This document shows positions 1 to 64,000 of a stretch of DNA of 64,000 bases, one piece after another; the first letter of the stretch is position 1, and each line of letters starts with the position of its first letter. The notes below the pieces were generated by a model. That model had not been told where the DNA came from. It made no database searches and worked only from the letters and a program-made list of their open reading frames with translations. This DNA comes from Stutzerimonas stutzeri (GTDB taxonomy: Bacteria; Pseudomonadota; Gammaproteobacteria; Pseudomonadales; Pseudomonadaceae): contig NZ_JAMOIC010000006.1 of assembly GCF_024448895.1 (NCBI RefSeq), positions 186,001 through 250,000 of the forward strand, read 5' to 3'. Position numbers and translations under genes: made by a program.

Positions 1-921
1 GATGAGTGCTTTTGGAACTTCGATCGGATTCGCGCTTACAAGCCCTTCCATGACCTGGTTCTTGACCTTGGTCTTGATGGCCTGACGCAGTTCTCGCTCC
101 ATGTTCTTCTTCACTTCAGCACGGAAGCCTTCGAGGCCACCTTCCTGAACGCCGAATTGTGAAAAGAATTCCTCATTCAGCTCTGGCAGCTTAGGAGCTT
201 CAACGCTGTTCACAGTGACTGTAAATTCGGCAGTTTTGCCAGCCAGATCGAGGTTCTGGTAATCCTCGGGGAAAGCCGGGTTGATCACTCGCTCTTCACC
301 AGCCGTTGCACCAACCAAGGCCGATTCGAAGCCTGGGATCATGCGGCCGGAGCCAAGTACAAGCTGAGTACCTTGTGCCGAGCCACCTGCAAAGGCCTCA
401 CCGTCGATCTTGCCGACGAAGTCGATGTTCAGCTGATCGCCGTCTTCAGCCGCGCGATCGGCTTTCTCGTAACGAGTGTTCTGCTTGCGCAGGATTTCGA
501 GCATGTTATCTACGTCGGAGTCCGCCACTTCGGCCTCCAGACGCTCGACTTCAATGGCGTCAAGACCAGCAACTTTGAACTCAGGGAATACTTCGAAAGT
601 GGCAATGTATTCGAGGTCCTTGCCCTTCTCGAACACTTTAGGCTCGACTGCTGGCGCGCCAGCCGGATTCAGCTTTTCGGCAACTACTGCTTCGTAGAAG
701 GTAGCCTGGATCAGATCGCCCAACGCTTCCTGGCGTGCAGCCGCTTCGTAGCGCTGGCGGATTACGCTCATCGGCACCTTGCCGGGACGGAAGCCTGGGA
801 TCTTTGCACGACTGGCGGTCTGTTGCAGACGCTTGTTGACTTCGGTCTCGATGCGCTCGACCGGCACGCCAATGGTCATGCGGCGCTCAAGAGCGGAGGT
901 GCTTTCAACAGAAACTTGCAT
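1..921 (-). CDS. tig: Trigger factor, ribosome-associated chaperone (partial, C-terminus beyond window)
   Basis: Trigger factor binds the ribosomal exit tunnel and chaperones nascent chains; it also has a peptidyl-prolyl isomerase domain. The first 307 residues are present, starting MQVSVES. The ribosome-binding signature GFRPGK is at residues 43-48, and the FKBP-like isomerase domain lies at about 155-240 ([21 protein letters not shown]). The family is about 430 residues long, so roughly 125 residues of the chaperone arm lie beyond base 1. The start ATG is preceded on the minus strand by an AGGA-type ribosome binding site. The clpP-clpX-lon genes usually follow tig in pseudomonads and would be expected to the left of the window. 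Identity is secure. Confidence 0.97.
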
Positions 922-1156
922 GGATTTTCCTCGTTGCACAGACATAAGCCGGCGTTCCGGCCCCAGAATGGGCAAGCATTCTAGTGGCTCGTACCAGAGA
1001 AGTCACCCTGCCTCTAAGGCCGGTTCGCTCTGGCACCGCCGATTCTTAGTTGTGTGATGCCAACGAAAGGCAAGACGCCGAAGACCTGGACTATTCTTGA
1101 ACACAGCCTTGGCATGCCATGTCAACTACCCCGCACTGTTCGCTATGATCAGCTCC

Positions 1157-1558
1157 ATGACTGCATCGGTACAAATTCGCCAGCCCTGCCCTCCTGCCGC
1201 TTGTATCTGTGGCCGCGCGGAGCTTTCGGATATCGCTGAAAGCGATCTAAGAATTCTTCGCCTGACGCGGCATGAGGAAGGACGCTTGATCGAGCGGTTG
1301 GAAAATCTGGCTAGCCTCGAAGACCTCGAGCACATGCAGCTGCAGCTCTATCAAAAGCTGGGCATCCGGCTCGCAGTGTCGCCGGGCTCGACCGAAGTGC
1401 GCAGCATGCGAGGGATCCGTATCGAACTGGCCGAACTTCCAGGGCTGTGCAGAAAAACCCGCCAAGCCATTCCCGCTGCTATCAGGCGGGCCATGGAGAG
1501 ACGCCCGGAGATTGCCTACAACCTGCTGAATGCGCATGACCTGCTGCGTGATGCCTGA
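1157..1558 (+). CDS. Conserved hypothetical protein with N-terminal cysteine cluster
   Basis: A 133-residue protein of unknown function, resembling small uncharacterised proteins I recall from other pseudomonads. The N-terminus has a compact cysteine cluster (RQPCPPAACICGR), which could bind a metal but is unproven. The rest is predicted mainly helical and charged (LTRHEEGRLIERLENL, ending RRPEIAYNLLNAHDLLRDA). The start is uncertain: ATG at 1157 gives MTASVQIRQPCPP, ATG at 1145 adds four residues, and neither has a good Shine-Dalgarno. It lies divergent from tig with about 235 bases between them and stands alone. Coding is supported by codon use and the lack of a better overlapping frame. 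No function is assigned. Confidence 0.72.
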   Translation: MTASVQIRQPCPPAACICGRAELSDIAESDLRILRLTRHEEGRLIERLENLASLEDLEHMQLQLYQKLGIRLAVSPGSTEVRSMRGIRIELAELPGLCRKTRQAIPAAIRRAMERRPEIAYNLLNAHDLLRDA

Positions 1559-1841
1559 CCGTTATCGATCTAGCGATCAATACTCCGGCAATAGCGCTCG
1601 CCAATGCCTTCTGCGATAGTTGGCCGACCAGTCTCTTCCGACTGACACGCTGTTCACCCATAAGGTCTTCAGCGCCTTGGACGCCTCCTCGCTCGCCGCC
1701 TCCACCAGGTGCAGCCAGCTGCGTCGTATTCCGCGCTACCCGCGCGTCCCGATGGCTTACCCGCCCTCGCCGCCAGTCGTTGCGTACCATCGCCTGGCCG
1801 TTCGCCAATAAAACCAAGACTAATCCGAACAAGGACGCCTC
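1559..1841. other. Intergenic region upstream of the TRAP operon
   Basis: About 280 bases between the hypothetical gene and the TRAP binding protein. I see no convincing gene, RNA or strong hairpin. It must hold the promoter of the TRAP operon; the AAGGA just before the ATG at 1842 is the ribosome binding site. Confidence 0.5.
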
Positions 1842-2837
1842 ATGAAACTGACTCGCTGCCTAACCGCGTTGGCCGCTGCTGCCGCCCTGTCTGCAACATT
1901 CTCGGCTGCCGCTCGCGAATACTCCGTTTCCACCGTGCTTTCCGACGCCTTTCCATGGGGTCAAGCAGCGCAGAAATGGGCTGATCTCGTAGAGGAGCGC
2001 TCGAAAGGAGAAATCACTCTGCGCGTTTACCCAAACGCTCAGCTGGTCGCAGGCGACCAGACCAAAGAGTTTTCGGCCATGCGCTCCGGATTGATCGACA
2101 TGGCAGTCGGGTCGACCATCAACTGGTCGCCGCAGGTTCCGGAACTCAACCTGTTCTCCCTGCCCTTTCTGATGGCTGATAGCGCCGACCTCGACGCCAT
2201 AACTCAGGGCGAAGCCGGTAAGCAGGCATTTGCTGCCATCGAGAAGCGTGGAATCGTTCCGTTGGCATGGGGTGAGAACGGGTTTCGCGAGATATCCAAT
2301 TCCTCCAAGCCGGTGAAGATGCCTGCCGATCTGGCCGGCCTCAAAATCCGAGTAGTGGGTTCGCCACTGTTCCAGGACACCTTTACAGCATTGGGCGCAA
2401 ACCCGACTCAGATGAGCTGGGCGGATGCCAAGCCAGCCCTGACCACCGGCGCGGTCGACGGCCAGGAAAACCCGCTATCGGTCTTCGACGTAGCGCGCGT
2501 CGATCAGGTCGGCCAGAAGTACCTGACGCTCTGGCACTACATGGCTGACCCATTGGTTTTCGCGGTCAACCAGCGTGTCTGGAAAGAACTACCCGAAGGC
2601 GATAGAGAGATCCTCCGCCAGGCAGCCATCGATGCCGGTAAATGGGAAATCGAACTATCGCGGAACGCTGAGGCAAAGCGCCTGGAGGACATCCGCTCGC
2701 GTGGCGTGGAGGTGACCGAGTTGAACGATGAACAGCACGCGGCATTCGTCGAGGCAACACGCGTGGTGCATGAGAAATGGGCATCCAAGATCGGCACTGA
2801 ACTGCTCGAGGCCGCTCGCGCAGCGATCGCAGAGTAA
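1842..2837 (+). CDS. TRAP transporter periplasmic solute-binding protein, DctP family
   Basis: Periplasmic receptor of a tripartite ATP-independent transporter, which uses an ion gradient to import small carboxylates or related compounds. The 331 residues begin with a Sec signal peptide (MKLTRCLTALAAAAALSATFS, cleavage near residue 24). Family landmarks are the LKIRVVGSPLFQDTF segment, whose Arg normally salt-bridges the substrate carboxylate, and GAVDGQENP. An AAGGA ribosome binding site precedes the ATG. It is first in an operon with the small and large permeases (45-base gap, then a 11-base overlap). The substrate cannot be read from sequence; a carboxylated compound is the family default. 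Confidence 0.93.
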   Translation: MKLTRCLTALAAAAALSATFSAAAREYSVSTVLSDAFPWGQAAQKWADLVEERSKGEITLRVYPNAQLVAGDQTKEFSAMRSGLIDMAVGSTINWSPQVPELNLFSLPFLMADSADLDAITQGEAGKQAFAAIEKRGIVPLAWGENGFREISNSSKPVKMPADLAGLKIRVVGSPLFQDTFTALGANPTQMSWADAKPALTTGAVDGQENPLSVFDVARVDQVGQKYLTLWHYMADPLVFAVNQRVWKELPEGDREILRQAAIDAGKWEIELSRNAEAKRLEDIRSRGVEVTELNDEQHAAFVEATRVVHEKWASKIGTELLEAARAAIAE

Positions 2838-2881
2838 ACCGTGGCCCGGCGGCGCCACGTCGCCGGGATTCGAGGACATAC

Positions 2882-3358
2882 ATGAACAATCGACAGGACG
2901 CGCGCCTTGAGCGCGTACTGGCCACCGTGGCGCTGGTAATCATCGGACTGATCAGCCTTGCCAATGTGGTGGTTCGCTATTTCACCAACGCTTCGTTTGC
3001 CTTCACAGAAGAAATTTCCGTTTTTCTGTTGGTCATCCTGACCTTCGCAGGCGCCTCTGTAGCGATGCGCAGCAACAGGCATATCCGGATAGCGTTTCTT
3101 GAAAGGCTGTTTCCACGGCTTCGCACACCGCTGATCCTGTTGCAATGGCTCGCCAGCGTTCTGGTGCTGGGCCTGGTGCTCTGGTATGGCGGGCATTTCG
3201 CGTTTGAAGAATATCAATGGGAATCCGAATCACCGGGACTTGGCCTGCCTAACTGGTGGTATGTGGTCTGGCTGCCATTTCTGGCGCTTTTAATGTTGGT
3301 GCGTTTGACGCAAATGACAGTGGACCGGCTCCGCGGGAGGCTGTCAGATGAGCCCTGA
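2882..3358 (+). CDS. TRAP transporter small permease, DctQ family
   Basis: Small integral membrane subunit of the TRAP transporter, required with the large subunit for translocation. It has 158 residues and four predicted transmembrane helices, starting with LATVALVIIGLISLANVVVR. The family hallmark FTEEISVFLLVILTF and the following MRSNRHIRI loop are present. Its 3' end overlaps the start of the DctM gene by 11 bases, indicating translational coupling. A GAGG-type site precedes the ATG. Confidence 0.93.
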   Translation: MNNRQDARLERVLATVALVIIGLISLANVVVRYFTNASFAFTEEISVFLLVILTFAGASVAMRSNRHIRIAFLERLFPRLRTPLILLQWLASVLVLGLVLWYGGHFAFEEYQWESESPGLGLPNWWYVVWLPFLALLMLVRLTQMTVDRLRGRLSDEP

Positions 3359-4643
3359 TTTCTGGATGCTCGCCAGCTTCCTGGCTCTGTTGGTCATTGG
3401 CGTACCGGTTGCTTTTTCCCTCGCACTTTCGGGCGCCGTCGGCATTCTTGCGGGGCTTTCACCGGACATGCTTGCCACCCTTGGCACCAATACCTACAAC
3501 GGAGTCGCCAAATACCCACTCATCGCCATCCCGCTCTTCATTCTTACCGGGCTGGTATTCGAGAAATCCGGGGTCGCACTGCGGCTGGTGCGCTTTGCCC
3601 AGGCGTTGATAGGGCCGCGACATGGCGGCTTGGCGATGGTCGCGATTCTGGTATGCCTGATCATGGGCGGAATGAGTGGGTCGGGACCGGCGGATGCCGC
3701 AGCGGTTGCCATGGTGATGCTTCCAAGCATGACCAAGGCCGGCTACCCCAAGCCATTCTCGGCGACCCTTATTGCCGCATCGGCTTCTACCGCCATCCTT
3801 ATCCCACCGTCGATTGCGCTGATTCTCTACTCCATCGTCGTGCCCGGTGTCGATCTGCGCGCCTTGTTCGCAGCGGGCTTGTTCCCAGGCATCATCGCCG
3901 GCATGGTCCTGCTGCTGCCAGCCTGGCTACTGGCGCGCCGCTACGGCTGGGAGAACCCGGAAGGCGCTGAACGGCCACCGCTTAGCGAAAGCTTTCGTCA
4001 GGCGCTTCCAGCGCTTTTCGCTCCAGTTCTAATTCTCGGCGGCCTGCGCAGCGGCCTGTTCACGCCCACCGAAGCGGCCGTAGCTGGCGTTACCTACGGT
4101 GTAGTCATCGGGCTGTTCGTGACCCGTGAACTGGACTGGCGCAACCTCTGGAGGCTTTGCGGCGAGGCAGCAGTAATTTCCGGCGTGGTCATGCTGATCA
4201 TTGCATTGGCCGGGATCTTTGCCTGGGCTGGCACGATGCTGGGAACCTTCCGTCATTTGGCCGAATGGCTGATTTCCCTCTCTGACAACGGGGCAGTGCT
4301 CCTGATATTGGTGATGGTCGCCGTGCTACTCGCCGGAATGCTGCTGGATGCGATCTCCATCTACCTGATCCTGATGCCGATCCTTATTCCTGTCATGCAG
4401 CATTTTGGATGGAATCCGGTCTGGTTCGGCATTCTGCTGGCTATGAACATCGCAATCGGCCAGTTCACACCGCCGGTGGCGATAAACCTGATGGTCACCG
4501 CCGAAGTTGCCAAGATCCGCCTGGAACAGACGGTGGGCTGGGCACTGCTATTCGTGGTGGTGATGGGGAGCGCGCTGGTGCTCGTCGCCGTATTCCCAGA
4601 GATCGCGCTTTGGTTGCCACGAGTTCTGGGATACGCCGTGTAG
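3348..4643 (+). CDS. TRAP transporter large permease, DctM family
   Basis: Large subunit (431 residues, about 12 membrane segments) that forms the ion-coupled elevator transport domain. Typical DctM features are visible: VGVPVAFSLALSGA at the N-terminus, the PLFILTG segment, the MSGSGPADAAAVAMVMLP helical hairpin and the IGQFTPPVAINLMV segment near the C-terminus. Its start lies inside the 3' end of the DctQ gene. The convergent oxidoreductase gene ends about 120 bases downstream. The substrate is unknown. Confidence 0.94.
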   Translation: MSPDFWMLASFLALLVIGVPVAFSLALSGAVGILAGLSPDMLATLGTNTYNGVAKYPLIAIPLFILTGLVFEKSGVALRLVRFAQALIGPRHGGLAMVAILVCLIMGGMSGSGPADAAAVAMVMLPSMTKAGYPKPFSATLIAASASTAILIPPSIALILYSIVVPGVDLRALFAAGLFPGIIAGMVLLLPAWLLARRYGWENPEGAERPPLSESFRQALPALFAPVLILGGLRSGLFTPTEAAVAGVTYGVVIGLFVTRELDWRNLWRLCGEAAVISGVVMLIIALAGIFAWAGTMLGTFRHLAEWLISLSDNGAVLLILVMVAVLLAGMLLDAISIYLILMPILIPVMQHFGWNPVWFGILLAMNIAIGQFTPPVAINLMVTAEVAKIRLEQTVGWALLFVVVMGSALVLVAVFPEIALWLPRVLGYAV

Positions 4644-4767
4644 GGGTTCCAATATCGCGAACACAGTTGAGCTGTCAACTGAGCCTGATGAGTGTGGCAG
4701 ACGATCCCGTATGGAGTTCGCCTGCCACGGGCCTTGAATCAACAGCCATCCGATGACGTCAAACCGT

Positions 4768-6003
4768 TCAGCTACCGATGGCCGCCAGCCCGACGGACTC
4801 ATAGCCGACCCCGGGAGTCGACGCCACTTTCGCCGCACGTTCTGCGCGTTGTTGCATGACGATATCCAGCGCGCGGCTCGGAAGAATGTCGATATCGTCA
4901 AACGTAATTAGTTGACCAGGCTCGACCGCTCTCTTTAGCGCAGTCTTCCTCAACAGGCCGATCGGAACATGATTCAGGTGTTGATCAAGCTTGAGCGCTT
5001 CGCCACGGAACTGGAAACCGCCTATCCCGCGCTCGATCAGCTCCCCTGCGCGCATGGCCCGCTTTGCGATGGCACCCACACCTAGAGTAGGAGCTGTGGA
5101 GTTGTTCAAGAGCACGCCTCCACCACCGAGCACTCGGCGCACAGTCTTGCCGACTTCAAGGGAGCAAAGGTGGAATGGCCGAACCAGCGTGTAATAAGGG
5201 CCGGGGCCAAGCTTGAAGTACTCGATGGCCGCGCGCTGATCATCGTCATGACGACAGACGAGGAATACACCGCCTGCAGGGTAGCCAGCAGGTATCACGT
5301 AATCCACGAACGGCTGGCCCAGCCTGTCCGCCATCATTCCGAGCAGGTTGCCTGTTTCGGTCAAGTTGGTAGACGCCAACCCTTGAAGGCCCTGCTGAGT
5401 AATGCTCGCACCCAGGCCATTCCCGACGATGACCTGCTCGATCTGCACCTTGGTGCCATCGGTGAACGACGTGGTTTGATCAACACTGATGCCCTGACGC
5501 TTCGCCCAATAAGCCATGTCCGCGGGCGAAGGATCATGATTCAGATAACCTTTCATGTTGCCGTAAACCAGTGGCTTGAAACCCATCATCAACGCTTCTT
5601 CATGCAGCGCTGCCAGGGATCCGGGCTGATCGCCCTCGGCCTCGGTGATAAATCCTTTTCCAGCCAGATAGGATCCGGTGGTGACCTGCAATTCGGCGTT
5701 AACGGTGACGACCTGCAAACCAGCCTCGAAGGCTCGCTCTATCACATCGGTCCCGTGGAAAACGTCCCCGCTGCATTCGACGATCACATCAGCATCAGCG
5801 ACCAGTTGATCGATGGAGTTCGTGAGTCGATCCGCCAGAGGAAAATCGCTGAAGGAATTGAGTGGGCGACGAGTCAGGACGTGACTTATTTCCATGTCCG
5901 GATAGTGGCCTTGGATCAACCGAATGAAGCAACGCGCGATCATTCCAGTGCCGGATACACCGATCTTCTTCTTGGCATGCAAGGTAGACATAAACGAATC
6001 CAT
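4768..6003 (-). CDS. NAD(P)-dependent oxidoreductase with C-terminal SAF domain (homoserine-dehydrogenase-like, COG4091 type)
   Basis: A 411-residue protein with an N-terminal Rossmann fold (GVSGTGMIAR, residues about 15-24), a central domain resembling the homoserine dehydrogenase family, and a C-terminal SAF-like region (LRKTALKRAVEPGQLITFDDI). This matches the proteins annotated as predicted homoserine dehydrogenases with SAF domain, several of which act in sugar or sugar-acid catabolism rather than threonine synthesis. The start is either ATG 6003 or the ATG four codons later at 5991; neither has a strong ribosome binding site. It is convergent with the TRAP operon. A shared substrate is possible but only inferred from proximity. 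Confidence 0.82.
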   Translation of the reverse strand: MDSFMSTLHAKKKIGVSGTGMIARCFIRLIQGHYPDMEISHVLTRRPLNSFSDFPLADRLTNSIDQLVADADVIVECSGDVFHGTDVIERAFEAGLQVVTVNAELQVTTGSYLAGKGFITEAEGDQPGSLAALHEEALMMGFKPLVYGNMKGYLNHDPSPADMAYWAKRQGISVDQTTSFTDGTKVQIEQVIVGNGLGASITQQGLQGLASTNLTETGNLLGMMADRLGQPFVDYVIPAGYPAGGVFLVCRHDDDQRAAIEYFKLGPGPYYTLVRPFHLCSLEVGKTVRRVLGGGGVLLNNSTAPTLGVGAIAKRAMRAGELIERGIGGFQFRGEALKLDQHLNHVPIGLLRKTALKRAVEPGQLITFDDIDILPSRALDIVMQQRAERAAKVASTPGVGYESVGLAAIGS

Positions 6004-6254
6004 TCAATGGGCAACGAGTGCTCTGACCGCCACGACAGGAAAAGATTTAGCAGGAAAGCGAAAAAGTCTGGCATTAAGCCATCTAACCGGACGCAGTCGA
6101 CTATTCGGCGGGCAATAGATAGCCAATAGCTAAGTGCCTGCTGGAAATAACTGCCAATTGAAAGTTTGTGCGAAGAGCAGCGAGCGACCGCGAACTCCGC
6201 CGTCAAGGATGCAGTGATGCAGGAAGCGGCATTGCACCGCTTCCTATAACGGCT

Positions 6255-6755
6255 CTATTTAAGGGTCGAAAGAGCACTGTCGTAATCAGGCTCGGAACCT
6301 ATCTCGGCTACCAGCTCGCTATGGAGCACCTGATCCTGCTCGTCCAAAACCACGACGGCGCGAGCGGACACACCTGCAAGCGGTCCGGTTGCGATCAGCA
6401 CGCCATAATCGTCCAGAAACTCCCGGCCGCGCATGGTCGACAAGTTGATCACGTTCTCCAGACCCTCTGCTCCGCAGAAGCGCTTCTGCGCAAACGGCAG
6501 GTCAGCCGATACGCATAGCACAACGGTATTGGCCAGGTCGTTTGCCTGAGCGTTGAACTTGCGAACCGACGTTGCGCAAGTCGGCGTGTCGATACTGGGG
6601 AAAATGTTCAAGATCTTGCGCTTGCCGGCATAACTGCTCAGCGAAACGTCGGCCAGGTCGCCGCCAACGAGGGTGAACGGCTTGGCTTTTTCTCCAGGCC
6701 GCGGAAAGTTGCCGGCGACCTTGATAGGGCTGCCCTTCAACGTAACTTCAGTCAT
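6255..6755 (-). CDS. tpx: Thiol peroxidase (atypical 2-Cys peroxiredoxin)
   Basis: Reduces hydrogen and lipid hydroperoxides with electrons from thioredoxin; this family is often periplasmic or cytoplasmic without a signal peptide. The protein is 166 residues, the usual length. The peroxidatic cysteine is C60 in [11 protein letters not shown] and the resolving cysteine is C94 in [12 protein letters not shown], equivalent to C61 and C95 of E. coli Tpx. The start ATG has an AGGAG site a few bases upstream. It follows the AgcS symporter gene but is separated from it by a hairpin at 6775-6801, so it probably has its own promoter or receives reduced readthrough. Confidence 0.96.
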
Positions 6756-6774
6756 GCGAACTCCTATGAATCAG

Positions 6775-6801
6775 AGGGCCGCGAGAAAAGCTCGCGGCCC
6801 T
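6775..6801 (-). terminator. GC-rich hairpin between the AgcS gene and tpx
   Basis: A perfect 11-bp inverted repeat (AGGGCCGCGAG / CTCGCGGCCCT) with a 5-base loop sits just after the stop codon of the symporter gene. The T-tract after the stem is weak, so it may attenuate rather than fully terminate. Confidence 0.6.
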
Positions 6802-6806
6802 GTTGC

Positions 6807-8159
6807 TTATGCGACTTGCTTGCGTGCGAAATATTCTTTGGTCAACTTCACCACCACCGGACTCAACAGTAATAGCGAGATGAGGTTCGGAATCGCCATC
6901 AGCCCGTTGAGCGTATCGGCTAGCAGCCACGCGAAATCGAGCTGCGCAATGGCGCCAAACGGCACAGCCAGCACCCAGATAATACGGAATGGCCAGATGG
7001 CCTTGGTGCCGACCATGAACTCCCAGCACTTCTCGCCGAAGTAGCTCCAGCCAAGAATGGTGGTGAACGCGAAGACCACCAGCGCGATGGTCAGGAGCGC
7101 GCCACCAATTCCCGGCATGGCTTGCTCGAAGGCCGCGGCCGACAGAGCCGCCCCGCTCTCCCCACTGGTCCATACGCCGGAACAGATGATCGCTAGTCCG
7201 GTAATTGAGCAGATGATGATGGTATCGATGAATGTACCCATCATCCCGATCAGACCCGAGCGAACGGAGCTTTGAGTCGTACCGGCCGCCTGAGCGATAC
7301 CCGCGGTACCAAGGCCCGCCTCGTTGGAGAATATGCCGCGCGCGACACCGAAGCGTATCGCTGCCATGACCGCTGCGCCGGCAAAGCCGCCTGTGGCTGC
7401 GATCGGTGTAAAGGCATGGGTGAAGATCAGATCGAAGGCCGCGGGGATTTCCGATGCATTCACCACCAGCACCACAATGCCCGCGATGATGTAAGCCACG
7501 CACATGAACGGAACCAGTGCCGCGGCTACCTTGCCGATGCGCTTGATGCCGCCAAGGATGACAAGCCCGACGAACACCATGCTGACGATGCCGGTGAGCC
7601 AGAGCGGAACCGAAAAGGTAGCCTGCAGGGCAAGGGCCATACTGTTGACCTGAACCATATTGCCGATGCCGAATCCTGCGAAACCGCCGAAGATCGCGAA
7701 TGCACCGCCAAGCCACAGCCAGCGCTTGTGCAGGCCGTTCTTGATGGCATACATCGGGCCGCCCACATGCTCCCCGCGATCGTCTTTCTCGCGGTAATGA
7801 ACCGCCAGGACGACCTCGCAATACTTCGTGGCCATGCCGACCAGCGCCGTACACCACATCCAGAACAGCGCACCGGGACCGCCAAGGAAGATCGCGGTGG
7901 CAACACCGGCAATATTACCGGTACCTACTGTTGCAGCCAGGCAGGTCATCAATGCCTGGAACGGACTGATTTCTCCCGTTGCCTCGTCACCCTTGGTGCG
8001 ACCGCGCCAAATCAGTGCGAAACCGGTGCCGATACGCACCAGCGGCATGAACTTGAGCATGACCATCAGGAAAAGGCCGGTACCGAGAATCAGCACCAGC
8101 ATTGGAGGGCCCCAGACGAGACCGTTGACGCTATTTACCAGGTTTTGCAGGAATTCCAT
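6807..8159 (-). CDS. Sodium:alanine/glycine symporter, AgcS family
   Basis: Inner-membrane amino-acid:cation symporter of 450 residues with about ten hydrophobic segments. It contains the AgcS signatures: the stretch from ISPFQALMTCLAATVGTGNIAG, followed by GPGALFWMWCTALVGMATKY, and the NEAGLGTAG segment (part of the conserved substrate and Na+ site). Relatives transport L- or D-alanine and glycine with Na+. The 420-base upstream region holds no recognisable glycine riboswitch, although such elements often precede agcS genes in other bacteria. A 6-bp hairpin at 8198-8212 lies in the predicted 5' leader. Confidence 0.93.
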   Translation of the reverse strand: MEFLQNLVNSVNGLVWGPPMLVLILGTGLFLMVMLKFMPLVRIGTGFALIWRGRTKGDEATGEISPFQALMTCLAATVGTGNIAGVATAIFLGGPGALFWMWCTALVGMATKYCEVVLAVHYREKDDRGEHVGGPMYAIKNGLHKRWLWLGGAFAIFGGFAGFGIGNMVQVNSMALALQATFSVPLWLTGIVSMVFVGLVILGGIKRIGKVAAALVPFMCVAYIIAGIVVLVVNASEIPAAFDLIFTHAFTPIAATGGFAGAAVMAAIRFGVARGIFSNEAGLGTAGIAQAAGTTQSSVRSGLIGMMGTFIDTIIICSITGLAIICSGVWTSGESGAALSAAAFEQAMPGIGGALLTIALVVFAFTTILGWSYFGEKCWEFMVGTKAIWPFRIIWVLAVPFGAIAQLDFAWLLADTLNGLMAIPNLISLLLLSPVVVKLTKEYFARKQVA

Positions 8160-8582
8160 TCAAGGCACCCTTATTCATTATGTTAGACATCCTTGTCCGT
8201 GCGGGTCGCACGCCTTCCGCGCAGATCAGACTGGTACTGCACTGAACCCGCTTGCTTCTGACGACGACCCAGTAATACCCAGAACTTCACTGTGACGGGC
8301 ACTACCGGCAACCTGCAAGACCCATGCTAGAGCCATGCAAAGACCGCTTTGCAAGGAGCGACCGGGCGATCCTACCACCACCTTGCATGCTTGGCGCCAG
8401 CCCTGCAGACATCAAATTCGACACACCGCCAAAGCCGAAAAACGACTTGCCAGTCAGCAGTTGGTGCCTTAACGAGTTGCCGGTTACGTAAGCTGCTCAG
8501 CGTAGCCGACCGGCGCCAGCCCGCCAGGGTGATATGGAAATTTTCCAGAGCGTGGTCAAAGCGTTAACTGATGGCCTGATCA
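8160..8582. other. Intergenic region upstream of the AgcS gene
   Basis: About 420 bases without a convincing gene. Two palindromes are visible. CGTGCG-GGT-CGCACG at 8198-8212 lies about 40 bases before the symporter start and could be a leader hairpin. TGCAAAG-ACCG-CTTTGCA at 8336-8353 is a 7-bp inverted repeat that could be an operator. Neither has been tied to a known regulator. Confidence 0.45.
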
Positions 8583-11500
8583 TCAGAAATTTCGCCGATA
8601 GAAAATATCGAGCGAGCTGGCCAGCCCACTGGCTGCTTCGAGGAAGATCCGCTTGGTCAGCTGATACCTCAGCGCAACCGTATTGGCAGGCTCAAACACG
8701 CCGACCCCATAGCGAAGAGTCAGGCGCTCTGTCAGCCGGCCGCTGGCAACGACGCTCGTATCGGTACCGCTGCCCTCCGTATCAAGCTGGAAGTCCTGGA
8801 TGCCAAGCCGTTGCGCCACATTGCCGGTAACCGACGCGCTGCCAGCAAGCCCAAGACCCAATGCGGCTTGGGCAAGCATATTGTTGTCGCCGGAGTCCGC
8901 CCCCAGCGGCCGGCCCAGGACCAGATAGGACAGTGCCTGCTCCTGACTCATGGCCGGCTCCGAAAACACGTCAACCCGCGGCTGTTCCGCGCTGCCGGTG
9001 ATGCGCAGACCGGCAATGACGTTGTCTGCTTCTATCCGGCGAACCGCTTCGATATCGAGAAACGGCTGGGAAAGCACCCCGGTAAACAGCAGTTGGGCTT
9101 TGCGAATGGTCAGGCGCTGACCATAGGCCCGGTACCGACCATTGTTCAGAGTCAGCTCGCCGCGGGTATCCAGGTCGTCACCGATGTGCAGGTAACCTGC
9201 AAGATCTGCCGTCAGGCCGAACCCTGAAAAACGCAGACGGTCCTGGCCGACCTCGACCCGAACGTCCATGCGCATGGCGAGTGGCGCCCTGGCTTCTTCC
9301 GCTTCCTCGCCAATGATCACGACGTCTTTCGAAACGGTAACCGTCGATGGCGGCAGCTCTCTGACCGTGATATCTCCACGGGGCACACCAACCTTGCCAA
9401 CAATGGCGAGCTGGTCGTCGGCCAACTGCAGGCGAAGATCCGGCTCTATCTCAAGCTCGGCGTAAGGCTCAACGATCACCGGCAAGCGGCTACCGCTGAC
9501 CCGGATGTCCAGGTCCAGCGCGTTGCGCCAGTCCACCGTACCGCCTATCTGACCAAGCCCTTGATCACCGCTTCGCCAATCTCCGTCCAATCGCAGCTGC
9601 TCGCCATCTACAAGCGCGCGGACCTGCAACTGCTCGAAACTAACGGGCAGTTCGCTGCCAGCAATCTCGCCAGCGCTGAGGTTCAGCTCGCCATTGATCT
9701 GCGGTTCGGCCAACGTACCGGACAACCGTCCATTGCCATTTAGCTGCCCTTCCAGGCGATCTACCTGAGTCACGAAAGGCCTGGCAACCGACAGGTCGAC
9801 GTTGCTCAGCCTGAAGTCCCCCGATATGGCTTTTGCTTCAGTGCTGGGATCGATCTGGAAACGTAAGTCAAGTTCACCGAGTTCGCCGCCCTCGAAGCGC
9901 AAACGACTGTCGACCTGCTGCGGCGCGAGGTCGCTGGTCAGCGCCAGCGTCGCGTAGGGGAAGGCCAGCCATTGCTCACCGTCGCGGATACGCAGCGTGC
10001 CCGGCCCGGCATCGACTCGTACCGTTCCGCTCGGGCCTGCACTTGGGATGTCCACAGCGAGATCGGCATTGATCTCTCCATCCCAACGCAGGTTGTCTGG
10101 GAGATATTCAGCAAGCGATTGGATCGGGAAGTCTCTGAGCCGATAGCGCAGCCGCGGGTCAGGCGCCAGCTGCTGATTCTCAGCACAAAGGGTTGCCTGG
10201 CCGGAACCCCAGCAGTGCGCGCCGAAGTTGATGCGTCCGCTAGCAAGCCGCTCGAGCGTCGCCGGTCTTTGAAGGGCCCACTGCTGACCTTTGGCATCCA
10301 GCTCGGCTCGCACGAATCGGCCCCGCCAATCCTCGCCTCGCAAGCCGCCATCCAAGGCCAGCTCAAGATTTAGCAAAGGCCCTTGCAGATCGAGCGCTGC
10401 TACATGATTCTCGAGTGTGCCGCTGGCATCCAGGCGCAGCTCGCCGATGTCGGTCTCACCCGCCCGGAGGCCGTCCGCGCTCAGTCGCAGCTTACCGCGC
10501 GCGCCTTCCGCAAGGTCTGCCGACAGCTGCAAGCGTTCCACCTGATTGTCCTGATAAGCAATCGCGCTGCCTTCTAGCGTCAGATCACCCTGTGGGTCCG
10601 TGGGCGTGCCTGAAAGATTCAGCTTTCCAGCCAGGCGTCCCCCGAGGTCCGGCCATAGCTGCGCAAGGCGAGGCATGTCCAGATTCAGATTTGCCTGCAG
10701 GACTTCTGCCCAGCGGCCGCTGCCCTGGATGCGGTTATCGCCCAGCCGCAGATCCACGCGTGGCAAATCCCAGATCGCATCCTCTCCATTCGCTTCCAGC
10801 TTGAGCAGCAGCGGTTGTCGACGCAGTGTGCCCTCGAGGTCGAGCTGCGCCTGCGCTTGCAGCTTGTCGCGCATGCTGCCGCGGCTGGTAAGGGTTCCGC
10901 GCAGCTGCCCAGGCAGCTCGGCAACCCAGTAAGACGGATCGAGCTGGCTCAGATTTAGCGAGGTGTCCCAGTCGACGCCGTCAGCGAATCCAACGCTCAG
11001 ATTACCTTCGGCGCGCCCCTGCCCCGCCTGCAATTGAAGTTGCGGCAGATGGACGACCTCCAGATCACCGCTGATGGGGCTGCGCAGGGTGAATTCACCG
11101 GACGGCCCACTAAGCCCGGCGTCGAAATTACCCAGATAGTTGCCATCGTCGTATTGCAGCTGAGCATTGAGCGTTCGAAGTGCAACCGGCGGCTCGTCGA
11201 CGTCGGGATAGAGTCGCCGCCACGGGAAATCCCGCCAGGCGAGCTCCGCATCGGCGCGTATCGCCTCCTCCCAGCCAACCTGCCCTTTGACCGTGATGCG
11301 CTGATCGTTGCCGGCGTCGAGCTGGAGTTGATCAAGCTCTGCTCCTGCTGCATCGACCAGCCCGTTCAACACGATACCGACTGCACCGCCCTCGCCTTGC
11401 AGACTGCCAGTGCCGGTCAGTTGATAGCCCTTATCCAAATCGCCCTCGGCTGACAACTCAAGTCTGTCCAGGCGCAACGCGTCAGGCAGCCCGGGGTTGG

Positions 11501-12269
11501 CCTTGAACCCTTCCACTAGCAGCACCAGATTGGCAGGCAGCTCCTGTTCCAGGGGCCGGACACGGCCGCTGAGCCTGGCATTGATATAGCCCTGGCTCTC
11601 TATATTCAGCATAAGGTGTTCACGCAACTCACCTGCGGCCCGCAACGCCAACGCCCATGGCTGCTCATCCGGCGAGCGAATCGCGGTGGTGCCACTCAAT
11701 TCAAGCGGCCACTGGCCGCTCGGCTCCAGGCGACCCGTCAAGTCCAGTGACAAATCATCACGGCGCACCTGCAGTACGTCGATCTCCAACCCATCGCGGC
11801 GCCAATCAGCACGCAGCTGCAGGCTCTGCAACTGCGTGGCATCGTTAATTCGCATCTGTCCGACTTGCAATCGTTCGATACGCAACGCCAGCGGCAACTT
11901 CACGTCAGGCAGATCGAAAGGCTCGCTGCTCGGTTCATCAGGGCCTGGCGGGATAGTCACGTCAACATCGCCAGCTACCAGCTCCTCGATACAGAGCGTC
12001 CGCCGTAAGAGGCAGGATGGCGACCAGGCCATGCGTGGTTCGGCAACGATTACTTGTGTGCCGTCCTGTTCCCAGATCAGCTGCTGCGCCTGCCAGCGCC
12101 CGCCCAGCCGGCCCTCAAACGCTTCGATCTGAAGCCCGGGAACCTTGCCGAGCACCCAACGGCTACCGGCGGACGTACCAAGCACAGCGCCTACGCTGAG
12201 TACCATCAACAGGACCAATGCCAACAATCCGCCCAGCGTCCAACTGATGACTTTTACGCTGCGCCTCAC
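8583..12269 (-). CDS. tamB: Translocation and assembly module subunit TamB
   Basis: Large AsmA-like bridge protein (1228 residues) anchored in the inner membrane by an N-terminal helix (VISWTLGGLLALVLLMVLSVG, about residues 8-28). It spans the periplasm as a long beta-taco that, with TamA, supports outer-membrane protein assembly and phospholipid transport. The body is a repetitive series of beta-strand segments, and the C-terminal DUF490 region (LSYLVLGRPLG through the aromatic end FYRRNF) is conserved. Translation begins at a GTG that overlaps the TGA of tamA (GTGA), so the two proteins are translationally coupled. Confidence 0.95.
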   Translation of the reverse strand: MRRSVKVISWTLGGLLALVLLMVLSVGAVLGTSAGSRWVLGKVPGLQIEAFEGRLGGRWQAQQLIWEQDGTQVIVAEPRMAWSPSCLLRRTLCIEELVAGDVDVTIPPGPDEPSSEPFDLPDVKLPLALRIERLQVGQMRINDATQLQSLQLRADWRRDGLEIDVLQVRRDDLSLDLTGRLEPSGQWPLELSGTTAIRSPDEQPWALALRAAGELREHLMLNIESQGYINARLSGRVRPLEQELPANLVLLVEGFKANPGLPDALRLDRLELSAEGDLDKGYQLTGTGSLQGEGGAVGIVLNGLVDAAGAELDQLQLDAGNDQRITVKGQVGWEEAIRADAELAWRDFPWRRLYPDVDEPPVALRTLNAQLQYDDGNYLGNFDAGLSGPSGEFTLRSPISGDLEVVHLPQLQLQAGQGRAEGNLSVGFADGVDWDTSLNLSQLDPSYWVAELPGQLRGTLTSRGSMRDKLQAQAQLDLEGTLRRQPLLLKLEANGEDAIWDLPRVDLRLGDNRIQGSGRWAEVLQANLNLDMPRLAQLWPDLGGRLAGKLNLSGTPTDPQGDLTLEGSAIAYQDNQVERLQLSADLAEGARGKLRLSADGLRAGETDIGELRLDASGTLENHVAALDLQGPLLNLELALDGGLRGEDWRGRFVRAELDAKGQQWALQRPATLERLASGRINFGAHCWGSGQATLCAENQQLAPDPRLRYRLRDFPIQSLAEYLPDNLRWDGEINADLAVDIPSAGPSGTVRVDAGPGTLRIRDGEQWLAFPYATLALTSDLAPQQVDSRLRFEGGELGELDLRFQIDPSTEAKAISGDFRLSNVDLSVARPFVTQVDRLEGQLNGNGRLSGTLAEPQINGELNLSAGEIAGSELPVSFEQLQVRALVDGEQLRLDGDWRSGDQGLGQIGGTVDWRNALDLDIRVSGSRLPVIVEPYAELEIEPDLRLQLADDQLAIVGKVGVPRGDITVRELPPSTVTVSKDVVIIGEEAEEARAPLAMRMDVRVEVGQDRLRFSGFGLTADLAGYLHIGDDLDTRGELTLNNGRYRAYGQRLTIRKAQLLFTGVLSQPFLDIEAVRRIEADNVIAGLRITGSAEQPRVDVFSEPAMSQEQALSYLVLGRPLGADSGDNNMLAQAALGLGLAGSASVTGNVAQRLGIQDFQLDTEGSGTDTSVVASGRLTERLTLRYGVGVFEPANTVALRYQLTKRIFLEAASGLASSLDIFYRRNF

Positions 12270-13993
12270 AGCTCGGGCCCCATGGAGAAATGCAGGCGAA
12301 CACCGCCTTCGCTATCGAGCGGATGAGCCAGATCGACCCGGATCGGTCCCACTGGCGAGACCCAGCGCACGCCCAGCCCCACGCTGCTCTTTAGCGTGGG
12401 GAAATCCAGTGAATTGAATGCGTTGCCCTGGTCGACGAAGGACGCGACCCGCCACTTCTCGGCAACCTGATACTGATACTCGGCGCTCAGGGCCAGCTGG
12501 TAACGACCACCAATGCGATCACCTTTGGAATTGGTGGGCGACAGGCTCTGGTAGTCATAACCGCGCACACTCTGATCGCCACCGGCAAAGTAGCGCAACG
12601 ATGGCGGTACGTTGGTGTATTCGTCCGTCCAGTTGCCTCCAACCTGTACACGACCAAGGAAGCGATGCCGCCCCGCTGGCGTGGTCAGCCCTTTGAGCGT
12701 GGCATTGGCGTGAACAAGATCGGCGTCAGAGAGTAACCCGGACTTGGCGGCCGCCAGTTCGAACTCAAGCCGATAGCCCTTGCTGGGGTCGATGCGGTTA
12801 TCGCTGCGTAGAAAACTGTAGGCAACACCGGGCATGAGCAAGGTACTAGTGCCCGAATCGTCACCCAGCTCGTATTGTTCGTGCCGCCACTTGAGCGACC
12901 ACACTCGCTGCCACCCGCTGGGTAACTTGCGGTGCCACTCGGGCCCAACCGTCAGCAACTTGCTGACGCTGTCACTGTCGGCGATCTCTTCGTACTGATA
13001 GCCCGCGGCGTAGCGCATCTTGTCGGTCAGCGGCGGATCGAGCGGTACGTCATACCAAAGCCCTACGTTCTGTCGCGGCGCAGAAAGCTCGGTCTCGATC
13101 CCGTAACTGTGGCCTTGCGGGTTGACCCAGTGGCGGCGAAAGTCGAAGCGCATCCGCGGACCGACATCGGTAGAAAAGCCCAGACCAAACCCCAGCGTGC
13201 GCGGGTCACGGGTGGCAAGTTGCACCGCAACCGGGATGCGCTGCTGTTCGGCATTGGCGGGATTGGCGTCCACTCGCACGCCTTCGAAATAACCGCTCGA
13301 TTGCATCGCCTGGTTAAGGTCGGCGATCAGTTCCGAATCGTATGGCGTGCCTGACTCGAACGGCACCATTCGAGCGAGAAGGTCGGGGTCGAACGGCGAA
13401 TCGCCTTCGAAACTGACGTCACCCAACAAGTAACGCGGACCACTCTCGAATACCAGCTCCACATCTGCGGCGCTCTCGGCAGGGTCTACCGCGAGCCGCT
13501 GATTGACGAAGCGCCCGTCGAAGAAGCCGTAGCGCGATGCCTGATTGAGGATTTGCTGTTTGGCGCTCTCGTAATCGCCGTGATTGAGGACCGCGCCGGC
13601 CTTCAACCGGTTACGCGGTACGCGAAAGGCCTGCATCTGCGCTGCCGGGCCATCGACTCGCACAGTGATATTGCGCAGCCTTACCGGCTCGCCGGGCTCG
13701 ATACGCACACGAAGGCGCGGCGTTTCGCCAGCGACGACCTCCGTCTCTATCGTGCTGTTGTAGTAGCCCAACGCCTGAAGAGCCTTTTCCGCCTGGGTCT
13801 GCGCAATACGGCTGTAGCGCAGCAGCTCCTGCTCGCTACGGTCACCGAGTTCGCCGATGTAGTTTTCGACGTTTTCGCGCAGCGCAGCGTTGGATGGCCG
13901 GATCGTGACGTCGAGGTCTGCAGCAGAAACCGAGGTTGCGACAAGGAATACGAGTCCGACCGGAACGGCACGGCGGCGGAGGAAGATAGACAT
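12266..13993 (-). CDS. tamA: Outer-membrane translocation and assembly module subunit TamA
   Basis: BamA/Omp85-family outer-membrane barrel with periplasmic POTRA domains, partner of TamB. The chosen start gives 575 residues with a Sec signal (MSIFLRRRAVPVGLVFLVAT, cleavage near VSA-AD). POTRA repeats occupy about 25-260 and the barrel follows, including the Omp85 strand-turn motif FAGGDQSVRGYDYQSL and the closing strand VRLHFSMG. An in-frame ATG at 14092 would add 33 residues and has a weak GGGTG upstream, but it gives an atypical signal sequence. It overlaps tamB by four bases. Confidence 0.95.
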   Translation of the reverse strand: MSIFLRRRAVPVGLVFLVATSVSAADLDVTIRPSNAALRENVENYIGELGDRSEQELLRYSRIAQTQAEKALQALGYYNSTIETEVVAGETPRLRVRIEPGEPVRLRNITVRVDGPAAQMQAFRVPRNRLKAGAVLNHGDYESAKQQILNQASRYGFFDGRFVNQRLAVDPAESAADVELVFESGPRYLLGDVSFEGDSPFDPDLLARMVPFESGTPYDSELIADLNQAMQSSGYFEGVRVDANPANAEQQRIPVAVQLATRDPRTLGFGLGFSTDVGPRMRFDFRRHWVNPQGHSYGIETELSAPRQNVGLWYDVPLDPPLTDKMRYAAGYQYEEIADSDSVSKLLTVGPEWHRKLPSGWQRVWSLKWRHEQYELGDDSGTSTLLMPGVAYSFLRSDNRIDPSKGYRLEFELAAAKSGLLSDADLVHANATLKGLTTPAGRHRFLGRVQVGGNWTDEYTNVPPSLRYFAGGDQSVRGYDYQSLSPTNSKGDRIGGRYQLALSAEYQYQVAEKWRVASFVDQGNAFNSLDFPTLKSSVGLGVRWVSPVGPIRVDLAHPLDSEGGVRLHFSMGPEL

Positions 13994-14137
13994 GGCGAGC
14001 GATGCTAGCACGGCAGCCAACGGCGCTTTGCGCGGAAAAGACGCGCGTTGCGCGGCAGGGACAGCTTTACCCAATGCATATGAATACTTCATCGATCACC
14101 CGGCGTTTCGACTACCGAGACTCCGCAAAATTCGGCA

Positions 14138-14776
14138 TCAGCCGCTGTTCGCTTCTACCGCCCTCGGAGCGGGATGGAAAAAAACATGCTCGACCACCGG
14201 CCCGATAGCGATTTGACCAATATCCTGATAGCCCTGCCGCTCGTAGAAATTCAGGTATCGAGGGTTCCCGGTATCGATAACCAGCCCCTCCGAAGCTGAG
14301 TCAGCCGCGCACCAATTGTGCAGCGCTTCGAGTAGCTGCTCGCCGTAATGCTGGCCCTGGAACTGTGGGTGAATAGCCATCAGCGGCAAGACGTGAAAAT
14401 TGCCTGGAGGCAAGCACCCGAGCACTGTGGCGTGGTAATCCAGATAGCGTCGTGTGCAACGAAATCCTGCAGTCAGCAGCATTCGCATGCGCCATGCCCA
14501 GCTTTCGGTGATGTCGAGGCGTCGTTGCGGCGGTGCGATCAGGGCGGCGCCGATCAGTCTGTCGTCTATGACGAGGCCCAACGCGGGCTGATCCTGAAGA
14601 AGATGTTGATTGACCAGCTCACGCACCGTGGCCCGAACACGCTGGTCGTAACCGGGCCGATCGGACTCGAAAAGATAGGCGAAGGTCGGCTCGTGTCGAT
14701 AAGCGTTATAGAGCAGCGAGCGGGCTTCTCTGGCGTATCCACTATCCAGCATTCGTACTTCGGCAGGCTTCGGCAT
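14138..14776 (-). CDS. GNAT-family N-acetyltransferase
   Basis: A 212-residue predicted acetyl-CoA-dependent acetyltransferase of unknown substrate. The GNAT core is visible at about residues 65-195: [19 protein letters not shown], then the motif A region [21 protein letters not shown], then the [19 protein letters not shown] segment typical of motif B. The acetyl-CoA loop reads QGQHYG, with His where many members have Gly. It is divergent from xthA across about 140 bases and lies upstream of tamA on the same strand, an order I recall from other pseudomonads. Confidence 0.87.
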
Positions 14777-14917
14777 TGCAACTCTCTTATTGGCATCAGG
14801 GCTGATCTCACGTTAGCACTCACAGCGCTGCCGCGCCTTGCCAAGCGACGGCGCGCCACGGCTCGCACCCGGTCATGCAGACCGACTACAATCGCGCTTT
14901 TGTTGGAGCCCGGCCGG

Positions 14918-15730
14918 ATGAAACTTGTTTCCTTTAATATCAATGGATTACGCGCACGACCTCATCAGCTTTCTGCAATCATCGAAAAGCACCAACCCGA
15001 TGTGATCGGGCTTCAGGAAACCAAAGTCTCTGACGAGCAATTCCCTCAGGACGAGATTGAGGCCCTCGGCTATCACGTCCATTACCACGGACAGAAGGGC
15101 CATTACGGCGTTGCGCTTCTGTCACGGCAGGCACCGCTCGAGATCCACAAGGGCTTTCCGGGTGACGGCGAAGAGTCACAGAAGCGCTTCATATGGGGCC
15201 GTTTTGCCGATGCCGCAGGCCATGAAGTGACAGTGATGAATGGCTACTTCCCACAGGGTGAAAGCCGGATTCATCCGACCAAATTTCCTGCTAAAACCAA
15301 GTTCTATGCTGACCTGCAGGCATTGCTCGAAGGGCGATTTACGCCGGAGCAGCCGGTGGCGGTCATGGGCGACTTCAATATCTCGCCTGAAGATTGCGAC
15401 ATCGGCATCGGCGAAGTGAATGCCAAGCGCTGGCTGCGCACTGGCAAATGCAGTTTTCTGCCTGAAGAGCGTGAATGGTTGGCGCGACTGAAAAGCTGGG
15501 GCCTGCAGGATAGCTTTCGGACTCTAAACCCAGAGGTGGTGGATCGCTTCAGCTGGTTCGATTACCGCAGCCGCGGATTCGAAGACGAGCCGCGCCGCGG
15601 ACTGCGCATCGACCTCATCCTGACCACTGCTGGCCTGCACAACCGCGTTGTCGACTGTGGTGTGGATTACGACATTCGAGCAATGGAAAAGCCATCCGAC
15701 CATTGCCCGGTGTGGATCGAGCTGCGCTGA
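14918..15730 (+). CDS. xthA: Exodeoxyribonuclease III
   Basis: Exonuclease III (270 residues) acts on apurinic sites and 3' blocks in base-excision repair. Family features are [14 protein letters not shown] at the N-terminus, the metal-binding glutamate E34 in GLQETKV, the catalytic [11 protein letters not shown] loop and the C-terminal [11 protein letters not shown] motif containing the catalytic histidine. The start is preceded by GGAG. The frame is open well upstream of the ATG, but that extension runs antisense to the acetyltransferase and lacks family similarity. Confidence 0.97.
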
Positions 15731-15825
15731 GCAGATGTAGGCAATGCCGCGAAATACTCGTCATCAACTGCGAGTCGCGATGTCAGGATGCGATGCAGCC
15801 CACACGGATGCATCGCTCTTCGCGG

Positions 15826-15857
15826 CTGTCACAAAACCGTAAGCAATCCTTCTTAAT
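15826..15857 (+). promoter_or_regulatory. Probable PHO box and promoter of the PstS-OmpA gene
   Basis: Two 7-bp repeats separated by 4 bp, CTGTCAC-AAAA-CCGTAAG at 15826-15843, resemble the PhoB consensus CTGTNAT-N4-CTGTNAT. A -10-like CTTAAT lies 8 bases downstream (15852-15857), the spacing expected when the PHO box replaces the -35 element. It sits about 50 bases before the ATG of a phosphate-binding-like protein, which supports the reading. Confidence 0.65.
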
Positions 15858-15890
15858 CTCTCCTGCTTCTTTGATAGGGAGATTGAACAA

Positions 15891-17273
15891 ATGGGCTTTC
15901 GAGCGTCCGCTGGCAGTTTGGGTATCCGGGCGCTTTGTCTGGCTTCGCTAGGCCTGCTTCTAATGGCGTCGGCCTCCTACGGGGCAACGACGCAGGTCGT
16001 TAAACGAGCCGCACCGCAGGGCGCCACCGTACTGAAGATTCAGGGTTCCAATACCGTTGGCGCGAAACTGGCGCCCATGCTGGTCGCAGGTCTGTTCGAG
16101 TCGAAAGGCTTTCACTCGGTACGAATAGCACCGGCCGCACGTGAGAACGAGCAGCGCATAACCGCAATCGACAGCTTGGGCACGCCCGTGCAGGCCTTGG
16201 TCGCCGCTCACGGGACGGGCACCGGCTTCGCCGGCCTGAAGGACAGCTCCGCCGATCTCGCCGCCGCCTCGCGCCCGATAAAACACGCCGAAGCCGAAAG
16301 CCTGGCGGCGCTGGGCAATCTGCGCAGTGCTAGCGCAGAACAGGTCATTGCCATCGACGGACTGGCGGTGATTGTCCACCCCGGCAACAGGGTCGGAGCG
16401 CTCAGCGTCGAACAGGTTGCGCGCCTGTTCGCTGGGGAAATTGCCAACTGGCGGGAACTGGGCGGAGACGACCGGGCGGTGGAGCTGCACGCTCGTGATG
16501 ATCAATCCGGCACCTATGACACCTTCAAGGAGCTTGTGCTGGCCGGCCAGGGCAAAGTGCTGGCTGCCACCGCAAGCCGCTACGAATCCAACGACTTGCT
16601 TTCGCAAACGGTCAGCAATCGCCCCGGCGCCATCGGTTTCGTTGGCCTGGCCTCGGTCGGTACATCCAAGCCGCTCTCGATCACCGATGGCGATTCCCAG
16701 CCAATGCCGCCAAGCACTGCTCTGGTCGCGACGGAAGACTATCCCCTGTCACGGCGACTGTTCCTGTATGCCAACCCGAATGGCCAGTCGCAGTGGACGC
16801 GCGACTTTCTGACCTTCGTGCATAGCGCAGACGGGCAAGCCATCGTCGAGGAATCCGGCTATGTGGCGCAGGCCATCTCTCCGATCACCCTTCCCGTTCA
16901 GAGCAGCACACCTGAGCCCTACCAGCGGCTCGCCAGTGAGGCGCAGCGGCTAACGGTCAACTTCCGCTTTGAAGAAGGCAGCGCGCAACTGGACAACAAA
17001 GCCCAACGAGACGTAGCCCGTCTTATCGAATACCTGAACGCACACGACAAACGCATGAATGCCGCCGTCCTTGTCGGCTTTGGCGATGCTGGAAATGACG
17101 TCGCCCGGACGGCTCTGCTGTCCAAGCTACGTGCAATGGCCGTCCGCCGTGAACTTGCCAAGGGAGGAATACTTGTTCGTGAAATCAATGGCTTGGGTGG
17201 TGATCTTCCAGTGGCTTCTAACAGCCCAGCAGGTCGTATCAAGAACCGGCGGGTTGAAGTGTGGCTGTATTGA
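15891..17273 (+). CDS. PstS-like phosphate-binding domain fused to C-terminal OmpA peptidoglycan-binding domain
   Basis: A 460-residue exported protein. A signal peptide (cleavage near ASYG-A, residue 31) is followed by a periplasmic type-II binding domain at about 45-330, with IQGSNTVGAKLAP and DDQSGTYDTFKELVL, which resemble the phosphate-binding loops of PstS. An OmpA-like domain follows at about 345-460 (NFRFEEGSAQLDNKAQ to NRRVEVWLY), which would anchor the protein to peptidoglycan. It is monocistronic and carries a PHO-box-like element upstream. The likely role is phosphate capture or sensing at the cell wall under starvation, by inference from the domains and the promoter. Confidence 0.88.
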   Translation: MGFRASAGSLGIRALCLASLGLLLMASASYGATTQVVKRAAPQGATVLKIQGSNTVGAKLAPMLVAGLFESKGFHSVRIAPAARENEQRITAIDSLGTPVQALVAAHGTGTGFAGLKDSSADLAAASRPIKHAEAESLAALGNLRSASAEQVIAIDGLAVIVHPGNRVGALSVEQVARLFAGEIANWRELGGDDRAVELHARDDQSGTYDTFKELVLAGQGKVLAATASRYESNDLLSQTVSNRPGAIGFVGLASVGTSKPLSITDGDSQPMPPSTALVATEDYPLSRRLFLYANPNGQSQWTRDFLTFVHSADGQAIVEESGYVAQAISPITLPVQSSTPEPYQRLASEAQRLTVNFRFEEGSAQLDNKAQRDVARLIEYLNAHDKRMNAAVLVGFGDAGNDVARTALLSKLRAMAVRRELAKGGILVREINGLGGDLPVASNSPAGRIKNRRVEVWLY

Positions 17274-17372
17274 GTGCTGTGCAAAATCGTATCGGAGACT
17301 AGCCCAAGGTGTACTGTCTTGGCACCTGCCGCCCGACTAAGCTCGGGTGATGTCAAACGGCAGGAATAGCTC

Positions 17373-18308
17373 ATGTACCTCGTCTGTGGCGAAGCGCTTT
17401 TCGATGTATTCACGGCCCCTTCGGACACTCGCAGCAACCGTCTCGATCTGGAAGCGGTTGCGGGCGGATCGCCATTCAATGTCGCCGTCGGGCTGGCGCG
17501 ACTCGGTGCACCGGTGGCGCTGCTAGCCGGTATTTCAACCGACCCTCTTGGCCAGCGCCTGCGACAGGTGCTGGAGGGTGAAGGCGTCGACTCCAGCCAT
17601 CTGGTCGATTTCGACGCACCTACAACGTTGGCGATGGTTGCGCTGGGGGCAGATGGCGCGCCCGTCTACAGCTTTCGAGGCAAGGGCTGCGCGGACAGGC
17701 TGCTGGAGCAATCGCACCTTCGCCCGCTGGGCGATTCCGTTCGAGGCATTCACTTTGGTTCCTACTCGCTGGTAACGCAGCCAATTGCTGACACCCTGCT
17801 CTCGCTCCTGCAGAACGAACAATCACGGCGCATTATTTCGTTGGATCCAAACATTCGCCTCAATGTCGAGCCCGATCTGCAACGCTGGCGAGACCGAGTT
17901 GAAACCTTTGCAGCACAGGCTCATGTCATCAAGGTCAGCGACGAGGACCTCGCCCTCCTGTATCCAGGCATAGCACCGGAAGGCGTCGCAAAACGCTGGC
18001 TTGCAGAGCAAGCAGAGATCGTCGTTCTGACCCGCGGCAGCCAGGGCGCGCAACTGTTCAGCAGGCAACACGGGCAGCTCCATGCCACGGCACAGGCGGT
18101 GACGGTCCGCGACACCGTTGGCGCTGGCGACACCTTTCAGGCAGCGCTTCTGACCTACCTGCACGAGCACGAGCTGGACACGCCACAAGCGCTTGCCGCG
18201 GTCAGCCCCGCCCAGCTGGAGCAAATGCTCAGGTTCGCTATCGCAGCCGCGGCGATCACCTGTTCGCGACGCGGCCCGGACCTGCCTTACCGATACGAAA
18301 TCGACTGA
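17373..18308 (+). CDS. mtlZ: Fructokinase, PfkB family, of the mannitol locus
   Basis: Phosphorylates fructose produced by mannitol dehydrogenase. The 311-residue protein has the PfkB N-terminal region (CGEALFDVF, then AVAGGSPFNVAVGLARLGAPV) and the C-terminal signature DTVGAGDTFQAALL containing the catalytic Asp. An AGGA-type ribosome binding site precedes the ATG. It is followed by mtlR. In the mannitol operon described for P. fluorescens the fructokinase gene lies after the xylulokinase gene; here it lies upstream of the transporter genes. The gene symbol is assigned by context. Confidence 0.9.
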   Translation: MYLVCGEALFDVFTAPSDTRSNRLDLEAVAGGSPFNVAVGLARLGAPVALLAGISTDPLGQRLRQVLEGEGVDSSHLVDFDAPTTLAMVALGADGAPVYSFRGKGCADRLLEQSHLRPLGDSVRGIHFGSYSLVTQPIADTLLSLLQNEQSRRIISLDPNIRLNVEPDLQRWRDRVETFAAQAHVIKVSDEDLALLYPGIAPEGVAKRWLAEQAEIVVLTRGSQGAQLFSRQHGQLHATAQAVTVRDTVGAGDTFQAALLTYLHEHELDTPQALAAVSPAQLEQMLRFAIAAAAITCSRRGPDLPYRYEID

Positions 18309-18374
18309 CGTGTTTGGCCATTACTCCCTCAGCAGCTATAACCCTTCGTGGCGTTTCACGACAACGGACCCTGT

Positions 18375-19280
18375 ATGAGAGCGTTAAAGATTTCCGACCC
18401 GTCCTACGAGCTAATGGACGATCACCACGGCAATTCGCTGATCTACCGCGAACATGGTTTCCCCTGTCCGCTGGTGCGCTGGCACAACCACAAGGAATAC
18501 GAGCTGCACCTGATTGTCGCCAGTGCGGGCAAGGTGTTCGTTGGCGACTACGTAGGTAATTTCGGTCCGGACAGCCTGTTTCTAACCGGGCCACATCTCC
18601 CTCACAACTGGATCAGTCAGATAGACGAAGGTGAAGTGGTGGCCAAGCGGGACATGCTGGTCAATTTTACAGACGAGTTGCTCGAGGCAGGTCACTCGGT
18701 CTTTTCAGAGCTTCGCGGCTTTACGCCAATGCTTGAGCGTTCGCGCTACGGCATCGAATTTCGCTGCGCCTCCACGATCGCGCAGGCGCGCCAGCTGATG
18801 CAACAGATAGCCGACAGCCGCGGTGCAACCCGTCTTGGCTATTTTCTGATCATGCTCGAGCTGCTGGCCAACTGCGAAGACTACCAATTGCTCTCCGGCG
18901 CCACATCAGCCCAACTCGGTGATGAGAACCATGCCGACCGGACCAACATGGCGGTCAACTACATCTTCGACAACTACATGCGTGAGCTGCCGCTGGAAGA
19001 GGTGGCCGGCCACCTCGGCATGAAACCCACTTACTTCTCGCGTTTTTTCAAACGAGCCACTGGCCGCTGCTACGTGGAGTTCGTCAACAGCCTGCGCATC
19101 AGCAAATCCTGCGAGCTGCTGCTGGATCAGAACAAACCCGTTACGGACGTCTGTTTCGAATCGGGCTTCAACAACCTCTCCAATTTCAATCGGCGTTTTC
19201 AGCAACTCAAGGGCATGACGCCATCGTGCTATCGCCGCCTCGTCGAGCAGCGTCTAACCGAGCAGAACCTGGTCGGCTGA
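18375..19280 (+). CDS. mtlR: AraC-family transcriptional activator of the polyol operon
   Basis: A 301-residue AraC/XylS regulator: an N-terminal cupin sensor domain (LVRWHNHKEYELHLIVASAGKVF is its metal- or ligand-binding-like strand region) and a C-terminal double helix-turn-helix at about 195-290 (LPLEEVAGHLGMKPTYFSRFFKR, then DVCFESGFNNLSNFNRRFQQ). It is expected to activate the downstream mtlEFGKDY operon in the presence of mannitol, sorbitol or arabitol. The ATG at 18375 was preferred over an upstream in-frame GTG at 18348. It is 66 bases downstream of mtlZ and probably cotranscribed with it. Confidence 0.92.
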   Translation: MRALKISDPSYELMDDHHGNSLIYREHGFPCPLVRWHNHKEYELHLIVASAGKVFVGDYVGNFGPDSLFLTGPHLPHNWISQIDEGEVVAKRDMLVNFTDELLEAGHSVFSELRGFTPMLERSRYGIEFRCASTIAQARQLMQQIADSRGATRLGYFLIMLELLANCEDYQLLSGATSAQLGDENHADRTNMAVNYIFDNYMRELPLEEVAGHLGMKPTYFSRFFKRATGRCYVEFVNSLRISKSCELLLDQNKPVTDVCFESGFNNLSNFNRRFQQLKGMTPSCYRRLVEQRLTEQNLVG

Positions 19281-19325
19281 TACGCTTCCCAGCAGGCTAG
19301 GCCTGACGTCAAATTGCTCACTTGC

Positions 19326-19389
19326 CTACCGCCATTTGAGCCGCGTCGGGGCGAAAGCCTCGTCCTTGAGCGGTAGCGCGTGCTTTTAT
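19326..19389 (+). terminator. Nested inverted repeat after mtlR, possible terminator
   Basis: Outer arms CTACCGC (19326-19332) and GCGGTAG (19370-19376) enclose an inner hairpin with a GAAA loop (about 19345-19364). A CTTTTAT tract follows. A further small palindrome, ACGGT-TTTT-ACCGT, lies at 19390-19403. This most likely separates mtlR transcription from the mtlE promoter. Confidence 0.5.
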
Positions 19390-19433
19390 ACGGTTTTTAC
19401 CGTTCAGCACAGGTGGAAGCAAGCCGTCGACTG

Positions 19434-19501
19434 GAGTGCAAAAAAGTACCTAAACGAGTGCAGTCAGGGCTTTGTGACCCTGCCACCCCCAGCGTTGTAA
19501 T
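19434..19501 (+). promoter_or_regulatory. Putative MtlR operator and mtlE promoter
   Basis: A direct repeat GAGTGCA occurs at 19434-19440 and 19456-19462, 22 bp apart (two helical turns), the layout expected for an AraC-family activator. Just downstream, TTGTGA (19472-19477) and TGTAAT (19496-19501) could be -35 and -10 elements with 18-bp spacing. The first gene of the operon starts about 90 bases later. Confidence 0.5.
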
Positions 19502-19589
19502 GCTCGCGAGACGCTCGTAGCGCAGTACGCGGGCAACAACAAAAACAATAAGCGCTTCCACGGCCCTGCTGTGGAAGAGGAGTCCAGGA

Positions 19590-20897
19590 ATGAAAACACG
19601 CAACTTGCTGCTTGCCACTGCCTGCATCGCCGCTACTGGTATCTCGCAGGCCGCCGAAACCATCACCGTCGCCACCGTTAATAACGCTGACATGATCCGC
19701 ATGCAGCGCCTCTCCAAGACCTTCGAGCAGCAGAATCCCGATATCAAGCTCAACTGGGTGGTGCTCGAAGAGAACGTGCTGCGCCAACGCCTGACCACTG
19801 ACATCGCAACTGACGGCGGCCAGTTCGACGTGCTGACGATCGGCATGTACGAAGCCTCGCTCTGGGGCGACAAGGGCTGGCTGGCGCCGATGAAGGATCT
19901 GCCAGAAGGCTACGATCTGGACGACGTATTTCCTTCGGTCCGCGAAGGCCTGTCGGTAGACGGGACGCTGTTCGCCCTGCCGTTCTATGCCGAAAGCTCC
20001 ATGACCTATTACCGCACCGACCTGTTCGAGCAGGCCGGTCTGGACATGCCCGAACATCCCACCTGGACGCAAATGGCCGGGTTCGCTGAAAAGCTGCACA
20101 AGCCCGGCGAAGACCAATACGGTATGTGCCTGCGCGGCAAGGCCGGTTGGGGCGAGAACATGGCGCTGGTCACGACGGTCGCCAACTCATTCGGTGCGCG
20201 CTGGTTCGATGAGAAGTGGCAACCGGAGTTCGATGGGCCTGAATGGACCAATGCCGCCAACTTCTATGTGGATCTGTTGAGCAAGTACGGCCCACCGGGC
20301 GCCTCAAGCAACGGCTTCAACGAAAACCTGGCCCTGTTCAACAGCGGCAAGTGCGCCATGTGGGTCGATGCAACGGTCGCCGGTTCCTTCGTGACTGACG
20401 AATCGCAAAGCAAGGTCGCCGACAAGGTGGGCTTCACCTTTGCTCCGCAGGAAGACACCGACAAGGGTTCCGCCTGGCTGTACTCCTGGGCGCTGGCAAT
20501 CCCGACCAGCTCGCAACAAAAGGACGCAGCCAAGCAGTTCACCGCCTGGGCAACCTCCAAGGACTACGCCAAGCTCGTCGCCGAAACCGATGGCGTCACC
20601 AACGTGCCGCCGGGTACGCGCGAATCAACCTACAACGACGAGTACATGGCCGCAGCGCCGTTCGCCAAGATCACCCTGGAGTCGTTGAAGCAGGCTGATC
20701 CCGCCTCTCCATCGGCCAAGCCGGTTCCCTATGTCGGCATCCAGCTGGTGACCATCCCGGAATTCCAGGCCATCGGTACCCAAGTCGGCAAAATGTTTGC
20801 AGCCGCCCTCACCGGACAGATGCCGGTCGAGCAGATGCTGGCCGCGGTGCAGCAATCCACGACGCGGGAAATGAAGCGCGCCGGTTATCCCAAGTAG
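19590..20897 (+). CDS. mtlE: Polyol ABC transporter substrate-binding protein
   Basis: Periplasmic receptor of a mannitol/sorbitol/arabitol-type ABC importer (435 residues). It has a Sec signal peptide (cleavage near SQA-AETITV, residue 22) and a family 1 sugar-binding fold: DVLTIGMYEASLWGDKGWL, LPFYAESSMTYYRTDLFEQAGL and the GKCAMWVDATVAGSF region. An AGGAG site lies upstream of the ATG. It is the first gene of mtlEFGKDY and is expected to be the most strongly expressed. Confidence 0.94.
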   Translation: MKTRNLLLATACIAATGISQAAETITVATVNNADMIRMQRLSKTFEQQNPDIKLNWVVLEENVLRQRLTTDIATDGGQFDVLTIGMYEASLWGDKGWLAPMKDLPEGYDLDDVFPSVREGLSVDGTLFALPFYAESSMTYYRTDLFEQAGLDMPEHPTWTQMAGFAEKLHKPGEDQYGMCLRGKAGWGENMALVTTVANSFGARWFDEKWQPEFDGPEWTNAANFYVDLLSKYGPPGASSNGFNENLALFNSGKCAMWVDATVAGSFVTDESQSKVADKVGFTFAPQEDTDKGSAWLYSWALAIPTSSQQKDAAKQFTAWATSKDYAKLVAETDGVTNVPPGTRESTYNDEYMAAAPFAKITLESLKQADPASPSAKPVPYVGIQLVTIPEFQAIGTQVGKMFAAALTGQMPVEQMLAAVQQSTTREMKRAGYPK

Positions 20898-20977
20898 GTA
20901 ACCCCTTCTAACCGAAGGTGAACACCGGACAGGGCTCGCCCGAGCCCTTAAGGCCTTCTTACAGCCGGAGCACCCCC

Positions 20978-21922
20978 ATGGCCACCTCATCCGCAGCCTT
21001 GCCCAAGGCACCTGTCACCGAAACGGCAAGCGAGCCGAGCGAGCGTAAGCCACGCCGCTTCGGCCCCAGCTGGTTCCTCGTCAGCCCGTCCGTTGCACTA
21101 TTACTGCTGTGGATGCTGGTTCCGCTGTCGATGACCGTCTACTTCTCGGTGATCCGCTACAACCTGCTGTATCCCGGCGAAAACGATTTCGTCGGACTGG
21201 AGAACTTTCATTACTTTCTGACCGATGCCGGCTTCATGCCCGGCATGACCAACACGATGATCTTGGTTGGCAGCGTGTTGCTGATCAGCGTTGTGCTCGG
21301 TGTTTTGATCTCGGCTTTGTTGGAGGCGGCGGACTTCACCGGGCGCGGGATCGTTCGCGTGATGCTGATCTCGCCGTTCTTCATCATGCCGACGGTCAGC
21401 GCGCTGGTCTGGAAGAACCTGATCTATCACCCCGTATCCGGCATTCTCGCCGCGGTCTGGAAATTCTTCGGTGCCCAGCCGATCGACTGGCTTGCCCAGC
21501 ACCCGCTCGCCTCGATCGTGATCATCGTGTCCTGGCAATGGTTGCCCTTCGCGATCCTGATCCTGATGACCGCCATGCAGTCCCTCGACCAGGAACAGAA
21601 AGAAGCCGCCCGCCTCGATGGCGCTGGCCCCATCGCGATCTTCTGGCACCTGACCCTGCCGCATCTGGCACGCCCGATCGCCGTGGTGGTGATGATCGAA
21701 ACCATCTTCCTGCTATCGGTCTTCGCCGAGATCTTCACCACTACCAGCGGTGGTCCCGGCTATGCCTCAACCAACCTTGCCTATCTGATCTACACCCAGG
21801 CACTGCTCCAATTCGACGTCGGCATGGCATCGGCCGGCGGGTTGATCGCGGTGGTCATCGCCAATATCGCGGCGATCATCCTGGTGCGGATGCTCGGCAA
21901 GAATCTCACCGAAAAATACTGA
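20978..21922 (+). CDS. mtlF: Polyol ABC transporter permease (MalF-like)
   Basis: Inner-membrane permease of 314 residues with a hydrophilic N-terminal tail and six predicted membrane helices. The EAA loop that docks the ATPase reads EAARLDGAGPIAIFWHLTLP. The ATG at 20978 has GGAG upstream and gives MATSSAALPK; a longer in-frame extension to 20918 looks non-coding. It lies 80 bases after mtlE and 10 bases before mtlG. Confidence 0.94.
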   Translation: MATSSAALPKAPVTETASEPSERKPRRFGPSWFLVSPSVALLLLWMLVPLSMTVYFSVIRYNLLYPGENDFVGLENFHYFLTDAGFMPGMTNTMILVGSVLLISVVLGVLISALLEAADFTGRGIVRVMLISPFFIMPTVSALVWKNLIYHPVSGILAAVWKFFGAQPIDWLAQHPLASIVIIVSWQWLPFAILILMTAMQSLDQEQKEAARLDGAGPIAIFWHLTLPHLARPIAVVVMIETIFLLSVFAEIFTTTSGGPGYASTNLAYLIYTQALLQFDVGMASAGGLIAVVIANIAAIILVRMLGKNLTEKY

Positions 21923-21932
21923 GGACAGACCG

Positions 21933-22766
21933 ATGCTGACGCTCAAACAAAGTCGCCGCCTCAATACCCTTGTGGTCGGGGTGTTCGCCTGGGCCGTGGC
22001 GCTGCTGCTGTTCTTCCCGATCTTCTGGATGCTGATGACCAGCCTGAAGACCGAGATCGACGCTTTCGCCACGCCGCCGCAGTTCATCTTCACGCCGACG
22101 CTGGAAAACTACCTGCAGATCCAGGACCGCAGCGGCTACTTCAAGTACGCATGGAACTCGGTGACCATCTCCTTCGGTGCCACAGCCCTGGGCATGCTGA
22201 TTGCTATACCTGCGGCCTACTCGATGGCCTTCTACGAGACGAAGCGCACCAAGGGCACGCTGTTGTGGATGCTCTCGACCAAGATGCTGCCGCCGGTGGG
22301 CGTACTGGTGCCGATCTACCTGCTGGCCAAGCAGTTCGGCATGCTGGACAGCCGCGCAGTGCTGATCATCATTTACACGCTGATCAACCTGCCGATTCTG
22401 GTGTGGATGATCTACACCTACTTCAAGGACATCCCGCGCGACATCCTCGAAGCGGCGCGTATGGACGGCGCCACGCTGATGCAGGAAATGATTCGCGTGC
22501 TGCTGCCGATCAGCAAGGGCGGGCTGGCCTCGACCATGCTGCTGTCGCTGATCCTGTGCTGGAACGAGGCATTCTGGTCGCTGAACCTGACGTCCTCCAA
22601 TGCTGCCCCGCTGACCGCCTTGATCGCGTCCTACTCCAGCCCTGAAGGGCTGTTCTGGGCGAAGCTTTCGGCCGTATCCACCCTCGCCTGCGCCCCCATT
22701 CTGATATTCGGCTGGATCAGCCAGAAGCAGCTGGTCCGCGGCCTGTCGTTCGGCGCTGTGAAATAA
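21933..22766 (+). CDS. mtlG: Polyol ABC transporter permease (MalG-like)
   Basis: Second permease subunit, 277 residues and six predicted helices. The EAA motif EAARMDGATLMQEMIRVLLP marks the contact with the MtlK ATPase. A GAGGA site sits before the ATG. It pairs with MtlF as a heterodimeric channel and is followed by mtlK after 38 bases. Confidence 0.94.
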   Translation: MLTLKQSRRLNTLVVGVFAWAVALLLFFPIFWMLMTSLKTEIDAFATPPQFIFTPTLENYLQIQDRSGYFKYAWNSVTISFGATALGMLIAIPAAYSMAFYETKRTKGTLLWMLSTKMLPPVGVLVPIYLLAKQFGMLDSRAVLIIIYTLINLPILVWMIYTYFKDIPRDILEAARMDGATLMQEMIRVLLPISKGGLASTMLLSLILCWNEAFWSLNLTSSNAAPLTALIASYSSPEGLFWAKLSAVSTLACAPILIFGWISQKQLVRGLSFGAVK

Positions 22767-22804
22767 CGCCGCCGAGCTGAGAAGAACAATAGAGGATTCC
22801 GAAC

Positions 22805-23908
<1,104 letters not shown>

Positions 23909-24014
23909 CCCGCCCTCGGAAATCCAGCCCTCCAATTACCGCCAGATCGCCGCGCCCGCAATGGCAGCGATCCGGCCCTCGGCTTTTCTATTCTCACGCC
24001 CAGCGAGGCCTGAC

Positions 24015-25493
24015 ATGAAGTTGAAACGACAGAATCTGCCACAGCTGCCGGCGCATATCGCACGTCCTGCCTACGCCCTGGACGACGTCACCGCGGGGAT
24101 CGCGCACATCGGCGTAGGTGGCTTCCATCGCGCCCACCAGGCGGCGTACACCGATGCGTTGATGAACACGGGCGAAGGGCTCGACTGGGGCATATGCGGC
24201 ATTGGCACGCGCGCCGACGAATCGTCCATGCGCGACGCACTTGCCTCGCAGGATTACCTCTACACCCTGGTTGAACTCGACGACCGGCCCGATACCGAGG
24301 TCCGCGTGATCGGCAGCATTCGCGAGATGCTGCTAGTGGCCGAAGACGGTTCCGAGGCCGTGGTTGCCCGACTCGCCGATCCGGCGATCCGAATCGTTTC
24401 GCTGACCATCACCGAAGGCGGCTATTGCATGGATGACAGCACGGGCGAATTCAACGCCAAGCTGCCGCATATCCAGCACGACGTAGAGAATCCTCGAACC
24501 CCGATCAGCGTATTCGGCCTGCTGTGCGCAGCATTGGCCAAACGTCGCGGACAGGGGCTGCCGGCATTCACCGTGATGTCTTGCGATAACCTGCCGCACA
24601 ACGGCGACGTCACGCGCAAGGCGACGCTTGCCTTCGCCGGCCTGGTCGATACCGAACTGGCGACCTGGATCGAGCGCAATGTCAGCTTTCCAAACGCCAT
24701 GGTTGATCGCATCACGCCGATGACCAGCCTGGCCCATCGCAAGGATCTGAAGCAGCAACACGGCATTGACGATGCCTGGCCGGTGGTCTGCGAGCCTTTC
24801 GTCCAGTGGGTGCTCGAAGACAAGTTCGTGTCCGGCCGACCGGCCTGGGAGAACGTCGGCGTGCAGTTCACCGACGACGTCACGCCCTACGAAGAAATGA
24901 AGATCAAGCTGCTCAACGGCAGCCACCTTGCCCTGACCTACCTGGGATTCCTGCGCGGTTATCGCTTCGTCCATGAAACCATGACCGACCCCCTGTTCGT
25001 CGAGTACATCCGCCAGTACATGGACGAGGACGTCACCCCGCAGCTGGCGCCCGTGCCAGGGATCGACCTTACCCAGTACAAGCAGACGCTGATCGAACGC
25101 TTCTCCAATTGCGCCATCGCCGACCAGCTGGAACGCGTCTGTTCCGACGGCTCGTCGAAGTTCCCCAAGTTCAGCGTACCGACCATCGACCGCCTGATCG
25201 CTGACGGCGCCAATCTTGATCGCGCAGCACTGGTCGTGGCGGCCTGGGCGCTGTATCTACGCGGCGTCGACGAGAACGGTGACCGCTACCGGATCCCAGA
25301 TCCACGGGCGGAGTTCTGCCAGTCGCTGGTGGAAGAGGATGAAGGGCTTGCCGAGCGCCTGCTCGGGCGGGAAGAGATCTTCGGCAATCACATAGGCCGC
25401 TCGCCGGCGTTCCGCGAGGCGTTCGAGCGCAACCTGCTGCGTCTGACCACATTAGGCGTGAGCGGTACCCTCGATCTGTTGCTGACCCGCTGA
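24015..25493 (+). CDS. mtlD: Mannitol 2-dehydrogenase (polyol-specific long-chain dehydrogenase)
   Basis: Oxidises D-mannitol to D-fructose (and related polyols such as D-arabitol) with NAD+. The 492-residue length matches the well-studied P. fluorescens enzyme (493). The catalytic segment is KIKLLNGSH, with K296, N301 and H304 corresponding to K295, N300 and H303 of that enzyme. The nucleotide-binding region near the N-terminus reads HIGVGGFHRAHQA. The ATG at 24015 is preferred over upstream in-frame starts on length. xylB-type mtlY follows after 11 bases. Confidence 0.96.
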   Translation: MKLKRQNLPQLPAHIARPAYALDDVTAGIAHIGVGGFHRAHQAAYTDALMNTGEGLDWGICGIGTRADESSMRDALASQDYLYTLVELDDRPDTEVRVIGSIREMLLVAEDGSEAVVARLADPAIRIVSLTITEGGYCMDDSTGEFNAKLPHIQHDVENPRTPISVFGLLCAALAKRRGQGLPAFTVMSCDNLPHNGDVTRKATLAFAGLVDTELATWIERNVSFPNAMVDRITPMTSLAHRKDLKQQHGIDDAWPVVCEPFVQWVLEDKFVSGRPAWENVGVQFTDDVTPYEEMKIKLLNGSHLALTYLGFLRGYRFVHETMTDPLFVEYIRQYMDEDVTPQLAPVPGIDLTQYKQTLIERFSNCAIADQLERVCSDGSSKFPKFSVPTIDRLIADGANLDRAALVVAAWALYLRGVDENGDRYRIPDPRAEFCQSLVEEDEGLAERLLGREEIFGNHIGRSPAFREAFERNLLRLTTLGVSGTLDLLLTR

Positions 25494-25504
25494 CGGAGCA
25501 GACC

Positions 25505-27028
25505 ATGTTTCTCGGTATCGATTGCGGCACCCAGGGCACCAAGGCATTGCTGCTCGATGCAGTCAGCGGAAAGGTGCTCGGCCAGGGTTCGGCCGGTCAC
25601 GAGTTGATCAGCGGCGCGAACGGCCGCCGCGAACAGCACGTCGAGCAATGGACGGCTGCATTCGAAGCGGCAACCGCGGCGGCGCTCTCCGACGCCGGGG
25701 TGACGGGCGATCAGGTGCACGGGATCGGTGTCTCTGGTCAGCAACACGGATTGGTCACACTTGATCGCGATGGCCAGGTTCTTAGGCCCGCCAAGCTCTG
25801 GTGCGATACCGAGTCCGCCGAGGAAAACCAGCGGCTATTGCAGTGGCTGGCCGGTGAACGCGGTTCGCTTGAGCGGCTGGGTGTGGTCATCGCACCGGGG
25901 TACACGGTATCGAAGCTGTTGTGGATGAAAGAACAACATTCACAGCTGTTCGAGCGTATCGCTCATATTCTTCTGCCCCACGACTACCTTAATTACTGGC
26001 TGACCGGCCGCTGCTGCAGCGAGTACGGCGATGCATCCGGCACCGGTTACTTCGACGTCCGAAGCCGGCGTTGGGACATGGAAATACTGCGGCATATCGA
26101 TGCCAGTGGGCGACTCGAAGCCGCGCTGCCGGAGCTGATCGCCCCTGATGAAGCTGTCGGCAGGCTCCGTCCGGAACTGGCGCATCGCCTGGGCCTGAAC
26201 CCGGACGCCATCGTGTCGAGCGGGGGTGGCGACAACATGATGGGCGCCATCGGTACGGGGAATATCAGCCCCGGCGCCATCACCATGAGCCTCGGCACGT
26301 CCGGCACCTTGTACGCCTTTGCTGTAGAACCACGAATCAGCCCGCAGCCAGCGGTCGCCACGTTCTGCTCGTCCAGCGGTGGTTGGCTGCCGCTGATCTG
26401 CACCATGAACCTGACTAACGCCAACGCGGCGATTCGCAACCTGCTGGAGCTCGATCTACACCAGTTCAACGACCTCGTGGTGCAGTCGCCCATCGGCGCA
26501 GAAGGCGTAACCCTCCTGCCCTTCCTCAACGGCGAGCGCGTCCCCGCACTGCCCCAGGCCACCGCCAGCCTGCACGGCCTGACAACCGACAATCTGACCC
26601 GCGCCAACCTCTGCCGCGCTGTGCTTGAGGGCGTGACGTTCGGCCTGCGCTACGGGCTGGATCTGCTTCGCGAAAGCGGCATTCGCAGCGAACGTATTCA
26701 GCTGATCGGCGGCGGCGCGAAGAACCCGCAATGGCGCCAGATCGTCGCCGATATGATGGCCACGCCGGTGGTCTGCACGTCCCATAGTGAGGCTGCGGCG
26801 CTGGGTGGTGCGATACAGGCCGCATGGTGTCACGCCAGACAAAGCGATCCTCAAGCCAGCCTTATCGAGCTTTGCGACCGTTGCGTAAGTCTTGACGAAA
26901 AAACCGCGGTCGAGCCTGAACCCGAAGCCGTTCACGCCTATGAACAGGCCTACCGGCGTTATCGGGATCTGGTCAGCGCCACCTATGGTCAACGCACGCC
27001 GCCGGATCTGACGACAGTCACGCCGTGA
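25505..27028 (+). CDS. mtlY: Xylulokinase of the polyol operon
   Basis: FGGY-family kinase (507 residues) that phosphorylates D-xylulose formed from D-arabitol. The N-terminal phosphate loop is GIDCGTQGTKALLLD; the catalytic Asp region is ISGQQHG to LWCDTES; the C-terminal ATP site contains GGGAKNPQWRQIVADMM. It is the last gene of mtlEFGKDY, followed by a REP-type inverted repeat and a strong terminator. Together with the fructokinase it lets the locus process both hexitols and pentitols. Confidence 0.94.
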   Translation: MFLGIDCGTQGTKALLLDAVSGKVLGQGSAGHELISGANGRREQHVEQWTAAFEAATAAALSDAGVTGDQVHGIGVSGQQHGLVTLDRDGQVLRPAKLWCDTESAEENQRLLQWLAGERGSLERLGVVIAPGYTVSKLLWMKEQHSQLFERIAHILLPHDYLNYWLTGRCCSEYGDASGTGYFDVRSRRWDMEILRHIDASGRLEAALPELIAPDEAVGRLRPELAHRLGLNPDAIVSSGGGDNMMGAIGTGNISPGAITMSLGTSGTLYAFAVEPRISPQPAVATFCSSSGGWLPLICTMNLTNANAAIRNLLELDLHQFNDLVVQSPIGAEGVTLLPFLNGERVPALPQATASLHGLTTDNLTRANLCRAVLEGVTFGLRYGLDLLRESGIRSERIQLIGGGAKNPQWRQIVADMMATPVVCTSHSEAAALGGAIQAAWCHARQSDPQASLIELCDRCVSLDEKTAVEPEPEAVHAYEQAYRRYRDLVSATYGQRTPPDLTTVTP

Positions 27029-27124
27029 TGAACCGGCTCTGCTCTCGAGCCGGGCGTCGAGCGAGCCCGGGCTCGGAATCATTCGTGCTGAAGGCCCAGC
27101 TCGCACCTACGGGCAGCGCGCCGG

Positions 27125-27186
27125 TCGCAGGGCGGGCTTCAGCCCACCAAGCACCTCGCCGGTGGGCCGAAGCCCACCCTGCGGTC
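27125..27186. repeat. REP/REPIN-type inverted pair downstream of mtlY
   Basis: Two palindromic units in opposite orientation, 27125-27148 and 27161-27186, each centred on GGGCTTC-A-GCCC or its complement. The second, reverse-complemented, matches the first at nearly every position over 24 bases. Related units occur at 52584-52600 and 52710-52726, so this is a dispersed repeat family. Confidence 0.75.
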
Positions 27187-27272
27187 ACTCTGAGCACAGT
27201 GTCGCCTTTAAGGGACTTGGTGCAGTCACTTGCAAAAGCTCGCACCTCGTAGCTCAACTGTCGGTGCATAAA

Positions 27273-27304
27273 AAAAGCAAAGCCACTTGAGTGGCTTTGC
27301 TTTT
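27273..27304. terminator. Bidirectional rho-independent terminator between mtlY and the acyl-CoA dehydrogenase gene
   Basis: A perfect 15-bp inverted repeat (AAAAGCAAAGCCACT / AGTGGCTTTGCTTTT) with a 2-base nominal loop, flanked by A and T tracts on both sides. It fits the convergent ends of the mtl operon and the minus-strand gene ending at 27331. Confidence 0.92.
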
Positions 27305-27330
27305 ACTTTTTGCTCGGACCTACCGATGGC

Positions 27331-28557
<1,227 letters not shown>

Positions 28558-28657
28558 GGGCGACAACCTTCTGGCAGGTAATGTTTTGTAGTTTTGAATG
28601 CTAGAGGAGGCCTGGCGATTTATCTAAGCTATTTTCCTCGTGTATAAACATTCATCA

Positions 28658-28672
28658 CCGATATATGATCGG
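28658..28672. promoter_or_regulatory. Inverted repeat in the LysR/acyl-CoA dehydrogenase divergent promoter
   Basis: CCGAT-ATATG-ATCGG forms a 5-bp dyad, with weaker symmetry extending outward, about 30 bases before the LysR start and 100 bases before the dehydrogenase start. It is a reasonable candidate for the LysR operator. Confidence 0.4.
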
Positions 28673-28703
28673 CGAATTCCGATACACGCCGGAGAGCACA
28701 ACA

Positions 28704-29618
28704 ATGAACCTGAACAAGGTCGATCTGAATCTTTTCATCGTCTTCGACGCCATCTACACCGAAGCGAACCTGACCCGTGCCGGACAGATCGTCGGCATCA
28801 CCCAGCCGGCCGTTTCCAACGCCCTCGCCCGCCTGCGCGAAACCTTCAACGACCCGCTTTTCGTGCGCACCGCACAGGGCATGGTGCCGACGCCCATGGC
28901 GCAGAACATCATTGGCCCGGTGCGCAATGCATTGCAGTTGCTGCGCGTGTCAGTGCAGGAAAGCCGGACGTTCAACCCGGCCCAGGCAAACAAGACTTTC
29001 CGCATCAGCATGACCGACCTCACTGAAGCCGTCGTATTGCCGCCGCTGTTCCAGCGTCTGCGTCGTCTGGCACCGAACGTGAAGATCGAAAGCATGCTCG
29101 CCAAGCGCCGTGAGACAACCAAGGAGCTGGCAGCCGGGCGCCTGGATTTCGCCATGGATGCTCCGCTCAACACCGACCCGCAGGTGCGTCACGTCAAGCT
29201 GCTGGAAGACCGCTACGTCTGCGCCATGCGCCGTGGTCACCCGCTGGCCAAGGAGAAGCTGAGCGTCGAGGAATACCTGTCGCTATCTCACATCCATATT
29301 TCCAGTCGCCGCAGCGGCCTGGGGATGGTCGATCTGGCGCTCGGGAAGATGGGACAGCAGCGCAAGATCGGTCTGCGCTCGCAGCATTACATGATGGCGA
29401 CTCAGGTCATCCAGCACACCGACATGGCCGTAACCGTGCCGGAGCGTTTTGCCCGTCGCCACGATCTGCATCAGATCCCACTGCCCGTCGAGATTCCGCC
29501 GTTGGAGACGCACATCTATTGGCACGAAAGCACGGATCAGGATCCGGCCAACCGCTGGATGCGCGAACAGATGATCGAGATCGCCCAGCAGGTCACCGCA
29601 GCGCAGCAGGCAGACTGA
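28704..29618 (+). CDS. LysR-family transcriptional regulator
   Basis: A 304-residue LTTR. The helix-turn-helix is at about residues 5-65 (LNLFIVFDAIYTEANLTRAGQIVGITQPAVSNALARLR), followed by a periplasmic-binding-like effector domain. This NodD/SyrM-like subgroup contains LFVRTAQGMVPTPMA. It is divergently transcribed from the acyl-CoA dehydrogenase gene, so it is expected to regulate that gene. The ATG at 28704 has GGAG upstream and gives the usual LTTR N-terminus; the upstream in-frame extension is not conserved in kind. Confidence 0.93.
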   Translation: MNLNKVDLNLFIVFDAIYTEANLTRAGQIVGITQPAVSNALARLRETFNDPLFVRTAQGMVPTPMAQNIIGPVRNALQLLRVSVQESRTFNPAQANKTFRISMTDLTEAVVLPPLFQRLRRLAPNVKIESMLAKRRETTKELAAGRLDFAMDAPLNTDPQVRHVKLLEDRYVCAMRRGHPLAKEKLSVEEYLSLSHIHISSRRSGLGMVDLALGKMGQQRKIGLRSQHYMMATQVIQHTDMAVTVPERFARRHDLHQIPLPVEIPPLETHIYWHESTDQDPANRWMREQMIEIAQQVTAAQQAD

Positions 29619-29641
29619 TCGCCAAAGTCGATGCAGCAAAC

Positions 29642-29666
29642 ACCGGCAGGCGCAACGCTTGCCGGT
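29642..29666. terminator. Hairpin between convergent LysR and gntR genes
   Basis: ACCGGCAGGCG-CAA-CGCTTGCCGGT forms an 11-bp stem with one G-T pair, located between the two converging stop codons. A short T run follows on the minus strand, so it probably ends gntR transcription and may serve both directions. Confidence 0.7.
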
Positions 29667-29672
29667 TGCGTG

Positions 29673-30692
29673 TCACGCGCTTTCGCGCATCACCACTTCG
29701 AAACCCACATCGATGCGTCGTTGCGAAGGCGATTCGCCCCGCATCAGACTGAGCAACATCTGCCCCGCCAATTTACCGATCTCACCACGGATGGTGCGCA
29801 CCGTCGTCAGTGCCGGATGCATCCACGCCGCGGCAGGCAAGTCGTTGAAACCCGCGATCGCCAGCCGCTCTGGCACCGCCAACTGCAGCTGGCGCGCACG
29901 GAACAGTGCGCCAAGTGCGAGATCGTCGTTGTTGAAGAAGATCGCATCGATCTCTGGGTGTTGCGCGAGTAACCGGTCCAGCAACTCGGCGCCGAGCCCG
30001 ATCGATGACACCTGCGGCGTCAGCAGTTCAAGTGCGGCATCGTAGCGGGACGCATCGCGCATCACCTGGCGGTAACCCTCGGCACGCTGGAGCGTCCGCG
30101 GGTCTAGCTGCGCAGCGGCGAACGCGATGTTGCGATAGCCGCGTTCGAGTAGCTTACGGGTCATGGCCGCACCCGCCTCGTACTGCGAAAAACCCACGCA
30201 GTACTCCTCCTCCGCATCGCTGAGCTCCATCAACGTGACGATGGGGCTGGTGTAGCTGCCGAGGACTTCACGCGCGGCGTCGCTGCGTTCGAAGCCGGTT
30301 ACCAATAGCCCCGCCGGCTGGTGCGCCAGATAGGCGCGCAGCAGGCGCTCGTCTTCTTCTGGGTGATAGTGACTGACGCCGATCATTAGCTCGTAACCGG
30401 CAGGCATCAGCACCCGCTGAATGGCCTCGACGGTATCGACGAAGACGGCGTTAGAAAGGGACGGAATGATCACCGCAACCAGATTGGAGCGCGCGCTGGC
30501 AAGATTGCGCGCCGCAGTGTGCGGTACATAGCCCAGGGTCTTGACTGCCGTCATCACCCGTTCGCGCAGCGCATCGGATACCCGTTCGGGTTGCGACAGC
30601 GCACGCGAGGCGGACATCAGCGAGCAACCGGCGCTGCGGGCCACATCGGAAAGCGTGGCCCGTTCCAGGGAACGACGGCGGCGAGAACTCAT
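29673..30692 (-). CDS. gntR: LacI-family repressor of gluconate utilisation
   Basis: A 339-residue LacI/GalR regulator. The helix-turn-helix lies at about 13-60 (ATLSDVARSAGCSLMSASRALSQP) and the hinge helix region reads YVPHTAARNLAS, followed by a sugar-binding-protein-like domain. It resembles the Pseudomonas GntR that represses gluconokinase and gluconate permease genes and is released by gluconate or 6-phosphogluconate. It is the last gene on the strand after the gluconate TRAP genes. A TAGCGCTA palindrome in front of the operon (34382-34397) fits the operator reported for that protein. Confidence 0.88.
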   Translation of the reverse strand: MSSRRRRSLERATLSDVARSAGCSLMSASRALSQPERVSDALRERVMTAVKTLGYVPHTAARNLASARSNLVAVIIPSLSNAVFVDTVEAIQRVLMPAGYELMIGVSHYHPEEDERLLRAYLAHQPAGLLVTGFERSDAAREVLGSYTSPIVTLMELSDAEEEYCVGFSQYEAGAAMTRKLLERGYRNIAFAAAQLDPRTLQRAEGYRQVMRDASRYDAALELLTPQVSSIGLGAELLDRLLAQHPEIDAIFFNNDDLALGALFRARQLQLAVPERLAIAGFNDLPAAAWMHPALTTVRTIRGEIGKLAGQMLLSLMRGESPSQRRIDVGFEVVMRESA

Positions 30693-30761
30693 AGCAACAT
30701 CCAGCGACCAGGGGCAGAAATTCTAAATAACGGGACTGCGCCCCCGCAGGGGCGCGCCAGT

Positions 30762-31778
30762 TTACTTCGGGGCTTTTTCGATTTCTGCCTGGACTTCCTT
30801 GAACAGCGGCTCGCCGACCGTATCGACTACGGTCTGAATGGCCGGTTTGGCCTGATCGCGCATGCGCTGGATCTCATCCGGGCTGACCTTGTTGACCGCC
30901 ATGCCCTGTTTTTCGATCTGAGCCAGGGCTTCACGGGCTTCGGCGCGGGTGTCTTCTCGTTCCGAATCACGCGACTTTTTCGCCGCATCCATGATGATCC
31001 CCTGCTCGGTCTCGGAAAGACCGTCCCACCAACGCTTGGACGCCGTGACGATCCAGGGGCTGTAGACGTGGTTGGTCACGCTCAGGTACTTCTGCACTTC
31101 GTAGAATTTCGAGGACAGAATGGTGTTGTAGGGGTTTTCCTGACCGTCAACCGCTTTGGTTTCCAGCGCAGTGAACAGCTCGGAGAACGGCAGCGGGACG
31201 GCATTGGCGCCCATCTGCTTGAAGGTGTCGATGAACACCGGGTTCGGCATAACGCGCAACTTGATGCCGTTGAAATCTTCCATCTTCTCGACCGGGCGAA
31301 CGTTGTTGGTCAGGTTACGGAAACCATTTTCCCAGTAGACCAAGCCAACCAGCCCTTTGGCCTCGAGCGCATCCATGACTTTCTGGCCAACCGGGCCATC
31401 GAGCACGTAGTCGGCCTGCTTTTCACTTTCGAACAGGAATGGCGTATCCCAAACGGCCATTTCTTTTGCGATGCCGACCAGGGTTGCGGTCGAGCCGACC
31501 ATCATTTCCTGTGCGCCACCCATCAGCGCGTTCTGCATCTGGTCATCAGAACCAAGGCTGGCCGAGGCGAAGGTACGGACCTTCAGCTTGCCATCGGAGG
31601 CCTTGGCGATTTCCTCGGCAAGCACTTTGGCGGCGCGACCCTGGTTGCTGTCCTCGTTGAGGCCATAACCGAAGCGGATCATCCGCGAGCGAACGTCATC
31701 GGCTGCCTGCGCCGACACGGCAGTGATAGCGCTGCCAAGGGTGGTGGCAGCCAACGCCGCTATGAGAAATCGTTTCAT
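30762..31778 (-). CDS. Gluconate-module TRAP periplasmic binding protein, DctP family
   Basis: Periplasmic receptor of 338 residues with a Sec signal peptide (cleavage near SAQA-ADD, residue 26). It has the DctP landmarks IKLRVMPNPVFIDTF (substrate-binding Arg) and KAVDGQENPYNTIL. It lies 94 bases downstream of the DctM gene in a transporter module headed by a gluconokinase, so gluconate or a close sugar acid is the predicted ligand. The substrate assignment is inferred from context, not from the binding-site residues. Confidence 0.92.
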   Translation of the reverse strand: MKRFLIAALAATTLGSAITAVSAQAADDVRSRMIRFGYGLNEDSNQGRAAKVLAEEIAKASDGKLKVRTFASASLGSDDQMQNALMGGAQEMMVGSTATLVGIAKEMAVWDTPFLFESEKQADYVLDGPVGQKVMDALEAKGLVGLVYWENGFRNLTNNVRPVEKMEDFNGIKLRVMPNPVFIDTFKQMGANAVPLPFSELFTALETKAVDGQENPYNTILSSKFYEVQKYLSVTNHVYSPWIVTASKRWWDGLSETEQGIIMDAAKKSRDSEREDTRAEAREALAQIEKQGMAVNKVSPDEIQRMRDQAKPAIQTVVDTVGEPLFKEVQAEIEKAPK

Positions 31779-31872
31779 GCTGTCGTACCTTTTGTTGTTG
31801 TGGGTCGGATGAAGCTTCTTTGTCAGATGAGTTCAGGCGTCAGCGACGGCTCACCGTCGCTAACGCCTGCGT

Positions 31873-33150
31873 TTAACGCAGCCACTGCAGCGGCACTGTG
31901 ATGATCGAGGGCACCGCAATCAGCAGCGCGACGATGACCAGATAGATGCCGAAGAACGGTGTCACGCCGCGCACCAGCGTTTCCATGCGCAGCCGCCCTA
32001 TTCCGCCGACGACGTTCAACACCGTACCGACTGGCGGCGTGATCAGCCCGATCGAGCCAATCAGCACGAACATCACACCGAAGTACACGGGGTCGATACC
32101 GGCCTTCACGGCAATCGGCGCCAGCACCGGCCCGAGAATCAGGATGGTCGGCGTAAGGTCGAGCACCATGCCGACCGCGATCATCAGCACCATGATGGCG
32201 ACCATGAGCAACTTCGGATCCTGCGCCAACGGGCCAAGCATGGTGGCGATTTCATCGGGCAGCTGAGCCAGGGTGATCATGTAAGCCGAAACGATCGCAG
32301 CGGCGCAGAGGAACATTACCGAGGCGGTGGTACGGCTCGCGCGGGTGAGCACTTCGACCACGCCGCTCCAGCTCAACTCGCGGTACAACAGTGTCGAAAC
32401 GGCCAGCGCGTATACAGCAGCCACCACGGCGGCCTCCGTCGGTGTAAACAGCCCGCCGCGCAGGCCTCCGACGATGATCACCGGCAGCATCAATGCCGCC
32501 GCGCCATCGACAAGGGCCTTGCGACGCTCTGCGGCGGTTGCCTTTTCCTGCGGTGGTTCATCGATTCTGCGGGCAATAATCGTCCACGCGACGATGAGGC
32601 CCATCCCCATGATCAGGCCCGGCACCATGCCGGCTAGAAACAACTGGCTGATCGAGGTATTGGTGACCACACCATAAATGACGAAGGGCATCGAAGGCGG
32701 AATGATCGGCGCGATGATGCCGCCGGCGGCCACCAGGCCGGATGACGAACTCAACGGGTAGCCACGCTCGCGCATCATTGGCAGCAACAGCGTCGCCAGT
32801 GCGGCGGTGTCTGCCAGCGCCGAACCGGACATGCTCGCCAACAGCACCGAAGCAGCAATCGCGACGTAACCCAGCCCGCCACGCTTGTGACCGAAATAGG
32901 CCTGCGCCATGTTGATGATGCGGCGGGAAATGCCGCCGGCGTTCATCAGCTCACCCGCCAGAATGAAGAACGGCACAGCGAGCAACGGAAAGCTGTCGGC
33001 ACCGGCCTGAAGGTTCTGTGCAATCAGCTGCACATCCCAGAAATCCAGGTACCACATCAACACCGCGCCGGTGAGGATCAGCGCGAAAGCGATCGGCATG
33101 CCGAATGCCATGAAGCCAAACAGTGAAGAAAGGAAAACGACGACAGTCAT
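31873..33150 (-). CDS. Gluconate-module TRAP large permease, DctM family
   Basis: Large permease of 425 residues with about 12 membrane segments. Typical landmarks are FGMPIAFALILTGAVLMW, PFFILAGELMNAGG, SMSGSALADTAALATLLLP and IGLITPPVGTVLNVV. It starts 40 bases after the end of the kinase-DctQ fusion gene and should pair with its membrane domain. DctP follows. Together with the fusion it forms a complete TRAP system. Confidence 0.94.
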   Translation of the reverse strand: MTVVVFLSSLFGFMAFGMPIAFALILTGAVLMWYLDFWDVQLIAQNLQAGADSFPLLAVPFFILAGELMNAGGISRRIINMAQAYFGHKRGGLGYVAIAASVLLASMSGSALADTAALATLLLPMMRERGYPLSSSSGLVAAGGIIAPIIPPSMPFVIYGVVTNTSISQLFLAGMVPGLIMGMGLIVAWTIIARRIDEPPQEKATAAERRKALVDGAAALMLPVIIVGGLRGGLFTPTEAAVVAAVYALAVSTLLYRELSWSGVVEVLTRASRTTASVMFLCAAAIVSAYMITLAQLPDEIATMLGPLAQDPKLLMVAIMVLMIAVGMVLDLTPTILILGPVLAPIAVKAGIDPVYFGVMFVLIGSIGLITPPVGTVLNVVGGIGRLRMETLVRGVTPFFGIYLVIVALLIAVPSIITVPLQWLR

Positions 33151-33190
33151 TCAGGAACCTCGGCGGGCGTTGCCCTGTTGTTATCGGGAG

Positions 33191-34333
33191 TCAGTCAGCC
33201 GTTACGTTGGCGTCGGCAGCATGCGGCTGTGGCTGTCCGCGCCAGACGTTAACGAGCTGCACCAGGGCCAAGACTGCGAGCGCGATCATGCTGACCATGA
33301 CCGGCAACATTGCAACGGCTAGCGGGTAACCCACTACAGGACTGTTGATCGTCCAGCCGAACTGCATCTGGTTCCATCCACCCATGGCCGCCATCCCGCT
33401 GGCACCTGCCACCAGCAGCCAGCTGATCGAATCGACCACACGACGGAACAGGATCGGGAACCGATCACGAACCATGCTGAACGCCATCAACTCGCCGCGT
33501 CGCATGCTGGATGCAACACCGACAAAGACAAGCCAGACAAAGGCCAGTCGCGATAGCTCTTCGGCGCCGGTCCAGCCGGTGCCGAAGGCATAGCGAAGCA
33601 CCACGCTGCTGAACACGACAACCACCATGAACGCCAGTAACGCTGCCATCAGCCAATCGGTAATGCGGTCGAAACCCAGGGCGAGCTTGCCGCTGTAGAT
33701 AGGCGGGCTGGTCAGCTCGGCGCCCTTTCCAGCGTCACTGTTAGCGCTATCAAGCGGAGCCGCGGAATGGCCTTCGGCATCACTGATCTCAAGACCCGGC
33801 GCGCGCTGCATCCATTCAACGATCTCCGCCAGCACCTGCTCGCGCGGTTGGCTGGCATCGACCACCAGAACGCCGGGCTCGCCTTCTGGCGATTCAAGCG
33901 TGGCGAACTGGCTGTCCACCAGGGAAATCGGCATGAAATGCCCGGCACGCCCGCCGACTCTTTGCACTGCCGTGTCGTAATCGATGGACAGGTGAGCAAA
34001 CCGCAACTCGGCAACCGCATCGCGCAACAGATCGCGATAGCGACGTTTGAGCGCCGAACAGGCCAGCACGAAGCCGACGCCATCATCAATGGCGCGCTGC
34101 ATTTCGACGACCAGTTTCTGCAGCCAAACGACGCGGTCAGCGTCGGACAACGGCGTACCGGCGCGCATGCGAGCAACGTTTTCTTCAGGGTGGAAATGGT
34201 CGGCTTCGATGTGGCGAAAGCCCAGTGCGTCCGCGACGGCGTGGCTGGTTTCGGTCTTGCCCGAACCGCTGACGCCCATCACGACCAAGGCTCGGCCAGT
34301 AGCGGAAAAATCGCTGGGGGAGTGGGAATCCAC
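33191..34333 (-). CDS. gntK: Gluconokinase fused to TRAP small permease (GntK-DctQ)
   Basis: One uninterrupted frame encodes two domains. Residues about 10-178 are a gluconokinase (ATP + gluconate to 6-phosphogluconate): Walker A GVSGSGKT at 20-27, ADHFHPEENVARM, LSDADRVVWLQ, CSALKRRYRDLLR and GHFMPISLVDSQF, all matching GntK. A hydrophilic linker rich in Ser, Ala and Asp runs to about 216. Residues about 220-370 are a DctQ subunit with four predicted helices and the TGAEELSRLAFVWLVF signature. The GTG at 34333 is chosen because GGAG lies six bases upstream; an in-frame ATG at 34351 lacks such a site. DctM and DctP follow. DctQ N-termini face the cytoplasm, so the kinase would sit at the inner mouth of the transporter. 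Confidence 0.93.
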   Translation of the reverse strand: MDSHSPSDFSATGRALVVMGVSGSGKTETSHAVADALGFRHIEADHFHPEENVARMRAGTPLSDADRVVWLQKLVVEMQRAIDDGVGFVLACSALKRRYRDLLRDAVAELRFAHLSIDYDTAVQRVGGRAGHFMPISLVDSQFATLESPEGEPGVLVVDASQPREQVLAEIVEWMQRAPGLEISDAEGHSAAPLDSANSDAGKGAELTSPPIYSGKLALGFDRITDWLMAALLAFMVVVVFSSVVLRYAFGTGWTGAEELSRLAFVWLVFVGVASSMRRGELMAFSMVRDRFPILFRRVVDSISWLLVAGASGMAAMGGWNQMQFGWTINSPVVGYPLAVAMLPVMVSMIALAVLALVQLVNVWRGQPQPHAADANVTAD

Positions 34334-34381
34334 TGTGGTCTCCGGCAGCATCGATGTGCTGCATTATGTTTGTTGGGCGAG

Positions 34382-34397
34382 ATGGTAGCGCTAACAT
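34382..34397. promoter_or_regulatory. Putative GntR operator before the gluconate operon
   Basis: ATGGTAGCGCTAACAT is a near-perfect 16-bp palindrome (14 of 16 positions symmetric) centred on TAGCGCTA. The TAGCGCT core agrees with the GntR operator reported in P. aeruginosa. It lies 49 bases upstream of the fusion-gene start, where bound repressor would block initiation. Confidence 0.7.
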
Positions 34398-34520
34398 ACA
34401 AATGCTTTAACTACCGTTCGTCGGGTCGTATAGGTAAAGCCGCGGAGGGTTAATTCGACTTGGCGTTTCGGTTTTCCGCCATGCTGACTACAATCGCCGC
34501 CGCCATTTAGGAGACGCGAA

Positions 34521-34799
34521 ATGCCCAAAGCCATGGCCCGCCATATTCTGGTCAAGACCGAAGCCGAAGCCGCACAGCTGAAAAAGCGCATCGCCAATGG
34601 CGAAGCATTCGATGTGCTGGCAAAGAAGTATTCGACCTGCCCGTCCGGCAAGAAAGGCGGCGACCTGGGCGAGGTTCGCCCCGGACAGATGGTGCGCAGC
34701 ATTGATCAGGTGATCTTCAAGAAACCGCTGCGTGACGTGCACGGCCCCATCAAAAGCCAGTTCGGCTATCACCTGGTACAGGTGTTCTACCGCGACTGA
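34521..34799 (+). CDS. ppiC: Peptidyl-prolyl cis-trans isomerase C (parvulin)
   Basis: A 92-residue, single-domain cytoplasmic parvulin. It matches the family throughout: ARHILVKTEAEAAQLKKRI, FDVLAKKYSTCPSGKKGGDLGEV, VIFKKPL and PIKSQFGYHLVQV. The start ATG has AGGAG seven bases upstream. It is divergent from the gluconate operon and convergent with zapE. Confidence 0.96.
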   Translation: MPKAMARHILVKTEAEAAQLKKRIANGEAFDVLAKKYSTCPSGKKGGDLGEVRPGQMVRSIDQVIFKKPLRDVHGPIKSQFGYHLVQVFYRD

Positions 34800-34832
34800 T
34801 GCGCTTGTCTTACAGGCCGCGTGCCCTCTTCG

Positions 34833-35966
34833 TCAGAGAACCTCGTCCTTTCCGAAACGCTGGAGCTGCATTTCGCGCAGCCTGCTCAGGGTTCTGCGAA
34901 AGGCAAACGACAGATAGCCCTGAGTGTAGAGCTCATCCAGCGGGACCCTGGCTTCCAGGTACAACGGCACACGCCGGTCGTAGCATTCATCCACCAAGGC
35001 AATGAACCGTCGGACGCTGTCGTCATGCGCTGCAAGTCTGGGCAGTTCGCGGTCGCCTGCTGCTATCCGCGTCGCGCCGTCTTCGGTCCCTCGCGCAATG
35101 CGTCCGTCGCGTTGTTCACTGCCAAGCCTGGGCACGTCGCTGAGCAGAATCGTTGAATAGCCATCGCAGAGTTCGATGAAATCCAGTGCCGAGAAGGCCT
35201 GGCCACACAGTTCGGCGAAGCGGCACCAGATCACCGCTTCACTGCGCCTGACAACCTGCAGAAGCCGCCGCCCGAGCATCGCCGGCTCGGCGGTAGTCGC
35301 GCCCCGTGCAACCAGTTCGTCGAATACAGACCTCAGCGCACCATCGGCATCAGGCTCGCAGACCCAATAGCGTTGCTTGCCCGCACCGGACCGCAGGCGG
35401 TGGTCAGCACCACCATCCACGTCCGTCACCTCCATGTTTTGCTCGATCGCCTTGATGGCCGGCATGAAGCGTTCGCGATTGAAGCCGTCGGCATACAGCT
35501 GATCCGGCGGCTGATTCGAAGTAGCGACAATCACCACCCCCTCCTCGAACATCACCTGAAACAGACGGCCGAGAATGATCGCGTCGCCGATATCACCGAC
35601 GAACAGCTCGTCAAAACAAAGCACCCGCACATCGGCGCTTAGCTCCTGTGCCAGAGCATGCAGCGGATCGGCTGTCCCGTTGAGCTGGAACAACCGAATG
35701 TGCACCCAGCGCATGAAGTGGTGAAAGTGCTGCCGCCGCGACGGAACCTGCAGGCTGCGATGGAACAGATCCATCAGCCAGGTCTTGCCTCGCCCCACGG
35801 GGCCCCAGAGGTAGACACCCTGCTGCGGGCTGCGAGGCGCGCGTTCATGCAAGGCTTCATGGCAGCGCTGCAGGCGCTCGACAGCCCGCAGCTGTGCCGC
35901 ATCACTGACGAAGCCATGACGGGTGACGGCCTGTTGGTAGAGCGCAAGGGGCGCGTTTTCTTGCAT
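34833..35966 (-). CDS. zapE: Cell division ATPase ZapE (AFG1-like)
   Basis: AAA-type ATPase that associates with the Z-ring and modulates FtsZ. The chosen start gives 377 residues, near the E. coli length. Walker A GPVGRGKT is at 55-62, Walker B is VLCFDELFVGD, and sensor 1 is VVIVATSNQPPDQLYADGFNR. The family C-terminal region LYLEARVPLDELY and the FAFRRTLSRLREMQ end are present. An open extension to 36047 exists but would be longer than the family and abut the upstream LysR stop. It lies downstream of a LysR gene on the same strand. Confidence 0.93.
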   Translation of the reverse strand: MQENAPLALYQQAVTRHGFVSDAAQLRAVERLQRCHEALHERAPRSPQQGVYLWGPVGRGKTWLMDLFHRSLQVPSRRQHFHHFMRWVHIRLFQLNGTADPLHALAQELSADVRVLCFDELFVGDIGDAIILGRLFQVMFEEGVVIVATSNQPPDQLYADGFNRERFMPAIKAIEQNMEVTDVDGGADHRLRSGAGKQRYWVCEPDADGALRSVFDELVARGATTAEPAMLGRRLLQVVRRSEAVIWCRFAELCGQAFSALDFIELCDGYSTILLSDVPRLGSEQRDGRIARGTEDGATRIAAGDRELPRLAAHDDSVRRFIALVDECYDRRVPLYLEARVPLDELYTQGYLSFAFRRTLSRLREMQLQRFGKDEVL

Positions 35967-36047
35967 TGGAATCCGCAATTGAAGATGAAGGTCGCGATGG
36001 TATCGCAGACGATTGGACAGGGAGACGATGCCTGCCAGCGCGGGCAA

Positions 36048-36953
36048 TCAAGCGTGGTCCATCATCACCATCAGGGCTTGTCGCCGAATCTCATTCAATA
36101 GCTCGGTTTGAGCGAGGCACGCCACTTCCTGGGCTCTCACCAATGCGTAGAGCGGTACGGGAATCGAAGGATCGAGAACACGTGCCTGCACAGGCGGCCC
36201 GCTATCGGCCCTGGCGGTCAGCGGATCGACCAGCGCCAACCCCTGCCCCGCTGCAACCAGGCTTCGAGCCAGTTGGTAGGTCTGCACCCAGGTTTCGATG
36301 CGCGGTGGCGAATCAAGCGCTTCGAGATGATGGCGCAGCAGTCCTCCAAGCGCGTCCCTGGTATCGAGGCCGATCAGCGGAGCATCCGATAACTGTTCCA
36401 GGCCCACGGCTTGAGACAACTCGTCGTCCGACCACCAGCCCGCCGGTGCGATCACCATCATCTGCCCTTGCGCGAGGACTTCACTGCGAAGCCCCGGGTG
36501 TTCCACCGCTTGCAGGGTCAAACCCATATCGGCTTCCCGCAGCAGCAAGGCCTCGACTATCTCCGCGGTGTGCTGGGTCGCCAGATGGCACGGCGTGCGG
36601 GCGAAGCGAGCGCGCCAGTGTCGTAACGCCTCGGGCACCAGCGCCTGCCCCAGCGCGGGTGTACAGATCAGCCGCAGTGCGCGCTCCTCACCCCGCCCAA
36701 GACTGCCTGCCAGGCGCCGCAGATGCTGCAAATCCGCAGCAAGGCGCTCGGTTTCCTGCTGCAGGACGCGCGCCTCGGCAGTTGGCTGCAGCTTCCCGCG
36801 TACTCGACTGAACAGCGCGAAACCCAATTGCTGCTCTGCATGCTTGAGAATCTTGCTCGCTGCAGGCTGGGAGATATGCAACAGCTGCGCGGCGGCCGTC
36901 AGGCTACCGGTCTGCAAGATGGCCTGGAACAGTTCGATATGGCGAAGGCGCAT
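36048..36953 (-). CDS. LysR-family regulator, divergent from the D-amino-acid dehydrogenase gene
   Basis: A 301-residue LTTR with helix-turn-helix at about 2-60 (HIELFQAILQTGSLTAAAQLLHISQPAASKILKHAE) and an effector domain. The ATG has GAGG upstream. It is divergent from a dehydrogenase-RidA-binding-protein operon, the layout of the dguR-dguABC D-glutamate locus of P. aeruginosa, so it is a candidate DguR. A perfect 17-bp palindrome with the LTTR T-N11-A pattern sits between the two genes. Confidence 0.9.
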   Translation of the reverse strand: MRLRHIELFQAILQTGSLTAAAQLLHISQPAASKILKHAEQQLGFALFSRVRGKLQPTAEARVLQQETERLAADLQHLRRLAGSLGRGEERALRLICTPALGQALVPEALRHWRARFARTPCHLATQHTAEIVEALLLREADMGLTLQAVEHPGLRSEVLAQGQMMVIAPAGWWSDDELSQAVGLEQLSDAPLIGLDTRDALGGLLRHHLEALDSPPRIETWVQTYQLARSLVAAGQGLALVDPLTARADSGPPVQARVLDPSIPVPLYALVRAQEVACLAQTELLNEIRRQALMVMMDHA

Positions 36954-36983
36954 GGGACATTCCTCTGCTCAAAGCAGCCGGAG

Positions 36984-37000
36984 CATAACCTTTGGTTATG
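36984..37000. promoter_or_regulatory. Perfect 17-bp palindrome with LysR T-N11-A pattern
   Basis: CATAACC-TTT-GGTTATG lies in the 126-base divergent promoter, 31 bases before the LysR start and 80 bases before the dehydrogenase start. It contains T-N11-A, the core motif bound by LysR-family regulators. Confidence 0.7.
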
Positions 37001-37079
37001 GAATGGCTCCATCCTTTCATTGGCCGCTTCGTTCATCGTCGATCAGGCTTCAGGTTCGATATACCTATGGAGACGCCTG

Positions 37080-38324
37080 ATGCGAATTGCGGTGATTGGC
37101 GCCGGTGTGGTCGGTCTGACTACAGCTCATGCACTGCTGCGCCGCGGCCATCAGGTCGATCTCATCGAAAGGCGCGACCAGGTTGCACTGGAGACGAGTT
37201 TCGCCAACGGCGGTCAGCTCAGTTACCGCTATGTATCGCCCCTTGCCGATGCAGGCGTTCCGGTGCAGGCCCTCGGCTGGATGCTGCGCGGAGAGGATGC
37301 CCCGCTACGCTTCCGACCCAGGATGAGCCTGCAGCAGTGGCGCTGGTGCCTGCGCTTTCTGATGGCCTGCAACCGCTCGACCAATCGGCGCAACGGCGCG
37401 CATTTGCTGCGCCTGGCGTTGCACAGCCAGCAGGTACTGCGCCGCTGGCGTGAAGAAGACGGCCTCACCGGCTTTGGTTGGCGGGCAAACGGCAAGCTGG
37501 TGATTTATCGGCATGGAGCCAGTCTGGCAAAAGCCACCGCGGGCCTCGATGCCAGCGCAGGTCAACAGCGCCTCGATCCTGAACAATGCGTCGAAATCGA
37601 GCCTGCACTGCAGCCCCTTAAAAATGAACTGCAGGGCGGAATCTACTCCCCTGGCGACGAAGTCGCTGACTGCCATCTGTTCTGCAAGCAACTGCTTGAA
37701 CGCCTCAGCCAATCACCGGAGTTCCACTTGCGTTGCGGCCAGCCGATGGGCGAACTGGAGCGAGACGGCCTGCGGCTCCGGGCACTGAGGATTGGAAATC
37801 AGCAACTGGAAGTCGACCACCTGATTATTGCGGCAGGCGCAGCCAGCGTAGAGCTGTTGAAACCGCTAGGCATCGAGCTGCCGATTTACCCACTCAAGGG
37901 CTATAGCCTCACCGTTCCATTGAGCCCCGGCGCCCAAGTACCGCAAACGAACGTGACCGACTATGACAACAAGGTGGTCTACGCTCGCCTGGGTGATCAA
38001 TTGAGGATAGCTGCGATGGTCGATATCGGTGGCTGGGACCTGGACATCGACAGCCGGCGAATCGCCATGCTGCAGCGGCTCGCCACTGAAACCTTCCCTG
38101 AGGCTGGCGACTATCACAATGCCAAGCAATGGGCGGGACTCAGACCGGCGACGCCGGAAGGCACGCCGCTGCTCGGCGCGACGGAACTCGAAAACCTATG
38201 GCTCAACGTGGGTCACGGCAGTCTCGGCTTTACCCTTGCATGCGGCAGCGCCGATGTACTCGGTGACCTCATCGATCAGCGTCCGGCCGCCGTGGCGCTG
38301 GATGGGCTGACGCTCAATCCCTGA
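37080..38324 (+). CDS. FAD-dependent D-amino-acid dehydrogenase (DadA/DguA type)
   Basis: A 414-residue flavoenzyme that oxidatively deaminates D-amino acids to 2-oxo acids at the inner face of the membrane. The FAD-binding motif GAGVVGLTTAHALLRRGH begins at residue 7, FANGGQLSYRYVSPLADAG matches the DadA N-terminal region, and WAGLRPATPEGTPLLG with NVGHGSLGFTLACGSA forms the C-terminal FAD site. GGAG precedes the ATG. Cotranscription with RidA fits D-glutamate or another D-amino acid whose imine product needs hydrolysis. A longer in-frame extension upstream is rejected because it overlaps the promoter and the LysR gene. Confidence 0.92.
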   Translation: MRIAVIGAGVVGLTTAHALLRRGHQVDLIERRDQVALETSFANGGQLSYRYVSPLADAGVPVQALGWMLRGEDAPLRFRPRMSLQQWRWCLRFLMACNRSTNRRNGAHLLRLALHSQQVLRRWREEDGLTGFGWRANGKLVIYRHGASLAKATAGLDASAGQQRLDPEQCVEIEPALQPLKNELQGGIYSPGDEVADCHLFCKQLLERLSQSPEFHLRCGQPMGELERDGLRLRALRIGNQQLEVDHLIIAAGAASVELLKPLGIELPIYPLKGYSLTVPLSPGAQVPQTNVTDYDNKVVYARLGDQLRIAAMVDIGGWDLDIDSRRIAMLQRLATETFPEAGDYHNAKQWAGLRPATPEGTPLLGATELENLWLNVGHGSLGFTLACGSADVLGDLIDQRPAAVALDGLTLNP

Positions 38325-38348
38325 ATCATTCCCTTTAAGGAGAGCCCC

Positions 38349-38702
38349 ATGACCCTGCAACGACTCAGAAGCAACGAACGCATGTCCGCCGCGGTTTCCT
38401 ACGCAAATCTGGTCTTTCTCGCGGGCCAGGTACCAGATGACCGCGGCGAAGACGCAGCCGGGCAGACCCGTCAGGTGCTGGCCAAGATCGACGCCTTGCT
38501 CGCCGAAGCCGGTTCCGATCGATCACGGCTACTCAGTGCACAGATATGGCTCAAGGATATCGATAGCGACTTCGCAGCAATGAATTCGGTCTGGTGCGAG
38601 TGGCTGCCCGAGGGCTGCGCGCCGGCTCGAGCGACGGTGGAAGCACGCCTGGCCTCACCCAATGTGCTGGTCGAGATCATGGTGATCGCGGCAGCCGCCT
38701 GA
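38349..38702 (+). CDS. RidA-family reactive imine deaminase
   Basis: A 117-residue YjgF/YER057c/UK114 protein that hydrolyses 2-imino acids released by the preceding dehydrogenase. The active-site arginine lies in APARATVEARLA and the family motif FLAGQVPDD is near residue 28. AAGGAG precedes the ATG. In P. aeruginosa the equivalent position in dguABC holds a RidA-like protein (DguB). It is 24 bases after the dehydrogenase gene. Confidence 0.93.
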   Translation: MTLQRLRSNERMSAAVSYANLVFLAGQVPDDRGEDAAGQTRQVLAKIDALLAEAGSDRSRLLSAQIWLKDIDSDFAAMNSVWCEWLPEGCAPARATVEARLASPNVLVEIMVIAAAA

Positions 38703-38768
38703 CCAGGCTTGAAACCGCCGCCGTAGGCAGTCAGTGCAATCAAAAACAACGACAAGAAAGGATTGACC

Positions 38769-39740
38769 ATGAACCAGAAGATTCGCGTGTCCTTGCTGAG
38801 CTGCGCCCTGGCGGGCGTCCTGAACATCACGGCTGCATCCGCCCAGGAGCGCTTCGTTACCATCGGTACGGGCGGCCAGACAGGGGTGTATTACACCGCA
38901 GGTCAGTCGGTGTGCCGCTTCCTCAACCGCGCCGAGGCGCAGCCGCCGATCAAGTGCAACGCGCCCTCTACAGCCGGCAGCGTGACCAACATCGTGTCGC
39001 TGCAAAAGGGCGAATACGAATTCGGCTTTATCCAGTCTGACCACCAGCACAAGGCGCTCGAAGGTCTCGCCCCGTTCGATAAGGATGGTCCGATCGAGGA
39101 ACTCAGGGCCGTTTTCTCCTTGCAAACCGAAATTCTGACAGTGGTGGCCCGCGAGGACAGCGGCATCAAGTCCTTCGATGATCTGAAGGGTAAACGCGTA
39201 AACATCGGCGTGCCGGGCTCAGGTAGCCGCGACACGTTCGATGAGGTGATGAAGGCCCGGGGTTGGTCCAACGCCGACTTTGCCCTTGCCGGTGAGCTCA
39301 AGCCGGCGGAGATGGCATCGGCCCTCGGCGACAACAACCTCGATGTCATCACTTACGTGGTCGGACACCCCAGCGGCGCCATCCAAGAAGCGCTGACCAA
39401 CGTAAAAGCCCAGTTGATCCCTGTGCAAGGGCCGGAGATCGAGAAGTTCCTGCAAGGCGCCGACTACTACACCGCCGCCGAAATCCCTGCCGGACTCTAC
39501 CCTGGCGTAGACGAGCCCGTGCCCTCCATCGGCGGCAAAGCAGTGCTCGCCGCCACCACTGAGACCGATCCGGATGTCGTGTACCAGCTTGTAAAAGCCG
39601 TCTTCGACAACCTGGAACGCTTCAAGCGTCTGCACCCGGCTTTTGCCGATCTCCAGGCAAAGGACATGATCCGTGTCGGCCTGACTGCACCACTGCATGA
39701 AGGCGCGCAGCGGTTCTACAAGGAAAAAGGCTGGCTCTGA
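38769..39740 (+). CDS. TAXI-type TRAP solute-binding protein (orphan)
   Basis: A 323-residue periplasmic protein. The signal peptide (MNQKIRVSLLSCALAGVLN, cleavage near ASA-QE) is followed by the TAXI-family N-terminus IGTGGQTGVYYTAGQSVCRFLNR. Later landmarks are VARedSGIKSFDDLKGKRVNIG-type strand (VAREDSGIKSFDDLKGK) and GSGSRDTFDEV. TAXI proteins bind glutamate, glutamine or similar solutes. No DctQM permease is encoded nearby, so it must work with a permease elsewhere. AAGAAAGGA lies upstream of the ATG; an earlier in-frame TTG is less likely. Confidence 0.9.
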   Translation: MNQKIRVSLLSCALAGVLNITAASAQERFVTIGTGGQTGVYYTAGQSVCRFLNRAEAQPPIKCNAPSTAGSVTNIVSLQKGEYEFGFIQSDHQHKALEGLAPFDKDGPIEELRAVFSLQTEILTVVAREDSGIKSFDDLKGKRVNIGVPGSGSRDTFDEVMKARGWSNADFALAGELKPAEMASALGDNNLDVITYVVGHPSGAIQEALTNVKAQLIPVQGPEIEKFLQGADYYTAAEIPAGLYPGVDEPVPSIGGKAVLAATTETDPDVVYQLVKAVFDNLERFKRLHPAFADLQAKDMIRVGLTAPLHEGAQRFYKEKGWL

Positions 39741-39756
39741 TATCACAGCGGTGATG

Positions 39757-39785
39757 CCGGGTGACGGGAATGACCCCACACCCGG
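39757..39785 (+). terminator. Hairpin after the TAXI gene
   Basis: CCGGGTG (39757-39763) and CACCCGG (39779-39785) pair around an inner GGG/CCC, making a stable stem-loop 16 bases after the stop. There is no T-tract, so intrinsic termination is uncertain. Confidence 0.5.
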
Positions 39786-39845
39786 ACCCATAGCCGCTGG
39801 CAATGCTCTAAAAACAAGCGAAGCCGTCTGTCCAGCACTCGCTCT

Positions 39846-39863
39846 TTGTCATTAAGTTGTCGC
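39846..39863 (+). promoter_or_regulatory. PHO box upstream of phoX
   Basis: TTGTCAT-TAAG-TTGTCGC: two 7-bp direct repeats with 4-bp spacing, close to the PhoB consensus. It lies 50 bases before the GTG start. Fits a phosphatase gene induced by phosphate starvation. Confidence 0.78.
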
Positions 39864-39912
39864 ACACACAGCCTAGCGTCACAGTTCCGTCGATTACCCT
39901 TGGAGCTGCGTC

Positions 39913-41901
39913 GTGACTGACGATAATCAAAACATAATGTTCGGCAACGGCGATGAACTGCCGAGTAACCGTTCCGGCAATCCTCACATTCAGGATGTCA
40001 TCAATCTAGGCCGCCGCAAGGTTGTGGCAGGCGGCGCTGCATTCGGCGCCCTCGCCTTTCTCGGCGGACTGCCTTCGATCGCGGGCGCAGCCGAGCCGGC
40101 TAAGCTCGGGGGAGGAATGCCCTTTAAGCGTCGTACCCGCTTGCCCTTCGGTGCGGTAGGTGTGACTCGCGCCGACACCATCACCGTGCCCGCCGGTTTT
40201 TCCGCGAAGACGTTCATTCCGTGGGGCACACCGATCTGCGGCAGCTATCCCGCATTTCTGGAAGACGCCAGCAACAGCGCGGAAGACCAGGCCCAGCAGA
40301 CCGGCATGCATCACGACGGCATGCATTTCTTCCCTATGGATGCGAGATTCAAGGGACGCAAAAGCGACCACGGCCTGCTCGTGCTGAATCACGAGTACAT
40401 CGATGCCCCGCTGCTGCATCCCAACGGCCCGACCGTGGTCGACCGCAAACGCGTCGATGCCGATGAAGTGCGCAAGGAAATCAATGCACACGGCGTTTCG
40501 GTCGTCGAGGTGCGTCGTGGCCCGCAGGGGGATTGGTCGGTACTGCCATCGGCACGTAACCGCCGCATAACCGGCGCGACGCCGATGCGCATCGAAGGCC
40601 CGGCGCGCGGTCACGAACTGATGAAGACGCGCTACAGCCCGAGCGGTACATCCACCCGCGGCACGTTGAATAACTGCTCAAATGGTTACACCCCGTGGGG
40701 CACCTACCTGACCTGCGAAGAGAACTGGGCTGGCTACTTTGCGACCCGCGATGCCGAACTGCCGCGCCATCTGGAACGCTACGGCCTTCGTTCGAGCGGG
40801 CGCTACGGCTGGGAGACCCTTCGTGGTGACGAGTTCGAGCGTTTCGATGCCACCACCACAGCCGCAGACCCGCGCGCTGACTATCGCAACGAGCCCAATA
40901 CGTTTGGCTGGATTGTCGAAATCGACCCCTTCGATCCGGACGCCACACCAATCAAACACACTGCACTGGGCCGCTTTGGTCACGAAGGCATCGTATTCGC
41001 GCCGACCAAACCGGGCTGGCCGCTCGTCTGCTACTCCGGCGACGATTCGCAGAACGAATACATCTACAAGTACATCAGTCGTGACAAGTACCGCCCGCAG
41101 CGCAGCGACGGCCGGCTACTCGACGACGGCACTCTCTACGTCGCGCGCTTCAACCCGGACGGCAGCGGCGACTGGCTAGCGCTGGATATCGAAGACGCGG
41201 CCTTCCAACAGGCTTGCGCTGCAGCAAACGTCACCTTCGCCGATCAGGGCGAAGTGCTGATCAATACTCGTCTGGCAGCGGACATCGTTGGCGCAACAAA
41301 AATGGACCGCCCGGAATGGGGTGCCGTACATCCCGACACCGGCGAGGTGTACTTCACGCTGACCAACAACAGCTCGCGGCAGGAAGCCAACGCAGCCAAC
41401 CCACGCACGCCAAACCCAACCGGACACATCATTCGCTGGCGTGAACTTGGCAAGAATCAGACTGGCACAGCCTTTCAATGGGACCTGTATCTGCTCGCCG
41501 GACCGCAGAGCGATAGCCGCGATCCACGCGGTCGGCCGCTGACTGACGAAAACATCATGGCGAGCCCGGACGGACTCTGGTTCGATGACGAAGGTCGCCT
41601 CTGGATTCAGACCGACATGAGCGGCAGCCAGCTGAGCAGCGGCCCATTCGGCAACAACCAGATGCTGGTATCCGACCCGAAGACCGGTGAGACCAAGCGC
41701 TTCCTGGTTGGCCCCAAGGGCGCCGAAGTGACGGGCATCACCGCGACGCCGGACTTCCGTACGCTGTTCGTGAACATCCAGCATCCGGGCGAAGGCTCCA
41801 GTTCGACCGAGTACACCAGCACCTGGCCGGACGGCCCAGGCCGCAGGCCACGCTCGGCTACCGTGATCATCACGCGGGACGATGGCGGACGGGTGCTGTA
41901 A
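39913..41901 (+). CDS. phoX: PhoX-family alkaline phosphatase
   Basis: A 662-residue DUF839 phosphatase that releases phosphate from phosphomonoesters in the periplasm or outside the cell, using Ca2+ and Fe3+. A Tat-type signal is present (RRKVVAGGAAFGALAFLGG, twin Arg at 34-35), as is usual for PhoX. Landmarks include NCSNGYTPWGTYLTCEENW (core metal site), WIVEIDPFDPD, GRFGHEGI and RPEWGAVHP. Translation starts at a GTG with GGAG upstream. A PHO box precedes it. Confidence 0.94.
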   Translation: MTDDNQNIMFGNGDELPSNRSGNPHIQDVINLGRRKVVAGGAAFGALAFLGGLPSIAGAAEPAKLGGGMPFKRRTRLPFGAVGVTRADTITVPAGFSAKTFIPWGTPICGSYPAFLEDASNSAEDQAQQTGMHHDGMHFFPMDARFKGRKSDHGLLVLNHEYIDAPLLHPNGPTVVDRKRVDADEVRKEINAHGVSVVEVRRGPQGDWSVLPSARNRRITGATPMRIEGPARGHELMKTRYSPSGTSTRGTLNNCSNGYTPWGTYLTCEENWAGYFATRDAELPRHLERYGLRSSGRYGWETLRGDEFERFDATTTAADPRADYRNEPNTFGWIVEIDPFDPDATPIKHTALGRFGHEGIVFAPTKPGWPLVCYSGDDSQNEYIYKYISRDKYRPQRSDGRLLDDGTLYVARFNPDGSGDWLALDIEDAAFQQACAAANVTFADQGEVLINTRLAADIVGATKMDRPEWGAVHPDTGEVYFTLTNNSSRQEANAANPRTPNPTGHIIRWRELGKNQTGTAFQWDLYLLAGPQSDSRDPRGRPLTDENIMASPDGLWFDDEGRLWIQTDMSGSQLSSGPFGNNQMLVSDPKTGETKRFLVGPKGAEVTGITATPDFRTLFVNIQHPGEGSSSTEYTSTWPDGPGRRPRSATVIITRDDGGRVL

Positions 41902-41924
41902 CGCACCGCTCTCCCTATCAGAGC

Positions 41925-41946
41925 AGCCGCCGTTAACCCGGCGGCT
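41925..41946. terminator. Hairpin between phoX and the AI-2E-family gene
   Basis: AGCCGCCG-TTAACC-CGGCGGCT forms a perfect 8-bp stem overlapping the end of the AI-2E-family gene and following phoX. No long T-tract is present; it may serve both convergent genes. Confidence 0.55.
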
Positions 41947-43042
41947 CGCTCTCCGGTGGTGAGACCAGCCGCTTCTTTTCTGGGGAAGTAATCGGAAGCC
42001 TGCTTTCAGGTGAAGTAAACAGTCCCCACGAAGACATGAACAGCGCCGCGATGAGCGGGCCGATGACGAAGCCGTTCAGCCCGAACAGAGCAAGACCACC
42101 CAGCGTCGAGATCAACACCAGGTAGTCCGGCATCTTGGTGTCCTTCCCCACCAGAATCGGGCGCAGTATGTTGTCCACCAGCCCGATTACCAGCACGCCG
42201 TAAAGCGTCAGAATCACGCTTTGGACCACCATCCCCTTCATCAGAAAGTAGATGGCCACAGGCGTCCAGATCAGCCCCGCGCCCACTGCCGGCAGCAGCG
42301 ACAGAAACGCCATCAGCACGCCCCAGAGCAACGCACCGGGGATGCCCAGGATCGCGAATATCACCCCCCCGAGAAAACCCTGTGTTACGGCAACGACGAT
42401 ATTGCCTTTGACCGTCGCGCGGACTACACGCGTGAACTTGCTGAACAGTCGGCGCTTCTGATTCTCGCTCAACGGCATCGCACGCTTGACCTTCGCGACC
42501 AGCTCCCGCCCGTCTCGAATGAGAAAGAACAACAGATAGATCATCACGAAGAAGCTGACCAGAAACTGGAAAGTCCCCTGCCCGAAGCTGAACGCCTTGG
42601 TCGCCAAGAACTGGCTGCCTTCCAAGGCTCCATTCGCCAGGCGATCACGCATCTGATCGACACTGCCAAGACCAAACCGTTGCAGCTGGTACTGCAGCGA
42701 ATCGGGCAGCATTTCCTTGGCGGAGCCAACGAATGCTCGAACATCCAGCTCACCACTCTCGATCTGTTCATAAAGGGAGGAGCCCTCCTGAACCAGCAGA
42801 CCGGTGATCAGAATGACCGGCAACACCGCAACCAACAGGCATACCAGCAGCGTGATGAGCGCAGTCAGATTTCGTTTGTCACCGAGACGGCGCTGCAGGT
42901 ATCGCTGCAGCGGCGCGAAAATGATGGCGAGAATGACGGCCCAGAACACAGCCCCATAGAACGGAAAGAGTATCCAGCCGAACGCAATGCTCACGATGAG
43001 CAACAGAGCCAGAAAGACTTTCTGCTCGAGGGTTGAATTCAC
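41933..43042 (-). CDS. AI-2E family (PerM-like) membrane transporter
   Basis: A 369-residue integral membrane protein of the UPF0118/AI-2E exporter family with about seven to eight helices. Family landmarks are FYGAVFWAVILAIIFAPLQRYL near the N-terminus and the segment ending ILRPILVGKDTKMPDYLVLISTLGGLALFGLNGFVIGP. Members have been assigned roles in autoinducer-2 export or Na+/H+ exchange, but the substrate of this one is unknown. It lies downstream of the antiporter-like gene on the same strand, separated by about 146 bases. Confidence 0.92.
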   Translation of the reverse strand: MNSTLEQKVFLALLLIVSIAFGWILFPFYGAVFWAVILAIIFAPLQRYLQRRLGDKRNLTALITLLVCLLVAVLPVILITGLLVQEGSSLYEQIESGELDVRAFVGSAKEMLPDSLQYQLQRFGLGSVDQMRDRLANGALEGSQFLATKAFSFGQGTFQFLVSFFVMIYLLFFLIRDGRELVAKVKRAMPLSENQKRRLFSKFTRVVRATVKGNIVVAVTQGFLGGVIFAILGIPGALLWGVLMAFLSLLPAVGAGLIWTPVAIYFLMKGMVVQSVILTLYGVLVIGLVDNILRPILVGKDTKMPDYLVLISTLGGLALFGLNGFVIGPLIAALFMSSWGLFTSPESRLPITSPEKKRLVSPPESEPPG

Positions 43043-43188
43043 GATTGCATCCTATCGCTGCGGTTGTATCCCTTAGTCAGCGATTGCCGCCAGTAGTGCT
43101 GAGACGCAGATAAGTACCACTGGCGGGAGGTCGTGCGCGCCGACCTTGCGACGGCGCGTGGAACAGACTCAGCCTGGATGCTGCTCTG

Positions 43189-44505
43189 TCAGAGTGTCAT
43201 CGCCGCAAACCAGCCGAATGCCAGCAGCGGCAGGTTGTAGTGCAGGAAAGTCGGGACCACGGTGTCCCAGATGTGGTTGTGCTGACCGTCCGCATTCAAT
43301 CCAGCTGTCGGGCCAAGGGTTGAGTCCGACGCCGGCGAGCCCGCATCACCCAACGCGCCGGCTGTGCCCACCAGGCTGACGATGGCCAATGGGCTGAAGC
43401 CAAGCTCCAGGCCGAGCGGTACGAAGATCGCTGCGATGATCGGCACGGTAGAGAACGACGAGCCGATACCGATGGTGACCAGCAGGCCAACCAGCAACAT
43501 CATCAGAGCACCGACGGCCTTGCTGTTGCCGATCCACTGTGTGGACGCGTCGACCAGGGTTTTCACCTCGCCCGTTTCGCGCATCACTTCAGCAAAACCC
43601 GCCGCGGCGATCATGATGAAGCCGATCATCGCCATCATCTTCATGCCTTCGGTGAACAAGTCGTCAGCCTCCTTCCAGCGCACGACGCCCGAGACGGAAA
43701 AGATCACGAAACCGACCAGCGCACCGAGGATCATCGAGTCCAGCCAGAGCTGAACGACGAAGGCCGCGGCGACGGCCAATGCGGCAACCAGCAACGTGAG
43801 CGGGCTGTAGCTGACACTGACGACCTTCGACTGATCGACCTTGGTCAGGTCATAGGTGCGCGGCTTGCGGTAGCTGAACATGGCAATCAGCAGACCGGTA
43901 AGCATGCCGATGGCGGGGATCAGCATTGCGTGGCTGACGTTGATGCCCTCGATATCGGCACCGCTCTTGGCCACGTTCGCCAGCAGGATTTCGTTCAGAA
44001 AGATGCTGCCGAAACCCACGGGCAGAAACATATACGGCGTCACCAGACCAAACGCGAGCACGCAGGCAATCAGGCGTCTGTCGATCTGCAGTTTGCTCAA
44101 TACATAGAGCAGTGGCGGAACCAGAAGAGGAATGAAGGCGATGTGGATCGGAAGGATGTTCTGCGATGACACGGCCACTGCGAGCAGCAAACCAATCATC
44201 ATCCATTTCACCGCACCGCCGGCCTGGGATTCCTGACTGCCAACCATGGCCAGCGCGCGATCCGCCAGCGCATGGGCCAGCCCGCTCTTGCCGATGGCTA
44301 CCGCAAAGGCCCCGAGCAATGCGTAGGAAAGTGCGACAGTCGCTCCTCCGCCCAGCCCCTTGTTGAATGCAGCCAGGCTGCCCTCCAGTCCCAGACCACC
44401 CAGAACACCACCTGCAATGGCGCCGGCGATCAACGCCACCACTACATGGACTCTGCACAGGCTGAGAATCAGCATGATGCCGACTGCCGCTACCACTGCG
44501 TTCAT
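43189..44505 (-). CDS. Na+/H+ antiporter family protein (NhaC/YuiF-like)
   Basis: A 438-residue membrane protein of the ion transporter superfamily with about 11 helices. Visible motifs are [52 protein letters not shown] and the region [36 protein letters not shown], typical of this antiporter group. It may exchange Na+ for H+ or transport a dicarboxylate or amino acid. Transcribed divergently from queD. Confidence 0.85.
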
Positions 44506-44684
44506 TTCAACTCCCCGATGCGCCGCACGTCGATAAAAAGCGGGGCACTTTGCCCCAAGCCCGCAGGAGTGTCAAAAGCCCCATCGGAACAAGCGCATAC
44601 GGCGTATCACGCCTGCGGTCATTTAACGGCGACAGCCGAACGCAAACCGGTAAAATGCCGCCCTTTGCCTGTCCGGATGGTTCA

Positions 44685-45041
44685 GTGGAAATATTCAAAG
44701 AGTTCACCTTCGAGTCAGCCCACCGCCTGCCCCACGTTCCCGACGGGCATAAATGCGGCCGCCTGCACGGGCATTCCTTTCGTGTCGCCATCTATCTGGA
44801 AGGTGAGGTGAATGCCCATACCGGCTGGATTCGAGATTTCAGCGAGATAAAAGAGATCTTCAAGCCGATCTATGACCGCCTCGACCACAATTATCTGAAC
44901 GATTTGCCGGGCCTTGAAAATCCGACCAGCGAAAATCTCGCCAAATGGGTCTGGCAGGAATTGAAGCCGCTACTACCGGAGCTGTCGCGGATCCGCATTC
45001 ACGAAACCTGCACCAGTGGGTGCGAGTACCGCGGGGACTGA
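44685..45041 (+). CDS. queD: 6-carboxy-5,6,7,8-tetrahydropterin synthase QueD
   Basis: Converts 7,8-dihydroneopterin triphosphate to 6-carboxytetrahydropterin on the queuosine pathway. The GTG start at 44685 gives 118 residues ([19 protein letters not shown]), the normal family length. Zinc ligands are the histidine in SAHRLP and the pair in GRLHGHSF; the catalytic cysteine is in HKCGRLHG, and [11 protein letters not shown] ends the protein. The frame is open further upstream to ATG codons at 44655 and earlier, but that part does not resemble the family. Confidence 0.94.
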
Positions 45042-45112
45042 CCGACCTGAGGCGTTTGCCGCCGCAGGCCTTTATGTTTCACGCCTAAATGAATTCCGGG
45101 ACGTCAGCGCAG

Positions 45113-45139
45113 CGAGAGCGACCATCTGTACCGCTCTCG
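45113..45139. terminator. Hairpin between queD and ligA
   Basis: CGAGAGCG and CGCTCTCG pair across an 11-base loop in the 135-base gap between the convergent genes. No T-tract is present; function uncertain. Confidence 0.4.
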
Positions 45140-45176
45140 GGCTTGATCACTAAACCGCGATCCACGACCGCTCCGA

Positions 45177-47846
<2,670 letters not shown>

Positions 47847-47874
47847 AAAAAACCGCTCACGAGAGCGGTTTTTT
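47847..47874 (-). terminator. Rho-independent terminator downstream of zipA
   Basis: AAAAAACCGCTC-ACGA-GAGCGGTTTTTT, a 12-bp stem with flanking A and T tracts, immediately after the zipA stop codon. It can work in both directions. Confidence 0.93.
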
Positions 47875-47878
47875 CGGA

Positions 47879-48700
47879 TCAACGCTTGGTAGTCATCTGC
47901 CGCCGCTCGTAGTCGACGATACGCTGGCGATAATGTTCGATGGTCTGCGCCGTCAGTACGCTGCGCTGATCGTCCTTGAGTTCACCGTTCAGCTCCTGAG
48001 AGAGCTTGCGAGCTGCGGCAACCATTACATCGAAAGCCTGTTTTGGATGGCGCGGGCCAGGCAAGCCGAGGAAGAAGCTTACCGCTGGCGTGGTGAAGTG
48101 ATCGATGTCGTCCAGATCGAAGGTTCCTGGCTTGACCGCATTGGCCATGGAAAACAGCACCTCGCCGTTGCCCGCCATGCTTTCGTGCCGGTGGAAAATA
48201 TCCATCTCGCCAAACCGCAGGCCGCTTTCCAGAATGTTCTGCAGCAGCGCAGGGCCCCGGAAGCCATGCGGATCACGGGAGATCACGTTGATAACAAGCA
48301 CTTCCTCGACCGGAGGCAGCTCGAGATCGGGATCGCTGGCATTGCTTTCACCCTCGTCGGCTACCGGATCGAGTAGCGTCGGGACTGGCGTATCGTCGCT
48401 CGAGAAATGCAAGTCGCCCTGACGCGGCTCTGTAGTTCTGCGCTTAGCGGGCTCACGTGCGCTCATGGATGGCAAGTCGGTCTCGTCCAGCGCGGGTTCG
48501 TTACCGCGACTCACGACCCGCGGCGGGCCCAGCAGCTCGGCGGATTCGTCTTCATCGGGCAGCGTGCTCGCGATGTTGCGGTCCAGTTTGAATTTCAACT
48601 TGCCCTTGCTACCGCGCATCCGCCGCCAGCCATCGAAAAGAATGCCGGCGATAACAATGATGCCGATGAGGATCAGCCACTCGCGCAGACCGATATCCAT
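47879..48700 (-). CDS. zipA: Cell division protein ZipA
   Basis: Inner-membrane tether for FtsZ, 273 residues from the ATG at 48700 ([19 protein letters not shown] is the N-terminal membrane anchor). A long acidic and proline-containing linker follows (about 55-140), then the C-terminal FtsZ-binding domain ([20 protein letters not shown] to the [19 protein letters not shown] segment). The smc-zipA-ligA order is conserved in pseudomonads. The AGGGG upstream supports the start over an upstream in-frame ATG at 48763. Confidence 0.95.
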
Positions 48701-48881
48701 TAATGCTTGAACCCCTGAAATCGATGATAAAGACGCAGATTCACAGCCGCTGAACAGGCTCATCTGCGCATCGTAAAAATTGCGCCCTAAACTAGCACGA
48801 CGAACGGTCGATGTGCACCGCCTGACGTGGCTCTTTTATTGATCTCCGCCCACCTTGGTCGTTGCCTGAAACAGGCGCCAC

Positions 48882-51800
48882 TCAAGCTTCCACCAGCGCC
48901 ACCGCCTGTTCCACATCGACCGTCACCAACCTTGAGCAGCCCGGCTCGTGCATGGTCACGCCCATCAGCTGGTCGGCCATTTCCATCGCGATCTTGTTAT
49001 GCGTGATGTAGATGAACTGCACCTTTTCCGACATTTCCTTGACCAGGCGCGCGTAGCGTCCGACGTTGGCATCGTCCAGAGGGGCATCCACTTCATCAAG
49101 CATGCAGAACGGCGCCGGATTGAGCTGGAAAATCGCAAACACGAGCGCCAAAGCAGTCAGCGCCTTTTCACCGCCGGACAGGAGATGAATGGTGCTGTTT
49201 TTCTTACCCGGCGGACGCGCCATGATCGCCACCCCGGTATCGAGTAAATCTTCTCCGGTAAGTTCCAGATAAGCGTTACCGCCACCGAAAACCTTGGGAA
49301 AAAGCGCCTGCAGGCCTCCATTGATCTGGTCAAAGGTCTCTTTGAAGCGATTACGCGTTTCTTTGTCAATCTTGCGAATGACGTTTTCCAGCGTATCCAG
49401 CGCCTCGGCGAGATCGTCGTTCTGGGCATCAAGGTAGCGTTTGCGCTCCGATTGCTGCTGGTATTCATCGATGGCCGCGAGGTTGATCGGGCCGAGGCGC
49501 TGAATCCGCGCAGCCAGACGTTCCAGCTCCGCTTCCCATTCCGACTCACCCGCTTCGCCCGGCAATGTCGCGAGCACGCCATGCAGATCGAAGCCATCCT
49601 CGTGCAACTGGTCCTGCAACGCCTTGCGCCGAACGCTCAGCGCCTGCCATTCCATGCGCTGCTGTTCCAATTGGCCGCGCAGCAGTTGCGCCTGCTGCTC
49701 GGCCTGGGTGCGGCGCTTTTCAGCATCACGCAATTCGCGATCAGCATCCTCCATGGCCAGACGGGCCAGCTTGAGCTCGTCCTCGACGCTCATGCGCCGC
49801 TCCAGCAGTTCCTCAAGCTTCATGCGCAGCTCTTCGAGCGGCGCTTCGCCCTCCTCCAGATTAAGGGTCAACTGTTCGCGGCGTTCAACGGCACGCTCGA
49901 ATTGCAGCTCCAGACGCTCTAGCGCCTGACGGATCGAATCGTGCTGAGCTTTAAGTGAGCCAATGCGTACCGCCAGTTGATGGGCGTGATCCTTTTGCTG
50001 ACGCGCTTCCTGGCGGACCCGGTCAAGCTGCTCGCGAATACCGTCGCGGCTTCCCAGCAATGTTTCGCGCTGCTCTGTATCAAGCGCCATGGCATCCAGC
50101 GCGTCCTGCAGATGCAGGCGCGCCTCGCCCAGCTGTTCGGTTTCCAGCGCGCGCTGTTCGGAAAGCTCGGAGAGTTCTGCATCCAGACGGCGTCGACGCA
50201 GACTTAGCTGTTCGAGTTTCGCCTGGCTTGCGGACAGACGCGCATTCAACTCGCCCTGCTGGCGCGAAAGGTCCTGATGACGACGACGCTGATGCTCGCG
50301 TTGATCCTCGAGATCGCGTTGCGTCTCGCGCAGCTGACCGAGCCGCTCACCGAACTGCTCGACGTCAGCCTCTCGCTCGGCACGTTCAGCCAGCAGACGC
50401 TCCAGTTCCTGACCGCGGGCGAGTAACCCCGACTCGGCCTCCACGGCCCGACGAATCCGCAGGAAATGCCGGCCAAGCCAGTAGCCGTCACGGCTTATCA
50501 AGCTTTCTCCGTCAAGCAGCGAGCTTCGTGCCTCAAGTGCCTGACCAAGGTCTTCCACGGGTCGGATCCGGCCCAGCCATGGCGAAAGATCGGTGTTGGA
50601 GTCAACTTTGTCCAGCAGGCTTCCGTTCAACGCAACGGCCCCTGGAGCGGGGCTGACGAGACGAAGATCGCCTTGCTCAAAACCACTCAGGTTCAGGTCA
50701 TCGAACCGATCCAGCATGACCGCCTGCAGATCCGCGCCCAATACGGTTTCGACCGCCAGCTCCCACCCCGGCTCGACACGCAGTCCTTCGGCGAGACGGG
50801 GCCGCTCGTCCAGCCCTTGTTCCTCCAGCCATTCGGAAACGCCCTTGCCGGGGTCCATGGCCGCCTGCTGCAACGCTTCCAACGAAGCGATACGGCCATT
50901 CAAACGCTGTAGCTCACCCAGTGCCTGCTGCTCCGCACGGCTCGCCTGCTGCAACTCGTCACGCAGCCGTTCAAGCTGCTCATCGGTCTGTTCCTGCTCG
51001 GCCGCCAGCTCTTCGAGACTAAGGTCTCCGACTGTGAGCTGCTCGCTCATCTCGGCTACCACGGCGTCTTCCGGATCACCAGCCAGGGTGGCGCTTTCCT
51101 CCTCCAGCCGTCGTTGACGCTCGGCCAGGCGCTCGAGACTTTGTTCAAGCTGCTGGATGCGCGATTGCTGCACTTCGGCCGCACGTCGCGGCTCGGCACT
51201 TTGCTGGTTGAAACGTTCCCAGTGCTCCTGCCATTGCTGCATGGCAGCTTCGGCTTCTTCGAGTTGGGCGGCGGTTTCCTCGGCTGCCGCGGCAGCGAGT
51301 TCCTGCTCGGGCTCAAGCATCGCCAGCTCTTCGCCCAGCGTGGCGAGAATGGTGCGGTCGTGCCCGAGGTGGGACTCGGTTTCCAACCGGGCCCGCTCGG
51401 CTTCACGCAGATCATCCTGCAATTGGCGCAAGCGCTGCTGCCCGTGCTGAATGCTCTGCTCGACCCGGGCGATATCGCCGCCGACCGAATAGAATCGCCC
51501 CTGCACGAGGTTGAATCGCTCGGACAGCTCGTGATGGCCGTCGCGCAGGCGCTCGATGCTGGCGTCTGCATTGCGCTGTTCGGCGACCTGGGCCTCGAAA
51601 CCGACCTCCTGATCGCCGATCACCTGCTCTCGCAGGCCGACCTGATCATTCAGTGCCTGCCAGCGCAACGCTGCGAGCTGCGCCTTGAGCTGCCGCTCCT
51701 CGGTTTTGTATTCCTGATACTTCTCCGCCGACTGAGCCTGGCGGTGCAGGCGCTCGAGTTGGCGCTCCAGTTCTTCACGCAAATCGGTTAGACGGGCGAG

Positions 51801-52370
51801 GTTTTCGTAGGTGCGACGGATACGATTTTCCGTCTCACGGCGCCGCTCCTTGTACTTTGAGATTCCCGCAGCTTCTTCGATGAAATTGCGCAGATCTTCC
51901 GGCTTGGCTTCGATCAGCTTGGAGATCATCCCCTGCTCGATGATCGAGTAGCTGCGCGGCCCCAGACCGGTGCCGAGAAAGATGTCGGTAATGTCGCGAC
52001 GACGGCATTTGACGCCGTTCAGGAAGTAGGTGTTCTGCGCATCGCGGGTAACCCGACGGCGAATCGAGATCTCGGCGTATGCCGCGTATTCGCCCGTCAG
52101 CGTGCCGTCGGAGTTGTCGAAGATCAGCTCGATGCTCGCCTGGGTGACCGGCTTACGGGTATTGGAGCCGTTGAAGATGACGTCGGTCATCGACTCACCC
52201 CGCAGGTTCTTCGCCGAGCTCTCTCCCATCACCCACCGGACGGCGTCGATGATGTTGGACTTGCCACACCCGTTGGGACCAACCACGGCCGCCATGTTGC
52301 TTGGAAAGCTGACGGTGGTTGGATCTACGAATGATTTGAACCCGGCGAGCTTGATGCTTTTCAGACGCAT
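48882..52370 (-). CDS. smc: Chromosome partition protein Smc
   Basis: SMC ATPase (1162 residues) that condenses and organises the chromosome. The N-terminal half has Walker A GPNGCGKS at 31-38; long coiled coils flank a hinge domain near residues 500-640; the C-terminal half has the signature LLSGGEKALTALAL and Walker B CMLDEVDAPLDD. The extended Glu- and Arg-rich heptads in between explain the strong antisense open frames in this stretch. It is upstream of zipA, with a 181-base gap. Start ATG at 52370. Confidence 0.97.
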   Translation of the reverse strand: MRLKSIKLAGFKSFVDPTTVSFPSNMAAVVGPNGCGKSNIIDAVRWVMGESSAKNLRGESMTDVIFNGSNTRKPVTQASIELIFDNSDGTLTGEYAAYAEISIRRRVTRDAQNTYFLNGVKCRRRDITDIFLGTGLGPRSYSIIEQGMISKLIEAKPEDLRNFIEEAAGISKYKERRRETENRIRRTYENLARLTDLREELERQLERLHRQAQSAEKYQEYKTEERQLKAQLAALRWQALNDQVGLREQVIGDQEVGFEAQVAEQRNADASIERLRDGHHELSERFNLVQGRFYSVGGDIARVEQSIQHGQQRLRQLQDDLREAERARLETESHLGHDRTILATLGEELAMLEPEQELAAAAAEETAAQLEEAEAAMQQWQEHWERFNQQSAEPRRAAEVQQSRIQQLEQSLERLAERQRRLEEESATLAGDPEDAVVAEMSEQLTVGDLSLEELAAEQEQTDEQLERLRDELQQASRAEQQALGELQRLNGRIASLEALQQAAMDPGKGVSEWLEEQGLDERPRLAEGLRVEPGWELAVETVLGADLQAVMLDRFDDLNLSGFEQGDLRLVSPAPGAVALNGSLLDKVDSNTDLSPWLGRIRPVEDLGQALEARSSLLDGESLISRDGYWLGRHFLRIRRAVEAESGLLARGQELERLLAERAEREADVEQFGERLGQLRETQRDLEDQREHQRRRHQDLSRQQGELNARLSASQAKLEQLSLRRRRLDAELSELSEQRALETEQLGEARLHLQDALDAMALDTEQRETLLGSRDGIREQLDRVRQEARQQKDHAHQLAVRIGSLKAQHDSIRQALERLELQFERAVERREQLTLNLEEGEAPLEELRMKLEELLERRMSVEDELKLARLAMEDADRELRDAEKRRTQAEQQAQLLRGQLEQQRMEWQALSVRRKALQDQLHEDGFDLHGVLATLPGEAGESEWEAELERLAARIQRLGPINLAAIDEYQQQSERKRYLDAQNDDLAEALDTLENVIRKIDKETRNRFKETFDQINGGLQALFPKVFGGGNAYLELTGEDLLDTGVAIMARPPGKKNSTIHLLSGGEKALTALALVFAIFQLNPAPFCMLDEVDAPLDDANVGRYARLVKEMSEKVQFIYITHNKIAMEMADQLMGVTMHEPGCSRLVTVDVEQAVALVEA

Positions 52371-52782
52371 GAGGGCCTATCCGTGGCAGTCGGCGTGAAG
52401 ATGTACAAGCAGAGTCGCCGTGGACATCGGGATTCCTGGCATCGAGTGAGTGCGCGAGAAAACGGCGGAGTTTATCACGCTGCCTTGCAGTCATTGCGGG
52501 GATGGGTGCGCAGTGTTTCGAAGCAATCGCGGGTCGATACGGACGTATCGTTAGGCCACGCCGCCTCCGCCTCAGACGTAAACGTGGGCTTCAGCCCGCC
52601 AATGGCGACGATGAATATGCGCGGCAGGCGAAACTGCGCGCAGTGAAACCCTGCAAGGGTGAAACAGGCAAAGCTCTGTTCAGGGTGATTTGGGGTCTCG
52701 TGCAGCTGATGGGCTGAAGCCCAACCTACTGTTGATCCACCAGGCTCTAACTGGCTTTTTTATCCAGCCAGAAGCTGGCGGC
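52371..52782. other. Intergenic region between moaA and smc, with REP-like units
   Basis: About 410 bases with no convincing gene. It contains two REP-type units in opposite orientation (52584-52600 and 52710-52726) and must hold the smc promoter. A weak dyad lies close to the moaA stop. Confidence 0.55.
52584..52726. repeat. REP-type inverted pair upstream of smc
   Basis: GTGGGCTTCAGCCCGCC at 52584-52600 and TGGGCTGAAGCCCAACC at 52710-52726 share the palindromic core GGGCTTCAGCCC, in opposite orientation 110 bases apart. The same core occurs at 27132-27148 and 27161-27178 behind mtlY. Confidence 0.7.
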
Positions 52783-53778
52783 CTAACCCCCGGTAACGCT
52801 CATGAAACGCACCACTTGCACCTGCTCGTCAGCACGGAAGTCGTGCTTTTCGGGCTTGAGTTGAAGCGCGTCGACCAGCGCCTGACGCAGTCGTTCGCGG
52901 TCACCCGGATAGCGGCGCATGAGGCTCTTGAGATCCAGGGCGCCTTCGTGCCCGAGGCAGAGCACAAGCTTGCCCTCGGCCGTAACCCTCACACGGTTGC
53001 AGCTGCCGCAGAAGTTGTTGCTGTGCGGCGAGATGAAACCGACCTGGGTTTCGGTTCCCGCGACCTGCCAGTACCGTGAAGGTCCGCCAGTGGTGTGGCT
53101 GCTACGCACCAACTGGTGGCCCACCTCGATGCGCTCGCGTACCTCATCGCTGGAGCAGAAAGTGATTTCCCGTTCGTGGCTTGAGACAGCGCCTAGCGGC
53201 ATCTCCTCGATGAAGCTGATGTCCAGACCCCGCTCGACGGCGAAATTCACCAAGTCCAGCACTTCATCATCGTTACGGCCTTTCTGAATCACGCTGTTGA
53301 GCTTGATTCGACTAAAGCCGGCATCGATAGCTGCGTCGATTCCCTGGACGACCTGATGGAGCATGTCGCGGCGTGTGAGTTCGGCAAACCGATCACGCTT
53401 GAGCGAGTCCAGGCTGATGTTCAACCGATTGACGCCAGCCTCACGCAATGCGGTGGCAAGTACCGGCAGCTGGGAGCCGTTGGTGGTAATGGCCAGATCC
53501 TCCAGCTCTCCCCTTGCGCCCAGGCGCGACAGCAGCCCGGTAAGCCCCTTGCGCACCAGAGGTTCGCCGCCGGTTACACGGATGCGTTTGACACCCAGGG
53601 AGATGAACGCGTCTGCCACGGCATATAGCTCCTCAAGGGTGAGGATCTGTGCGCGCGGTGCGAACACCATGTCTTCGCTCATGCAATAGGTGCAGCGAAA
53701 ATCGCAGCGGTCGGTGACCGACAATCTCAGGTAGGTGATGCGTCGGCCGAATGGATCGACCAACTTCGAATCTGACAT
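52783..53778 (-). CDS. moaA: GTP 3',8-cyclase MoaA (molybdenum cofactor biosynthesis)
   Basis: Radical SAM enzyme (331 residues) converting GTP to 3',8-cyclo-7,8-dihydro-GTP, the first step of molybdopterin synthesis. The N-terminal cluster is CDFRCTYC (C25, C29, C32). The C-terminal cluster lies in NNFCGSCNRVRVTAEGKLVLCLG. The SVTGG tail is typical: MoaA ends in a conserved GG that activates the enzyme. The ATG at 53778 has GGAG six bases upstream, so the nine-residue upstream extension is not used. Confidence 0.97.
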   Translation of the reverse strand: MSDSKLVDPFGRRITYLRLSVTDRCDFRCTYCMSEDMVFAPRAQILTLEELYAVADAFISLGVKRIRVTGGEPLVRKGLTGLLSRLGARGELEDLAITTNGSQLPVLATALREAGVNRLNISLDSLKRDRFAELTRRDMLHQVVQGIDAAIDAGFSRIKLNSVIQKGRNDDEVLDLVNFAVERGLDISFIEEMPLGAVSSHEREITFCSSDEVRERIEVGHQLVRSSHTTGGPSRYWQVAGTETQVGFISPHSNNFCGSCNRVRVTAEGKLVLCLGHEGALDLKSLMRRYPGDRERLRQALVDALQLKPEKHDFRADEQVQVVRFMSVTGG

Positions 53779-54010
53779 TTCGCTCTCCAACGGCTTGATG
53801 CGCAAGGCTAAGACTATGCCTCATCGCACACGGTAGCAAAGACTCCGGACCCAACGGTTGACCAGGAGCAAGCTCGAACGGTCAATCCACTACAAATGTC
53901 GTTTTTCGTTTGCATCGGAGGCGCTATGCAACGCCACGTTACGGTAGCGAGCCTTTCGCATGCCGATGGAACTCGGGATACTTGCCCCTAAAGTTCGCCA
54001 GGAGCTGTAC

Positions 54011-54853
54011 ATGGACAACGATTCCCTCCAATCGATGAGCTGGCGCGAACGCATCTACGTCATCATCTTCTTCACCAACACCCCGGCAGGAAAGCGCTTC
54101 GACACCTGGCTGCTGGTGGTGATCTTTGCCAGCCTCGTGGTAGTCATGTTCGACAGCGTCGCGAGCTACAGCGAGCGCTATGGTCTGTTGCTGGACGGCC
54201 TGGAATGGCTGTTCACCGGCATTTTCCTGATCGAATACCTGGTGCGCATCTACTGCCACCCGGAGCCACGCAAATACGTCTTCAGTTTCTACGGCGCGAT
54301 CGACCTGCTCTCGGTCGTTCCAGCATTCATCGCGCTGTTGCTGCCGGATGCCGAATATCTGCTGGTGGTGCGCGCCATCCGGATGCTGCGTGTATTTCGC
54401 GTGCTCAAACTCACCCAGTACCTTAGCCAGGCCAACTTCCTGCTGGTCGCTCTGCGCGGCAGCAAGCAGAAGATCATCGTGTTCCTGCTCAGCGTCACCA
54501 CCATGGTGCTGATCTACGGGACCTTGATGTATGTGATCGAAGGCCCTGCGAACGGATTTACCAGCATCCCCATGAGCATCTACTGGGCGGTGGTGACCAT
54601 CACAACCGTCGGCTTCGGCGATATCGTTCCGCACACCCCGTTGGGCAAAGCCGTCGCGACCATGGTGATGATCACCGGCTATTCGATCATTGCCGTCCCC
54701 ACCGGAATTTTTACTGCGGAACTTGCAACCGCGATGCGCACTGACAGCTTGCAGCACAAGTGCCCGAGTTGTGAAAAATTGAGCCACGAACCCAACGCAG
54801 CCTTCTGTAGCCGCTGCGGCAGTCAATTGTACGAACGCAACGCCGAGAGCTGA
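54011..54853 (+). CDS. Kv-type (6TM) voltage-gated K+ channel with C-terminal zinc ribbon
   Basis: A 280-residue ion channel with six predicted helices. The S4 voltage sensor carries an Arg/Lys every third residue (R121, R124, R127, R130, K133 in RAIRMLRVFRVLKL). The pore helix ends in the K+ selectivity filter TVGFGD at about 199-204. The cytoplasmic C-terminus has two CxxC knuckles (C251/C254 and C266/C269), a small zinc ribbon. AGGAG precedes the ATG at 54011. It sits alone, divergent from moaA. Confidence 0.92.
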   Translation: MDNDSLQSMSWRERIYVIIFFTNTPAGKRFDTWLLVVIFASLVVVMFDSVASYSERYGLLLDGLEWLFTGIFLIEYLVRIYCHPEPRKYVFSFYGAIDLLSVVPAFIALLLPDAEYLLVVRAIRMLRVFRVLKLTQYLSQANFLLVALRGSKQKIIVFLLSVTTMVLIYGTLMYVIEGPANGFTSIPMSIYWAVVTITTVGFGDIVPHTPLGKAVATMVMITGYSIIAVPTGIFTAELATAMRTDSLQHKCPSCEKLSHEPNAAFCSRCGSQLYERNAES

Positions 54854-54985
54854 CTGCACACTGCCGAGAGCGCCGTCTGACGTGCGCTCCACCGGCCGAC
54901 CATGGCAACTGACTGCTCCATCCGAACCGCCTCGGCAGAGGGTTGTCACAACCTCTGACTTGCCAAGGGCTGGATGGAGACGCGG

Positions 54986-55399
54986 ATGCCCCTGCTCAAA
55001 CTGCTGCACTTCGCGAGCCTGCTGTGTTGGTGCGGCACCTTGCTTTATCTGCCGGCCTTGATTGCCGCCGGCACCCGGCGAACTGACCCGCTTTTCTATC
55101 AGGACCATGCCCACCTGACGCGCATGGTGTTCAACCTCATCGGAACTCCGGCAGCGCTGATCGCGATTGGCTCAGGCACTGCCTTGTTCCTGCGTGACGG
55201 CATCATGGCGGGGTGGCTGATCGTCAAGCTCAGTACCGTGGCGGGCATGGTGCTTTGCCATGCCCTGTGCGGTGTGCTGGTGCTGCGAGTCGAGCGTTCG
55301 CCCGAACTGAGCGTGAGCATTCGCTGCCGCTTTCTCGGGCTGGTGACTGCGACCTTCATCACCGCAACGCTATGGCTGGTACTGGCAAAGCCGTTCTAA
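54986..55399 (+). CDS. HemJ/CopD-like integral membrane protein
   Basis: A 137-residue membrane protein with about four helices. The pattern LLHFASLLCWCGTLLYLPAL, then WLIVKLSTVAGMVLCHALCG, resembles the HemJ/CopD family, in which the N-terminal His and the Lys/His of the third helix are conserved and bind haem in HemJ. It lies upstream of the oxidase genes, consistent with a role in haem or copper supply, but this is inferred. The ATG at 54986 has GGAGACGCGG upstream; an ATG four codons earlier overlaps that site. Confidence 0.72.
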   Translation: MPLLKLLHFASLLCWCGTLLYLPALIAAGTRRTDPLFYQDHAHLTRMVFNLIGTPAALIAIGSGTALFLRDGIMAGWLIVKLSTVAGMVLCHALCGVLVLRVERSPELSVSIRCRFLGLVTATFITATLWLVLAKPF

Positions 55400-55473
55400 C
55401 CGATGACTCAAACCGCTCGACAGAAGCGAAAGCGCCCATGACCGAACGATTCAAGCCGTACTCAGAAAGCAGG

Positions 55474-55938
55474 TCAGACCTTGTCCAGATCGACCCCAAC
55501 GGCATGCTCATAGACCAGGCGTCCGCCGAGATAGGCCGCCAGGGAAATCAGTGCCGCTGTGATGGCGGAGAGATAGAGTGCCCAGAGGTGAACGTTCTCG
55601 CCCTCGTTCTGGTAGCGCAGCAACCAGTTGAGCGATGCCAGCGAGAGCATCATGACCGCCAGGATCGCGTGGCACCAGGCCGTGATCTTCTGCCTGATCT
55701 CGCGCACGGTGAGCAAGTCGATCAAGCCGAAGATGCTTGCAACCCAGCCCCCCAGCGCACCCACACCAGCCAGCCAGAGGCCGGCGCGCCACCAGAAATC
55801 GTCCAGCGTCCAGATATGCGCAATATCCACCGGCAGCAAACCGGTCAGCGCCGCGACGGGAAAGTGGATAAGCATCGGATGCAGGGGATGCCCGGCAATT
55901 GCCGCGCGGCTATGAATGGAATCTCGGTAATTGGCCAT
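55474..55938 (-). CDS. DUF2231 membrane protein
   Basis: A 154-residue membrane protein with about four helices of unknown function. The GHPLHPMLIHFPVAALTG motif near residue 17 is the DUF2231 signature. The start ATG at 55938 has GGAGGG upstream. It is divergent from the oxidase subunit II gene, and the two coding starts overlap head to head by about 27 bases if subunit II starts at 55912. DUF2231 genes are often near cytochrome or metal genes. Confidence 0.88.
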   Translation of the reverse strand: MANYRDSIHSRAAIAGHPLHPMLIHFPVAALTGLLPVDIAHIWTLDDFWWRAGLWLAGVGALGGWVASIFGLIDLLTVREIRQKITAWCHAILAVMMLSLASLNWLLRYQNEGENVHLWALYLSAITAALISLAAYLGGRLVYEHAVGVDLDKV

Positions 55939-56976
55939 CCGGCCCTCCAGCAACAGAAAGAGAGGGCCGCGCAGCCGTTCAAACGAGCCGGCGACCTTCT
56001 CAAATGGACCACGCTGGCGCTGGCAGTTCCTTTATTGAGTGCGTGTGAAGGTCCGCTGTCGGCACTCAACCCGGCGAGCCCCATGGCACGTCAGGTCGCG
56101 AATGTCTGGTGGGGGATGTTTGCCTTCGCCACGCTGGTACTGGTGGTCGTGAGCGCCATCTGGATCTACGCGCTGGCGCGCAAGCCGCGCGACACCAGCG
56201 AGATAGAGGCGCTGGCGATCAATCGGCGCTGGGTCATCGGCGGCGGCATCGTGCTGCCGAGCGTAAGCATCATCGTTCTGCTGATATTTGGGATTCCCAC
56301 TGGTCGCAGCATGATGCCGCTGCCCGTCGACGGCGAGCAGCCGCTGAAGGTCGAAGTCACCGGGCATCAGTGGTGGTGGGAGGTGCATTACCCGGACAGC
56401 GGTGTCACCACCGCCAACCAGCTGATCATTCCGGCCGGGCGGTTGGTTGACGTGCACGTCACCAGCGCCGACGTGATCCATTCATTCTGGATCCCTCGGC
56501 TAGGCGGCAAGATGGACATGGTGCCCGGGCGTACCAACGTCATCCGCATCGAAGCCGGGCACGCCGGGATATTCCACGGCCAGTGTTCCGAATTCTGCGG
56601 GCTTCAGCACACCCATATGAAGCTTCATGTCGAAGCCCAACCGGCGGAGCAGTTCTCCGCCTGGATCGCCGCCCGGGAAAATCTCACGCATGAGCAACGC
56701 GCGCCGGGCGAGGCAGGCCAGGTCTTTGATGAACGCTGCGGCCAGTGTCACCGCGTTTCGGGCATCAGCGAAGGCAATCGTGCGCCCGACCTGACTGATC
56801 TGGCCACGCGGCCAAGCCTGGGAGCAGGCGTGATCGACAACGACAGCGAAGGTCTGCGTCGCTGGCTGCGCGAGCACAAAACACTCAAGTTCGGCAATGC
56901 CATGCCCACCCACGACGACGTTCCCCCTGAAACCCTTGACCAGATTGCCGATTGGCTGGAGACGCTTGCTCCATGA
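55912..56976 (+). CDS. coxB: Cytochrome c oxidase subunit II with fused cytochrome c domain (caa3 type)
   Basis: A 354-residue subunit with two membrane helices, a CuA domain and a C-terminal cytochrome c domain. A lipobox LLSAC puts a lipidated Cys at position 45. CuA ligands are H190, C225, C229, H233 and M236 (HGQCSEFCGLQHTHM). The cytochrome c haem site is CGQCH at 276-280, with M331 as the likely axial Met. The start is uncertain: ATG 55912 is the only canonical start close enough, but it leaves an unusually long pre-lipobox region. The stop overlaps the next gene's start (ATGA). Confidence 0.93.
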   Translation: MNGISVIGHPALQQQKERAAQPFKRAGDLLKWTTLALAVPLLSACEGPLSALNPASPMARQVANVWWGMFAFATLVLVVVSAIWIYALARKPRDTSEIEALAINRRWVIGGGIVLPSVSIIVLLIFGIPTGRSMMPLPVDGEQPLKVEVTGHQWWWEVHYPDSGVTTANQLIIPAGRLVDVHVTSADVIHSFWIPRLGGKMDMVPGRTNVIRIEAGHAGIFHGQCSEFCGLQHTHMKLHVEAQPAEQFSAWIAARENLTHEQRAPGEAGQVFDERCGQCHRVSGISEGNRAPDLTDLATRPSLGAGVIDNDSEGLRRWLREHKTLKFGNAMPTHDDVPPETLDQIADWLETLAP

Positions 56977-59504
56977 GTTCTTTTGATGAAAGCAGCGCGC
57001 CCTGCACGGACCCCGACCAGCTGAACGATCAGTTCAACAAGGTATGGGGCAACCCGCCCGGCTGGCGTGCACTTACCGTCGTCAACCACACCACCATCGG
57101 TCTGCGTTTCCTGGTCACGGGAGCGGTCTTTTTTCTGATCGGCGGCCTGATGGCGATGCTGATCCGCACCCAGCTCGCCCTGCCCGGCTATGTGCTGATG
57201 GAGCCGGAGGTCTACAACCAGGTCTTCACCATGCACGGCTCGGTGATGATGTTCCTGTTTGCCGTACCGATGATGGAAGGCCTCGCGGTTTACCTGATTC
57301 CCAAGATGATCGGCGCACGCGACCTGATCTTCCCGCGACTGTCATCGCTTGGTTACTTTTGCTACCTGTTTGGCGGGATCATCCTGCTCTCCAGCGTGTT
57401 CCTCGGGGTTGCGCCCAAGGCCGGCTGGTTCATGTACACGCCGCTCTCCAGCTCCTCGCACATGCCGGGCGTGAACTCGGACTTCTGGCTGCTGGGCATC
57501 ACCTTCGTCGAGATTTCCGCGGTGAGTGCAGGCGTCGAGCTGGTGGTGTCGATCCTGCGCACGCGTACCAACGGCATGGCGCTGCACAAGATGCCGCTGT
57601 ACGCCTGGTACATCCTGGTTATGGCGCTAATGATCGTCTTCGGCTTCCCGCCGCTGATCCTCGGCAGCATCCTGCTGGAGCTCGAGCGTGCCGCCGGCCT
57701 GCCATTCTTCGACGTAGCCAAGGGTGGCGATCCGGTGCTCTGGCAGCACCTTTTCTGGCTCTTCGGCCACCCCGAGGTGTACATCATTTTTCTGCCGGGC
57801 GCAGGCATCGTGTCGACGCTGCTACCGGTGTTCTGCCAGCGCCCGCTGGTGGGTTATCGCTGGGTAGTACTCGGCGTGCTGACCACGGGCTTTCTGAGTT
57901 TCGGGCTGTGGGTTCACCACATGTTCACCGTCGGTATCCCGGCTCTGGCGCTGGGCTTCTTTTCGGCGGCGAGCATGCTGGTGGCAATCCCGACCGGGGT
58001 GCAGATATTCGCCTGGATCGCCACGCTCTGGCTGGGCAAGCCGGTCTATCACGTCCCGATGCTGTGGCTGGTGGGCTTCCTGATCGTCTTTGTCTGCGGC
58101 GGCTTGACCGGCGTGATGGTGGCGCTTGTTCCATTCGACTGGCAGGTGCACGACACCCATTTTGTCGTCGCCCACATGCATTACGTACTGGTCGGTGGGA
58201 TGTTTTTCCCGCTGATGGCCGGCCTGTATTACTGGCTGCCGCACTTCTCCGGCCGCATGCCCTCGGTGCGCCTGGGCCGCTGGGGCTTCTGGCTGGTGTT
58301 CATCGGCTTCAACACCACCTTCCTGATCATGCACTGGACCGGACTGATGGGCATGCCCCGTCGCGTCTACACCTACGACACGGGCCTGGGCTGGGATCTG
58401 CCGAATCTGATTTCGTCGATAGGCAGCTTCATCATGGCCATCGGTATCGGCACCATCCTGCTGGACATCGTGCTGCACTTCCGTTTTGGTCAGCCTGCGA
58501 AAACCAATCCGTGGAATGCTGACACCTTGGAGTGGGCAACCAGCCTGCCGCCGAGCCCTTACAACTTCGTCAGCCTGCCTGACGTGACCGACCGCCATCC
58601 GCTCTGGAAGGACCCCGATCTGCCGCACAGCATCGCGCGTGCAGAACATGCGCTGAAGACCATCGACCATGGCCGTCGCGAAACCTGGGGCTCCGACGCG
58701 CTGACCGGCGAAGTTCGCGAGATCATCCACCTGCCCGGCAACAGCTGGCTGCCCTTCATCGCCTCGGTGTTCCTCGGCGTGCTATGCCTGAGCCTGCTGA
58801 ACAAGGTGTACATGCTGGCGCTCGTGGCAACGGTCGCGACGGTGATTGTGCTGTTCCGCTGGTCTTGGGAAAACGGTGCGCACCCGGCCGCGGCGCCAGA
58901 TGCGCACACCCAGCCGGACGAACCTCCCCTGCATTCGCGCACATTCGACGGGCCAGGCCTTTGGGGCATGGGCGTCACCTTGCTGGCGGACGGCACCATG
59001 TACCTGTCGTTGCTGTTCGGCTGGTTCTATCTGTGGACCGTTTCGCCGGAATGGGTGGTGCCTAAGCACTCGAATCTGAACGGTTGGCTGATGCTCGCCA
59101 GCGCCATTCTGCTGACTCTGGGAACGCTATGGATGCGGATCATTCCGGCCAAGCTGCGCCGCGGTGATAGCAGCCGACTGCTGGTGAATCTGTCAATCGT
59201 GTCTGTGATTGGCACCGTACAGTTCGGAATGCTGCTGTGGGTGCTGCTCAGCGCCGGCCTGCAGATAACCGCGACAGCCCATGACGCGGTGATCTTCGTG
59301 ATCCTGGCATACAGCCTGATTCATTGCGCCCTGGCGACAATCTGCACAATCTTGCAGGCCATGCGCGTGCATTACGGTTACGTCGGCGAGCTCGCGCCCT
59401 ACGAGCCTGTGGTGGTCGAGCAGCTCTGGTATTACAACCTGGGTGTGATCTGGAGCGCCTATGCGGCAATCATTCTATTTCCATCGGCCTGGGGAGGCGC
59501 CTGA
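56973..59504 (+). CDS. coxA: Cytochrome c oxidase subunit I-III fusion
   Basis: An 843-residue fusion. The N-terminal ~545 residues are subunit I: low-spin haem ligand H88 (MHGSVMM), the CuB His and crosslinked Tyr in HPEVY at 266-270, CuB ligands HH at 315-316, and haem ligands H401 and H403 (HMHYV). Residues about 640-843 contain the subunit III-like membrane helices (LLADGTMYLSLLFGWFYLW). It starts inside the end of coxB and is followed with a 1-base overlap by a small membrane gene. Terminal oxidase of the aerobic respiratory chain. Confidence 0.95.
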   Translation: MSSFDESSAPCTDPDQLNDQFNKVWGNPPGWRALTVVNHTTIGLRFLVTGAVFFLIGGLMAMLIRTQLALPGYVLMEPEVYNQVFTMHGSVMMFLFAVPMMEGLAVYLIPKMIGARDLIFPRLSSLGYFCYLFGGIILLSSVFLGVAPKAGWFMYTPLSSSSHMPGVNSDFWLLGITFVEISAVSAGVELVVSILRTRTNGMALHKMPLYAWYILVMALMIVFGFPPLILGSILLELERAAGLPFFDVAKGGDPVLWQHLFWLFGHPEVYIIFLPGAGIVSTLLPVFCQRPLVGYRWVVLGVLTTGFLSFGLWVHHMFTVGIPALALGFFSAASMLVAIPTGVQIFAWIATLWLGKPVYHVPMLWLVGFLIVFVCGGLTGVMVALVPFDWQVHDTHFVVAHMHYVLVGGMFFPLMAGLYYWLPHFSGRMPSVRLGRWGFWLVFIGFNTTFLIMHWTGLMGMPRRVYTYDTGLGWDLPNLISSIGSFIMAIGIGTILLDIVLHFRFGQPAKTNPWNADTLEWATSLPPSPYNFVSLPDVTDRHPLWKDPDLPHSIARAEHALKTIDHGRRETWGSDALTGEVREIIHLPGNSWLPFIASVFLGVLCLSLLNKVYMLALVATVATVIVLFRWSWENGAHPAAAPDAHTQPDEPPLHSRTFDGPGLWGMGVTLLADGTMYLSLLFGWFYLWTVSPEWVVPKHSNLNGWLMLASAILLTLGTLWMRIIPAKLRRGDSSRLLVNLSIVSVIGTVQFGMLLWVLLSAGLQITATAHDAVIFVILAYSLIHCALATICTILQAMRVHYGYVGELAPYEPVVVEQLWYYNLGVIWSAYAAIILFPSAWGGA

Positions 59505-59863
59505 TGAAATACAACCGCACATCCGCCTTCCATCCGGTTCAGATTCCGTTCGGGCTGACTATCTGGAGTTTGTGGTTCGCCGCGATGTATGGGTCTCACG
59601 CGGTGGTCTGCTCGATCGCGCCACCCGATCCGAATAGCGGCGTTCTCAATTGGCTGAACGCCAGTTTTGGCGTGGCGACACTGCTGGTGGTGGTGCTGTT
59701 GCTGTGGCTTGGACGGCGTTCGTGGAAGCTGTCCCGACCGCCGCATGAGCTCAACGAGCGGCAGGTGTTCGTCACAAAGGTGGCGTCAGGCATCCACTTT
59801 ATTGCAGCTCTGTCGACGGTGTTCGTAGGCTTGCAGCTGGCGTTTCTTCCGCCGTGCGTATGA
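59504..59863 (+). CDS. Small membrane protein of the oxidase operon
   Basis: A 119-residue hydrophobic protein with about three predicted helices (IPFGLTIWSLWFAAMYGSHAV; VATLLVVVLLLWLG; VASGIHFIAALSTVFVGLQLAF). It is not recognised as a named subunit. The ATG overlaps the coxA stop by one base (TGATG) with GGAGGC upstream, so it is translationally coupled and probably an oxidase accessory subunit or assembly factor. It is the last gene of the oxidase operon on the plus strand. Confidence 0.75.
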   Translation: MKYNRTSAFHPVQIPFGLTIWSLWFAAMYGSHAVVCSIAPPDPNSGVLNWLNASFGVATLLVVVLLLWLGRRSWKLSRPPHELNERQVFVTKVASGIHFIAALSTVFVGLQLAFLPPCV

Positions 59864-59881
59864 GCCCAGATGGCGACGCGA

Positions 59882-60133
59882 CTAATCGACTTTCTTGCGA
59901 ATCCAGTAGAGGTAAGTACCGTCTTCGGCCTGCTGGCCGACGAGTTCGTGGCCGAGAAAGACGCAAAACTTAGGGATATCGCGCTGCGTGGACGGATCGG
60001 TCGCGATCACCTTGAGCAGCTCCCCGCCCCCAAGGCCGCGCACCTTGTTGTGCAGCATCATTACCGGTTCGGGGCAATTCAGGCCGGTGGCGTCCAGCAC
60101 CGCGTCGGCAGATAGTTCAGCAGATTGAGGCAT
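59882..60133 (-). CDS. tusA: Sulfurtransferase TusA
   Basis: An 83-residue sulfur-carrier protein that passes persulfide sulfur to the tRNA thiolation and other pathways. The signature [12 protein letters not shown] carries the active cysteine; the fold continues to [23 protein letters not shown]. The ATG at 60133 has GGAG six bases upstream; a GTG immediately before it is less well spaced. It lies between the oxidase operon and rlmM on the minus strand. Confidence 0.95.
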
Positions 60134-60197
60134 CACGGGCTCCTAAAAACAGGGTGAGATTGTCGCCCAAAGTATTGCAGTGGTCATCCGTAGACCC

Positions 60198-61247
60198 TCA
60201 CAGGCGTCGCAGATGACAGGTCACTTCTTCACGGTCGTGGTACAGCTGCTTGCAGCCAATGCTCGCTTTCACCCCTCGTTCGGCAAGCCCGTCGGCAATG
60301 CGTTCCAGCAGGCGTTTGACTTCGGCGTAGCGCTGTTTCATTGGCAGCTTGAGATTGACTACCGCCTCCCTGCACAAGCCTTCACCGATCCAGGTTTCCA
60401 GCAGCGCGGCGTTCCTGGCTGGCTTTTCCACGATGTCACAGACCATCCAGTCGACTGCACGCTTCGGCCTGAAGGCAAAGCCATCGGCGCGGTAATGACC
60501 GACCAGCCCGGACTCGAGCAACTCCTCGTTCATCGGACCGTTGTCCACCGCCATTACCTCGATCTCCCGGTTGACCAGCTGCCAGGTCCAGCCGCCCGGA
60601 GAGGCACCAAGATCGACTGCTGTCATGCCCGGCGCCAGCCGCTGATCCCATTGGTCGCGCGGAATGAAATGGTGCCAGGCTTCCTCAAGCTTCAGCGTCG
60701 AGCGACTCGGCGCCTGACGAGGAAACTTCAAACGCGGAATGCCGCCGGCCCACATTGCGCTGTTGTCTACATCGGCAACGCCAAGGAAGACTTCGCGGCC
60801 ACTCTTGAACGTCAATAAAAGGCGCGGGCCGTTGCCCCCGTCCTTCAGGCGACCGCCCTTCTCCAGTGCTTTGCGCAACGGCGCTTCGAACTTGCGACAG
60901 AAATTGGAAAGCTCCTTACCGTCGTTGGTGTCGAAGACCTCCAGCCAGACGCTGCCAAACACTGGATAGCCCTTGAGCTGCTCCATCAGCACACCGATGC
61001 GGTCGGTTTCCGGCAGGTCAATCCACTGGCCCTGCGCCCACTGTCGCGGAAAAATCAACCGGGAAAAGCGCACGCCGCGCATCAGCCGTTGCGCGCCGTC
61101 AGCCTCGCTACAGACGAATTCGGCGTAAGCGCTGTTCGGCTTTGCCCGAGCATAGCCGGTCGCCTCGACCCGAGCCGCGTGATCGCTGATCTCGGCGCAC
61201 GCCTCGTTCTCGAACCCGGGACGGCAATGCAGCAGCAATGTATTCAT
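60198..61247 (-). CDS. rlmM: 23S rRNA (cytidine(2498)-2'-O)-methyltransferase RlmM
   Basis: SAM-dependent methyltransferase (349 residues) acting on C2498 of 23S rRNA. The SAM motif is VDLGASPGGWTWQL, the following acidic loop is VMAVDNGPMN, and the catalytic lysine region is VVNLKLPMK. An N-terminal THUMP-like domain precedes the catalytic part. The ATG at 61247 has AGGA upstream; an in-frame extension to 61304 is discounted. tusA follows after 64 bases. Confidence 0.95.
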   Translation of the reverse strand: MNTLLLHCRPGFENEACAEISDHAARVEATGYARAKPNSAYAEFVCSEADGAQRLMRGVRFSRLIFPRQWAQGQWIDLPETDRIGVLMEQLKGYPVFGSVWLEVFDTNDGKELSNFCRKFEAPLRKALEKGGRLKDGGNGPRLLLTFKSGREVFLGVADVDNSAMWAGGIPRLKFPRQAPSRSTLKLEEAWHHFIPRDQWDQRLAPGMTAVDLGASPGGWTWQLVNREIEVMAVDNGPMNEELLESGLVGHYRADGFAFRPKRAVDWMVCDIVEKPARNAALLETWIGEGLCREAVVNLKLPMKQRYAEVKRLLERIADGLAERGVKASIGCKQLYHDREEVTCHLRRL

Positions 61248-61537
61248 GAGAAATCCTGAGTGGCCAGCGCGCCGGCGCCATGCCATGCGACCAAAGGCGC
61301 GCATGATAGCGGACTGGGGAACCCCAGGCTTGCTGCTCCGGTCCAGTGAAACAGTTGCTGGAAATCGTGCCCCTCTCTAAAGCAGCGCAACAGACGCCGG
61401 CACACCTGGCGCAACGATTCCCCACTGTCGCCCGAGCAGGCGGCGCGTCATGGCGAAACGCTTCGCCAGAGACTAGTTTCAAACGAGAACGCTCCCTACA
61501 TCAGTCAGCCCGGCCGTGCGGGCACAAGGAGAGACGA
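61248..61537. other. Divergent intergenic region between rlmM and acnA
   Basis: About 290 bases between the divergent rlmM and acnA starts. No gene or regulatory RNA is recognised; the promoters of both genes must lie here. CAAGGAG precedes the acnA ATG. Confidence 0.5.
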
Positions 61538-64000
61538 ATGCCATCGCTGGATAGCCTCAATTGCCGTCGAAGCCTCGACGTCAACGGCAAGACCTACCAT
61601 TACTACAGCCTCCCGGAGGCAGCCAAGCAGCTGGGCGACATCAGCCGTCTGCCCACTTCACTCAAGGTACTGCTGGAGAATCTGCTTCGCTGGGAGGATG
61701 ACATCACGGTGCGAGCCGATGATTTCAACTCGCTGGCGGTCTGGCTGAAGACGCACACGTCCGAACGCGAGATCCAGTATCGCCCCGCTCGCGTCCTGAT
61801 GCAGGACTTCACCGGCGTGCCTGCCGTTGTCGACCTCACTGCGATGCGCGACGCGGTATCTCGTGCCGGCGCCGACCCCCAGCGCATCAATCCGCTGTCG
61901 CCCGTCGATCTGGTGATCGACCACTCGGTGATGGTCGACCGGTTTGGAACCGACAAGGCGTTCGAGCAGAACGTCGACATCGAGATGCAGCGCAACGGCG
62001 AGCGATATGAATTCCTTCGCTGGGGGCAGCAAGCCTTCGACAATTTCCGCGTCGTGCCGCCAGGCACTGGCATCTGCCACCAGGTCAACTTGGAGTATCT
62101 CGGTCAGGTGGTCTGGACCAAGGAAGAAAACGGCGAAACCATCGCCTATCCAGACACCTTGGTCGGCACCGACTCCCACACCACCATGATCAACGGGCTC
62201 GGTGTGCTGGGTTGGGGTGTCGGCGGAATTGAAGCCGAAGCGGCGATGCTGGGGCAGCCGGTTTCGATGCTGATTCCCGAAGTCATTGGCATGCGCCTGA
62301 CTGGCAAGCTCAATGAGGGCGTGACGGCGACCGACTTGGTGCTCACCGTTACGCAAATCCTGCGCAAGCACGGTGTGGTGGGCAAGTTCGTCGAGTTCTT
62401 CGGTCCGGGCCTGGATCACTTGCCACTCGCCGACCGCGCCACCATCGGTAACATGGCCCCGGAATACGGTGCCACCTGCGGCTTCTTCCCGGTGGACCAG
62501 ATCACCATCGACTATCTGCGTCTGACTGGCCGCGATGAGGACCGTATCGCGCTGGTCGAGGCGTATAGCAAGGCGCAGGGCATGTGGCGCGACACCGATT
62601 CCCCGGACCCGGTGTTCACCGCGACTCTGGAATTGGACCTGGCCGAGGTCAGACCTTCGCTCGCCGGCCCTAAACGCCCGCAGGACCGTGTTTCGCTCGA
62701 AGACATCGGCGCTAGCTTCGACCTGCTCCTGGAAACCAGTGGCAAGATTCAGCAGGTCGATACCTCAGTGCCAGTTGCCGGCGAAGACTTCTCGCTCAAG
62801 CACGGCGCCGTAGTGATCGCAGCCATTACCTCCTGCACCAACACCTCCAACCCGAACGTGCTGATGGCGGCTGGGCTCGTCGCCAAGAAAGCGCTCGAGC
62901 GTGGCCTGAAGCGTGCGCCATGGGTGAAATCCTCGCTGGCCCCTGGCTCTAAAGTCGTCACCGATTACCTGGAACGGGCCGGCCTCACCACCTACCTCGA
63001 TCAGCTCGGCTTCAACCTGGTCGGCTATGGCTGCACCACCTGCATCGGAAACTCCGGCCCGCTGCCGGACGCGATCGGGCAAGCGATTACCGATAACGAC
63101 TTGGTGGTGTCCTCCGTGCTCTCGGGCAATCGCAACTTCGAGGGTCGAGTGCACCCGTTGGTCAAGGCCAACTGGCTGGCTTCGCCGCCTCTGGTGGTCG
63201 CGTTCGCGCTGGCTGGCACAACGCGGATCGACATGAACAGCGAGCCACTTGGCTATGACGAGCAGAATCAGCCCGTCTACCTGCGGGACATCTGGCCGAC
63301 CAGCGCCGAAGTGAACGAAGCCGTCAGCAAGATCGACGGGCAGATGTTCCGCACCCGCTATGCCGATGTCTTCAGTGGCGACGAGCACTGGCGGTCGATC
63401 TCCTTCACCGCGGGCGACACCTATACCTGGAACAATAACTCCAGCTATGTACAAAACCCGCCGTTCTTCGAGGACATCGGGCAACCACTGACGCCGCCGA
63501 AGGATGTCGAGAGCGCGAGAATCCTGGCGCTGTTCGGTGACTCGATCACCACCGACCACATCTCCCCTGCCGGCAACATAAAGGCCAGCTCCCCCGCCGG
63601 CACCTATCTGCAGCAGCTGGGCGTGCAACCCGAGGACTTCAACTCCTACGGCTCCCGGCGCGGCAACCATGAAGTGATGATGCGCGGCACCTTCGCCAAT
63701 ATCCGCATCAAGAACGAGATGCTTGGAGGCGAGGAAGGCGGTAACACCTTGTACCAGCCAAGCGGCGAACGCTTGTCGATCTATGACGCGGCGATGCGCT
63801 ACCAGGCTGAGGGCGTGCCGCTGGTTGTTATAGCAGGCAAGGAATACGGGACGGGGTCCAGCAGGGACTGGGCGGCCAAGGGCACTAATCTGCTTGGCGT
63901 GAAGGCGGTAATCGCAGAGAGCTTCGAGCGGATTCACCGATCGAATCTGATCGGCATGGGTGTCCTGGCGCTGCAGTTCGTGGGTGATCAAACCCGCCAT
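61538..64000 (+). CDS. acnA: Aconitate hydratase A (partial, C-terminus beyond window)
   Basis: Interconverts citrate and isocitrate in the TCA cycle; AcnA also acts as an iron-responsive protein in other bacteria. The first 821 residues are present with no stop. The [4Fe-4S] ligands are C433 (SCTNTSNP), C499 and C502 (GCTTCIG). Other family regions are [22 protein letters not shown] and [16 protein letters not shown] (swivel domain). AcnA proteins are about 890-915 residues, so the last 70 to 90 residues lie outside. CAAGGAG precedes the ATG. Confidence 0.97.

Follow-up and report, generated by a model that had tools for sequence, protein, structure and literature searches.

A conserved gluconokinase-DctQ fusion in Pseudomonadaceae, with a candidate GntR-type operator in the linker between its two domains

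A co-induced gluconokinase and TRAP-type gluconate uptake system are both named in a study of Halomonas HL-48, so that a TRAP gluconate importer accompanied by gntK is not new in itself (PMC5762899, available portion). The gntK and gntXYZ system resembles the locus described here in the co-induction of a gluconokinase and a TRAP gluconate importer, and it occurs as unfused operons in other families; the genes are separate there, and the accessible part of the source mentions neither a fusion nor an operator in a coding region. The gntR/gnuK/gntP loci of Pseudomonas aeruginosa and P. plecoglossicida share with our locus, as far as the available text of the two papers goes, the same LacI-type GntR, the gluconokinase, the AGCGCT core and a site placed before gntP, but their proteins are separate, GntP is not a TRAP permease and the operator is intergenic, whereas it is coding in the window, the whole stretch of 64,000 nucleotides that was analysed (PMC5902321, PMC12195362). 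In the fused DctQM TRAP permeases (PMC5812351; the solved SiaT and DctMQ) Q is joined to M, whereas Q of the window bears a soluble enzyme at its N-terminus. Less than 1% of LacI-family sites lay in coding regions in one survey, where LacI in lacZ and PurR in purB are given as proven cases in the part available; the site in the window would likewise be a LacI-family site in coding sequence, but it lies in the linker of a fusion and would fix conserved residues in the middle of that linker (PMC4052901).

The fusion gene (33191..34333) lies on the minus strand, where positions 34351-33191 form a single open reading frame of 386 codons counted from the first ATG. The gluconokinase domain (minus strand, 33797..34294; residues 20-185 in the 386-residue numbering) matched TIGR01313 over residues 22-182 with 178.5 bits, covering positions 1-163 of 164 in the profile (curated cut-off, 113.75 bits), and the DctQ part, the TRAP small permease (minus strand, 33194..33715; residues 213-386), matched PF04290 over residues 242-371 with 81.8 bits (cut-off, 28.3 bits). 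The protein would have 386 residues from ATG 34351 or 380 from GTG 34333, and the second start is probably the right one, since GGAG stands 6 nt 5' of the GTG and the first possible start of two aligned relatives (L044 and L047) coincides with it. The sequence-only reading had proposed a one-frame fusion with an end at 34333 and no in-frame stop between the two domains; the single frame and the absence of a stop were borne out, and the end at 34333 is probably right, with the addition of the strand, which it had left out. The linker (minus strand, 33716..33796; residues 186-212) varies in length and sequence and has low model confidence, and a conserved LTxxPIYSG stretch (residues 213-221) joins it to DctQ.

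The genes dctM, for the TRAP large permease (minus strand, 31873..33150; PF06808, 402.3 bits), and dctP, for the TRAP solute-binding protein (minus strand, 30762..31778; PF03480, 313 bits), come next after the fusion gene, in agreement with the earlier claim that they follow it directly. Downstream of dctP stands gntR (minus strand, 29673..30692), predicted to encode a LacI-family gluconate repressor (NF052440, 478.4 bits, against a cut-off of 400 bits). Among solved structures, the best match to the window DctP was 7bbr (E 2.9e-98), which we take to be CxaP. Gluconic acid is listed among the ligands of CxaP, a sugar-acid TRAP binding protein of another bacterium, in the part of a review available to us (PMC12076931), and it is through 7bbr that the window DctP resembles it. 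The match to the GntR model and the relationship of DctP to 7bbr thus point to gluconate, and the gluconate specificity of DctP is a prediction from homology and operon context. Elsewhere in the window, another DctQ-like gene (2924-3304, a weak match) has DctP- and DctM-like frames alongside, and the product of 38763-39740 resembles by eye a TRAP binding protein, presumably of the TAXI type.

Both domains appear from their codon substitutions to be under purifying selection (median dN/dS, 0.20 for the kinase and 0.19 for DctQ). The kinase motifs GVSGSGKT, ACSALK and GHFM, presumably the P-loop and family motifs, are intact in the fusion, most of their columns being common even to kinases that are 38% identical. 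The nearest folds to the modelled kinase were 4eun, a sugar kinase, and the gluconokinases 3t61 and 1knq, with TM-scores of at most 0.90 by target length. The structure model is useful for the kinase domain only: pLDDT fell below 50 at residues 189-224, and the model was weak over DctQ, with block means of 49-74 for residues 221-370 and a shallow alignment. Long DctQ helices were placed by this low-confidence model at residues 222-256, 261-284, 300-335 and 341-371.

Of 30 fused genomes, ten, the window's genome included, had a further match across the kinase domain and 20 had none; the fused kinase is therefore probably required. The window's genome carries a second GntK-type gluconokinase (4901-5536 of locus L094, on contig C15; TIGR01313, 159 bits), 36% identical to the fused kinase and with no operator pattern nearby. 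The same genome holds one GntP-family permease.

Residues at the Q-M interface are kept in both subunits, as judged by alignment: Arg253 and Arg268 of DctQ align with R32 and R47 of SiaQ, and Glu239 and Asp52 of DctM align with E237 and D50 of SiaM. In the solved SiaQM, R32 and R47 of SiaQ form salt bridges to the M subunit, and the Q subunit has both its N- and C-termini inside, as stated in the available text (PMC9971032). Since the Q subunit of SiaQM is N-in, the kinase is expected to face the cytoplasm, and a cytoplasmic kinase docked to the transporter would be the natural reading by analogy. The sequence-only reading had placed the kinase at the inner face of the transporter; the kept Q-M residues and the N-in topology of SiaQ favour this placement, which itself rests on the analogy. 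That reading went further in suggesting that gluconate could be phosphorylated on entry, as a TRAP analogue of coupled transport and phosphorylation. In a kinetically coupled system, the kinase would take gluconate at the inner mouth of the importer before it reaches the cytosol, as an analogue of group translocation. The topology of the SiaQM Q subunit, with a kinase that should face the cytoplasm (PMC9971032, portion available), and the preserved interface would suit such coupling, but a variable and probably disordered linker would provide nearness without a channel, and no docking feature was seen; we regard coupling as plausible but on balance unlikely. The parts are a kinase of the P-loop type and a permease driven by ions, and no PTS domain was reported among the profile matches.

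The window was assigned to the Pseudomonadaceae (hereafter, the family) by its nearest named members, which are Stutzerimonas. Both domains were found in one frame in 72 of 398 family genomes, as a single match in 68 and as two matches inside one ORF of 415-424 codons in four; by genus label, these were g1 (n = 45; the window's genus, with 56 genomes sampled), g25 (n = 2), g27 (n = 3) and g36 (n = 22). One of the matches (G215) counts a stop, and its own frame holds both domains, which puts the stop upstream of the start. A DctM search of 376 family genomes recovered 74 carriers, namely the 72 fused genomes, G004, where the match runs into a contig end, and G032, with the sole split copy seen (locus L076, 4639-5768). 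In this copy a one-base deletion in the linker brings in a stop codon, and a TTG that could serve as the start of DctQ overlaps it; close relatives have intact copies, and the split may be real or a sequencing error. In the named genome collection the fusion was present in 29 of 31 loci, all from Stutzerimonas or Pseudomonas, the other two being Algoriphagus kinases alone. The 22 fused loci in a DctM tree of 39 sequences formed one clade (100/100, in all 200 bootstrap trees), several of the unfused rows being long-branched and unsure in their order.

No full-length fusion was detected outside the family in the order (390 genomes) and class (369 genomes) samples, and in the phylum sample (398 genomes) the full-length fused rows among the matches listed all came from the window's family; the three samples share some genomes, few candidates were scored in each genome at the initial step, and a fusion whose DctQ part scored below threshold would escape these searches. 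In the sole row from outside the family that covered both domains (G1295), these are separated by a stop. When fetched loci not belonging to the fused set were checked, extended frames following the kinase occurred only in duplicate copies of fused genes and in L112, L114 and L144. A stop stands directly after the kinase in L112 and L114, which were rejected as fusions. Locus L144 (1357-2811, from G1031, of another family of the class) combines in one frame a GntK-type kinase of 43% identity and, C-terminal to it, an SMP-30/gluconolactonase domain (PF08450, 138 bits), and is a second, different gluconokinase fusion. Two of 410 matching records in the plasmid collection cover at least 80% of the query, and both annotate two separate genes. 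Within these samples, the lineage count that the sequence-only reading had called for places the fusion in the Pseudomonadaceae, and adjacent but separate gntK, dctQ, dctM and dctP genes occur outside it.

An assembly error had been named beforehand among the findings that would undo the fusion. The same frame recurs in many independent assemblies, including several single-contig chromosomes, so that an artefact of assembly or sequencing has a negligible probability; nothing speaks for it in the fusion as such, and it is the split copy in G032 that could be a sequencing error. By these comparisons the locus is a genuine, conserved gluconokinase-DctQ fusion, an architecture new for a known type of gluconate operon. 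No description of a GntK-DctQ fusion or of a linker operator was found among literature titles and abstract openings, a scope that covered few subscription journals.

Nine loci (L124, L151-L155 and L160-L162) carry gntK and dctQ as adjacent but separate genes, with dctM and dctP next in order; a gntR-like gene lies upstream in divergent orientation. gntK and dctQ are in different frames in seven of them and in the same frame with a stop between in the other two. The unfused operon of Comamonas continues with an oxidoreductase gene and then edd, for phosphogluconate dehydratase (TIGR01196, 903 bits), which fits gluconate catabolism via 6-phosphogluconate. Candidate loci set aside from this group had the kinase without TRAP genes (L156 and L157), another gene order (L159) or TRAP genes without the kinase (L125-L130, L135 and L158, with dctQ only in L126). 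A kinase that stands alone, with 67-69% identity to the fused one, was present in three genomes of the window's genus (G005, G206 and G246; loci L079-L081), and no DctM match was obtained in them at the threshold used. In L080, the one of the three reduced loci whose neighbours were compared, the stand-alone gntK (5083-5643) stands between the window's neighbours, and dctQ, dctM, dctP and gntR are gone. Loci of this type seemingly kept the kinase without the transporter.

These relatives bear on the possibility that the fusion is a harmless read-through, in which the kinase would work as if free and the tether would have no kinetic value, providing only co-expression and a 1:1 dosage. The nine unfused relatives share the gene order with a separate gntK and dctQ, a relative of the kinase persists in the absence of the transporter in three genomes of the genus, and the gap between the domain matches varies from 96 to 201 nt, all of which would be compatible with a neutral tether; the fused state, on the other hand, is kept in 72 of 74 genomes from four genus-level groups, with one split copy. 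We consider this explanation a serious one, its probability falling somewhat short of even.

A search of the window for GntR-like palindromes yielded two candidate operators, both on the minus strand: O1, TGTTAGCGCTACCA (34383..34396), upstream of the fusion gene, and O2, TGATAGCGCTAACA (33739..33752), which is 644 bp from O1, lies within the linker and covers Asp201-Ser-Ala-Asn204. The linker had been described earlier as Ser/Ala/Asp-rich; this composition holds, but the candidate operator palindrome at 33739-33752 makes it more than filler. The operator is in our view more surprising than the fusion, and it was absent from the sequence-only reading. Published Pseudomonas GntR operators have an AGCGCT core according to the available text (PMC5902321, PMC12195362); the palindromes of O1 and O2 hold this core, and their flanks differ from the published consensus sequences.

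The conservation of both sites was assessed in the 72 family genomes with the fusion together with the 29 named loci, two sets that overlap; merging of identical coding sequences reduced 104 loci to 71 distinct ones, and thinning at 95% identity left 57. One locus that copies the window (L001), three unfused loci with stops between the domains (L145, L151 and L160) and the split copy (L076) were left out. With at most one mismatch, O2 was present in 66 of the 71 distinct genes and in 52 of the 57 thinned ones, and an upstream site of the O1 type in all of them (71/71 and 57/57). No other site of the operator pattern was found in the 62,775 nt of the 57 thinned coding sequences, and resampling of synonymous codons in the linkers produced a mean of 1.15 sites per 57 sequences, with a maximum of five in 200 trials. 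Counted by genome, O2 was present in 67 of 72, the exceptions being G017, G188, G142, G150 and G163. Since it is absent from five of the 71 distinct genes (L015, L077, L084, L086 and L087), O2 seems dispensable for the fusion. Three of these, L084, L086 and L087, carry genus label g27 and are fused with linkers that lack the operator; no gntR-like gene was found within the stretch read of L086 and L087.

Exact matches to TGNTAGCGCTANCA occurred at two places only in the 5.39 Mb genome of the window, O1 and O2. With one mismatch allowed, the operator pattern gave four matches per strand and a reversed control 11, so only the exact sites carry weight genome-wide. A weaker operator-like palindrome at the start of dctP (31724-31737) has one mismatch and is patchy in relatives, and we do not claim it as a third operator. 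No sigma-70-like promoter was recognized by consensus at O1 or O2, a search that another promoter type would escape. The O1-O2 spacing ranged from 629 to 664 bp across the fused genes with no fixed helical phase, which weakens a rigid-loop model.

Codon usage within the linker was examined for a constraint acting on the DNA. The linker (residues 185-225 minus the four operator codons) is the fastest-changing segment of the gene, with a median dN/dS of 0.68; restricted to the four operator codons, dN/dS was 0.38 (152 of 855 pairs), a figure of little weight because the calculation takes in genes that lack the operator. Mean pS was 0.32 in the operator codons vs. 0.59 in the remainder of the linker. 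When exact 10-mers were counted over the entire gene, GATAGCGCTA was common to more sequences than any other (49 of 57), words in other parts reaching 48. This sharing is explained by the candidate operator, because the codons behind it are frozen: Asp201 is GAT in 53/55, Ser202 is AGC in 51/51 and Ala203 is GCT in 51/52, each being the most frozen among the conserved columns for its residue (12 Asp, 17 Ser and 24 Ala columns), and the triplet ranks first of 74 conserved triplets. GCT represents 12% of the Ala codons in these genes. As an internal control, Leu213, Pro217, Ile218, Tyr219, Gly221 and Ala224 are conserved in the protein with free codons, the top codon accounting for 49-82%.

A conserved DSA(N/T) motif kept for the sake of the protein, and not as a DNA operator, is the first alternative to consider here. 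Asp201 is indeed present in 55 of the 57 thinned sequences, including four without the operator, but a requirement of the protein would not account for GCT in 51 of 52 codons for Ala203 or AGC in all 51 for Ser202 next to conserved residues that use their codons freely; moreover, one sequence with Asp replaced by Gly and one with an inserted residue both keep the core of the palindrome. We therefore find this explanation highly improbable. O2 could also be what is left of an intergenic operator, decayed and now functionless, for which its position near that of the gntK-gntP operator and its absence from five of the 71 distinct genes could be adduced. A relic would lose its synonymous positions, however, and GATAGCGCTA is the top shared 10-mer in spite of lying in the fastest-changing segment, which leaves a relic improbable. 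By the codon evidence, the Asp-Ser-Ala at the centre of the linker is dictated by the DNA, that is, by the candidate operator.

Operator-like sites of the unfused gntK-TRAP relatives were upstream of gntK, and none was found between gntK and dctQ. In nine of 12 family genomes with a separate gntK, an operator-like core lies 6-27 nt after the gntK stop, ahead of a permease gene; the 12 are the fetched genomes of this kind, a non-random set that leaves out the three reduced loci, where no site was present. One of these permeases is GntP (TIGR00791, 533 bits) and the other eight are similar by eye. Measured from the kinase start, the core is at 525-537 nt in the gntK-permease loci, and the exact cores of O2 are at 543-558 nt in 64 of 65 genes and at 531 nt in one. 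In P. plecoglossicida, a footprinted GntR site precedes gntP, which starts 100 bp after gntK (PMC12195362, available text). Because such a site often lies shortly behind the gntK stop in relatives that have gntK and gntP as separate genes, an operator between genes is the probable origin of the linker. The ancestral order would have been gntK, operator and gntP; dctQMP would then have replaced gntP, the gntK stop would have been lost, and the gap with the operator would have become a coding linker. The kinase tree neither supported nor excluded either parentage of the fused kinase, from the gntK-gntP line or from the gntK-TRAP line.

Taken as a whole, the locus probably encodes a gluconokinase that is tethered to the membrane as part of a gluconate TRAP importer, and its linker, likely derived from a gntK/gntP ancestor, would carry a second GntR operator; the substrate, the kinase activity, the location and any kinetic gain from the tether are what we infer from the comparisons above. 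DctP would capture gluconate in the periplasm, DctQ-DctM would carry it in on an ion gradient, and the kinase domain would convert it to 6-phosphogluconate on the cytoplasmic side. GntR would bind O1 upstream and O2 about 644 bp further on inside the gene, as LacI does at its site in lacZ, and would repress the operon by looping or as a roadblock, both being possible. Gluconate or 6-phosphogluconate would release it, as both do for GntR of P. aeruginosa in the portion of the study available (PMC5902321); if 6-phosphogluconate releases GntR, the product of the kinase would feed back on its own induction. A fuller version, which we put forward tentatively, is that of a two-in-one linker, at once a tether between kinase and importer and a working operator, left from a gntK/gntP arrangement, whose middle is fixed by selection on the DNA, with gluconate trapped on entry and the two operators 0.64 kb apart.

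The locus suggests a route to fusion in which a control site between two genes of an operon is taken into coding sequence as a linker without losing its function in the DNA, and conserved linker residues may accordingly reflect regulation rather than protein function. It would also offer a well-conserved natural experiment on whether nutrients are captured faster when a kinase is attached to the importer, in which the unfused and transporter-less relatives would serve as controls.
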